From contig VGDP01000008.1 in the NCBI GenBank assembly GCA_016869675.1, positions 69,147-109,545 of the forward strand: 40,399 bases of DNA, in the 5' to 3' direction. The stretch is from Alphaproteobacteria bacterium (GTDB taxonomy: Bacteria > Pseudomonadota > Alphaproteobacteria > SP197). A model generated the notes under the pieces. That model ran no database searches, was not told where the DNA came from, and was given only the letters and a program-made list of their open reading frames with translations. Position numbers and translations under genes: made by a program. Positions 1 to 40,399 of this stretch are shown one piece after another. Position 1 is the first letter of the stretch, and each line of letters opens with the position of its first letter.

Positions 1-426
1 CACGGCACGCTTGTCGTCCAGCGCGACACCCGGCGCCGGCAAAGCCAACAGAGCCGAGCCGCCGCCCGAGATCAGCGCCAGCACCAGATCGTCCGGGCCC
101 AGCCCCTGGACCAGCTCCAGAATGCGTCGCGCCGCCGCTTGGCCCGCCGCGTCGGGCACCGGATGGGCTGCCTCGACCACGGTCACGCGCGCGGTGGGGA
201 CACCGTGGCCGTAGGGCGTGACGACCAGGCCGTCGAGCAGGCCATCCCAGTGCCGTTCCACCGCGCGGGCCATGGCGGCGGCCGCCTTGCCGGCGCCGAC
301 CACCACGGTGCGGCCGCGCGGGCGCGGCGGCAGGTGGCCCTCGATCGTCGCCTCGGCGCTGGCGGCGGCGACGGCGAGATCGAACAGGGACATCAGGAAC
401 GCGCGCGGTTCGAGGGCCGGGACCAT
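1..426 (-). CDS. gckA: Glycerate 2-kinase (MOFRL/TtuD family), N-terminal part
   Basis: Only the first 142 residues lie in the window; the gene runs off the left edge. The family phosphorylates D-glycerate to 2-phosphoglycerate in the cytoplasm, feeding glyoxylate, serine-cycle or tartrate carbon into glycolysis. The reading frame shows a helical N-terminus (RAFLMSLFDLAVAAASA), the VVVGAGKAAAAMARAVE motif near residues 41-57, a VTPYGHG stretch, AHPVPD, and the LISGGGSALL loop near residues 119-128. All are characteristic of the DUF4147 domain of this family. The ATG at 426 is chosen because family members begin only a few residues before the RxFLxSLFD helix; an internal ATG at 393 would cut into it. 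It is divergent from the amidohydrolase at 530, and the 103-base gap must hold both promoters, although no convincing -35/-10 pair is visible. The role is assigned by motif recall, not by alignment. Confidence 0.85.
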   Translation of the reverse strand, partial: MVPALEPRAFLMSLFDLAVAAASAEATIEGHLPPRPRGRTVVVGAGKAAAAMARAVERHWDGLLDGLVVTPYGHGVPTARVTVVEAAHPVPDAAGQAAARRILELVQGLGPDDLVLALISGGGSALLALPAPGVALDDKRAV

Positions 427-529
427 GGCGCGCGCAAGGTGCCACAGCGCCCGTCACCGGCAAAGCCTTGTCAGAACGCGACGCCTGGTGAACTCTCACG
501 CCACCCGATCCTGGCGCGAAAGAGCGACG

Positions 530-1342
530 ATGCACGACCGAACGGCCCCGGCGGCCCAGCCCCTGCTAATGGCGGGCGACCCGCCGGCGCTGGAACGCCG
601 CAACCCCAGAGGGCGGGCGCGCTTCATCCTGTTGTGCGACCACGCGAGCAAGGCGGTACCGCAGCGGCTCGGCACCCTGGGCCTCGAGCCCGCCGAGCTC
701 GACCGGCACATCGGCTGGGACATCGGCGCCGCGGCGCTGACGCGCATCCTGGCTGACCGGCTGGATGCCCGCGCGTTCCTCAGCGGGTATTCGCGCCTGG
801 TGATCGACTGCAACCGGCGGTTCGACGACGCGACCTCGATCCCGGCGGTCAGCGACCGCACCGAGATACCGGCGAATCGGGACTTGAGCGCATCGGACCG
901 TGCGGCGCGCGTCGAGGCGTGCTTCTGGCCCTATCATCGGGCGATCGCGGCCGAGCTGGACGCCTGGGCGGCCGCCGGGCGCGTGCCCGCGATCGTCAGC
1001 CTGCACAGCTTCACGCCGGTGTTCGACGCGCGCCACCGGCCGTGGCACGTCGGCATCCTGTGGCACCGGGACGAGCGGCTGGCGCGCCCGCTGATCGAGA
1101 CGCTGGCCGCCGAGCCGGGCCTGGTGGTGGGCGACAACGAGCCCTACGACGGCGCCTCGCCGCATGCGTACACCATGCCGGTCCACGGGCTGGCGCGCGG
1201 CCTGCCGCACGTGCAGTTCGAGATCCGCCAGGATCTGATCGCCGACGACGCGGGCGTGGCGCGTTGGGCCGACCGACTGACCCGCGTGCTCGGCGCGGTC
1301 ATGGCCGACGACGGACTCTATACGGTTCGGCCGGCATCGTGA
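530..1342 (+). CDS. N-formylglutamate amidohydrolase family protein
   Basis: A 270-residue member of the N-formylglutamate amidohydrolase (FGase) family, metal-dependent enzymes that release formate from N-formylglutamate, as in the last step of one histidine-degradation route. Visible hallmarks are FILLCDHASKAVP near the N-terminus, LDRHIGWDIGAAALT, YSRLVIDCNR, IVSLHSFTPVF and GDNEPYDG. These contain the His, Asp and Glu residues that build the active site in the family. The ATG at 530 follows GAAAGAG at a sensible distance and places the core at the usual depth. The stop overlaps the GTG start of the next gene by four bases, so the two are probably translationally coupled. No other hut gene is present, so its substrate may be another N-formyl amino acid. 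A specific hutG assignment is not justified. Confidence 0.85.
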   Translation: MHDRTAPAAQPLLMAGDPPALERRNPRGRARFILLCDHASKAVPQRLGTLGLEPAELDRHIGWDIGAAALTRILADRLDARAFLSGYSRLVIDCNRRFDDATSIPAVSDRTEIPANRDLSASDRAARVEACFWPYHRAIAAELDAWAAAGRVPAIVSLHSFTPVFDARHRPWHVGILWHRDERLARPLIETLAAEPGLVVGDNEPYDGASPHAYTMPVHGLARGLPHVQFEIRQDLIADDAGVARWADRLTRVLGAVMADDGLYTVRPAS

Positions 1343-2448
1343 GCCTCGCCGCACCCAGCCTGACCATCGGCATCGAGGAGGAGTACCTCCTCGTCGATCG
1401 GCGTACGCGCGATCTGGCGTCCAATCCACCCGAGGCGCTGATGGCCGCGTGCGAGGCGCGCATCGGCGGGCGCGTGACGCGCGAGTTCCTGCGGGCGCAA
1501 GTCGAGGTCGGTACCGGCATCTGCCGCACGGCCGGTCAGGCGCGCGCCGAGCTGGCCGAGTTGCGCCACGCGGTCGCCGAGGTGGCGGCCGGGTTCGGCT
1601 TGGCGCCCATCGCCGCCTCGACACACCCGTTCGCGCGCTGGCACGACCAGCAGACCACGCCCAAGGACCGCTACGCCGCGCTGGCGCGCGACCTGCAGGG
1701 CGTGGCGCGCCGCTTGGTGATCTGCGGCATGCACGTCCACGCCGGCATTGAGGACGCTGACCTGCGCATCGACCTGATGAACCAGGCGGCGTACTTCCTG
1801 CCGCACCTGCTGTGCCTGACCACGTCCTCGCCCTTCTGGCAAGGCGAGGACACCGGCCTCAAGTCGTACCGGCTGACCGTGTTCGAGTCCCTGCCGCGCA
1901 CCGGTATCCCGGACCAGTTCGCCTCGTGGGCCGAGTTCCAGCGTACGCTCGACCGGCTGGTCGGCGCCGGCATCATCGAGGACGGCACCAAGCTGTGGTG
2001 GGACATCCGGCCCAGCGTTCGTTTCCCGACGCTCGAGATGCGCGTCACCGACATCTGCACGCGGATCGACGACGCCATCGCGGTCGCCGCGCTCTACCAG
2101 GCGCTGCTGCACATGCTGTTCCGGCTGCGCCAGGGCAACCAGCGCTGGCGCACGTACCTGCCCATGCTGGTCATGGAGAACCGCTGGCGCGCCCAGCGCT
2201 ATGGCGCGGCGGGCTCGCTCGTCGATTTCGGCAAGGGCGAAACCGTCCCGTTCGCGGCGTTGCTCGACGAGATGCTCGATGTGGTGCGCGCCGACGCCGA
2301 TACGCTGGGGAGCGTGGCCGAGATCGAGCACGCCCGCGAGATCGTGCGCCGGGCACCAGCGCCGACCGCCAACTCCACGTCCACAACGCCGCTCTGCAAG
2401 CCGGGTCCGACCCGACCGAGGCCATGCGCGCCGTGGTCGACACCCTGA
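1339..2448 (+). CDS. ybdK: YbdK-type carboxylate-amine ligase (GCS2 family), frameshifted near the 3' end
   Basis: Starts at GTG 1339, overlapping the upstream stop as GTGA. It belongs to the GCS2 glutamate-cysteine-ligase-like family: ATP-dependent ligases joining a carboxylate (often glutamate) to an amine, with weak gamma-glutamylcysteine activity in E. coli YbdK. Family motifs are TIGIEEEYLLVD at the N-terminus, AQVEVGTG, CGMHVHAGI, SSPFWQGEDTG, LWWDIRPSVRFPTLEMRVTD, and MVMENRWRAQRYG. The frame is family-like up to VRRAP. It then reads an atypical Pro/Thr-rich tail to a stop at 2448, while the family's usual ending (GTSADRQL to LIEDTVAGV) lies in the next frame and stops at 2474. One missing G in the GGG run at 2351-2353 explains this. 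The lost segment is the conserved C-terminal helix, so function may be impaired if the indel is real. The true gene span is probably 1339-2474. Confidence 0.82.
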   Translation: MSLAAPSLTIGIEEEYLLVDRRTRDLASNPPEALMAACEARIGGRVTREFLRAQVEVGTGICRTAGQARAELAELRHAVAEVAAGFGLAPIAASTHPFARWHDQQTTPKDRYAALARDLQGVARRLVICGMHVHAGIEDADLRIDLMNQAAYFLPHLLCLTTSSPFWQGEDTGLKSYRLTVFESLPRTGIPDQFASWAEFQRTLDRLVGAGIIEDGTKLWWDIRPSVRFPTLEMRVTDICTRIDDAIAVAALYQALLHMLFRLRQGNQRWRTYLPMLVMENRWRAQRYGAAGSLVDFGKGETVPFAALLDEMLDVVRADADTLGSVAEIEHAREIVRRAPAPTANSTSTTPLCKPGPTRPRPCAPWSTP

Positions 2449-2480
2449 TCGAGGACACGGTCGCCGGCGTGTGACGCGGC

Positions 2481-2828
2481 CTACCGGCGCGCCCGCGCTT
2501 CCTGCAAGGCCGTCAGGTGCCGCGCGGTGGCCCTGGTCGCCGCGCGTTCCATGGCGCGGTAGCGCTCGATCAGGCCGCGCCCGAACGGTGTCAGCGCGGC
2601 GCCGCCGCCGGCCGCGCCGCCCTGGCTGGTCGTCACCACAGACTCGCGAAAGCACTGATTGAGGCTGTCGACCAACTGCCAGGCGCGCCGATACGACATG
2701 CCCATGGCGCGCCCCGCCGCCGAGATCGAGCCGGTGGCGTCGATGCGCTCGAGCAACGCGATCTTGCCCGGCCCCAGGCGTCCGTCGGGCTTGAGGTCGA
2801 TGCGCAGGCTCAGACGGGCCAAGGGCAT
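2481..2828 (-). CDS. modE: ModE-type winged-helix regulator (N-terminal domain only)
   Basis: A 115-residue LysR-like winged-helix protein of the ModE N-terminal type. The sequence reads LSLRIDLKPDGRLGPGKIALLERI, then GSISAAGRAMGMSYRRAWQLVDSLN (the recognition helix region), a Gly-rich wing (SQGGAAGGGAALT) and an LTPFGRGLIERYRAME helix. It ends about where full-length ModE would begin its tandem Mop (molybdate-binding) domains, so the sensor module is absent. It is divergent from modABC, and a canonical ModE operator sits between them, which supports control of molybdate uptake. How molybdate would be sensed by this short form cannot be seen from sequence; it may need a separate Mop protein or may act on other cues. 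The ATG at 2828 gives the normal family N-terminus. Confidence 0.88.
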   Translation of the reverse strand: MPLARLSLRIDLKPDGRLGPGKIALLERIDATGSISAAGRAMGMSYRRAWQLVDSLNQCFRESVVTTSQGGAAGGGAALTPFGRGLIERYRAMERAATRATARHLTALQEARARR

Positions 2829-2870
2829 GCTCCGGGGCTGGGCGCGGGGTCACGGGGGTCAGGGTCGACG

Positions 2871-2899
2871 TTGTCGCCCGCCGTCGCGTGCGCTATATA
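2871..2899 (+). promoter_or_regulatory. Predicted modA promoter
   Basis: TTGTCG (2871-2876) and TATATA (2894-2899) are separated by exactly 17 bases and would start transcription about 35 bases before the modA ATG. The -10 hexamer lies inside the left arm of the ModE operator, so a bound repressor would block RNA polymerase. Predicted by eye only. Confidence 0.5.
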
Positions 2900-2914
2900 C
2901 GATTGAATATAACG
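2891..2914. promoter_or_regulatory. ModE operator (molybdate box)
   Basis: CGCTATATA, six bases, then AATATAACG. This is the imperfect dyad of the enterobacterial ModE site (CGnTATATA - spacer - TATATAACG) with only small deviations. It lies in the divergent modE-modA gap, overlapping the predicted modA -10 element and 26 bases before the modA start. It could repress both directions. It is a conspicuously AT-rich island in this GC-rich region, and its match to the adjacent genes makes chance unlikely. Confidence 0.85.
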
Positions 2915-2940
2915 AAGTCGGTTCACGAGAGAAACCACCG

Positions 2941-3723
2941 ATGACACCGCGCAGCCTTGGCCCGATCGTGGTCGTCCTGGCCGCGACGCTGTGCACCGGA
3001 CTGGTCGCCGGGTCGGCACGCGCCGTGACGGTCACCGTCGCCGTGGCGACGAACTTCCTGAAGCCGCTGGAAACCTTGGCATCCGACTTCGCGGCCACGA
3101 GCGGTCACGACGTCGTGGTCGTCTCCGGTTCGACCGGCAAGCTCTACGCCCAGATCACCCAGGGCGCGCCCTTGGACGTCTTCCTCGCCGCCGACACCGA
3201 ACGCCCGGCCAAGCTCATCGACGACGGGTTGGCGATCGCCGACAGCCGTTTCACGTACGCGCTGGGTCGCCTCGTCCTGCTCAGCCGCGATCCTTCGGCC
3301 GGGGCCGATTGCGTCGCGGCGCTGCGCGCCTCGGCGGGCAAGGTGGCCATCGCCAACCCGGAGACGGCGCCGTACGGGGCGGCAGCGCGCGCGGCGCTGC
3401 AGGCCATGAGCCTGTCGCCGGCGGTCGCGGGTCGCATCGTCCAGGGTGAAGACGTGGGCCAGACGTTCGCGTTCGTCGATACGGCCAACGCGGCGTTCGG
3501 GTTTGTCGCCCTGTCCCAGGTGGCGGGCGAGCCGCCGGGCGCGCGCCCCGGATGCCGTTGGGACGTGCCGGCCGACCTCCATCCGCCGATCGAACAGCAG
3601 GCGGTCCTGTTGCGGCGTGCGGCCGGCAACGTGGCCGCCGAGGCGTTCCTTGCGTGGTTGCGCGGGCCCGAGGCCGGGGCGCTCATCCGCGCCGCCGGCT
3701 ACGGCGTCCCGGCGGCGCCATGA
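2941..3723 (+). CDS. modA: Molybdate ABC transporter substrate-binding protein ModA
   Basis: A 260-residue periplasmic binding protein that captures molybdate (or tungstate) and delivers it to ModBC. Residues 1-26 form a Sec signal peptide: basic MTPR, a hydrophobic core IVVVLAATLCTGLVAG, and an ARA cleavage motif. The mature part opens with VTVTVAVATNFLKPLE and has VVSGSTGKLYAQI followed by GAPLDVFLAADTERP, the typical oxyanion-binding Ser/Thr region of ModA. Further family landmarks are AIANPETAPYGAAA and FGFVALSQV. The ATG at 2941 is preferred because it starts the signal peptide and lies just after the ModE operator; the open frame continues upstream only through non-coding promoter sequence. 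It is the first gene of modABC, with modB 13 bases downstream. Regulation by molybdate through the adjacent ModE-type protein is inferred. Confidence 0.93.
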   Translation: MTPRSLGPIVVVLAATLCTGLVAGSARAVTVTVAVATNFLKPLETLASDFAATSGHDVVVVSGSTGKLYAQITQGAPLDVFLAADTERPAKLIDDGLAIADSRFTYALGRLVLLSRDPSAGADCVAALRASAGKVAIANPETAPYGAAARAALQAMSLSPAVAGRIVQGEDVGQTFAFVDTANAAFGFVALSQVAGEPPGARPGCRWDVPADLHPPIEQQAVLLRRAAGNVAAEAFLAWLRGPEAGALIRAAGYGVPAAP

Positions 3724-3736
3724 CGCGGCGGCGCCG

Positions 3737-4426
3737 ATGATCGAGACCTTCGCAGCGGGCGGATGGAGCCCGCTGGTCCTCACCCTGAAGCTCGCGGCGG
3801 TGACGGTCGTATGCCTGCTGGCCCTCGGCACGCCGCTCGCCTGGTGGCTGGCGCGCACCCGTTGGCGCGGCCGCGTGGCGATCGAGGCGGCGGTGGCGCT
3901 GCCGCTCGTGCTGCCGCCCACGGTGATCGGCTTCTACCTGTTGATCCTGCTGGGGCCCAACGGAGCGGTCGGGCGGGCCTTCGCCCTGGTGTCGGACCAG
4001 GGCCTGACGTTCAGCTTCGCCGGCTTGGTGATCGCCTCGGTGGTCTACTCGCTACCCTTCGTCGTGCAACCGATCCAGAACGCCTTCGAATCCGTCGGCC
4101 GCGCGCCGCTCGAGGCCGCTGCGGTGTTGCGCGCCGGGCCGTGGGACCGCTTCGTATCGGTGGCTGTGCCGCTGGCGCTGCGCGGCTTCGTCACCGCGGC
4201 CGTCATGGGCTTCGCCCACACGCTGGGCGAATTCGGCGTGGTGCTGATGGTCGGCGGCAACATCCCTGGCGAGACCCGGGTGATCTCCATCGCCATCTAC
4301 GACCACGTCGAGACGCTCGACTACGGCTACGCCCATGCCATGGCCGCGGTGCTGGTGGCGCTATCGTTCGCCATCCTGGTGCTGGTCTACGGCATCAACC
4401 GGCGCTGGGCGCGCGCGGCACCATGA
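3737..4426 (+). CDS. modB: Molybdate ABC transporter permease ModB
   Basis: A 229-residue inner-membrane permease with about five to six hydrophobic helices, for example LVLTLKLAAVTVVCLLALGTPLAWWLA and VALPLVLPPTVIGFYLLILLG. The binding-protein-dependent permease (EAA) loop is visible as EAAAVLRAGPWDRFVSVAVP, followed by FAHTLGEFGVVLMVGGNIPGE, a stretch diagnostic of ModB. It forms the translocation pore and docks ModC through the EAA loop. The ATG at 3737 is 13 bases after modA. The last codons overlap modC as ATGA, so modBC are translationally coupled. Length is normal for the family and nothing is missing. Confidence 0.93.
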   Translation: MIETFAAGGWSPLVLTLKLAAVTVVCLLALGTPLAWWLARTRWRGRVAIEAAVALPLVLPPTVIGFYLLILLGPNGAVGRAFALVSDQGLTFSFAGLVIASVVYSLPFVVQPIQNAFESVGRAPLEAAAVLRAGPWDRFVSVAVPLALRGFVTAAVMGFAHTLGEFGVVLMVGGNIPGETRVISIAIYDHVETLDYGYAHAMAAVLVALSFAILVLVYGINRRWARAAP

Positions 4427-5406
4427 CTGACATCGCGATCCGCGTCGCGCTGGCCAAGGGCTCGTTCCACCTGGACGTCGACCTGACCGTGCCGGCAAGC
4501 GGGCTGACCGCCGTGTTCGGGCCTTCGGGCGCGGGCAAGACGACGCTGCTGCGCTGCATCGCCGGGCTCGAATCGGCCGCGCGCGGGTTGGTCAGGATCG
4601 GGGCGGCCATCTGGCAGGACGCGAGCACGTTTGTACCGCCGCACCGGCGCGCCGCCGGGTTGGTGTTCCAGGACACCCGGCTGTTCGCTCATCTCAGCGT
4701 CGCGGCCAATCTCGACTACGGCCGGCGTCGGATCCCGGCGGACCGTCCCGTCCCGGGGCGCGACGATGTGATCGACCTGCTCGGGCTCGGCGCGCTGCTC
4801 GAACGGCGAACGTCCGGGCTGTCGGGGGGCGAAGCGCAACGCGTGGCGATTGGCCGCGCCTTGCTGGCCAGCCCGGACTTCCTGCTGCTCGACGAGCCTC
4901 TGGCCGCGGTCGACGCCGCGCGCAAGGGCGAGATCCTGCCGTTCGTGGAACGGCTGCACCGGTCGGCGGCGATCCCCATGCTGCTGGTCAGCCACGACGT
5001 CGAGGACGTGGCGCGCCTGGCCGACCGCGTGGTGCTGCTCGACGCCGGCCGGGTGCGTGGCCAAGGCGCGCCAACCGCGATGCTGGCGACAAGCGCGCCC
5101 GACGCGGCGTGGGCCGTGACGTTGCCCGCGTCCGTCGTGCCCGGTGGGCGAACCGGGACGAGCTTGCGTGTCGCGGCGCGCGACGTGGCGGTGTTCCTCG
5201 ATCCTCCGGGTCCGTCCAGCGCGCTCGCCGTCCTCCCGGCGGCCGTCCGCGCCGTGGACGGAGCGGCTGAGGGCCAGGCGCTGCTGACGCTCGACGCCAA
5301 CGGCGTGCGGCTGCTGGCGCTGGTACGGCAGGACGTCCTCGAACGGCACGGTCTCGGCCTCGGCTCGATCGTGCACGCGGTGATCCATCACGCCACGCCG
5401 GCGTGA
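4423..5406 (+). CDS. modC: Molybdate ABC transporter ATP-binding protein ModC
   Basis: A 327-residue ATPase energising molybdate import. The ABC domain has Walker A GPSGAGKT (33-40), a Q-loop FQDTRLF, the signature LSGGEAQRVAIGRAL (133-147), Walker B FLLLDEPLAAVD and the H-loop SHD (190-192). The signature has Ala where ModC proteins commonly have Arg (LSGGERQ). The last roughly 70 residues (AVRAVDGAAEGQALLTLDANGVRLLALVR) resemble the single Mop/TOBE regulatory domain that binds molybdate in ModC. The start overlaps the modB stop. The stop at 5406 faces the XRE-cupin gene only 10 bases away; no terminator hairpin is obvious. If the ModE partner really lacks Mop domains, this Mop domain is the only molybdate-binding regulatory module in the locus. 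Confidence 0.93.
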   Translation: MTDIAIRVALAKGSFHLDVDLTVPASGLTAVFGPSGAGKTTLLRCIAGLESAARGLVRIGAAIWQDASTFVPPHRRAAGLVFQDTRLFAHLSVAANLDYGRRRIPADRPVPGRDDVIDLLGLGALLERRTSGLSGGEAQRVAIGRALLASPDFLLLDEPLAAVDAARKGEILPFVERLHRSAAIPMLLVSHDVEDVARLADRVVLLDAGRVRGQGAPTAMLATSAPDAAWAVTLPASVVPGGRTGTSLRVAARDVAVFLDPPGPSSALAVLPAAVRAVDGAAEGQALLTLDANGVRLLALVRQDVLERHGLGLGSIVHAVIHHATPA

Positions 5407-5416
5407 GGGCGACGCC

Positions 5417-6091
5417 CTACACGCCGTTGCCGCCGCGCGGGTAGCAGATCACCGAGAGGAAGCGGATGGGCAGACCCTGCAGCGCCTCGGGGCCGTGCGG
5501 CACCGCCGCGTCGAAGAACAGCGAATCGCCCGGCTCCATGGGGTACGCGTCGCCGCCGTGGCGGTACGTCATGCGCCCCTCCAGCAGATAGAGGAACTCG
5601 AGTCCCTCGTGCTGGAACAGCGGGAAGACCTCGGACTCATGGGTCAGGGTGATCAGGTACGGCTCCACCGCGACGCTCTTGCCGACGCTGTGGCCCAGCA
5701 ACTGGTACTGGTGGCCGTTGCGCGTGCCGCGCCGCTCGATGGTCAGCCCACGGCCGGCCTTGACGAACGTCGCCGAGTGGCTTTCCTCGAACTGCTGGAA
5801 CAGCGCGGTGAAGGGGACGTTGAGCGCCGCCGCCAGGCTCTTCAGCGTGGCGAGCGAGGGCGACGTCAAGCCGTTCTCGATCTTCGACAGCATGCCCGAC
5901 GACAGGTTCGCCTGCGCGGCGAGGTCGGTGACCGTCATGTCGAGCTTGCGGCGCAACGCGCGCACCTGACGTCCGATCGACGCCTCCAAGGTGTGATCGC
6001 GCGCCGCGATGCGGTGTGGGTCCTGGAACGACTGGGCGCGCTCCACCTCGGCCGTGCGACGGGCCGACGGCGGGCCGCGTCGCTCGGTCAC
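5417..6091 (-). CDS. XRE-family transcriptional regulator with C-terminal cupin
   Basis: A 224-residue DNA-binding regulator. An HTH_3 domain spans about residues 39-101 (IGRQVRALRRKLDMTVTDL, AAQANLSSGMLSKIENG, TSPSLATLKSLAAAL), followed by a cupin barrel near 150-215 (EGLEFLYLLEGRMTYRHG and YPMEPGDSLFFDAAVPHG). Such proteins often sense a small metabolite in the cupin and control nearby catabolic genes. The start is the GTG at 6091, which overlaps the soxG stop as GTGA; the frame stays open to 6178 but only inside soxG. The regulator is therefore probably the last gene of the sox operon, coupled to soxG. That suggests control of, or feedback from, sarcosine or N-methyl amino-acid oxidation. 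The ligand is not predictable from sequence. Confidence 0.88.
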   Translation of the reverse strand: MTERRGPPSARRTAEVERAQSFQDPHRIAARDHTLEASIGRQVRALRRKLDMTVTDLAAQANLSSGMLSKIENGLTSPSLATLKSLAAALNVPFTALFQQFEESHSATFVKAGRGLTIERRGTRNGHQYQLLGHSVGKSVAVEPYLITLTHESEVFPLFQHEGLEFLYLLEGRMTYRHGGDAYPMEPGDSLFFDAAVPHGPEALQGLPIRFLSVICYPRGGNGV

Positions 6092-6798
6092 GCGGCCTCG
6101 GCGGCCAGGGCGCGTACGGCCGCCAGCCCGACCGGCGCGCCATCGAACTCGCCCATGGCATCGATCAGGCAACGCCACAAGTAAGCGGCGGCGGCCGAAT
6201 CGGCGATCATGTCATAGGCCAGCGTACGGCCCAGGTCGCGGCGGATGACGATCGCCGACATGCGCGCGACCGAGGTCTGCGCGACGGCACCATTGGCGAA
6301 GGCCTTGGGGCGCAGATCGACGCCGCACATCTTGGCCAGCATGGTCGCCGCGTGTTGGCCGGTGATCGCGCACCAGGCGTTGGTCTCGGGCCGTGGCACG
6401 GGATAGGCGCCTTCGGCGGACTCCAGGCTCCAGGTACCTTCGACGCGGTCGAGCAAGGCCGAACCGCCTTCCAGATCGCCCAGGATCAGGGCCTCGCTGT
6501 CCGCCAGGCGGGCGACGCGGCTGCCGTCGGGCTGATCGACGGTCGTGTTGTTCTCGCCGATCGCCACACCCTGGCCGCGCAGCCAGTCGAGCGCGGTCCA
6601 ACCCTTGTAGCCGCCGCGGCGCAACGGCGTCAGATCGGCGATCGCCATGGAGCGCGCCTGCGCCTGTTCCGCCTCGGCACCGTCGCGCAGGCTGATCGCG
6701 GCGGCCATGCCGTTGACCGGGGCGAACGTGGCGCCCAGCGCCTGCAGTTCGCGGTAGAGGAAGGCGCGGCGCGGCAGCGAAGCGGGATCAAGACTCAT
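6088..6798 (-). CDS. soxG: Sarcosine oxidase gamma subunit family protein
   Basis: A 236-residue protein with the GcvT-like fold of the gamma subunit of heterotetrameric sarcosine oxidase. Recognisable stretches are MAIADLTPLRRGGYKGWTA, RVARLADSEALILGDL, RPETNAWCAITGQHAATMLAK, CGVDLRPKAF and VAQTSVARMSAIVIRRD. The gamma subunit has no catalytic cofactor of its own and supports the assembly of the alpha-beta complex. The ATG at 6798 lies just after the soxA stop (two-base gap), and its stop overlaps the regulator's GTG. Position and order (B-D-A-G) agree with the classical sox operon. Gamma subunits diverge strongly in sequence; the call rests equally on motifs and context. Confidence 0.88.
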   Translation of the reverse strand: MSLDPASLPRRAFLYRELQALGATFAPVNGMAAAISLRDGAEAEQAQARSMAIADLTPLRRGGYKGWTALDWLRGQGVAIGENNTTVDQPDGSRVARLADSEALILGDLEGGSALLDRVEGTWSLESAEGAYPVPRPETNAWCAITGQHAATMLAKMCGVDLRPKAFANGAVAQTSVARMSAIVIRRDLGRTLAYDMIADSAAAAYLWRCLIDAMGEFDGAPVGLAAVRALAAEAA

Positions 6799-6800
6799 GC

Positions 6801-9713
6801 TCACAGCTCCTGGCGCTTGTTGCCGGCGTCGTAGAACGGCGGCTTCTCGACCACCGCCTCGATCATGCGGCCGCCGCCGATGCGGATGTGGAACGCGGTG
6901 CCGGGCGTCGCCTGGTCGGGCGCCACGTAGGCCAGGCCGATGACCTTGCCGAGCACATGGCTGCGCCCGACCGAGGTGGTGCGCCCGACGATGGCGCCGT
7001 CGTGGATCACCAGGTGCGATTCCTCGGGCGCCGGGTCCGCCGGGTTCTTGAGCGAGAAGCCGACCAGTTTGCGGGTCAGGCCGTTGCGCTCGTGGATGTC
7101 GAGCGTGCGCTTGCCGACGAAGTAGGGCTTCTTGCGCGCGATCGCCCAGGCCATGTCGGCCTCGAACACGTTGGTCACGCCGTCGGTGTCCTGGCCGATG
7201 ATGACATGGCCCTTCTCGAGCCGCAGCAGGCGCTGGGCCTCGATGCCGAAGGGTACGATGCCGTCCGCCTTGCCGGCGTCCATCAGTGCGTCCCACAGCG
7301 CTTCGCCCTGGCTCGCCGGCACGTGGATCTCGTAGCCGAGTTCGCCGACGAAGCCGATGCGGATGATGCGCGCCGGGACGCCCGCGATGGTGCCCTGGCG
7401 CACCTCCATGTAGGGGAACGCCTCAGTCGACAGGTCGACGTCCTTGCACACCCGCGCCAGCACGTCGCGCGCCTTGGGCCCCGCCAGGTTCACCGCGGCC
7501 CACGACGCCGTAACGTTGGTGATGTTGACCTTCAGGCGCCATTGGGCGTTCCAGAACAGCATGTGCTGGTAGACCGCGGCGGCGCCCGAGGTGGTGGCCG
7601 TGACGTAGAAGTGGTGGTCGTGGAACCGGCAGGCGACGCCGTCGTCGACGATGACACCGTTCTGGTCGGTCATCAGCACGTAGCGGGCGCGACCCACCGG
7701 CTGCTTGGTGTACGTGAAGGTGTAGATGCGGTTCAGGAGCTCGGCCGCGTCGGGGCCGCACACCTCGAGCCCGCCCAGCGTCGAGACGTCGATCAGGCCG
7801 ACACGCTCACGCACCGCCATGACTTCGCGCCGCACATTGTCGTCGCGGCTGGATTCGGAGCCGTAGTACTGCGGCCGGTACCACTGGCCGGCGACCATCA
7901 TCTTGGCCCCGGCGGCGACGTGGTGGTGGTGCATGGGCGTCAGCCGGTCGGGCTCGAAGCTGCGGCCCGCCAGCACGCCGAACGTCTCCTGGGTGTAGGG
8001 CGGCCGCGAGGTCGTCGTGCCGGTCTCGTTGACCGTGCGGCCGTTGGCACGCGCCGTCAGCCGCACCGAGTTGAGCGACGAATGGCGGCCCTGGCTCGGC
8101 CCCATGCCGCAAGTCGAGAACCGCTTCATCAACTCGACGTCGTCGTAGCCCTCCTGGATCGCGTCCAGGATGTCGTGCACCTGCAGGTCCTCGTCGAAAT
8201 CGATGAAATCGCGGCCCTTGGGGTGTGGGAAGATCGGCCACGGGTGGTTGATGCCACGCATGCCGCGGTCGTTGGGCACCGCGGGGGCCGCTCCGACCGT
8301 GCGCCCGGCGTCGCGCGCGGCGCTCCAGCCGGCGCGCCGGCCTTCGCCGAGGACCGCCTCGAGCGCGAAGGTGCCGGTGACCGAGCCTGCCGCGTGTATC
8401 GTCTCGGGCAGCCAGACCACCTCGAACATCGAGGCTTCGTCGTTGTAGGCCAGGCGACCGCCGGCGTGGTGGATCAGGTTCGCGGTCGGGTTGTAGCCGA
8501 CGGCGGTGACGATCAGGTCGCAGGCGAAGCGGTCGTCCACCGCGGCGGTCTGGCCCTGGCCCGTGATGCGCGCGACCCGCGCGGCCTCGACGCCCACGTG
8601 GCCCTTGGCGGCGATGGCCTCGGTCACCGCGGCGCCACGCACGATCGGCACGCCGTGGTCGGCCACCGCGTCGGCCAGCGCGCCGTCCGACCGCTCGGGC
8701 CTGAGGTCGGCGACGCACGCCACCTCGACGCCCGCCTCGATCAGGTCCAGCGCCGCGCCGTAGCCGTCGCCGTTGGCCGTGGCCACCACGGCCCGGTTGC
8801 CGGGCCGCACCGCGTAGTGCCGCATCAGCCGCTGCGCCGCCGAGGCGTACATCACGCCCGGCAGGTCGTTGTTGCGGAACACCATGGGCTGCTCGTAGGA
8901 GCCGGTGGCGACCACCACGCTGCGCGCCCGCAGCTTATACAGACGGTTGCCCCGGATGACCGGCAGGTAGTGATCCGCGAACCAGCCGTTGCACGTGGCG
9001 TCCGTCAGCACGGTGATGTTGGCGTGGCCGGTCACGCGGCCGACCAGACCCTCGCGCACCCGCGCCGCCTCCTGGCCCGCCGCGTCGAACCGGGCGTAGC
9101 CGAGCGCGCCGCCGAGCGTCGGGTTCTCCTCGATCAGCACGACCTCGGCCCCGGCGTCCGCGGCCTCGAGCGCTGCCGACAGTCCGGCGGCGCCGCCGCC
9201 GACCACGGCGACGTCGGCGAACAGGTACTGCTTGTCGTAGTAGCCGTGGTGGGCCTCGAGGTCGACCTTGCCCAGGCCGGCCAGCGCGCGGATCAGCTTC
9301 TCCCAGTGCTTCCACGTGCCCTTCGGCCGGAAGAATGTCTTGTAGTAGAAGCCGACCGGCAGGAACCGGCCCAGGCCGTCGATGGCCCGCGCGTAGTCAC
9401 GCGTCAGGCTGCCGAACACGTTCTGCGGCTGGACGTCGAGGCCGGCGACGACGCGCCGGCGGTCGGCCTGCACGCTCGGCTCGGCGCCGATCTGCACCAG
9501 GCTGTTGGCGTCGTGGCCCGCCGCCGACAGGAGCCCGCGCGGCCGGTGGTACTTGAACGAGCGCGACAGCATGGTGACGCCGTTGGCGGCCAGCGCGCTG
9601 GCGATCGTGTCGCCCTCGTAGCCCGTGTAGGCTTGGCCGTCGAAGCGGAAGGTGATCGGCTTCGCGCGGTCCAGCAGCGTGCCGGCGGGCGCCGGCAGGC
9701 GACTCATGGTCAT
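6801..9713 (-). CDS. soxA: Sarcosine oxidase alpha subunit family protein
   Basis: A 970-residue subunit that uses NAD+ and transfers the substrate methyl group to tetrahydrofolate. Near the N-terminus are FDGQAYTGYEGDTIASALAA and SFKYHRPRG, the ferredoxin-like segment. A Rossmann dinucleotide site VVGGGAAGLSAALEAADAG follows (around 170-188), with VVATGSYEQPMVFRNNDLPGV in the middle. The C-terminal 390 or so residues form the GcvT/aminomethyltransferase-like folate domain (EVMAVRERVGLIDVSTLGG, VNLAGPKARDVL, RIGFVGELGYEIHVP, EAQRLLRLEKGH). The first ATG (9713) overlaps the soxD stop as ATGA; a second ATG at 9707 is possible. It acts with SoxB, D and G in the cytoplasm to turn sarcosine into glycine, 5,10-methylene-THF and peroxide. 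A related secondary amine could be the true substrate. Confidence 0.93.
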   Translation of the reverse strand: MTMSRLPAPAGTLLDRAKPITFRFDGQAYTGYEGDTIASALAANGVTMLSRSFKYHRPRGLLSAAGHDANSLVQIGAEPSVQADRRRVVAGLDVQPQNVFGSLTRDYARAIDGLGRFLPVGFYYKTFFRPKGTWKHWEKLIRALAGLGKVDLEAHHGYYDKQYLFADVAVVGGGAAGLSAALEAADAGAEVVLIEENPTLGGALGYARFDAAGQEAARVREGLVGRVTGHANITVLTDATCNGWFADHYLPVIRGNRLYKLRARSVVVATGSYEQPMVFRNNDLPGVMYASAAQRLMRHYAVRPGNRAVVATANGDGYGAALDLIEAGVEVACVADLRPERSDGALADAVADHGVPIVRGAAVTEAIAAKGHVGVEAARVARITGQGQTAAVDDRFACDLIVTAVGYNPTANLIHHAGGRLAYNDEASMFEVVWLPETIHAAGSVTGTFALEAVLGEGRRAGWSAARDAGRTVGAAPAVPNDRGMRGINHPWPIFPHPKGRDFIDFDEDLQVHDILDAIQEGYDDVELMKRFSTCGMGPSQGRHSSLNSVRLTARANGRTVNETGTTTSRPPYTQETFGVLAGRSFEPDRLTPMHHHHVAAGAKMMVAGQWYRPQYYGSESSRDDNVRREVMAVRERVGLIDVSTLGGLEVCGPDAAELLNRIYTFTYTKQPVGRARYVLMTDQNGVIVDDGVACRFHDHHFYVTATTSGAAAVYQHMLFWNAQWRLKVNITNVTASWAAVNLAGPKARDVLARVCKDVDLSTEAFPYMEVRQGTIAGVPARIIRIGFVGELGYEIHVPASQGEALWDALMDAGKADGIVPFGIEAQRLLRLEKGHVIIGQDTDGVTNVFEADMAWAIARKKPYFVGKRTLDIHERNGLTRKLVGFSLKNPADPAPEESHLVIHDGAIVGRTTSVGRSHVLGKVIGLAYVAPDQATPGTAFHIRIGGGRMIEAVVEKPPFYDAGNKRQEL

Positions 9714-10030
9714 GGCGTTTCCCTGGGCGTGTCCCCGGCGGCGGGGGCGGCGGGGGCGTCGTAATCGACGCGGTCCTTGAACAGCTCGCGCGCCGGGTAG
9801 GTGCGCAGGATGACGTCCTTGACGGTGTCGCGCTCGGCGATGATCCAGTAGGCGGTGGGCACGTGATACCACCACTCGCGCACCACGCCGGCCGTGTTGT
9901 TTTCCAGCGCGGCGTAGGCCGCCCATTCCTCGTCGGTGCAGTCGAGCGGCGGGTGGATCTTCACTTCGCCGCCCCAGACGAACTCCGAGATGTTGCGCGG
10001 CCCGTTCAGCGGGCAGGTCAGGATCTTCAT
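9710..10030 (-). CDS. soxD: Sarcosine oxidase delta subunit family protein lacking two zinc ligands
   Basis: A 106-residue delta subunit. Characterised delta subunits bind zinc through a CPxC pair near the N-terminus and a later H-x3-C pair. Here the start reads KILTCPLNGPRN, so Cys6 is present but position 9 is Asn. Later WWYHVPTAYWIIAERDT keeps His56 but has Ala60 in place of the second Cys. The ISEFVWGGEV, TDEEWAAYA and VVREWWYH blocks and the TVKDVILRTYPARELF tail otherwise fit the family. The ATG at 10030 excludes an upstream extension (ARRARRASATEAA) that overlaps soxB coding sequence. It lies between soxB (7-base gap) and soxA (ATGA overlap). Either this clade does without zinc or binds it differently; sequence alone cannot decide. 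Confidence 0.88.
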   Translation of the reverse strand: MKILTCPLNGPRNISEFVWGGEVKIHPPLDCTDEEWAAYAALENNTAGVVREWWYHVPTAYWIIAERDTVKDVILRTYPARELFKDRVDYDAPAAPAAGDTPRETP

Positions 10031-10037
10031 GGCTGCC

Positions 10038-11294
10038 TCAGTGGCCGACGCTCGCCGCGCCCTTCTCGCCAAGCTGGCGGAACTCGGGGAAGCGGCGGTA
10101 GGTGAAGGGCTTGATCAGGTCGGGCACCTGCCCCGTTGCCAGCATCTCGGCGTTGCGCTTGCCGCACACCGGCGTCGCCTTGAAGCCCCAGGTGCCCCAA
10201 CCGGCGTCGATGTAGTAGTTCTGGACATGGGTCTCGCCCATGATCGGCGCGAAGTCGGGCGTCATGTCGGTCATGCCGGCCCACTGGCGCAGCAGCTTGA
10301 CCTCGGCCAGGTAGGGGAAGAGCTCAAGCATGTGCATCATCAGCCCTTCCTTGAAGTCGAGCGTCGAACGCGTGCCGTAGAGCGCGTAGGGATCGGTCGA
10401 GCCGCCCATCACTAGCTCGCCCCGGCTCGACTGCGAGATGTAGACGTGCAGCGAGCCCGAAACGATGATCTTGTCGAGAAACGGCTTGAGCGGCTGCGAG
10501 ACGCACGCCTGCAGCGGGATGGTGCGGATCGGCAGCTTCAGGCCGATCATGTCGGCGACCCGGGTCGTCGCGCCTGCCACCGCCTGGATCACCTTGCCGC
10601 ACTTGATGGTGCCGCGGTTGGTGACGACGCCGGTGACCTTGCCGCCGGTGCCGTTGACGCCCTCGCGCTCAATGCCGATCACCTCGGTACGCTGGTGGAT
10701 CTCGACCCCGCGCATGGCTGCGCCGGCGCCGTAGCCCCACGCCACGGCGTCGTGCCGCGCGATCGACCCGGGCGCGTGATAGAGCGCGCCCAACACCGGA
10801 TAGCGCACCGTATCCGAGCAATCGAGCTGCGGGCACAAGCGCTTGACGTCGTCCACCAGCACCAATTCGGAGTTGATGCCGAAATGTTTGTTGACCTCGG
10901 CGCGCCAGCGCATGGTGCGGATCGCCGAATCCGTGTGCGCCAGCGTCAGGTGGCCGCGTTCGGAGTAGAGGATGTTGAGGTCGAAGTCGTTCGACAGATC
11001 CTGATAGAGCCGGACCGATTCGTCGTAGAATCGCACACCCTCGGGCGTCAGGTAGTTCGAGCGGATGATCGCCGTGTTGCGCGCGGTGTTGCCGCCGGCC
11101 AAATAGCCCTTGTCGAGCACGGCGACGTTGGTGATGCCCCAGTCGCGCGCCAGGTAGAACGCGGTCGCCAGGCCGTGGCCGCCGCCGCCGATGATCACCA
11201 CGTCGTAGGACTTCTTAAGTTCGCGCGGGCGCGGGAACTGGTGCTTGGCGGGGTAGTGCTTGGAAAGCCCGTACTTGAGCAGGGCGAAGACCAT
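10038..11294 (-). CDS. soxB: Sarcosine oxidase beta subunit family protein
   Basis: A 418-residue flavoprotein oxidase subunit (DAO fold) that oxidises the substrate and passes the methyl group as formaldehyde equivalent toward the folate site of SoxA. The FAD-binding glycine motif VVIIGGGGHGLATAFYLA is near residues 32-49. His181 in SIARHDAVAWGYG matches the histidine that carries covalent FMN in characterised enzymes. The C-terminal FAD motif is WAGMTDMTPDFAPIMGET, then DAGWGTWGFKATPVCGK. The ATG at 11294 has GAGG seven bases upstream; a TTG at 11306 is in frame but less likely. It is the first gene of soxBDAG, so its upstream gap should carry the operon promoter. All catalytic landmarks are intact, unlike SoxD. 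Confidence 0.92.
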   Translation of the reverse strand: MVFALLKYGLSKHYPAKHQFPRPRELKKSYDVVIIGGGGHGLATAFYLARDWGITNVAVLDKGYLAGGNTARNTAIIRSNYLTPEGVRFYDESVRLYQDLSNDFDLNILYSERGHLTLAHTDSAIRTMRWRAEVNKHFGINSELVLVDDVKRLCPQLDCSDTVRYPVLGALYHAPGSIARHDAVAWGYGAGAAMRGVEIHQRTEVIGIEREGVNGTGGKVTGVVTNRGTIKCGKVIQAVAGATTRVADMIGLKLPIRTIPLQACVSQPLKPFLDKIIVSGSLHVYISQSSRGELVMGGSTDPYALYGTRSTLDFKEGLMMHMLELFPYLAEVKLLRQWAGMTDMTPDFAPIMGETHVQNYYIDAGWGTWGFKATPVCGKRNAEMLATGQVPDLIKPFTYRRFPEFRQLGEKGAASVGH

Positions 11295-11350
11295 GGGCGA
11301 CCTCAAACCGAGACGCGTCGGAGGCCTTGCCGGCCGCCGGCGGGCGCAAC

Positions 11351-11378
11351 CGATGCAACAAAGTTTACTCTAGGTCAA
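11351..11378 (-). promoter_or_regulatory. Possible sox operon promoter with a short dyad
   Basis: On the minus strand, TTGACC (complement of 11373-11378) is followed by TAGAGTAAACTTTG, where AGT and ACT form a small inverted repeat. This layout resembles a -35 element followed by a MerR-type operator, and it is the only AT-rich patch upstream of soxB. No MerR gene is in the window and no good -10 hexamer is seen, so the call is weak. Confidence 0.25.
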
Positions 11379-11408
11379 TGCCCTGGGCCCGACAACGCCG
11401 CCGCCGCG

Positions 11409-11430
11409 CGCGGGTCCCCATGGACCCGCG
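11409..11430 (-). terminator. Hairpin after the small membrane protein gene
   Basis: CGCGGGTCC and GGACCCGCG form a perfect 9-base stem around the loop CCAT, 26 bases beyond the stop at 11457. There is no T-tract on the minus strand, so it would be an atypical terminator or a 3' stabilising structure. Confidence 0.4.
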
Positions 11431-11456
11431 TGCATGCGCCCAGCCGGTTCGTCGTC

Positions 11457-11915
11457 CTAGCCCGCGAGCGCCGAGCGCCGACGGCTCATGAGGATTGCCA
11501 AGGCGATGACGACGACGGGCGCCAGCACGATCAAGTGGATACCGCCCGATCGATTCGCGGTGGCGCGTGGCGCGGCCGGTTCCGCGACGTCCGCTTCGGG
11601 CGCCCAGTCGTTCGGCGCCTCCGACGTGGGCAACGTCGGGATCACGGTGGTCACCGGGGTCGTCGACGTCCAGGCAAGCGAGTCGTCGACCATCGGACCC
11701 GGCTCCATCAGCGTCTCGGGCGCCAGCACGGCGGCTTCGATCGCCATCGTTAGCTCGTCCAGACTGGGGCTGAACTCGGACGCCACGCGGGTGGTTGTGT
11801 CGTTGACCGACGAAACCGCGGCCGGCGTGGCCGCCGGTACCCACGACGCCACCGCTGTGCCGGCGGCGAGCGCCAAGCCGATGATCAGGCAAACCAACGC
11901 GATGCGGGCGTGCAT
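11457..11915 (-). CDS. Hypothetical membrane-anchored secreted protein with GG-TM-RRR tail
   Basis: A 152-residue protein of unrecognised family. Residues 1 to about 24 are a signal peptide or membrane helix (ARIALVCLIIGLALAAGTAVAS). The middle is Thr/Pro/Ala/Glu-rich and low in complexity, like a linker (TSTTPVTTVIPTLPTSEAP). The C-terminus has RSGG, a hydrophobic helix (IHLIVLAPVVVIALAILM) and then SRRR. A glycine pair, a helix and an arginine cluster at the very end are the three parts of a GlyGly-CTERM-like sorting signal, though the match is loose. The ATG at 11915 is chosen because the sequence GGGAGGA lies five bases before it, although the frame is open to 11960. It stands alone between soxB and the divergent reductase gene. 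Function unknown. Confidence 0.72.
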   Translation of the reverse strand: MHARIALVCLIIGLALAAGTAVASWVPAATPAAVSSVNDTTTRVASEFSPSLDELTMAIEAAVLAPETLMEPGPMVDDSLAWTSTTPVTTVIPTLPTSEAPNDWAPEADVAEPAAPRATANRSGGIHLIVLAPVVVIALAILMSRRRSALAG

Positions 11916-11920
11916 GGCGA

Positions 11921-11927
11921 TCCTCCC
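11921..11927 (-). promoter_or_regulatory. Ribosome binding site deciding the start at 11915
   Basis: GGGAGGA on the minus strand, five bases before the ATG at 11915. It is a near-perfect Shine-Dalgarno sequence, much stronger than anything before the in-frame ATGs at 11960 and 11945, and therefore fixes the start. Confidence 0.65.
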
Positions 11928-12025
11928 ATGGCCGGCGCGGTTCATGCCACGTCGTGTCATGACGACAACGGGCGGTGACGGGTGCTATTCCAGCAGGGCA
12001 ACAAGCGCGGGGAAGGGTGGCGGGC

Positions 12026-12964
12026 ATGGATGTCCTGTTTTGCGCCAAGTACGCCGGCTACTACTACGACCCGGGCGCGTGGGGCCGCGCGCTGGCCGAC
12101 CTGGTGCCGGGCCTGCGGCTGATCGTCTGGCCCGGGCCCCAAGACCCAGCGAAGATCGAGATGGTCATCGCCGACTGGGCACCTCCTGGTCTGTTCGCTT
12201 CGCTGCCGAATCTGCGCTGCGTGCTCTACCCCGGCTATGGGCCCGACGCGCTGGTTGCCTCGGGCGAGGTTCCGGCGCATGTGACCCTCGCCCGGCTCGA
12301 GGACGACGGCATCGCGCGCCAGATGACCGAGTACGTGGTGCTCTACGTCCTGCACCGCCACAGGGCGGCCGAAGCCTACGCCGCGCAACAGCGTGTGGCG
12401 CATTGGGGCCTAATCGAGACGCCGGCGACGGATGCGACGACCGTGGGATTCATGGGGCTCGGCCGGCTCGGTTCGGCGTTCGCCGCCGCCCTGCGGCCTT
12501 TCGGGTTCCGTCTTGCCGCGTGGACGCGTTCGCCGCGCCAGGCCGACGGCATCGCCATGTTTCACGGGGACGAAGGCCTGCGCGCCTTCCTGGGCGGGGC
12601 CGACTACGTCGTCGCCACGCTGCCCTCGACGTCCGCGACGCGCGACCTGATGGACGCGCGGCGGTTTGGCTGGTTGAAGCCGGGTGCCGTGTTCATGAAC
12701 CTGGGGCGTGGCGACCTGGTGGTGACCGACGACCTGATCACGGCCCTGGATTCGGGGCGGCTCGGCGGTGCGGTGCTCGATGTCCACCGGCCTTCGCCGT
12801 TGCCCGTGGAGAGCCCCTTGTGGCGCCATCCCAAGGTGACCATGACGCCTCACTCGTCAGGCGCGAAGATGACCGACGCCATTCCCGAAGTGGCACGTAT
12901 CTGCCGCCTCGTGGCGAACCGCCAGCTGCTGCCCCGGGTCATCGACCGGGCCCGGGGCTACTGA
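12026..12964 (+). CDS. ghrA: GhrA-like D-2-hydroxyacid dehydrogenase with altered catalytic Glu
   Basis: A 312-residue NAD(P)-dependent 2-hydroxyacid dehydrogenase most like glyoxylate/hydroxypyruvate reductase A. Landmarks are VLYPGYGPDAL, ARLEDDGIARQMTEYVVLYVLHRHR, the Rossmann motif VGFMGLGRLGSAFAAAL (140-156), LPSTSATRDLM, MNLGRGDLVV and the ending VIDRARGY shared with GhrA. The catalytic triad of the family is Arg-Glu-His. Arg228 (NLGR) and His276 (TPHSSG) are present, but the usual EPLP motif reads SPLP, so the Glu is Ser257. Activity may be reduced, or the role may have shifted. The ATG at 12026 follows GGAAGGG. The gene is divergent from the small membrane-protein gene and upstream of NAD-GDH, 92 bases away. 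A GhrA role in glyoxylate reduction would fit the glycerate kinase at the left edge. Confidence 0.85.
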   Translation: MDVLFCAKYAGYYYDPGAWGRALADLVPGLRLIVWPGPQDPAKIEMVIADWAPPGLFASLPNLRCVLYPGYGPDALVASGEVPAHVTLARLEDDGIARQMTEYVVLYVLHRHRAAEAYAAQQRVAHWGLIETPATDATTVGFMGLGRLGSAFAAALRPFGFRLAAWTRSPRQADGIAMFHGDEGLRAFLGGADYVVATLPSTSATRDLMDARRFGWLKPGAVFMNLGRGDLVVTDDLITALDSGRLGGAVLDVHRPSPLPVESPLWRHPKVTMTPHSSGAKMTDAIPEVARICRLVANRQLLPRVIDRARGY

Positions 12965-12993
12965 CGCCCGCGGCTGCCCGGGCAACCCAATGT

Positions 12994-13012
12994 CATGGTC
13001 CCGTTAACCATG
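12994..13012. repeat. Inverted repeat upstream of NAD-GDH
   Basis: CATGGT, seven bases, ACCATG, in the 92-base gap before the glutamate dehydrogenase and about 45 bases from its ATG. It could be an operator for the gdh promoter or a weak structure ending the reductase transcript. Short arms mean chance is possible. Confidence 0.3.
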
Positions 13013-13056
13013 GCGTTCTATGGTGACGCGGTCACAAAGGGTCAGGGCAGGCATTC

Positions 13057-16000
13057 ATGGCCAAGGGGCACGATCCGAAGGCTGAACGGATCGACGAGGC
13101 CGCTGCCATCGTCAGGAAGCGGGTCGCCGGCGACGAAGCCAAGGCGGCCGAACCGTTCGTGCGTACGTTGTGGTCGGGCGTCGCATCCGAGGATCTAATG
13201 GAAGCCCCGGCCGAGACCATGTTCGGCCTGGGCCTGTCGCTGTGGTCGTTCCTGAAGCGGCGCAAGGTCGGCGAGCCACGTATTCGCGTCTACAACCCGA
13301 CCATCGAGGAGCACGGCTGGCTGTCGACCCACACGATCGTCGAGATCGTGACCGACGACATGCCGTTCCTGGTCGATTCGATCGCCGCGGCCCTCAATCA
13401 CCTCGACCTGACGGTGCATCTGCTGATCCACCCCATCATCCAGGTGAAGCGCGGGGCCGACGGTCGTCTCGCCGCCTTCGGCGCGGGCGCCGAGGCTCAC
13501 GCCGAATCGGTCCAGCACGTCCAGGTGACGCGCCAGACGGGACCCGAAAGGCTCGGCGCGATCGAACGCGAGCTCGCGGCGGTTCTCGGCAGCGTGCGCA
13601 GTGCTGTCGAGGATTGGAAGCCCTCACTCGAGCGCGTCGACGCCCTGATCAAGGATCTGGGTGACAACCCGCCACCCTTGCCGGAGGACGAGCTGGCCGA
13701 GGGCAAGGCGTTCCTGAGTTGGCTGCGCGACAACCACTTCCTGTTCCTGGGCTGCCGCGAATACCGCCTGGTGCGCCGCGACGACCAGGATTTCTCCGAG
13801 ATCGTCGACAACTCCGGCCTGGGCATCCTGCGCCAGGTCACGGCGGAATCGCTCGAACGCCATGGCCGGGCGCTGCCCAAGGGCGTGGCGCGCAGCGTCC
13901 GGCGCAAGGGCCTCTTGATGATCACCAAGGCGACCAGCTGCTCGCGCGTGCACCGGCCGGTCTACATGGATTACATCGGCGTGCGCCGGTTCGACGCGAA
14001 GGGCGAGGTCATCGGCGAATCACGCTTCCTCGGCCTGCTCACGTCGGCGGCGTACAACCGCAATCCACGCGACATCCCGCTGCTGCGCCGCAAGGTCGAG
14101 CGCGTGCTCGAGCGTTCGGGCTTCTCGCGCTCCAGCCACAACGGCAAGGCGTTGCGCAACATTCTGGAGACGTACCCACGCGACGAGCTGTTCCAGATCG
14201 ACGACGAGACGCTGGTCGAGACGGCGCTGGGCATCCTGCACCTGGAGGAACGCCAGCGCATTCGGCTGTTTGTGCGCCGCGACACCTACGCCCGTTTCTT
14301 CAGCTGTCTCGTCTATGTGCCGCGCGATCGCTACACGACCGAATTGCGCGAACGCATGCAGAAGATCCTGGTGGCGGGGTTGGAAGGCGACGCCGTCGAG
14401 TTCACGACCCAGGTCTCGGAAGCGCCCATGGCGCGCACCCACTTCATGGTGCACACCTCGCGCGACGTCACGCCCACCTTCGACGTGCCTATGATCGAGG
14501 CGCAACTCGTCGCAGTCAGCCGCGAATGGACCGACGACTTGGCGGACGCCTTGATCGAATCCCAGGGCGAGGGGCGCGGCAGCGCCCTGTTCCAGCGCTA
14601 CCGCCGGGCGTTTCCCGCTGGCTATCGCGACGCCTTCGATGCCCGCGTCGCCGTGGCCGACCTGGAGCGCATCGTGCGCCTGGGCGCCGACGGGGCCATC
14701 GCCATGAGCCTCTACCGTCGGGTTAACGCGCCCGAGGACTTGGTGCACTTCAAGGTCTACCACGCCGGCGACCCGGTCCCGATGTCGGACATCCTGCCCA
14801 TGCTCGAGAACATGGGCCTGCGTGTCATCGAGGAGACGCCGTTCCTGATCCAGGCGGCGGACGCCCGCGCCGTGTGGATCCACGACTTCTCGCTGCGCGC
14901 GCGCGATGGGCGCGAGATCGACATCGCCACGGTGCGCGAAGGGTTCCAGGAAACCTTCGCCCGCGTCTGGTCCGGCGAGGTCGACGACGACCGCTTCAAC
15001 CAGCTCGTCGTGCTGGCCGGCTTGGCCTGGCGCGAGGTCGTGATCCTGCGCGCGCTGTGCAAGTACCTGCGCCAGGCCGGCATCGCCTTCAGTCAGGCGT
15101 ACATGGAGGAGACGTTCGCCAACAACCCGGCGATCGCTCGTCTGCTGGTCGATCTGTTCCTGGCGCGCCACGACCCCGACCGGCGCGACGGCGCCGAGGC
15201 GCGCACGAACGCGATCGGCACGTCGATCGACGAGGCGCTCGAACGGGTCCAGAGCCTGGATGAGGACCGCATCCTGCGGCGCTTCCGCAACGCGATCCAG
15301 GCGTCGCTGCGGACCAACTACTTCCAGCAGGGTCCCGGCGGCGGACACCACGCGCACCTGTCGTTCAAGTTCGACAGCCGGGCGCTCGACGACCTGCCCG
15401 AGCCGCGCCCGCTGCGCGAGATCTGGGTGTTCGCCCCGCGCGTCGAGGCGGTGCACATGCGCTTCGGCCTGGTCGCGCGCGGCGGCATCCGCTGGTCGGA
15501 CAGGCGCGAGGACTTCCGCACCGAGATCCTGGGTCTGGTCAAGGCGCAACAGGTCAAGAACGCGGTCATCGTGCCGGTCGGCGCCAAGGGCGGGTTCGTG
15601 GTCAAGCGGTCGCCCGCCGGCGGCGGGCGCGAGGCGCTGCTCGAGGAAGGCATCGCCTGCTATCGCACCATGATGGCGGGCCTGCTCGACATCACCGACA
15701 ACCTGGTGGTCGGCGCGATCATGCCGCCCGACCGGGTCGTGCGCTACGACGGCGACGATCCCTATCTGGTGGTCGCCGCCGACAAGGGCACCGCGACGTT
15801 CTCGGACATCGCCAACGGCATCGCGGTCGAACGGAAGTTCTGGCTGGGCGACGCGTTCGCCTCCGGCGGCTCCGCCGGCTACGACCACAAGAAGATGGGC
15901 ATCACGGCCAAGGGCGTGTGGGAGGCGGTGAAGCGCCACTTCCGCGAGATGGGCAAGGACATCCAGAACGAGCCCTTCACCGTGGTCGGTGTCGGCGACA

Positions 16001-17853
16001 TGTCGGGCGACGTGTTCGGCAACGGCATGCTGCTGTCCCGGCACATCCGGCTGATCGCCGCGTTCGACCACCGCCACATCTTCCTAGACCCCAGCCCCGA
16101 TCCGGCGACCAGCTTCGCCGAACGCCAGCGCCTGTTCACCCTGCCGCGGTCGAGCTGGGATGACTACGACAAGGCGCTGATCTCGGCGGGTGGCGGCGTG
16201 CACGACCGGCGCGCCAAGTCGGTGACGATCACGCCCCAGGCCGCCCAGGCGCTCGGCATCGAGGCCAAGCCCATGACCCCGGCCGAACTGATGCGCGCCA
16301 TCCTGCGCGCGCCGGTCGAGCTCTTGTGGAACGGCGGCATCGGCACCTACGTCAAGGCGCGCGGCGAAAGCCACGCCCAGGTCGGCGATCGGGCCAACGA
16401 CGCGATCCGCGTCGACGGCCGCGAACTGCGCGTCAAGGTGATCGGCGAGGGCGGCAACCTGGGCCTGACCCAGCTCGGCCGCATCGAGTTCGCCAGTCTT
16501 GGCGGCCGGCTCAACACCGATGCCATCGACAACTCGGCGGGCGTCGACTGCTCCGACCACGAGGTCAACATCAAAATCCTGCTGGCCGCCGTGGTGGGTG
16601 CCGGCGATATGACGCTCAAGCAGCGCGACGAGCTGCTCGCCGGCATGACCGACGAGGTGGCGGCCCTGGTGCTGCGCGACAACTACCAGCAGACCCAGGC
16701 GTTGTCGCTGATGCAGGCGCAGGGTTCGGCCCTGATCGAATCGCAGTCGCGCATGATGCGCGCGCTCGAAGGGCGCAAGCTGCTCGTTCGCGGCATCGAG
16801 TTCCTGCCCTCAGACGAGGAACTGGCCGAGCAACAGGCCAAGGGCCAAGGCCTGACCCGGCCCGAACTCGCGGTGCTGCTGGCCTACGCCAAGATGGCGG
16901 CGTACGACGCGCTGCTCGATTCCGATGTGCCGGACGACGCCCATTTCGCCACCGATCTGAAACGCTACTTCCCGACACCCCTGCGCGAACGGTTCGACAA
17001 GGGCATCGCCAGCCACCGTCTGCGCCGCGAGATCATCGCAACCCAGGTGACCAACAGCCTGATCAACCGCGCCGGCAGCACGTTCATCTACGAGATGATC
17101 GACCGCACCGGCGTGGTCGTGGCGGCGATCGCGCGTGCCTATACGGCGGCCCGCGACACCTTCGGTCTGCGCGAGGTCTGGAGCGCCATCGAGGCGCTGG
17201 ACTCCAAGGTCGGCGCCGACGTCCAGAGCGCGATGCTACTCGAGGTCGGCCGCCTCTTGGAGCGGGCGACGTTGTGGTTCCTGCGCAACGAGGCGCCGCC
17301 GATCGACGTCAAGGCGACCGTTGGGTTCTATCAGGGCGGCATCGCCGAGATGCACGGAGCCCTGGGCGACATCATCGGCCCGGCGCGTGCCGCGGCGGTG
17401 GCGGAATCGGTCGAGGCGTGGGCCACGGCCGGCGCGCCGCGCGCGCTCGCGCAACAGGTTTCGTCGCTGCGCACCCTGGCGGCCGGGCCCGATATTCTAC
17501 GCACGGCGCGGCGGGAGAAGCAGGCGGTAACCGACGTGGCACGCGTCTACTTCGCCCTCGGCGCCCGGCTTGGCTTCGATTGGTTGCGGGACAGCGCGAC
17601 GAAGCTCAAGCCCGAGACCCACTGGCAGCGGCTCGCCATCCAGGCGATCTACGACGACAGCCATGCCCAGCAGCGTTCGCTCGCGGCCGCGGTGGTCAAG
17701 GCCGGCGATGGCGTCGAGGCGTGGCTTGGACACAACGCCGTCGCTGTCGCCCGGGCCGACCAGCTGGTCGCCGACCTGCGCACTGTCGGCGCGATCGACC
17801 TGTCGATGCTGACCGTCGCCAACCGGCACCTCGCCACGCTCACCGCCGAATGA
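13057..17853 (+). CDS. gdhB: NAD-specific glutamate dehydrogenase, 180-kDa class (GDH-180)
   Basis: A 1598-residue cytoplasmic enzyme that oxidatively deaminates glutamate to 2-oxoglutarate and ammonium with NAD+. The length is typical for this large class, whose roughly 700 N-terminal residues form regulatory, ACT-like domains around a dehydrogenase core. The catalytic region begins near residue 808 with [20 protein letters not shown], then [20 protein letters not shown]. It continues with [46 protein letters not shown] (the dinucleotide segment), [12 protein letters not shown] and [17 protein letters not shown]. The C-terminal helical region has [16 protein letters not shown] and [11 protein letters not shown]. 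The ATG at 13057 gives a family-like N-terminus. The stop overlaps the ATG of the MFS gene, so the two are coupled. No frameshift is seen along the 4.8 kb, in contrast with several neighbouring genes. Confidence 0.95.
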   Translation: [1598 protein letters not shown]

Positions 17854-19118
17854 CGGCGGCGCGGCCGGCGCAGGGCCGGCGGGCCCTAGTCGCCTGGTGT
17901 CTCTACGATTGGGCGAACTCGCCGTTCCCCACGGTGGTCGTGACCTTCGTATTCGCGGCGTACTTCACCAAGGGCATCGTCGGCGACGATGCGCTGGGTA
18001 CCGGCCTGTGGTCCCAGGCGATGGGGGCGAGCGGCCTGTTGGTGGCGCTGCTCGCGCCGGTGATCGGCGCCATCGCCGACGCCGCGGGACGCGCGCGTCC
18101 ATGGCTCATGGCTTTCACAGTCGGGACGGTGGCGGCCGGCGCGCTGCTGTGGTTCGCGGCACCCGACCCGGCCAACGCCTGGTGGGTGCTGGTCCTGGTC
18201 GGGCTGGGCAACGTCTCATTCGAGATGGCGACGGTCTTCTACAACGCCCAGTTGCCGCGCCTGACCGAGCCCGAACGAATGGGGCGCGTCTCGGGCTGGG
18301 GCTGGGCGTGCGGCTATCTGGGAGGGCTGGCGTGCCTCGCCGTCGCGCTCGTCGCCCTTGTCCAGGCCGAGCCCGCGCCCTTCGGCCTCGATCGCGACGC
18401 GGCCGAGCACGTGCGCGCGATCGGGCCGCTGGTCGCCCTGTGGCTGGCCGTGTTCGGCTGGCCGCTCTTCATCTTTGTCGCCGAGCCCGGTGGCGGGGCA
18501 CGCGTCGCCCTCCGCACGGCCGTGCGTGACGGGCTCGTGCGACTCATCGCGACGATCCGACAGGCGCGCCGCTACCGCGACGTCGAGTGGTTCCTGATCG
18601 CCAAGATGCTCTACATCGATGGGCTCAACACGATCTTCGGGCTGGGCGGCGTCTACGCGGCCACCGCGTTCGCCATGGGTGTCGACGAGATCCTGCTGTT
18701 CGGAATCGCGCTCAACGTCACCGCCGCCGCCGGCGCCTTCGCCTTCGCCTGGGTCGACGATTGGCTGGGGCCGAAGCGGTCGCTGGTGCTGGGCAACCTC
18801 GGCCTGATCGCGACCGGGCTCGCGATCCTGATCGCGCGCGACGTGACGTGGTTCTGGATCGGCGGCCTGGCGCTGGGCCTGTTCATCGGCCCGGTGCAGG
18901 CCTCCAGCCGTTCGCTCATGGCGCGCCTCGCGCCCGCCGGCATGGAGGCGGAGATGTTCGGCCTCTACGCCTTCTCGGGCAAGGCGACGGCGTTCCTCGG
19001 GCCCACGCTGGTCGGCTGGGTGACGCTGGCCACCGGCGATCCGCGCCTCGGCATGGCCACGATCGTGCCGTTTCTGGTGGTGGGCCTGGGACTCTTGTTC
19101 CTGGTCAGGCCGCGCTGA
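17850..19118 (+). CDS. MFS transporter, Atg22/vacuole-effluxer-like (UMF1 type)
   Basis: A 422-residue major-facilitator protein with about 12 membrane helices. The opening AWCLYDWANSPFPTVVVTFVFAAYF is the signature start of the UMF1/Atg22-like family. It is followed by LLAPVIGAIADAAGRARPWL (loop 2-3 motif), NVSFEMATVFYNAQLPRLT, RMGRVSGWGWACGYLGGL and FIGPVQASSRSLMARLAP. Yeast Atg22 exports amino acids from the vacuole; the bacterial members are mostly uncharacterised. Coupling to NAD-GDH (ATGA overlap at 17850-17853) makes an amino-acid-related substrate plausible, but that is inference. Its 3' end overlaps the oppositely oriented TauE gene by 14 bases. Confidence 0.87.
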   Translation: MTAARPAQGRRALVAWCLYDWANSPFPTVVVTFVFAAYFTKGIVGDDALGTGLWSQAMGASGLLVALLAPVIGAIADAAGRARPWLMAFTVGTVAAGALLWFAAPDPANAWWVLVLVGLGNVSFEMATVFYNAQLPRLTEPERMGRVSGWGWACGYLGGLACLAVALVALVQAEPAPFGLDRDAAEHVRAIGPLVALWLAVFGWPLFIFVAEPGGGARVALRTAVRDGLVRLIATIRQARRYRDVEWFLIAKMLYIDGLNTIFGLGGVYAATAFAMGVDEILLFGIALNVTAAAGAFAFAWVDDWLGPKRSLVLGNLGLIATGLAILIARDVTWFWIGGLALGLFIGPVQASSRSLMARLAPAGMEAEMFGLYAFSGKATAFLGPTLVGWVTLATGDPRLGMATIVPFLVVGLGLLFLVRPR

Positions 19119-19860
19119 GCTCGACGGCGGCCTGGGCGCCGGTGATCACCGCCAACAGCGTCAGGATACGCAGCACCCAGCGGCGGAACGCGGCCGGGTC
19201 GGCACCCTTGAAGCTGCGGGCACCCAGCCAGATGCTGGCCGCGAGCGGCGGCAGGTAGAGGATCGCTAACGTCACATCGTCCCTACCGATCAGGCCTTTG
19301 CGCGCCTGGAAGCCGAGCCCGAGCACGTCGGTGCCGACGAAGAACGCGATCGGCGACGCCCGGCCCACGGCGACGCCGGCGGGCGAGGAAAAGAAGAACA
19401 GCACCACCGGCGGTCCGGCCATGCCGAAGGCGCCGTTGCACAGGCCCGCCACCGCGCCGGTGGCCGCCGTGGCCACGCGCCCCGGCATAGCCTTGAGGGC
19501 GTAGCCGCGCGCGAGCAGCGCGGCCGCCACCACGACGAAGACCGCGATGGCCAGCTTCATGGGCGCGGCCGGCACGGTGGCCAGCAGGTGCACGCCCAGA
19601 GGGGTGGCGATCAAGCACCCGGCCAGCAGGAGCCCGGTCGCGCGCCAGTGCACGCCCCGCCACACGCTGCGCAGCAGGTGCAGGCTGGCGACGACCTCCA
19701 TCATGAAGATCGACGGCACGATGTCGCGCGGCGGGATGACGATCGACAGCGCCGTGATGACCAGCAGCGAGAAGCCGAAGCCGGAATAGCCGCGCACCAC
19801 CGCGGCACCGTAGACGCAGACGACGGCATAGGCGAGGATGGCGATCTCGGTGCCGGTCAT
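19105..19860 (-). CDS. TauE/SafE-family permease
   Basis: A 251-residue integral membrane protein with roughly seven to eight hydrophobic helices. Family features are VRGYSGFGFSLLVITALSIVIPP in the first repeat and ATGAVAGLCNGAFGMAGPPVVLFFF in the second; this internal duplication with Gly/Pro-rich half-helices is typical of TauE/SafE. Members export sulfoacetate, sulfite or other organic anions, or act as importers. No sulfonate catabolic gene is nearby, so the substrate is unknown. The ATG at 19860 follows the broken serine hydrolase by six bases, so it probably belongs to the long minus-strand transcript containing GST and purH. It converges on the MFS gene with a 14-base overlap and no room for a terminator. 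Confidence 0.88.
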   Translation of the reverse strand: MTGTEIAILAYAVVCVYGAAVVRGYSGFGFSLLVITALSIVIPPRDIVPSIFMMEVVASLHLLRSVWRGVHWRATGLLLAGCLIATPLGVHLLATVPAAPMKLAIAVFVVVAAALLARGYALKAMPGRVATAATGAVAGLCNGAFGMAGPPVVLFFFSSPAGVAVGRASPIAFFVGTDVLGLGFQARKGLIGRDDVTLAILYLPPLAASIWLGARSFKGADPAAFRRWVLRILTLLAVITGAQAAVELSAA

Positions 19861-19866
19861 CGGCGC

Positions 19867-20982
19867 TCAGGCCCACGCCAGCGATGCGATCTCCTCGCAC
19901 AGGCGAATCGTCTCGTAGCCGTAGTCCGCGTCGTGGGCGTCGACGTCCTCCAGCACGCTGAAGAAGGCGACCGAGACGCCGGTCTCGATGTCGACCAGCA
20001 TGTATTGGCCGCCGTAGCCGCCGTGGCCGACCCAGCGGCCGCGCGTCGCCATCTGATTGGCGTAGCGGATACCGGCGCGCGGCCCCTCGTAGCGCGTGCC
20101 GCGGCCCGAGCGCGTCGCGTCGATGAACGCCTTGCTGCCGACACGCTGGCCGCTCACGCCGACGCCGCCGCGCGCGAAGATCTGGCCGTAGCGCGCCAAG
20201 TCGCGCGCGCTGAGGCAGCCCGAACCGTTGAGCATGGGCACGCCGGCGCGGTCGGTACCCATATGGAACGTGCCCTCGAACCCAGCGGCCTCGGCGACCC
20301 GGCGCAGCGCTCGACGATCCAGGCGCCCACATCGGTGTTGGCCGACTTGTAGTTGATTGTACCCGCGTGGTTGGTCAGGTCACGGCCCTGGCTGGATGCC
20401 GCACACGAACGCCCGGCTGTCCTGCTCGGCCTGGCCGGCCGGCGGCAGGCGCCAGCCCATCGCCGCTTCCTGCAGGTACGAAGCGGACGCCAGATCGGCG
20501 TAGTCTTCGGTGAAGTCGTTGACCACGTCCATGTCGAGCACCTGCTGAACCGTGGCCGTGGCGTAGCCCGATCCGATCTCGGGCAAGTACGAGGCGACCG
20601 TGCGGCCGAGGTCCAGCTTGCCGTCCTAGATGACGCGCCCGACCATGAGGTTTAGGGTGGTCTTGGTGATCGACTGCATGCTGTGGGCGCTGTCGGGGCC
20701 GTAGTCGGGCGCGTACTGTTCCCACAGCAGCCGGTCGCCCTGGACAACCGCCAGGGCCGAGAAGGACGGCAGGGCGGTCAACTGGCGCACCCGGTCCAGC
20801 CGGCCGATGCGCCAGTCCAAGTCCCGGCGCAGCGCCAGGACCGCCGGCGAGCGGGACGATTGGGCGTAGCGGAACACCTTGTAGAGCGCGTGGAAGCTGC
20901 GCCGCCGGCGCGACGCGTGGTTCCAGCCCGGCAACGTACCGGCGACGGCGAGTTCGGGGTTCGGGATCGTCGGCACGGTCAT
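19867..20982 (-). pseudogene. Class C beta-lactamase-related serine hydrolase, three lesions
   Basis: Remnant of a penicillin-binding-like serine hydrolase resembling 6-aminohexanoate-dimer hydrolase. The catalytic motif SxxK is seen as SITK in HSMQSITKTTLNLMVG, a YxxxN-like stretch as YKSANTDV, and the C-terminal loop as GHGGYGGQYM. Three lesions interrupt it. A TAG stands in frame at 20626-20628, where the family has VIEDGKLDLG (one base change from GAG). An extra base in the GGG run near 20386-20388 shifts the frame, so QPG-RDLTNHAG continues out of frame. A second indel near 20309-20313 restores the original frame before AEAAGFEGTFHMGTDRAG. The start would be the ATG at 20982, two bases after GST, and the end is 19867. 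The lesions may be real decay or sequence errors. Stop and active-site motifs were read directly; the family name is by recall. Confidence 0.8.
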
Positions 20983-20984
20983 GG

Positions 20985-21614
20985 CTACACTCCGTCGCGG
21001 TCGGTGTCGGGCAGCAGGTCGTACTGGGGAACGTAACCGGGCAAGGCCCGCAGGCGATCGAGCCACGCGGCGACGCGCGGCCAGCGGCCGATGGCGATGC
21101 CCGCCTCGTCGGCCAGGAACAGGTATGCGGCGGCGCCCAGATCGGCGACGGTCGGCACCTCGCCGACCAGGAATGGCGTCGCGAGGTTGCGTTCCAAGGT
21201 GTCCAGCCCCACCTCGCCACGCGCCCGTAGGTAATCAACCAACTTGGCGTCGGCGTTGGCGAAACGCTTGGCGAAGCGCGCCAGCGACACGCCGTTGGAT
21301 GAACGCCCGGCCTCGAAGCACAGCCACTCGTGCACGCGCCGCCGCTCGGCCGCGTCGCGGCCGCCGAAGCGGCCGAAGTGGTCGGCGAGGTGCAACAGGA
21401 TCACGGTGGTCTGGGTGAACGTCGCCCCGTCGTGGACCAGCACGGGGACCTCGCCCAGTGGGTTGATCGCCCAGAACGCGGGCGTGCGCGTGGCGCCGGC
21501 GAACAGATCCACGTGGCGGTAGTCGAAGCGTTCGCCGGCTAGGCGCAGGGTCAGGGCGACCTTATAGGCGTTGCCCGACTGGCGGTTACCGTAAAGCGTG
21601 AAGGTCGCAGCCAT
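20985..21614 (-). CDS. Glutathione S-transferase family protein
   Basis: A 209-residue GST. The thioredoxin-like N-terminal domain reads FTLYGNRQSGNAYKVALTLRLAGERFDYRHVDL, with Ser in the NRQSGNAYKV active-site helix. INPLGEVPVLVHDG (the cis-Pro loop) and FTQTTVILLHLADHFG (the glutathione-binding region, where Ser/Thr is usual) follow. The all-helical C-terminal domain includes FLVGEVPTVADLGAAAYLFLADEAG, the conserved N-capping-box region. It conjugates or reduces electrophiles with glutathione in the cytoplasm; the substrate is not predictable. The ATG at 21614 lies seven bases after the purH stop, and the stop is two bases before the serine-hydrolase start, so it is inside a tight minus-strand operon. 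Confidence 0.88.
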   Translation of the reverse strand: MAATFTLYGNRQSGNAYKVALTLRLAGERFDYRHVDLFAGATRTPAFWAINPLGEVPVLVHDGATFTQTTVILLHLADHFGRFGGRDAAERRRVHEWLCFEAGRSSNGVSLARFAKRFANADAKLVDYLRARGEVGLDTLERNLATPFLVGEVPTVADLGAAAYLFLADEAGIAIGRWPRVAAWLDRLRALPGYVPQYDLLPDTDRDGV

Positions 21615-21621
21615 GGATGCC

Positions 21622-23211
21622 TCAGTGGCGGAAGTGGCGCACGCCGGTGGCCACCATCGCCAGGCCGCGCGCATCCGCCGCGGCGATCACCTCGTCGTCA
21701 CGTTTGGACCCGCCGGGCTGGATCGCGGCCGTGGCGCCGGCCTCGGCGGCGGCGATCAGGCCATCGGCGAAGGGGAAGAACGCATCCGAGGCGACCACCG
21801 ACCCGGCCAGGCGAGAGGCGGTCTCGCCCGCCGCGCGCGCGGCTTCCTCCGCCTTCCACGCGGCGATGCGCACCGAATCGACCCGGCTCATCTGGCCGGC
21901 GCCGATTCCGACAGTCGCTCCGCCCTTGGCGAACACGATGGCGTTTGACTTCACGTGCTTGGCGACCCGCCAAGCAAACAGCAGATCGTCGACCTCGACG
22001 GCAGTCGGCGCGCGCCGGGTCATCGGCCGCAGGTCAGTTGCCGCAAGCGCGACCGGCGCGTCCCGGGTCTGCACCAAGAGCCCGCCGGCGACGCCGCGCA
22101 CGACCAGACCGGCGTCGCCGGTCGTCGCGCCCGCGTCGGCGACCAGCACGCGCAGGTCGGACTTGCGCGCCAGCGCGGCCAGTGCCGCGTCGTCCGCCGC
22201 CGGCGCGATGACGACCTCGGTGAACACCTTGGCGAAGGCCGCCGCCGCGCCTTTGTTGAGCGGCCGGTTGAACGCGACCACGCCACCGAAGGCGCTGACG
22301 GGATCGCAGCGGTTGGCCTTGGCGTAGGCCTCGGCCAAGCTTTCCGCCACGGCCACGCCGCACGGGTTGCCGTGCTTGACGATGACGCACGCCGGCGCGT
22401 CGAACTCGGCCATCGCCTCGTAGGCCGCGTCGGTGTCGAGAATGTTGTTGTAGCTGAGCTCCTTGCCCTGGAGTTGACGGGCTTTCGCGACGCCCGGTCG
22501 CAACTCACTGGTGACGTAGAGTGCCGCGCGCTGGTGTGGGTTCTCTCCGTAACGCAGCAGCTGTTTTCGTTGGCCGGCTACGATTAGACGCTCTGGGAGC
22601 CAGTCATACGCATGGCCCGCGAACCAGCCGGCGATCGACGCGTCGTAGGCGGCGGTGCGGGCGTAGGCCTTGGCCGCCAAGCGCTGGCGCATATCGATCG
22701 TCGTGCCGCCGGTGCGCACGATCTCGTCAAGCACGTCCGCGTAGTCGGCCGGATCCACGATCACTGCCACGGCGGCGTGGTTCTTGGCAGCCGAGCGGAT
22801 CATCGCCGGCCCGCCGATGTCGATGTTCTCCACCGTCTCGTCGTAGCCGGCGCCGCGCACGACCGTCGCCTCGAACGGGTAGAGATCGACGACCAGCAGG
22901 TCGATCGGTTCGATGCCGTGCGCGGCCATCACGGCCGTATCCTCGTCGCGTCGGCCCAGCAGCCCGCCGTGGACCACCGGGTGCAGAGTCTTGACCCGGC
23001 CGCTCATCATCTCGGGAAATCCGGTCACCTGGGCGACGTCGGTCACGGCCAGACCGGCGTCGCGGATCGCCTTGGCGGTGCCGCCGGTGGAAATCAGATC
23101 GACGCCGTGGCCGGCCAGCGCGCGCGCGAAATCCACCAGCCCGCCCTTGTCCGAGACCGAGAGGAGCGCGCGGCGAACCGCGATGATGGACCGTTCCGAT
23201 GCGTCAGCCAT
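21622..23211 (-). CDS. purH: Bifunctional AICAR formyltransferase / IMP cyclohydrolase
   Basis: A 529-residue enzyme for the last two steps of purine synthesis, making FAICAR from AICAR and 10-formyl-THF and then closing the ring to IMP. The N-terminal MGS-like domain shows [47 protein letters not shown] and GGLLGRR. The formyltransferase part has [26 protein letters not shown], the catalytic [11 protein letters not shown] and the C-terminal [14 protein letters not shown], with ATGVRHFRH at the end. The ATG at 23211 is used; a GTG six bases upstream is possible. The start overlaps the end of the CapD-like gene by eight bases, which ties this housekeeping gene to the upstream polysaccharide genes. 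Neighbouring sox genes generate one-carbon THF units, which this enzyme consumes in formyl form. Confidence 0.96.
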
Positions 23212-25096
23212 GGGCACTCGCCGGCCTCCTGTGCGCCTCGCCGTGGAACCCCGGCACCAGGTCCGCCATCAGGGCGAGCGTGCGCGTTTCGTCACCCTGG
23301 CGCGCCGCCGCCTCGATCTCGTCCAGCCGCCGGCCCAGCACGGGCGCGGATGGTCCCAACGCGATGGAGATCTCGGGACGCCGGGTCGGCAACTTGCGCT
23401 CGTCGGCGTGGAACAGCTCCTCGTGCAGTTTCTCGCCCGGCCGCAGGCCGGTCATTTCGATGCGCACGTCGCGCTCGGGCACCAGGCCGGCCAAGCGGAT
23501 CATCTGGCGCGCCAGGGCGATGATGCGCACCGGCTCGCCCATCTCCAGCACGAAGATCGCGCCATCCTCCGCCGGCAGGGCCGAGGCCTGCAGGACCAGC
23601 TCGACAGCCTCGCGCACGGTCATGAAGAAGCGGCTGACTTCGGGATCGGTCACGGTCAGCGGTCCGCCGCGCGCGAGTTGGCGCTGGAACAGCGGCACCA
23701 CCGAGCCGGTCGAGCCCAGCACGTTGCCGAAGCGCACGACGACCGAGCGCGTGCCCGCGTCGCGCCGCGGGCCCAGAACGGTCAGTTCGGCGATACGCTT
23801 TGTCAGACCCATGACCCCGCGCGGGTTGACCGCCTTGTCGGTGGAGATCAGCACGAAGGTGCCGGCGCCGGCGCGCCGCGCGGCCTCGGCCGCGTTGCGC
23901 GTGCCGACCGCGTTGGTCAGCGCCGCCTCGCACGGGTTGGCCTCGGCCAGGTGGACGTGCTTGAGCGCGGCGGCGTGGAACACCAGGTCGGGCTTCTCGG
24001 CGTCGAACGCGGCGTCCAGGCGGGTACGGTCGCGCACATCCGCCAGGATCGCGCCGCGTTCGACGTCCGGCGCGGTCGTCGCCAGCTCCTGGTCGATGGC
24101 GTAGAGCGCGAACTCGGCGTGGTCCAGCAATGTAAGGCGGGCCGGGCCGAACGCCGCGACCTGGCGCGCTAGCTCGGACCCTATGGTGCCGCCCGCGCCC
24201 GAGACGAGAACCCGCTGGCCGGCCACCAGCGCGGCCATGGCCGCGCGATCCAGCACGGTCTGGGGCCGCCCCAGCAGGTCCTCGATGGGCACCGGTCGGA
24301 TCTCGAAGCCAGGCTCCGCGCCGCCCCGGAAGTCGGTAAGCCGACCCAGCCGGGCGATGGTCAGGCCGTGGCTCTCCGCCTCGGCCAGCAGGCCGCGCAG
24401 GGTCTCGGGCGGTGTGGTCTCGGCGCACAGGATCAGACGGTGCGGCCGCGCGCCCTTGCGCCGCAGCCGGGCCAGCGCCGCGCCGACGCCCGACGGCGTG
24501 CCGACCACCTCGACGCCACGGATGCGCCGGCCCACTTCGTCCGGATCGTCCGCGATCAGGCCGACCACGTCGTAGCCTGCCTGGGCATCGCGCGCCATGG
24601 CGCGCACGAACGCCTCGGCCGCGTCGCCCGTGCCGATCAGCAGGACGGGCACGCGCGCGGTGTCGGCGCGCTCGAACACTCGCGCCAGACTGCCGTCCTT
24701 GACCAAGCGGTAGATGAAACGCGGCCCGCCCAAGAGTGCCATCAGGACGAACCAGTTGATGACCAGCGCCAAGCGCGGGTAGAGCTCGAGCCGGATCAGA
24801 AAGAACATGATCAGCAGGAACACCAGGTGCGCTAGCGTCACCGCCTTCAACAGCCCGATCAGATCGGGCAGCGAGGCGTAGCGCCATACGCCCCGGTAAA
24901 GCTGCATGCGCCAGAACACCACCCCGCACACGACCGTGAACAGCACCGTGCCCTCGACCAGGAAGCCGCCGGTCTGCGGCAGCATCGCCGATCCCAGGCG
25001 CAGGTAGAGCGCGGCCACGAACGACAGCGCCGCCATGACGATGTCGTGGATCGCGGCGGTCAGCGGGCGGTCGAAGCGGGGAAGCTTGGCGGTCAT
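23204..25096 (-). CDS. CapD/WbpM-like NDP-sugar 4,6-dehydratase, membrane-bound
   Basis: A 630-residue polysaccharide biosynthesis protein. The first 125 residues contain four hydrophobic helices. A CoA-binding-like Rossmann segment follows ([19 protein letters not shown], about 149-167) and then the extended SDR catalytic domain with [17 protein letters not shown] (297-312). The catalytic region has [22 protein letters not shown]: Met429 replaces the usual SDR Tyr, and Lys433 is four residues on, as in WbpM-type inverting or retaining dehydratases. [14 protein letters not shown] and [13 protein letters not shown] are further CapD landmarks. It probably makes a 4-keto-6-deoxy UDP-HexNAc, the substrate for a DegT aminotransferase such as the one at the right edge. 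The ATG at 25096 overlaps the upstream stop as ATGA. Confidence 0.92.
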
Positions 25097-26070
25097 GGCG
25101 GCGGCGCGCGGTGAAAGTACCACAGGGTTCCCGCCACCGACACGAGCGCCACGCCCAGCGCGACCCACGCCGCGACGCCGCCCGCCAGGCTGAGAGCCGC
25201 CAAGCCGACCAGGACGGCGTCGAGCGCGATCACGCGCGTCGCGACCCAGGCGTGCGACCGGCCGTTCCTACTCGCCGCCTGGTAGGCGTGATCGCGGTGG
25301 GCGCGCCAGGGTCGCTCGCCCCGGGCCAGGCGCCATGCCAGCGTCGTCGTGGCGTCCGCCACGAACGCAAGGGGCAGGATCAGCGCGGCCACGATCGCGC
25401 CCGAAAGCGCCAGGTCGAGCAGCAACCAGCCGGCGAGCAGCCCGAACGGAACGCTCCCGGCGTCGCCCAGGAACACGCGCGCGGGCGACCAGTTCCATGG
25501 CAGGAAGCCGAGCACCGCGCCGCCAAGCGCCAGCGCGTACCAGGCCAGGTCCGGTCGCTCGCTCATCGTCGCGATGAACGCGGCGCCCAGGGCGACCGTC
25601 GCCGTGTGACCTGCCGCCAAGCCGTCGGCGCCGTCCATGAAGTTGGTCAGGTTGACGTGCCACAGCCACGCGAGACCGAGCGCGACCGGCCCGAACCACG
25701 GGACCGTCTCGGTTGGCAACGCCAACAGGCCGGTCACCACGGCCGCCGCTTGCACGACCAGGCGCGGGGCGGGGGCCAGGCCGCGCCGGTCATCGATCCA
25801 CCCCAGCGCCGCCAGGGCGGCCGCCCCAAGGGCCACGACCGCAAACGCCCCCGCCGCGCCCACGATCGGTCCGAGCGCGAGCCAAGCCAGGACCGTCACC
25901 GCGACGGGCGCGAGTCCGCCGCCGCGCGGGACGGGACGATCATGGCTCGATCGCGCGTTCGGCCGGTCGACCATACCGCGCGCGCCGAGCCATGGGATCA
26001 ACCGGCCGGTGGCCAGCCACGACAGGCCCAGGCACCCAGCGAGCAGCGCGATAGGCAGCACGGCGGTCAC
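25093..26070 (-). CDS. WecA/WbpL-like polyprenyl-phosphate sugar-1-phosphate transferase
   Basis: A 325-residue integral membrane enzyme of the MraY/WecA family (called glycosyltransferase 4 in some databases) that starts a lipid-linked glycan by loading HexNAc-1-phosphate onto undecaprenyl phosphate. Motifs are MVDRPNARSSHDRPVPRGGG, GWIDDRRGL with the metal-binding Asp pair (93-94), NLTNFMDGADG (140-150), FLGDAGSVPFG (200-210) and the basic loop HRDHAYQ (258-264). About ten membrane helices alternate with these loops. The GTG at 26070 overlaps the carbamoyltransferase stop as GTGA, and its own stop overlaps the CapD-like start. The pairing with a CapD-like dehydratase suggests that the initiating sugar is a modified 6-deoxy HexNAc. 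Confidence 0.92.
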   Translation of the reverse strand: MTAVLPIALLAGCLGLSWLATGRLIPWLGARGMVDRPNARSSHDRPVPRGGGLAPVAVTVLAWLALGPIVGAAGAFAVVALGAAALAALGWIDDRRGLAPAPRLVVQAAAVVTGLLALPTETVPWFGPVALGLAWLWHVNLTNFMDGADGLAAGHTATVALGAAFIATMSERPDLAWYALALGGAVLGFLPWNWSPARVFLGDAGSVPFGLLAGWLLLDLALSGAIVAALILPLAFVADATTTLAWRLARGERPWRAHRDHAYQAASRNGRSHAWVATRVIALDAVLVGLAALSLAGGVAAWVALGVALVSVAGTLWYFHRAPPP

Positions 26071-27791
26071 GGCGCGTCCCCGCGCGCCCACACGCCGCCG
26101 GCGATGGCCAGCGCGTCGATCCGGCCGTCGAGCAGGGCGCGCGCGGCCTCGGCGGGCGTGTTGACGATCGGCTCCTCGTGCACGTTGAAGCTGGTGTTGA
26201 TCAGCACGGGGATGCCGGTCAGCGCCTTGTACCCGGCCAGGATGTCGAAATAGAGCGTGTTCGGCGCACGCGCGATGACCTGGGGCCGCGCCGCGCCGTC
26301 CACATGGACCACCGCCGGGATGCGCTCCCGCCACGCAAGCCGCACGGCGCAGGTCATTGTCATGAACCACACAGCGTAGCGCAACGCGGCCGGCAGGTCG
26401 AACACGGTGTCGGCGTCGCCTTCCGCCACCACCGGCGCGAAGGGCATGAATTCGCTGCGTTCCAGCCGGCGGTTGAGCGTGTCGTTGATCGCCGAGTCGG
26501 TCGGTGCCGCCGGGATCGATCGGGCGCCCAGCGCGCGCAGGCCATACTCCATGCCGAGCGTGTAGAGCCCGACGATGCGTCCGGCGGCGAGCATGGCGGG
26601 TATCGCAGCCACGGTGTCGGCGGCGACTTGGCGCACGCCGGGCGTGGCGGCCAAGGCGCGTTCGGCCGCGTCGCCGGAATCGCGACCCAGATAGAGGGTG
26701 TCGAGGCGGTGGCGGTGATTGAGCCAGCGCTTCATGCCGTCGCGCTCCAGCAGCGCCTGCAGCACGCCGCCGTGGGGCCGGCCCGCGTCGCTCATGGCCG
26801 GGTAGACGAACAGCGCCTCGACGCCCGCTTCCTCGGCCAGCCGCTGGTTGAGCCGGACATTGGCGAACACGCCGCCCGCCACGCCCAGATGCTTCGCCGG
26901 ATGGCGCGCGAGCGTGCGCTTCACCGCCGCGCGGATGGTGTCCTCCAGGACGTGCTGGATCGACGCGGCCATGTCCTCGCGCGCAGTCGTGCGGCTCAAC
27001 CCGACCAGGTGCTCACGCATGGCCAGGTAACTCGGGTAGTCCGACGTGACGCGCCCGTCATCGTCGACGCGGAAACGCCCCGCGATCGCTTCGGCTACGA
27101 CGGGCCGGCCCAGGGCGGCCAGCCCGGTCACCTTGCCCTCGTGGCGGTTCATGTGGAAGCCGAGCGCCTGGGTCACGTACCCGTAGGCGAGGCCGAGGCT
27201 GTCGATGGCCATGGGCCGGGCGAACGCGCCATCGTCGCCTTCGAGCGTTTCGAGCCGGCCGTCGTGGAAATGGTGGCGGCTGTACTGCACGTTGTCGCCA
27301 CCCCCTTCGGCCGTGTAGAGCAGCGCATCGTCCCCATCCGAATGGAACAGGGCGGGCAGGGCGTGGGCCAGATGGTGGTTGAAGAAGCGCACCGGCGTCC
27401 CGGCGCGGAATCCATGACCGGCGAGGAACCGTTCGGCGTCGAAGAGGGCGAGCGAATCGGCGTGGCCGAGCCGCACCAACTCGCGCTCCATGCTCTTCAT
27501 CTTGGCGCGACCCAGCGCCTGGCGCACACGACCCTCGATCAAGCGCCCGCCGCGCCAGTGGCGGAAATGGCGCCACGGGAACGGCCCGCGCCCCAGCACC
27601 ACCATGTCCACGTCACGACGCGTCAGGCCGGCGATGGCCAGCACTTCGTCGATCGCCTCGTCCGGTCCCCGGCCGCGGTCGACCTTGACGCGCGTCAGCC
27701 GTTCCCGGGCCACGGCGGCCACCAGGCGGTAGTCGTCGACCAGGCACGCCGAAGCGTCGTGGTAGCCGGAAAAGACGCCGAGGAGGATCAT
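26067..27791 (-). CDS. NodU/CmcH/TobZ-family carbamoyltransferase
   Basis: A 574-residue carbamoyltransferase that transfers carbamoyl from carbamoyl phosphate through carbamoyl-adenylate to a hydroxyl group, here most likely on an O-antigen or capsule sugar. The N-terminal Kae1-like domain starts LLGVFSGYHDASACLVDD, then VARERLTRVKVDRG. Metal-ligand histidines appear in FFNHHLAHALPALF, and the nucleotide region as AEGGGDN and MNRHEGKVTGLAALG. GVAGGVFANVRLNQ, SDAGRPHGGVL and YGLRALGARSIPAAP follow. The C-terminal YrdC-like domain ends with LINTSFNVHEEPIVNTPAEA. The ATG at 27791 fits the family N-terminus. It heads the minus-strand run leading to purH. Its start codon is complementary to an ATG on the plus strand at 27790. 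Confidence 0.92.
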   Translation of the reverse strand: MILLGVFSGYHDASACLVDDYRLVAAVARERLTRVKVDRGRGPDEAIDEVLAIAGLTRRDVDMVVLGRGPFPWRHFRHWRGGRLIEGRVRQALGRAKMKSMERELVRLGHADSLALFDAERFLAGHGFRAGTPVRFFNHHLAHALPALFHSDGDDALLYTAEGGGDNVQYSRHHFHDGRLETLEGDDGAFARPMAIDSLGLAYGYVTQALGFHMNRHEGKVTGLAALGRPVVAEAIAGRFRVDDDGRVTSDYPSYLAMREHLVGLSRTTAREDMAASIQHVLEDTIRAAVKRTLARHPAKHLGVAGGVFANVRLNQRLAEEAGVEALFVYPAMSDAGRPHGGVLQALLERDGMKRWLNHRHRLDTLYLGRDSGDAAERALAATPGVRQVAADTVAAIPAMLAAGRIVGLYTLGMEYGLRALGARSIPAAPTDSAINDTLNRRLERSEFMPFAPVVAEGDADTVFDLPAALRYAVWFMTMTCAVRLAWRERIPAVVHVDGAARPQVIARAPNTLYFDILAGYKALTGIPVLINTSFNVHEEPIVNTPAEAARALLDGRIDALAIAGGVWARGDAP

Positions 27792-27852
27792 GAATCGCGC
27801 CGTCGCGGCGGGGCGCGGCGACCCCATCGGCGCGACCGGGCGGGCGTCAAAG

Positions 27853-29061
27853 ATGGATAGGATCGCGGCCGTCGCGGCCGGGCTGGCCGTGCCCGCCCTA
27901 GTCTCGGGCCGCGTGACCATGGCGGTGCTGTGCGCCCTGGCCCTCGCGGGAACGCTGGCCGCGCCCGGCGCGCGGGCGGCCGGGCGCGCGCTGGTCCGGG
28001 CGTGGCGCGGTCTTCTTGGCCTCGCGGTCACGGTCCTGCTGGGCGCGTGGCTGGCCGCGACGGCGTTGTCCTTCGATCCGTGGGCGTCGCTCCAGGTGTG
28101 GGCACGCATGGCGGTCTTCGTGCCGGCCACGGTTCTGCTGGGCCTCGCGCTCGCGGCGGATGGTGCGCGGCTGGACCTCACGCTGCGTGCCCTCGTCGCC
28201 GGATCGGTGGTCGCGGCGACGCTCGCGCTCGTGGGTTCGACCCTGTGGCCCGACGCGCTGGCGCTGGCGCGTGGCAAGGCGCCCGAATGGACCGCTCACG
28301 ACGCGGCGGCCGCGGTCAAGGGCTTCGGCTCGGCGCTCGCGTGCCTGATGCCGATGGTGCTGTGGGCCGGCTGGCACCTGGGTGGGCTATGGCGGGTTAC
28401 CGCGCTTGCCTTCCAACCGCTCGCACTCGCGGCCATGGTCGTGGCCGACAGCGACGCCGGGCTTGCCGGGGCCGCGCTTGCCGGCGCGGTCCTGGCCATG
28501 GCGGCGCTTTGGCGCGCCGGCGCGCTGATCCTGGTCGTCGCCGTCGGCGCGGGCGGTGCGGCCGCCGCGATCCTGGTCGGCCTGGGCCCGCTTGCCGAGG
28601 CGTTCGCCACGGTCGATCCGCACCGTGCCGCGATCTGGCAGGCGGCGCTGAGCTATCTGCCCGGCGCGCCGGTTCTCGGCCACGGCCTCGACGTGGTCAA
28701 CCTCCTGCCCGGCGCCGATCCCGTGGTGCCGGCGTTCAACCAGGCACGTATCCCGTCACACCCACACGACTGGGCGGTCGAGGTGCTGGTGGAAACCGGC
28801 GTTGTCGGCTTTGGCGCGCTGCTGGCGGCGCTCGGCGCGCTGGCGTGGTCCTTCGCGCGCGCCGGCCGGTTCGCCGGCGCGGGCGGGCTCGCGCTCATGG
28901 CGGCGTTCTGGGGCTCGGGCCTGGTCAACTTCTCGGTGTGGGTGGCGTGGTGGCAGGGGGTCTTTCTGCTGCTCGGCGCGTTCGCCATGGCAGGCGCAGC
29001 GCCAGCAGTCCTTGGGCCATCAGCACGGACAGGATCGGCTCCAGCGGCAGGCGATACTTGA
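27853..29061 (+). CDS. O-antigen ligase (WaaL/Wzy-like) family membrane protein
   Basis: A 402-residue protein with 10 or more hydrophobic helices and a large periplasmic loop, as in O-antigen ligases and Wzy polymerases. The family region is visible as RAAIWQAALSYLPGAPVLGHGLDVVNLLP, followed by IPSHPHDWAVEVLVETGVVGFG; the paired His in SHPHD and the preceding Arg are typical of WaaL. The start is uncertain. ATG 27853 opens directly into the first helix. ATG 27790 adds 21 residues and has AGGAGG three bases upstream, but those bases also encode the carbamoyltransferase start. Its last 137 bases overlap the convergent GT39-like gene. It would attach or polymerise the finished glycan on the periplasmic face. 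Confidence 0.82.
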   Translation: MDRIAAVAAGLAVPALVSGRVTMAVLCALALAGTLAAPGARAAGRALVRAWRGLLGLAVTVLLGAWLAATALSFDPWASLQVWARMAVFVPATVLLGLALAADGARLDLTLRALVAGSVVAATLALVGSTLWPDALALARGKAPEWTAHDAAAAVKGFGSALACLMPMVLWAGWHLGGLWRVTALAFQPLALAAMVVADSDAGLAGAALAGAVLAMAALWRAGALILVVAVGAGGAAAAILVGLGPLAEAFATVDPHRAAIWQAALSYLPGAPVLGHGLDVVNLLPGADPVVPAFNQARIPSHPHDWAVEVLVETGVVGFGALLAALGALAWSFARAGRFAGAGGLALMAAFWGSGLVNFSVWVAWWQGVFLLLGAFAMAGAAPAVLGPSARTGSAPAAGDT

Positions 29062-30307
29062 CCCCGGTCACCGGCCCGGTGATCGCCAACACGTAGCCCG
29101 CGACGACCAACAGGAACAGCCACGACGGTTCGGTCAGCCGGCGCCGGACCGCGATCAACCCGACCAGTTGGACCAGCCGCGCGGCGGCGGTGACCGCGAC
29201 ACCGCCGCACAGCAAGGAGAGCACGGTCGCGTTCCCGGTCGCCCGCACGTAGGCGACGAGCTTGCCGACCAGGCCGTCGCCCGGCGTCGCGTAGAAGCTG
29301 GGCCGTTCCAGCCGCTGCACCGGCGGCACGGCGAACACGCTGGGTGCCGCCAGGTTAATCGCGGCGCCCGAGACCCACGCGCGTGCCAGCGCAACCACGC
29401 CCATGTCCGCCATCGCGGCGCGCGCCAACGCCATGGCGTGGTCGCTCTCGACGAACGGGTTGGCCGAGCGTACGGGAAACATGCGGTCTTGGCGGAGCGC
29501 CATGTCTTTCTGGGTTATCTCGAACGGCACGCCTTCGGCGAACTCGCGCGCCGCCGGCACGACCCAGAACAAGGCGTGGGTGCCGCCCTGGCTGGTCAGG
29601 GCCAGGTGGCCGAAAGCCATGACGTTGCGCAAGGCGTGGGGCGCCGTCACGGCCAGTGAGCCCACAAGCGCGAGCAGCGCGAGGCCCGCCGCGCGCGCCG
29701 GCCGGGTCCCGGCGCGCCACGCGCCCCAGAACACGACCAAGGCGAACACGGGCGGCAGGAACTGGGTCATGGCGCGCACCAGGGTCGCCAGGCCTAGCAA
29801 CACGCCGCAGCCGAGCGCGCCCACCGCACTTGGCCGTTGCAGCAGCCGGACGCCCGCCAGCAGCCACAGCGCGAAGACCGCCAGGAACAGGCTGTCGGTC
29901 AGCACCACGCCGGCTGCCGCGATCATGTTCAGGTTGACCGCCGCCAGCAGTCCTGCCGGCAGCGCGGCACGCCGGTCCAGGCGCGCCGCCAGCAGCGCGA
30001 TGGCGACGCAGGTCGCGGCATCCAGCACCGCCTGACCCAGCACCGGCCACAGGGCATCCTCGCCGACGACGAGGCGGAACGCCGCGATCCACGCCAGATA
30101 GCCCGGGACCCGCTCGGTCTCCGGCTCGGCGCCGAGGCCGGTCACCCTGTTGAAGCCGTCGGTCTCGACCAGGTCGCGGCCGAGCGTCAGGTAGAGCTCG
30201 GAATCCGGTTGCAGCAAGCTGCGGGTGCCGTCGTGGACCAAGGCGACGTAGCCGAGCCGCAGCAGCAGCGCCACGGCGAAGACCAGGAGTGCCGCGCGCG
30301 CCGTCAT
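28925..30307 (-). CDS. GT39-like (ArnT/PMT-type) membrane glycosyltransferase family protein
   Basis: A 460-residue polytopic membrane protein with about 11 helices. Near the N-terminus LLLRLGYVALVHDG is followed by LQPDSELYLTLGRDLV, the acidic first periplasmic loop of lipid-linked sugar glycosyltransferases, where an Asp is catalytic. ERVPGYLAWIAAF, QAVLDAATCVAIALLAARL and LVRAMTQFLPPVFALVV also fit. The end has GVKYRLPLEPILSVLM, a common C-terminal motif of these proteins. The ATG at 30307 overlaps the upstream methyltransferase stop as ATGA. The truncated gene at 36906-37520 is a paralogue with the same layout. It would transfer a sugar from a polyprenyl carrier in the periplasm; the donor is unknown. 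The last 45 codons lie antisense to the O-antigen ligase gene. Confidence 0.82.
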   Translation of the reverse strand: MTARAALLVFAVALLLRLGYVALVHDGTRSLLQPDSELYLTLGRDLVETDGFNRVTGLGAEPETERVPGYLAWIAAFRLVVGEDALWPVLGQAVLDAATCVAIALLAARLDRRAALPAGLLAAVNLNMIAAAGVVLTDSLFLAVFALWLLAGVRLLQRPSAVGALGCGVLLGLATLVRAMTQFLPPVFALVVFWGAWRAGTRPARAAGLALLALVGSLAVTAPHALRNVMAFGHLALTSQGGTHALFWVVPAAREFAEGVPFEITQKDMALRQDRMFPVRSANPFVESDHAMALARAAMADMGVVALARAWVSGAAINLAAPSVFAVPPVQRLERPSFYATPGDGLVGKLVAYVRATGNATVLSLLCGGVAVTAAARLVQLVGLIAVRRRLTEPSWLFLLVVAGYVLAITGPVTGVKYRLPLEPILSVLMAQGLLALRLPWRTRRAAERPPATTPPTPRS

Positions 30308-31029
30308 CGCCGCTCGATCACGGCGAACAGTCGGAACCCCAGGAGCGGCCCGAGCCACGGCTCCAGCCGAGCCTCGAGGCGCAGCAGCGCCGGTGCCCAC
30401 GCGCCGGGGATCAGCGACCAGCGGCGATAGCCGCCGCTCAACGGGTAGGCGAACAGGCTGAAGTAACGCACGGTGGCCACCGCCAGGCCGGGCACGCGCT
30501 CGGCCAGGCGGGCACGGTGGCGGCCGACGATAAGGCTGGGCAGCGCCTGGTTCGCGGCGAAGGCATCGCGTGGACGCGGCGGCGGGGCGGCGGCGAAGGG
30601 GTCCTCGTCCATGTCGACCGGCTCGGGATGGGCAAGCGCGAACGCGACGCGGCTCAGCGGCGTGATGGCCGGCTCGACCATGATGATGCGGCCACCGGGG
30701 ATCAGCACGCGGCACGCCTCGGCCAGGAACGCTCCCGGCGCCGCCAGGTGGTGCATCACGTCGACCATGACGATGGCCGCGAAGCAGCCGTCACGGAACG
30801 GCAGCCGGTGCGCGTCGGCCACGACGTCGAGCCAGGGTGCCGGCAGGATGTCGGTCGCGACGATGGTGGGCAGCCAGCCTTTCAGCCGGCCCGAGCCACC
30901 GCCGACCTCCAGCACGCGGCCCTCGGGCAGCGCTTCGGCGATGCGCCGGTACAGATCCTGGTAGACCGCGCGCAGCGCCGGCTTGGCCGGCCAGGCCGCG
31001 CGGTGGGCCGCAAGCCGCGCGTCGGTCAC
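30304..31029 (-). CDS. Class I SAM-dependent methyltransferase
   Basis: A 241-residue methyltransferase of the Methyltransf_11 type. The SAM-binding motif I is RVLEVGGGSGRLKGWL, preceded by LYRRIAEALPEG. The acidic motif II region reads VATDILPAPWLDVVADAHRLPF, then AAIVMVDVMHHLAAPGAFLAEACRVL and GGRIIMVEPAI. The C-terminal half (from about residue 130) is atypical, with FSLFAYPLSGGYRRWSLIP, and may hold a substrate-recognition domain. The GTG at 31029 is two bases after the GT2 fusion stop, and its own stop overlaps the GT39-like start. This position suggests it methylates a sugar, lipid carrier or glycan intermediate. The exact acceptor cannot be named. Confidence 0.85.
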   Translation of the reverse strand: MTDARLAAHRAAWPAKPALRAVYQDLYRRIAEALPEGRVLEVGGGSGRLKGWLPTIVATDILPAPWLDVVADAHRLPFRDGCFAAIVMVDVMHHLAAPGAFLAEACRVLIPGGRIIMVEPAITPLSRVAFALAHPEPVDMDEDPFAAAPPPRPRDAFAANQALPSLIVGRHRARLAERVPGLAVATVRYFSLFAYPLSGGYRRWSLIPGAWAPALLRLEARLEPWLGPLLGFRLFAVIERR

Positions 31030-31031
31030 GG

Positions 31032-32501
31032 TCAGATCGCCTTGAGCTTGCGCCAAGCGAACACGACCATGCGGATCAGCAGGAAACCGTCGCGGAAGCG
31101 GGAGATCTGGGTTTCGCCGTAGCTGCGCGCCGCGTAGCGGATGGGGATCTCGGCCACCTTCAGGTTCTGCTTCACCGCGCCGAAAATCAGGTCGAAGTCG
31201 CCGAACGGATCGAACTCGCCGAAGTAGGCGCGGTCGGCGAGGATGCGCAGATAGTGCGATCTCGTCAGAGCCTTGGTGCCGCACAGCGTGTCGGTGAAGC
31301 GCTGGTTCAGCAGCCAGGTGAACAGAATCGAGAACGCCCGATTGCCTACCAGGTTGATCAGGCGCATGGCGTTCTGCTCGCGCGGGTAGACCAGGCGCGT
31401 GCCGTTGATGAAGTTGCCCTTGCCGGCGACCAGCGCGCCGTAGAACTTCGGGATCGTCTCGGGCGCCACCGACAGATCGGCGTCCAGGATGATAAGCACC
31501 TCGCCGCGCGCCTCGGCGAAGCCCTTGCGCACCGCGTCGCCCTTGCCGCGGCCGTCCTGGCGGAAGCGGCGGATCGGCACGTCGCGCGCCTCGGCCATGA
31601 CCTCGCCGACGGCGTTCCACGTGCCGTCGCTCGAATGGCCCTCGACGAACACGATCTCCTGGTCGGGGCAGAAGCGCGGCAGGCGCTCGACAAGCGACCG
31701 GATGTTGCCGCGTTCGTTGCGGCAGGGCACGACGACCGAGCAGCTCGGCGTCCCAAGCTCGAGCCCGAGCGCCGGGCGCGCCACGACGTAGATACGCAAG
31801 CAGAACTGCCGCACCACCGGCAGCGACGCGGCGAAGCGGTTGACCAGCCGCCCCAGGCCGAGCAGGCGCTTGGGCAGCAGGATACGCCATTCGTGCTTGA
31901 CGATGTCGAAATCGGCTAGGCGCAGCAGGCCCTCGATGTCCGCGGCCGACAGCCAGTTCAGCTCGAGCTGGGGCATCTTGAGCCCGAGCCGCTCGGCGAG
32001 CGTCAGGATCGGCTCCCACATCTTAGAATAGTAGGCGACGACCAGGCGCGTCTCGCGCGTGCATAGCCGGTGCAGCAGCGACAAGGTGATCTCGCAGTCC
32101 TCCATGGCGCCGATGGCGTCGGGCAGCACGATGACGTCGAACGGCCCGCCAAGGCGTTCGATGGTCACGCCGTCCTCGATATCGCCGGCGTGGAACGTGA
32201 ACTGCGGGTAGTTCGCGCGCGCCACATCGATCGCGCGCAGGCTGATGTCGACGCCGACACCTTCGGCCGGCTCCAGCGCGGCCAGCAGGTCGCCGACGCC
32301 GCAGCCCAGCACCAGCACCTTGCGTCCCGGCGGCACCAGGAACCGCAGATAGCGGTGGTCCTCCTCGTAGTAGTACGCGTTGCGCCGGATCCAGCGGCGC
32401 CGCTCGGGCGCCATGCGGTCGGCGAAGGCGCGCTGGGCCTGCTTGCGCGGCGTCAGGCGCTCGGTTGTCTCCCCGGGAAAACGCTTGATCTCGGCCGTCA
32501 T
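31032..32501 (-). CDS. Fused methyltransferase-glycosyltransferase family 2 protein
   Basis: A 489-residue two-domain protein. Residues 40-200 form a SAM methyltransferase: KVLVLGCGVGDLLAALE (61-77), GVGVDISLRAIDVAR, FHAGDIED, and FDVIVLPDAIGAMED. Residues 253-489 form a GT-A glycosyltransferase of the DPM/polyprenyl-phosphate type: CSVVVPCRNERGNIRSLVER, VFVEGHSSDGTW, GRGKGDAVRKGFAEA, and the DxD-like motif ILDADLSVAPE (338-348). RLVYPREQNAMRL and DTLCGTKALTRSHY follow. It may make polyprenyl-phosphate sugar and methylate the same product or a neighbour. Such a donor would suit the GT39-like membrane protein downstream. The ATG at 32501 starts the operon; kdsD diverges 81 bases away. Fusions of this type are known, but their products are poorly defined. 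Confidence 0.88.
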   Translation of the reverse strand: MTAEIKRFPGETTERLTPRKQAQRAFADRMAPERRRWIRRNAYYYEEDHRYLRFLVPPGRKVLVLGCGVGDLLAALEPAEGVGVDISLRAIDVARANYPQFTFHAGDIEDGVTIERLGGPFDVIVLPDAIGAMEDCEITLSLLHRLCTRETRLVVAYYSKMWEPILTLAERLGLKMPQLELNWLSAADIEGLLRLADFDIVKHEWRILLPKRLLGLGRLVNRFAASLPVVRQFCLRIYVVARPALGLELGTPSCSVVVPCRNERGNIRSLVERLPRFCPDQEIVFVEGHSSDGTWNAVGEVMAEARDVPIRRFRQDGRGKGDAVRKGFAEARGEVLIILDADLSVAPETIPKFYGALVAGKGNFINGTRLVYPREQNAMRLINLVGNRAFSILFTWLLNQRFTDTLCGTKALTRSHYLRILADRAYFGEFDPFGDFDLIFGAVKQNLKVAEIPIRYAARSYGETQISRFRDGFLLIRMVVFAWRKLKAI

Positions 32502-32582
32502 GTCAAACCGCTTGTTGTGGTCTCGCCCGGGGTGCGATGATCCGATCTTATCGACGCGCCGCCACGATCAAAAGCGACGAAG

Positions 32583-33638
32583 GTGTCCAGCGCCAAACCG
32601 GCCGCCGCCGCCATCGGCGACGAAGCGATCCTCTCCGCTGGCCGGGATGTCCTGGCCGAAGGGGCTGCGTGCCTGCGCGGCGCCGCCGAACGGCTGGGCG
32701 GCGATTTCGTGGCGACGGCGCGCGTGCTCGCCCGGCCCGACAGCTTCGCCATCGTGATGGGCGTGGGCAAATCCGGGCACATCGGCCGCAAGGTCGCCGC
32801 CAGCCTAATCTCGACCGGCCATCGCGCGGCCTTCGTCCACCCGGTCGAGGCGCTGCACGGCGATCTGGGCCTGGCCGAGCACGCCACGCTCGCGCTGCTG
32901 CTCAGCCACTCCGGCGCGACCGAGGAGCTGATGGCGCTGGCGCCGGCCCTGGCCGGCTTCGACGTGCGCACGGCGCTGGTGACGCGCGCGCGTGTCTGCG
33001 CGCTCGCCGCCCACGCGGATTGGGTGATCGAGACCGGCGTCGAGGCCGAGGCTGGCCTGCACCGCCTAGCGCCGACCTCCTCGACCACGACGACGCTCGC
33101 GCTGTGCGACGGGCTGATGATGGCCAGCTTGGCGCTGCGCGGCTTCACGCCCGAGCAATTCGGCCGCTTCCATCCGGGGGGCGCGCTGGGGCGCCGTCTG
33201 GTCCGGGTGGCGGACCTTATGACGCCGCTCGACCGCACGCCGTGGGTCGCGCCCGACGCGGTGCTCTACCAGGTGATGGCCGACATGCCGGGGCGGCTCG
33301 GGCTCGCCATCGTCAGCACGGCGGCGCGGGGCGCGGGCGCAGCACTCGCCGACGTGGGCGTCATCTCGGAGGGCGATATCCGACGCGCCGCGCGCGAACG
33401 CCGGGCGTTCGACGCGGTGACCGCCGGTCAGATCATGACCACGACACCGAAGGCGATCGCCCAGGACGCCTTCGCCATCGATGCCCTGCGCCTCATGGAG
33501 CAGAACCGCATCACGGTGCTGCTGGTGGTCGACGCCGCCGATCGCCTGGTCGGGTCGATCCACATCCACGACATCGTGTCGTCCGACGTGCTGCCCAAGG
33601 GTCGGCGCGGCGTGTTGGCCGCCGGCATCGAGGACTAG
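32583..33638 (+). CDS. kdsD: D-arabinose 5-phosphate isomerase, KpsF/GutQ/KdsD family
   Basis: A 351-residue enzyme that interconverts ribulose 5-phosphate and arabinose 5-phosphate, the first step toward KDO for lipopolysaccharide or capsule. The SIS domain shows VMGVGKSGHIGRKVAASL, GHRAAFVHPVEALHGDLG, LLSHSGATEELMAL and PTSSTTTTLALCDGLMMA, then FHPGGALGRRL. Two CBS repeats follow, beginning VADLMTPLDRTPWV and AGQIMTTTPKAIAQDAF, with IHIHDI near the end. The start is GTG 32583; no ATG gives a complete SIS domain. There is no spacing before the NusG-like gene: the TAG at 33636-33638 is followed at once by ATG, so the two are coupled. The 81-base divergent gap to the GT2 fusion shows no clear operator. 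Confidence 0.92.
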   Translation: MSSAKPAAAAIGDEAILSAGRDVLAEGAACLRGAAERLGGDFVATARVLARPDSFAIVMGVGKSGHIGRKVAASLISTGHRAAFVHPVEALHGDLGLAEHATLALLLSHSGATEELMALAPALAGFDVRTALVTRARVCALAAHADWVIETGVEAEAGLHRLAPTSSTTTTLALCDGLMMASLALRGFTPEQFGRFHPGGALGRRLVRVADLMTPLDRTPWVAPDAVLYQVMADMPGRLGLAIVSTAARGAGAALADVGVISEGDIRRAARERRAFDAVTAGQIMTTTPKAIAQDAFAIDALRLMEQNRITVLLVVDAADRLVGSIHIHDIVSSDVLPKGRRGVLAAGIED

Positions 33639-34142
33639 ATGGCGCACCGCTGGTACGTGGTGCGCAGTCACGCCCAGGCCGAGGTGCGCGCCGCCGGCCA
33701 CCTGACACGCCAGGGGTTCGCGGTGTGGCTTCCGCTGCAGTGCCGGCGCATCCGCCACGCGCGCCGCGCGGTGGCGGCCCTGCGCCCGCTGTTCCCGGGT
33801 TATCTGTTCGTTCGCCTGGATCTGGCGGGCGAACCGTGGCGCTCGGTGTTGTCCACCGTTGGTGTCGCGGCCGTCATCGGCGCCGAGGGCCGGCCCGCGC
33901 CGGTGCCCGAGTCCGTGTTCGCCGAGCTGCGTGCTCGCGCCGATGCCACGGGCGTCGTCGACCTGGGGCCGGCGCACCCGTTGCGCCGGGGCGACAGGGT
34001 GCGCTTCGCTTCGGGCGCGCTCAAGGACGTGGAAGCCATCCTGGACGCCGCGACCGATGCCGACCGGGTGGCCGTGCTGCTGCGCCTGCTGGGGCGCGAG
34101 GTGCGGCTGACCGTGCGCGCCGCCGACCTGGAACCGGCCTGA
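33639..34142 (+). CDS. NusG/RfaH-family transcription elongation factor
   Basis: A 167-residue NusG paralogue. The NGN domain reads RWYVVRSHAQAEVRAAGHLTRQG, LPLQCRRIRHARRAVAALRPLFPGYLFVRLD and WRSVLSTVGVAAVIG, with the RPLFPGYLFVRLD strand diagnostic of RfaH-like proteins. A KOW domain follows (LRRGDRVRFASGALKDVEAIL to DRVAVLLRLLGREVRLTV). Housekeeping NusG lies beside secE or rplK, whereas this copy sits in a glycan locus directly after kdsD, the usual setting for RfaH or UpxY-type factors. Those bind RNA polymerase at ops-like DNA in leaders and suppress termination through long operons. It may act on the ops-like site at 35804 or elsewhere. It converges on pyrE with three bases between the stops. 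Confidence 0.9.
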   Translation: MAHRWYVVRSHAQAEVRAAGHLTRQGFAVWLPLQCRRIRHARRAVAALRPLFPGYLFVRLDLAGEPWRSVLSTVGVAAVIGAEGRPAPVPESVFAELRARADATGVVDLGPAHPLRRGDRVRFASGALKDVEAILDAATDADRVAVLLRLLGREVRLTVRAADLEPA

Positions 34143-34145
34143 GCC

Positions 34146-34697
34146 TCAGACGCCGAAATCGGCGCGGGTGAACAGGGCTTCCAGCGCGACGCCGTGACGC
34201 GCGAGTGTTCCGGTCGCGCCGGCCTGGCGGTCGACCACCGTGATGATGCGCTCGACCAGGCAGCCGGCCTCGCGCACGGCGTCCAGCGCCTTGATGACCG
34301 ATTCGCCGGAGGTCATGACGTCCTCAAGCAGGACGACCTTGCCTGTCTTGGGCAAGTTGCCCTCGATCAACTTGCCCGTGCCGTGCTCCTTCGCCTTCTT
34401 GCGCACGTAGAACCCGGCGACCGGTTGGCCACGGCGGAACCCGGCCTGAATGGTGGCGGCGACCAAGGCGATCGCTCCCGTCTCCAGACCACCGATCGCC
34501 TGGGTGTTGGAGCCGGCGAGTCGGTCCATCATCAGTTCGCCGATCAGCGTGGCGCCTTCGGCGTCGAGCGAGACCACGCGCATATCCAGGTAGAACGAGC
34601 TGGTCGCGCCCGAGGCGAGGCGGATGCCATCGCCCTTGATCAGCGCCTTGGCGGCGATGATGGCACGCAGGCGGTCGCGGATGGCCGGGTTCGTCAT
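34146..34697 (-). CDS. pyrE: Orotate phosphoribosyltransferase
   Basis: A 183-residue enzyme that joins orotate with PRPP to make OMP in pyrimidine synthesis. The N-terminus MTNPAIRDRLRAIIAAKAL, then IRLASGATSSFYLDMR, is typical. Further motifs are AIGGLETGAIALVAATI, FYVRKKAKEHGTGKLIEG (the flexible catalytic loop) and the PRPP-binding VVLLEDVMTSGESVIKALDAV. The ATG at 34697 is preferred because it gives the normal N-terminus; an ATG at 34709 would add VRAM-like residues. It is monocistronic or shares a transcript with the EamA gene upstream, 31 bases away. It is a housekeeping gene standing inside the glycan locus. Confidence 0.95.
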   Translation of the reverse strand: MTNPAIRDRLRAIIAAKALIKGDGIRLASGATSSFYLDMRVVSLDAEGATLIGELMMDRLAGSNTQAIGGLETGAIALVAATIQAGFRRGQPVAGFYVRKKAKEHGTGKLIEGNLPKTGKVVLLEDVMTSGESVIKALDAVREAGCLVERIITVVDRQAGATGTLARHGVALEALFTRADFGV

Positions 34698-34728
34698 GGC
34701 GCGCACCATAGAGTTCGCTGCCGCGGGG

Positions 34729-35619
34729 TCAAGCGCGCTTCGGCAGCACCACCAAAGCGACGCCGGTGGCAGCGCACGCCATGCCGGCCAGCGCCGTCGG
34801 CGCCAAGCCCTCGCCCAGGATGGCCCACGCGAACAGCGCCGTCGTCGGCGGCACCAAGAAGAACAGGCTGGCGACGAGGGTCATGGCGCCGCGCCGGATC
34901 ATCACGGCCAGCAGCGTGATCGAGACCAGCGAGATGACGACGCTGACATAGACCAGCGCGCCGATCACCTCGGCGGTCCAGGCGATGCGCCCGTCTTCGA
35001 GGATCGCGGCCAGCGGAGCGGTCGTCGCGGCGCCGACGGCGAACTGGATGACGCCGCCGGTGCGCGGGTCCATGCGCGGGCAATGGCGCTTCTGGTACAG
35101 CGTGCCGATCGTGATGCCGAGCAGGCTGACGAACGACCAGGCCATGCCCGCGGGCGTGCCCAGGCCCAGCGCCAGCTTGTTGGCGACGACCAGCACGACA
35201 CCCAGCGCGCCCAGGGCGAAGCCGGCGGCCTGGCGGCGGCTGACCCGTTCGCCCAACAGCGGCCCGGCGACCAGGGCGGTCAGCACCGGGTACGTGCACA
35301 CGATAATGGCGTTGACCGCGGCGCCGACGCCGGCACCCATCGATACCCAGGCGGCGCCGAAATAGACCGTCTGCATGAAGAAGCCAGCGACGGCGATGTG
35401 CAGGGCCTCGGCGCGGCTCGCTGGCCAGGGTGCCCAGCTGAGCGCGACCACGACGGCCATCAGCGCCGTGACGATGGCGTAGCGCAGGCCCAGCAGCGTC
35501 AGCGGGTCGGCGTCGGCCAGGCCGAGCTTGGCCGCGACGAAACCCGACGACCACAGCACGACGAAGCTGGCCGGCAGGCCGATCGTCGTGACCAGCCGCT
35601 GGGGCTGCGCAGGGTCCAA
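34729..35619 (-). CDS. EamA/DMT-family transporter
   Basis: A 296-residue member of the drug/metabolite transporter superfamily with ten helices arranged as two EamA repeats. Repeat one runs from LPASFVVLWSSGFVAAKLG through GLRYAIVTALMAVVVAL, FYFGAAW-like helices and VCTYPVLTALVAGPLLGE. Repeat two ends with LFFLVPPTTALFAWAILGEGLAPTALAGMAC. The start is uncertain. The frame stays open to 35766, but the extra residues are unlike the family and run through the operator region. TTG 35619 with GGAG about eight bases upstream gives the normal length. It may export amino acids or metabolites. It is divergent from the winged-helix gene across 228 bases that hold the tandem operators. Confidence 0.83.
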   Translation of the reverse strand: MDPAQPQRLVTTIGLPASFVVLWSSGFVAAKLGLADADPLTLLGLRYAIVTALMAVVVALSWAPWPASRAEALHIAVAGFFMQTVYFGAAWVSMGAGVGAAVNAIIVCTYPVLTALVAGPLLGERVSRRQAAGFALGALGVVLVVANKLALGLGTPAGMAWSFVSLLGITIGTLYQKRHCPRMDPRTGGVIQFAVGAATTAPLAAILEDGRIAWTAEVIGALVYVSVVISLVSITLLAVMIRRGAMTLVASLFFLVPPTTALFAWAILGEGLAPTALAGMACAATGVALVVLPKRA

Positions 35620-35713
35620 GGCGGGGCTCCGTGGCAAACGCCGGCTTGAAGCCCCTCGGACTTGGCTTGTCAAGCGTGGGCACGGCGGTCCGGCCGCATC
35701 GGCACCCAACTTA

Positions 35714-35732
35714 ATGTTCAGATTACGAACAT
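35714..35732. promoter_or_regulatory. Palindromic operator copy 1
   Basis: ATGTTC, seven bases, GAACAT. It is identical in both arms to the copy at 35748. It lies between the divergent EamA and winged-helix genes, upstream of the predicted -35 element of the latter. A homodimeric winged-helix protein would recognise such a 19-base dyad. Confidence 0.65.
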
Positions 35733-35737
35733 ATCTG

Positions 35738-35766
35738 TTGAACTCGCATGTTCGTTCTGTGAACAT
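35738..35766 (+). promoter_or_regulatory. Possible promoter of the winged-helix regulator gene
   Basis: TTGAAC (35738-35743), a 17-base spacer, then GAACAT (35761-35766), a poor -10 match that lies in the right arm of operator copy 2. If real, a protein on copy 2 would occlude the -10 region, giving autorepression. The -35 is good and the -10 weak, so the call is tentative. Confidence 0.3.
35748..35766. promoter_or_regulatory. Palindromic operator copy 2
   Basis: ATGTTC, seven bases, GAACAT, with the same arms and spacer length as copy 1. The centres are 34 bases apart, a little over three helical turns, so two dimers could bind on nearly the same face. Both copies stand in a locally AT-rich patch of a GC-rich genome. 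Confidence 0.65.
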
Positions 35767-35803
35767 GAGGCGTTCAGGGCGGAGGGACCGGTTTCACCCG
35801 CCC

Positions 35804-35814
35804 TGCGGTAGCGA
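35804..35814 (+). promoter_or_regulatory. ops-like element in the leader of the winged-helix gene
   Basis: TGCGGTAGCGA resembles the RfaH recruitment element (GGCGGTAGnnTG) in its GCGGTAG core. It sits 33 bases before the ATG at 35848, between the operators and the gene, where an RfaH target would be expected. The core also appears by chance elsewhere in this GC-rich window, so the evidence is mainly position. Confidence 0.35.
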
Positions 35815-35847
35815 AGGCGGCGCCCGCGTATCCCCATCCCCCGATCC

Positions 35848-36459
35848 ATGACCGACAGTTCCGCCCCGGCCTCCCGTCGCGCGCTCGAGGACGACGCCCG
35901 CGTGCGCGAGATCCTGGAGCGCATCGAGCAGTCCGAGACCATCAACCAGCGCCGGCTGGCCGCCGACCTGGGGGTCGCGCTCGGGCTGGTCAACGCCTAC
36001 GTCAACCGCTGCGTCACCAAGGGCTGGGTCAAGGTCCAGCAGGTGCCAGCCCGGCGCTACCGCTACTACCTGACGCCCAAGGGCTTCGCCGAGAAGAGCC
36101 GGCTGACGCTGCAGTTCCTCAACGACTCCTTCGTCGCGCTGCGACGGGCGCGCGCCAGCTTCGAGCGCCTCTACGACGGCCTGGAGGCCCAAGGCGCGCG
36201 CCGCGTCGCGCTGGCCGGTGACGACGACCTGGTCGATATCGCCATGCTGGCCGCGCGTGGCCGCGCGGTCGAGATCGTGGGTGCGTGGAACCCGCTCGAC
36301 GGTCCGACACCCGCATGGGACGCCGCGCGGGTCCAGACGTGGATCGTCGCCTCGGCGCGCCGCGCGGTCCCGGTGCGCGAGGCGCTGGTCGCGCGTCTGG
36401 GGGAGGTCGCCGTCGCCGCGCCGGACGTGTTGCCCATGGGCCGCAAGGGCGGGCGCTGA
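35848..36459 (+). CDS. Winged-helix transcriptional regulator with C-terminal sensor-like domain
   Basis: A 203-residue protein. Residues 15-85 form a MarR/LRP-like winged helix: DDARVREILERIEQSETINQ, RRLAADLGVALGLVNAYVNRC (helix-turn-helix) and WVKVQQVPARRYRYYLTPKG (wing). A helical linker follows (SRLTLQFLNDSFVALRRARAS). Residues 115-203 look like an alpha/beta Rossmann-type fold (ARRVALAGDDDLVDIAMLAARG, AVEIVGAWNPLDG), which could bind a nucleotide or sugar nucleotide. The N-terminal part resembles the EPS-associated MarR regulators often found beside polysaccharide operons. The gene begins an EPS gene run (asnB fragment four bases downstream) and is preceded by two identical palindromes, its probable binding sites. 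The ATG at 35848 is the first in the frame. The ligand and targets are unknown. Confidence 0.8.
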   Translation: MTDSSAPASRRALEDDARVREILERIEQSETINQRRLAADLGVALGLVNAYVNRCVTKGWVKVQQVPARRYRYYLTPKGFAEKSRLTLQFLNDSFVALRRARASFERLYDGLEAQGARRVALAGDDDLVDIAMLAARGRAVEIVGAWNPLDGPTPAWDAARVQTWIVASARRAVPVREALVARLGEVAVAAPDVLPMGRKGGR

Positions 36460-36463
36460 AGCC

Positions 36464-36711
36464 ATGTGCGGCATCGCCGGCATGATCGGGCCCCAGCCGC
36501 CGGACTCCGCGCGCATCAGGCGCACGCTCGCGGCGCTTGGCCACCGCGGGCCGGACGGCCAGTGCAGCCTTGTCACGCGCCTCGCCAACGGTCAGACGGT
36601 GGTGCAGCTGCACACGCGGCTCGCCATCCGCGATCTGGACCCGCGCGCCGGCCAGCCGTTCGCCCACGACGGCTGCGTGCTGGTGCACAACGGCGAGGTC
36701 TACAACGACCG
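36464..36711 (+). pseudogene. Asparagine synthase (glutamine-hydrolysing), N-terminal fragment
   Basis: The first 82 residues are those of an asparagine synthase of the AsnB/WbpS type found in glycan loci. MCGIAGMIG begins with the catalytic Cys2 of a class II glutamine amidotransferase, and GHRGPDGQ, TRLAIRDLDPRAGQPF and LVHNGEVYN follow. After YN the frame runs directly into aminotransferase sequence. The rest of the glutaminase domain and the entire synthetase domain, about 500 residues, are missing. The ATG lies four bases after the regulator's stop, so the intact ancestor would have been the second gene of that operon. The junction lies in bases (GTCTACAACGACCGC) similar in both parent genes (TACAAC-ACCGC), which suggests recombination at microhomology, or an assembly join. 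Confidence 0.85.
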
Positions 36712-36905
36712 CATGAACGAGGTGACGGCCGCGGTCGGCCTGGCCCAGCTGGCCAAGCTCGACCGCGTCCAGGCGGCGCGCGCGGCGAACTTCGCGGCGC
36801 TGCGCGACGCCCTCGCACCGATCGACGGGGTGACCGTGTTCCAGCCTGTCCAGGGCCGGGCCCTCTCGTCGCACTATTGCCTGAACGCCGTGCTGCCGCG
36901 CGACG
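36712..36905 (+). pseudogene. DegT/DnrJ/EryC1 aminotransferase, internal fragment
   Basis: In frame with the asnB fragment, about 65 residues match the middle to C-terminal part of a PLP-dependent sugar aminotransferase. RMNEVTAAVGLAQLAKLDRV is the helix after the catalytic Lys loop. QAARAANFAALRDALAPIDG and SSHYCLNAVLPRDG follow. The N-terminal PLP domain and the C-terminal end are absent. After LPRDGR the frame enters sequence that is the reverse complement of a membrane-protein gene and encodes no recognisable protein until a stop at 37189. It cannot be functional. A different DegT gene is cut by the right window edge at 40215. Confidence 0.75.
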
Positions 36906-37520
36906 GCCGCCACCACCGGGGCCGCGGCGGCCATGGCGAAGGGGAGGAACTGCGCGAGCGAACGGGCGAGCAAGCAAGGCCGCCCCGCACAGCAGGCCGG
37001 AGACCGCCGCGTACGCTGTGCGAGCGCTCTCCACATATCGGGCGGCGGCGAGGGTCATGGCTGCGAACAGGAACAGGAAGATCGTTTCGGTCAGCAGGGC
37101 GGCGGAATGAACGATCAGGTTCGGCCATGTCGCGGCGAAGGCGCCGGCGAGGAGGCCGACGCGCGGTCCCAACATCGCGCCGAGCTTGAAGACGAGAACG
37201 CAGGTGCCCGGGTCCAATACGCTCTGGATCGCGATGGCGGCAAGCGGCGTGTCGCCGAACACCTCGCGCACGGCGGCAAGGAACGCGAAGTAAAGCGGCA
37301 TGCGCTCGCGCCCCGGCGCGCCGTCGGGCGGGGGGTCGAGCCGGCCGTGCTCCAGAAGGAACGCGGCGCCGTCCCAGTACAGGCGCGCGTCCTCGATGAA
37401 GAAATGCGCGGGATCGCCCGACAGCGTGAGGATGTTGGCGAGGCGCAGGGCCAGCGCCGCGAAGAAGACGGCCGCCATGGCGCGCACCGGAACATCGGCT
37501 GGGTCGACGGCCATGCTCAT
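36906..37520 (-). pseudogene. GT39-like membrane glycosyltransferase, 5' fragment with frameshift
   Basis: About 200 N-terminal residues of a paralogue of the 28925-30307 gene. They include MAAVFFAALALRLANILTL, a first periplasmic loop with DARLYWDGAAFLLEHG, ERMPLYFAFLAAVREVFG, QSVLDPGTCVLVFKLGAML and TWPNLIVHSAALLTE. Near 36957-36963 the frame shifts: LLCGAALLAR continues as SLAQFLPFAMAAAAPVVAAVA one frame over, which a four-base insertion (CTCG) would explain. The gene then stops abruptly at the DegT fragment and lacks roughly half its length. The ATG at 37520 overlaps the GT4 stop as ATGA, so the intact ancestor was the last gene of the minus-strand operon that runs from the right edge. 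Confidence 0.8.
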
Positions 37521-38713
37521 TCCGGCCGCGCCGCGCCGCGCCAGAGGTCCAGGAGATCGCGCGCGCGGCCAATGCCGTCGCACAGCGCGGCCACGCGTGC
37601 GCGCGCCGCGCCGCCCATCCGCCGCACGCGGTCGCGATCTTCGGCCAGACGCGCGATGTCGCCGGCGAGCGCCACCGCATCGAACGGGGATTGGAGAACG
37701 CCCGTGACCCCCGTTTCGACGAAGGTCGCATCGGTGCCGACCGACAGCACGGGCAGGCCCATGGCCATGGCCTCCAGGATGTCGCGGCCCCACGGGTTGT
37801 CCTCGCGCGTGGGCTTGGCGAGGGCGTCGCACGCGGCCAGCACGCGCTCGGGCTCCGTCACATGGCCGAGAAAGCGGAAGTGCGCGGCCAGTCCCCGCGC
37901 CTGGGCCGCGTCGGCCAGCGTGCCGCCCCGCCGCCCGATCTCGCCCAACCGCCCCGGCAGCGACCGCGAGAGGGTCATGCGCCCCGCCATGACGAACAGC
38001 ACGTCGTGCCGGTCCATGCGTTCGAGTTCATCCGCCACGTCCAGCAGACGGTCGAGGCCGCGCGTCCAGGAATACGCGCTCACGCAGGCGATCTTGAACC
38101 GCGCATCGGCGGCCAACTCCGGCAAGGGCGCCGGGTCGGGCGGAGTCACGATGTTGTGGATGACGGCCCCGGCCCGCGGGCGCCCGCCGTGGCGGCGAAA
38201 CGTCGCCTCCTCGTTCGCCGTGATGAAGGCGAAGGCATCGATGTCGCGGGACAGCGCGCGCGCTTGCCAACGGGCGAAGAGGCTCGGCCACAGATTGGTG
38301 CGCACATGCAGGGTGAAGGGCGCTCGCGTCCGTCGGCGCAGCCACGCCGCGAGGCCGAACAGGGCCTCGTGATTGAAATGGACGCGGTCGAATCGCGCAT
38401 TGACCTCGCGCGCCAGGCGATGGCGAAAAGTCCGGGAACGGGCGTGCCGCCGCGCATAGCCGGAGAGGGAGAGAAGGGAGAGAAGATTGCGCGAGAAGCG
38501 CGGAAGCGCGCTCCAATGCGCCATCGCCGGTTCCACGCGGCAGGGAATCCCGAGCGCGGTGTAGCGCGCGACGACGGGGCCGTCCTTTCGGCACCACACC
38601 TCCACCGCCGCTTGGGTCTTGTCCATGTGCCGCACGGATTCGTAGAGGCTGCGTGACGACCCGCCGAAGCCGCCCTCGATATCGAGGCAGAGCACGCGGA
38701 GCGGCGCCGTCAT
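37517..38713 (-). CDS. Glycosyltransferase family 4 protein
   Basis: A 398-residue GT-B glycosyltransferase, cytoplasmic or membrane-associated, adding a sugar to the lipid-linked glycan. The N-terminal domain starts LRVLCLDIEGGFGGSSRSLYE, the acceptor-side glycine loop. The C-terminal domain has FKIACVSAYSWTRGLDRLLDVADELE, VLFVMAGRMTLS, FRFLGHVTEPERVLAACDAL, and the EX7E-like donor region PTREDNPWGRDILEAMAMGLPVLSVGTD, with Glu residues at the expected spacing. The ATG at 38713 overlaps the WbqC stop as ATGA, and its stop overlaps the truncated GT39-like gene. G+C is very high here. The donor and linkage cannot be told from sequence. Confidence 0.88.
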   Translation of the reverse strand: MTAPLRVLCLDIEGGFGGSSRSLYESVRHMDKTQAAVEVWCRKDGPVVARYTALGIPCRVEPAMAHWSALPRFSRNLLSLLSLSGYARRHARSRTFRHRLAREVNARFDRVHFNHEALFGLAAWLRRRTRAPFTLHVRTNLWPSLFARWQARALSRDIDAFAFITANEEATFRRHGGRPRAGAVIHNIVTPPDPAPLPELAADARFKIACVSAYSWTRGLDRLLDVADELERMDRHDVLFVMAGRMTLSRSLPGRLGEIGRRGGTLADAAQARGLAAHFRFLGHVTEPERVLAACDALAKPTREDNPWGRDILEAMAMGLPVLSVGTDATFVETGVTGVLQSPFDAVALAGDIARLAEDRDRVRRMGGAARARVAALCDGIGRARDLLDLWRGAARPE

Positions 38714-39405
38714 GGTTTCGGATGAACGAGGGCCGCCGTCGCGTCCCATCCGATGCGGAAGGCTGCGTCGAGGACCGACAGGCCGGGAAGGAATGTCGCG
38801 CGCCCCTGGTCGTAGGGGGCGGCCGCGAAGTCGCTGCGCGCCAGCGCGATGCCGGCGTCCGCGAAGGCGGTTGGATCCTGATAGCTCTCTCCGCCGCGCC
38901 CCGCGAGATAGGTGCCGCCCGGGGCTACGGACTCGACGATGCGCACGAGCCGCGTGGTTGCCTCCGCGTCACCCACATCGAGCGCGGAGGACGCGAGAAA
39001 GCGCGGCGCCACGCCGAGGCGTGCCGCCGCCGCCTCGATCAAATGGCGGTTGATCGCGGCAAAACCGCCGTCCGGCGCCGCGTCATAGGCGTCCGCAAGC
39101 CATTCGCGGACCGTGCGGTAGTGCGCCGCGTCGCGGTAAAAGGTGGCGATGGTATCCAGGTGCGCGCCGCGCCAATCGGGGCGGCTCGGCAGGATCTCGT
39201 CGATCCTTTTGCCCAGGGACACGCGGACCGGCACGGTCAGCCAGCGCGTCTCGCCCCCGCCGTCGATCTGCACGCGGTTGGTGTAGCCGCCCTTCGTGAA
39301 CTGCACGTCGTCGAGGAACACGAAGATGTCCGCGCGCGCCATCTTGGCGAAATATCCCAGCCACGGCAGGTAGTTCGGCTGGTGAATGGCGACGACGGTG
39401 CTCAC
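38710..39405 (-). CDS. WbqC-family protein
   Basis: A 231-residue WbqC-like protein. The family opening is clear: VVAIHQPNYLPWLGYFAKMARADIFVFLDDVQF, then FTKGGYTNRVQI and WLTVPVR. YLAGRGGESYQDPTAF and a C-terminal PGLSVLDAAFRIG are also typical. WbqC proteins occur in O-antigen and capsule loci next to DegT aminotransferases and formyl- or acyltransferases, and are thought to help modify amino sugars; the biochemical activity is not settled. The ATG at 39405 overlaps the stop of the formyltransferase as ATGA. The family assignment is secure from the N-terminal motif, while the function is not. Confidence 0.9.
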   Translation of the reverse strand: MSTVVAIHQPNYLPWLGYFAKMARADIFVFLDDVQFTKGGYTNRVQIDGGGETRWLTVPVRVSLGKRIDEILPSRPDWRGAHLDTIATFYRDAAHYRTVREWLADAYDAAPDGGFAAINRHLIEAAAARLGVAPRFLASSALDVGDAEATTRLVRIVESVAPGGTYLAGRGGESYQDPTAFADAGIALARSDFAAAPYDQGRATFLPGLSVLDAAFRIGWDATAALVHPKP

Positions 39406-40196
39406 GCTAAATCATGAAGCACGAGGTAGACACATGTCCCATCTGAAGTCGTGTATGCCATTGATCCAGGGACCGGTGCATCGGTGACGCGCTCGATCGC
39501 TCTGTCGACACCATCGACCTCGACCATCGCAGGTGGCCATGGCGGGCAGAGCGCACGCACAAGGTCCTTCACTTGTCGCCGCGTGAGGCCCTGGCGAAGT
39601 CGCCCATCAGACTTGCGCCGCGAGGGCCAGGGCGGGCTGACGTGGGGATCGATTGTCCGTACTGGCCGGCGTTCAAGCATGGCGTGCCACGCCCGGGGGA
39701 ACAGAGATTGGCCACCCTCGATCATCCGCTGGCGTACCGTCCACGCCGTATCCGAGAGGCCGATGGCAATGCGGCCTTCCGCCCAGATCGGACCCGCGTC
39801 CACGGCCTCGGACATGGCATGCCAAGTCAGTCCCAGCCAGTCCTCGCCATTCACGATCGCCCACTGCAAGACATTGGGGCCTCGATACTTGGGAAGAATT
39901 CCACCATGGAAGTTGGCGGTTCCCCTTGGATAACGCGCCAAGTCGCTGGCGTGGATAATCTGCGAATAAAGCCAAGATACCGCGACATCCGCGGGCGGTA
40001 CGTAGCCCTGCAAGGGTGCTCCTCGGCGATGGACCACGATAGGAACTCGGTTTGCCCGCGCTCGAACAGCGTGGACCTTCGCTGCATCAACTCGGTTCTC
40101 GGGAATGAAGATGGCCGTTAGCGTCGCATCGAGATCGGCCGCATCGAAGAGGTCGAGTCCAGAAGGGTCGGTCGTATAGAGATGCACCCGATGCAT
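39402..40196 (-). CDS. Formyltransferase family protein (putative sugar N-formyltransferase)
   Basis: A 264-residue enzyme with the formyltransferase fold that uses 10-formyl-THF. The catalytic triad is visible as Asn95 and His97 in TANFHGGILPKYRGPN and Asp133 in EAVDAGPIWAEG. DVAVSWLYSQII and LGLTWHAM complete the domain. Beside a DegT aminotransferase and WbqC, the likely substrate is an amino sugar nucleotide, giving an N-formyl sugar. A methionyl-tRNA formyltransferase role is unlikely because the def-fmt context is absent and the length is short. G+C is much lower than in neighbours: five 60-base lines counted by eye averaged about 57-58%, against over 70% nearby. That suggests recent transfer. 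ATG 40196 lies 18 bases after the DegT stop. Confidence 0.85.
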   Translation of the reverse strand: MHRVHLYTTDPSGLDLFDAADLDATLTAIFIPENRVDAAKVHAVRARANRVPIVVHRRGAPLQGYVPPADVAVSWLYSQIIHASDLARYPRGTANFHGGILPKYRGPNVLQWAIVNGEDWLGLTWHAMSEAVDAGPIWAEGRIAIGLSDTAWTVRQRMIEGGQSLFPRAWHAMLERRPVRTIDPHVSPPWPSRRKSDGRLRQGLTRRQVKDLVRALCPPWPPAMVEVDGVDRAIERVTDAPVPGSMAYTTSDGTCVYLVLHDLA

Positions 40197-40214
40197 CGGG
40201 TTAAGAAAGTTGCG

Positions 40215-40399
40215 TCATCGGGTTTGCGCGCAGGCCGCCCGCACCTCGGCTGCCACGCGGTCGGCGGTCGCATCGTCCATGTCGGCGTGGAACGGCAGGC
40301 TCAGCACGCGCCGGCTGAGCGCCTCGGAAACGGGGAGGGAGCCTTCGCCGCCGCCGTGCATGGCATAGGCGGGCTGAAGGTGCATGGGCTTGGGGTAGT
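40215..40399 (-). CDS. DegT/DnrJ/EryC1/StrS aminotransferase, C-terminal part
   Basis: The last 61 residues of a PLP-dependent sugar aminotransferase; the rest is beyond the right edge. The reading frame gives YPKPMHLQPAYAMHG, the typical late motif where the chain returns to the active site. It continues GEGSLPVSEALSRRVLSLPFHADM and a final helix DDATADRVAAEVRAAC. The enzyme transfers an amino group from glutamate to a keto-sugar nucleotide, which could be the product of the CapD-like dehydratase. Its product could be the substrate of the adjacent formyltransferase. The stop lies 18 bases before the formyltransferase start, so they are probably co-transcribed. Confidence 0.85.
   Translation of the reverse strand, partial: YPKPMHLQPAYAMHGGGEGSLPVSEALSRRVLSLPFHADMDDATADRVAAEVRAACAQTR

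Follow-up and report, generated by a model that had tools for sequence, protein, structure and literature searches.

The window, which is the whole 40,399-nucleotide stretch of DNA analysed here, contains a gene for a winged-helix regulator preceded by two palindromes, a candidate promoter, and an element resembling ops/JUMPstart. The features of the locus, numbered from the first letter of the window, are as follows.

33639..34142, + strand: RfaH/NusG paralogue (TIGR01955, Pfam NusG), likely reader of the ops-like element
34729..35622, - strand: EamA-family transporter, divergent neighbour of the regulator
35714..35732, no strand: candidate operator dyad 1, ATGTTCAGATTACGAACAT, core GTTCA-N5-CGAAC, exact
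35738..35743, + strand: TTGAAC in the interval separating the dyads, likely -35 box of the regulator promoter, assigned by homology
35748..35766, no strand: candidate operator dyad 2, ATGTTCGTTCTGTGAACAT, core GTTCG-N5-TGAAC, exact
35761..35766, + strand: possible -10 region GAACAT, the right arm of dyad 2, assigned by its 17-base spacer
35793..35812, + strand: ops/JUMPstart-like element, TTCACCCGCCCTGCGGTAGC, behind the dyads and ahead of the regulator, in the predicted leader
35848..36459, + strand: regulator gene, 203 amino acids, winged helix (HTH_24) and a C-terminal alpha/beta domain of approximately 100 amino acids, TIGR04176-like
36464..36940, + strand: next open reading frame, 5 bases after the regulator, asparagine-synthase-type start joined to a LegC/DegT-like fragment

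Both 19-base dyads are exact occurrences of ATGTTC-N7-GAACAT with 34 bases between their centres, as reported in the preliminary description. They were called identical there, which is true of the arms but not of the 7-base centres. The divergent gap, previously given as 228 bases, is approximately 225 bases with an EamA start near 35622, and the longest mechanical EamA reading frame enters the dyads. A search of the 3.49 Mb genome for ATGTTC-N7-GAACAT found exactly these two exact copies. That such a pair is unlikely by chance was borne out, as dinucleotide shuffling, repeated 20,000 times for the gap and another 20,000 times for its AT-richer 80-base island, produced not even a single dyad. 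The reading frame behind the regulator opens as an asparagine-synthase-type glutaminase domain and then becomes LegC/DegT-like; this is probably a broken gene, truncated or chimeric, or else an assembly join.

The regulator and the conservation of its upstream dyad

The regulator meets the Pfam gathering score of HTH_24 (PF13412; 32.1 bits vs 21.9), a domain matched by all 66 members of the alignment at E <= 0.1, and is below those of the MarR families (PF01047, 16.8 vs 24.6 bits; PF12802, 17.8 vs 27 bits). The closest curated family is TIGR04176 (MarR_EPS), where the match spans residues 19-100 and scores 61.6 bits against a curated cut-off of 88; by its profile matches, the protein is a member of a related subfamily with an extra domain, outside TIGR04176 proper. 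An AlphaFold model using 66 homologues (mean pLDDT 87.9) has a winged helix, a long helix, and a small alpha/beta domain. Among the best-conserved regions is the helix at residues 45-58, which sits where the recognition helix usually does and in which G46 and N49 are invariant and L45, Y51, R54, and C55 nearly so. With the C-terminal domain, Foldseek found no match at E <= 0.001, and its sequence profile had none below E 0.05 in the PDB. VIA-align matched individual lobes of type I periplasmic binding proteins with Z scores of at most 9.8, which is too generic for a ligand to be assigned from it, and this assignment was rejected.

For comparison, 99 homologous loci (95 non-redundant) were collected from relatives and public genomes, representing Alpha-, Beta-, and Gammaproteobacteria together with contigs labelled as other phyla, some of which are perhaps misbinned. 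Within 260 bases upstream of the regulator homologues, GTTC-N7-GAAC (GTTCR-N5-YGAAC) is present in 87 of the 95 non-redundant loci. There are 136 such sites in 26.6 kb of upstream sequence, against 10 in the remaining 489 kb of the same loci. Only the 7-base spacer is enriched upstream, approximately 200-fold over the rest of the loci; each of the other spacers from 0 to 15 is found in at most three loci. Dinucleotide shuffles gave a mean of 0.36 loci with a dyad and a maximum of three. The exact dyad is missing in approximately 8% of non-redundant loci, mostly distant homologues, and the 15-base dyad is also found at shorter TIGR04176-type homologues (L187, L189, L222-L224), two of which exceed the curated cut-off.

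The 143 orthologue dyads give the consensus RYGTTCA-N5-TGAACR. Dyad 1 fits this except for the C at core position 11, present in 9% of sites, and dyad 2 has a G at core position 5, like members L004-L012 of family f1. At least two sites are present in about half of the loci, most commonly separated by 22-23 or 30 bases. These separations dominate and the 34-base spacing of the window is rare, therefore dyads 1 and 2 may be occupied independently.

Genome-wide linkage, second targets, and fusions

Tandem dyads, defined as two GTTCR-N5-YGAAC sites with 5-22 bases between them, were found in 35 of 289 genomes of the class, and the reversed pattern used as a control in one. A homologue of the regulator is present in 34 of these 35 genomes, vs 27 of the 254 others (Fisher p = 2.4e-26). 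The exception, G055, has a tandem dyad, no regulator, and no ops. In this genome, the tandem GTTCA-N5-TGAAC (L184; G055:C1, ~1637292) lies between a MATE-like transporter and an HxlR-type regulator, names that were read from the protein sequences, and may be a look-alike operator of another winged-helix family. The dyad was not found widely at unrelated genes, and it is conserved across phyla in the gaps before orthologous regulator genes. Orthologue conservation and genome-wide co-occurrence thus strongly support the earlier proposal that the palindromes are binding sites through which the downstream regulator would control itself.

The genome of the window has a second tandem pair, at 2098 and 2120 of contig C78, between divergent genes for LegC (TIGR04181, 363 bits) and LegB (TIGR04180, 397 bits), both of which score under the strict cut-offs. 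This second target was missing from the preliminary description, as was the ops-like element at 35793-35812; the rest of that reading is discussed below. Tandem sites in relatives precede PseB and/or PseC (G001, G003, G005, G015, and G219) or LegC (G128, with NeuB and NeuC homologues downstream, and G230). Other first genes behind the sites encode a formyltransferase with a NeuB-type synthase (G095), a hexapeptide acyltransferase (G162), an ABC transporter (G002), and a sulfotransferase (G293); the first genes at G197 and G288 fall outside the target assignment. Based on the genes behind the dyads, the targets are nonulosonic-acid and surface-glycan genes. Single dyads on short contigs (G001:C263, G013:C431, and G022:C590) showed no tie to glycan genes. 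At three loci of the window's family (L135, L137, and L141), dioxygenase-like genes, judged by eye to be of Rieske or extradiol type, lie across from PseB-type tandem dyads.

In family f23 (L206-L217, L021, and L190), fusion proteins of approximately 700 amino acids combine a related winged helix with ATP-sulfurylase and APS kinase; one member was domain-scanned and the rest were assigned by open-frame lengths of ~690-705 amino acids. Just upstream of the fusions, GTTCA-N4-TGAAC is present in 12 of 12 loci fetched, so the operator appears to track the winged-helix domain, with a spacer one base shorter. This suggests that the fusion may be a self-regulating sulfate-activation enzyme.

Promoter layout and the ops-like element

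In the layout of many Alphaproteobacteria, the first dyad is directly adjoined by TTGAC and the second by a -10-like TAGT or TATAG, so that dyad 1 fills the spacer between the -35 and -10 boxes. The window's own family has a single-dyad form, TTGAC-N6-GTTCG-N5-TGAAC. TTGAC-N6-GTTC in family relatives and at the second site of the genome (G000:C78) is the basis for the -35 call in the window, and because TTGAAC at 35738-35743 is in nearly the same place, dyad 2 is likely to be the counterpart of the family's single dyad. The candidate -10 region, GAACAT, matches the consensus at three of six positions and is a weak assignment.

A different arrangement is present in 34 loci, mostly in Gamma- and Betaproteobacteria, where the dyad contains the in-frame ATG of the regulator (GTTCNNNNNATGAAC). 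In 22 of these, TATA[ACG]T stands immediately before the dyad. No Shine-Dalgarno-like motif is present at the usual distance in any of the 34, and many are without any other in-frame start. In the loci with a -10, dyad, and ATG, a start 6-8 bases behind the -10 would give a near-leaderless mRNA under its own operator. The full pattern of -10 and ATG-containing dyad has one match, within coding sequence, in 398 genomes of the phylum, so the pattern is rare by chance; this sample contained few full-length regulators and is not a test of the architecture.

The enterobacterial ops/JUMPstart element, with the core consensus GGCGGTAGNNT, is located in the leader of glycan operons. The element in the window, TGCGGTAGCGA, has the core GCGGTAGC and differs from that consensus in its first and last letters. 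Its layout, TTCACCCG-N4-GCGGTAGC, is also that of the orthologue loci and second-target promoters. In the orthologue loci, GCGGTAGC occurs 66 times on the strand of the regulator vs nine on the other. In many Gamma- and Betaproteobacteria it follows the regulator at ~50-200 bases, and in Alphaproteobacteria at ~550-610 bases, commonly with the RfaH paralogue between and typically as TTCACCCGGACTGCGGTAGC. Of 15 second-target loci, 13 have an ops-like element behind the dyads on the coding strand, and LegC of the window's genome is among them.

The product of 33639-34142 scores below the TIGR01955 cut-off (106.9 vs 144.5 bits) and above that of Pfam NusG (70.7 vs 22.2 bits), which identifies it, at the level of profile matches, as an RfaH-like NusG paralogue. 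An RfaH paralogue is on the strand of the regulator in 72 of the 99 loci and never on the opposite strand. With ops-like elements at the dyad promoters and an RfaH paralogue nearby, control of initiation and RfaH/ops control of elongation appear to be coupled at the same promoters. In most relatives the paralogue and the regulator are adjacent on the same strand; in the window, PyrE and EamA, encoded on the other strand, stand between the two, perhaps because of an insertion in this lineage.

Proposed mechanism and comparison with known systems

Built on the dyads, their conservation, the regulator linkage, the second target, and the ops-like elements, all of which can be read directly from the sequences, the best explanation is that the dyads are operators of the adjacent regulator, which would act in negative autoregulation, followed by an ops-like element for the RfaH paralogue. 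We consider this reading as a whole to be highly likely. The dyads themselves are very probably the regulator's own operators. A dimer would read GTTC-N7-GAAC, with half-sites 11 bp, or one helix turn, apart. Occupying dyad 2 in the -35/-10 interval, with dyad 1 a short way upstream and binding perhaps cooperative, the dimer would block its own promoter until the C-terminal domain sensed an inducer, so that the gene opening a surface-polysaccharide operon would be negatively autoregulated. Once the ops-like element was in the transcript, the local RfaH paralogue would load there and see RNA polymerase through to the end of the long operon. This order of dyads and then ops would also control at least one other locus in this genome, the LegC gene, with LegB divergent beyond the dyads.

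Repression is argued from operator position alone. The regulator might instead bind the dyads and activate, or do both according to position or ligand, recruiting RNA polymerase to EPS and nonulosonic-acid promoters. In several architectures with spacings of 26-34, a dyad touches the -35 or lies a little before it, as would fit an upstream activating site; however, a near-universal site lies in the core promoter, in the -35/-10 interval or across the start codon, which is the classical position for a repressor, and activation is therefore considered unlikely. It is very unlikely that another regulator of the strain, for example of the HxlR or LexA type, binds the dyads and controls the locus. 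The tandem dyad near an HxlR-type regulator and MATE transporter in G055, which is without this regulator, is in keeping with such a role, but the other 34 genomes with tandem dyads all have the winged-helix regulator, and even the fusions show the site accompanying the winged-helix domain. The alphaproteobacterial LexA-like direct repeats, GTTC-N7-GTTC and GAAC-N7-GAAC, were sought in the upstream regions and occur in none of the loci.

Similarly, there is very little probability that the dyads mainly serve the divergent EamA promoter. They are in the shared gap, and a possible EamA start, at 35622, is ~92 bases away, yet they persist in the other 98 loci, none of which has a homologue of EamA or PyrE. 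Of the earlier interpretation, the core, a site of the regulator and self-control, is thus supported, and the suggestion that EamA is perhaps also controlled is not. The probability that the palindromes arose by chance in an AT-rich island, or form an RNA hairpin or terminator, is negligible: the arms can pair, and dyads 1 and 2 are also partly complementary to one another, but there is no T-run behind them, the shuffles contained no dyad, and the conservation is spacer-specific across phyla.

Autorepression combined with ops-dependent elongation may have a wider meaning. Tentatively, and at somewhat less than even probability, we propose a widespread, undescribed two-layer module for surface glycans. 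In it, a metabolite-sensing winged-helix repressor, perhaps responding to a nucleotide sugar, would control initiation at GTTC-N7-GAAC dyads and an RfaH paralogue would control elongation through the adjacent ops-like element. In many lineages the start codon of the repressor would lie in the operator, giving a leaderless mRNA, and a sulfate-activating enzyme would have taken over this winged helix at its N-terminus, together with a dyad shortened by one base. A large uncharacterised regulator family gains a candidate operator and first regulon, of nonulosonic acids and EPS, and the initiation and RfaH-dependent elongation layers are joined in one signature that can be searched for in any genome. 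The surfaces of bacteria, and their encounters with phages and hosts, are shaped by nonulosonic acids such as pseudaminic and legionaminic acid, and in these lineages little is known of how the transcription of such pathways is controlled. No published description of a GTTC-N7-GAAC operator was found among open-licence papers; earlier work may exist elsewhere.

As with MarR-type autoregulators, there is a winged helix, an inverted repeat of ~15-19 bp present twice over the regulator's own promoter, and second targets in a matching pathway. The differences are the sub-cut-off Pfam MarR score, the C-terminal alpha/beta domain, the ops-like partner element and, in many relatives, the start codon within the operator. 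The EPS setting is shared with TIGR04176, as is the dyad in some of the shorter homologues, although the window regulator has ~100 additional C-terminal residues. The predicted near-leaderless mRNA recalls that of lambda cI from PRM, which is leaderless and begins beside the repressor's own operators; that protein is unrelated, and in many relatives of the window regulator the start codon is inside the operator. In the UpxY/UpxZ system of Bacteroides capsule loci, a NusG paralogue and a second regulator are at the head of the glycan operon, whereas the second protein here is a DNA-binding-type winged-helix regulator.

The closest parallel to the elongation layer is RfaH/ops (JUMPstart), which shares the GCGGTAGC core in the leader, a nearby RfaH paralogue, and glycan operons downstream. 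It differs in that the core here is flanked by TTCACCCG-N4, a dedicated initiation regulator is added, and the present arrangement is predicted from sequence. Among RfaH clusters, CL4 is associated with an HTH regulator, and glycan and polysaccharide functions dominate the neighbourhoods of CL2-CL8 (Wang et al., 2020; PMC7593976); no operator, regulon, or MarR-type identity is given there for the CL4-associated regulator. CL4 and the present system share an RfaH gene beside an HTH regulator gene, with polysaccharide genes as the typical neighbours across CL2-CL8, and our guess is that the CL4 regulator belongs to the family of the window regulator.
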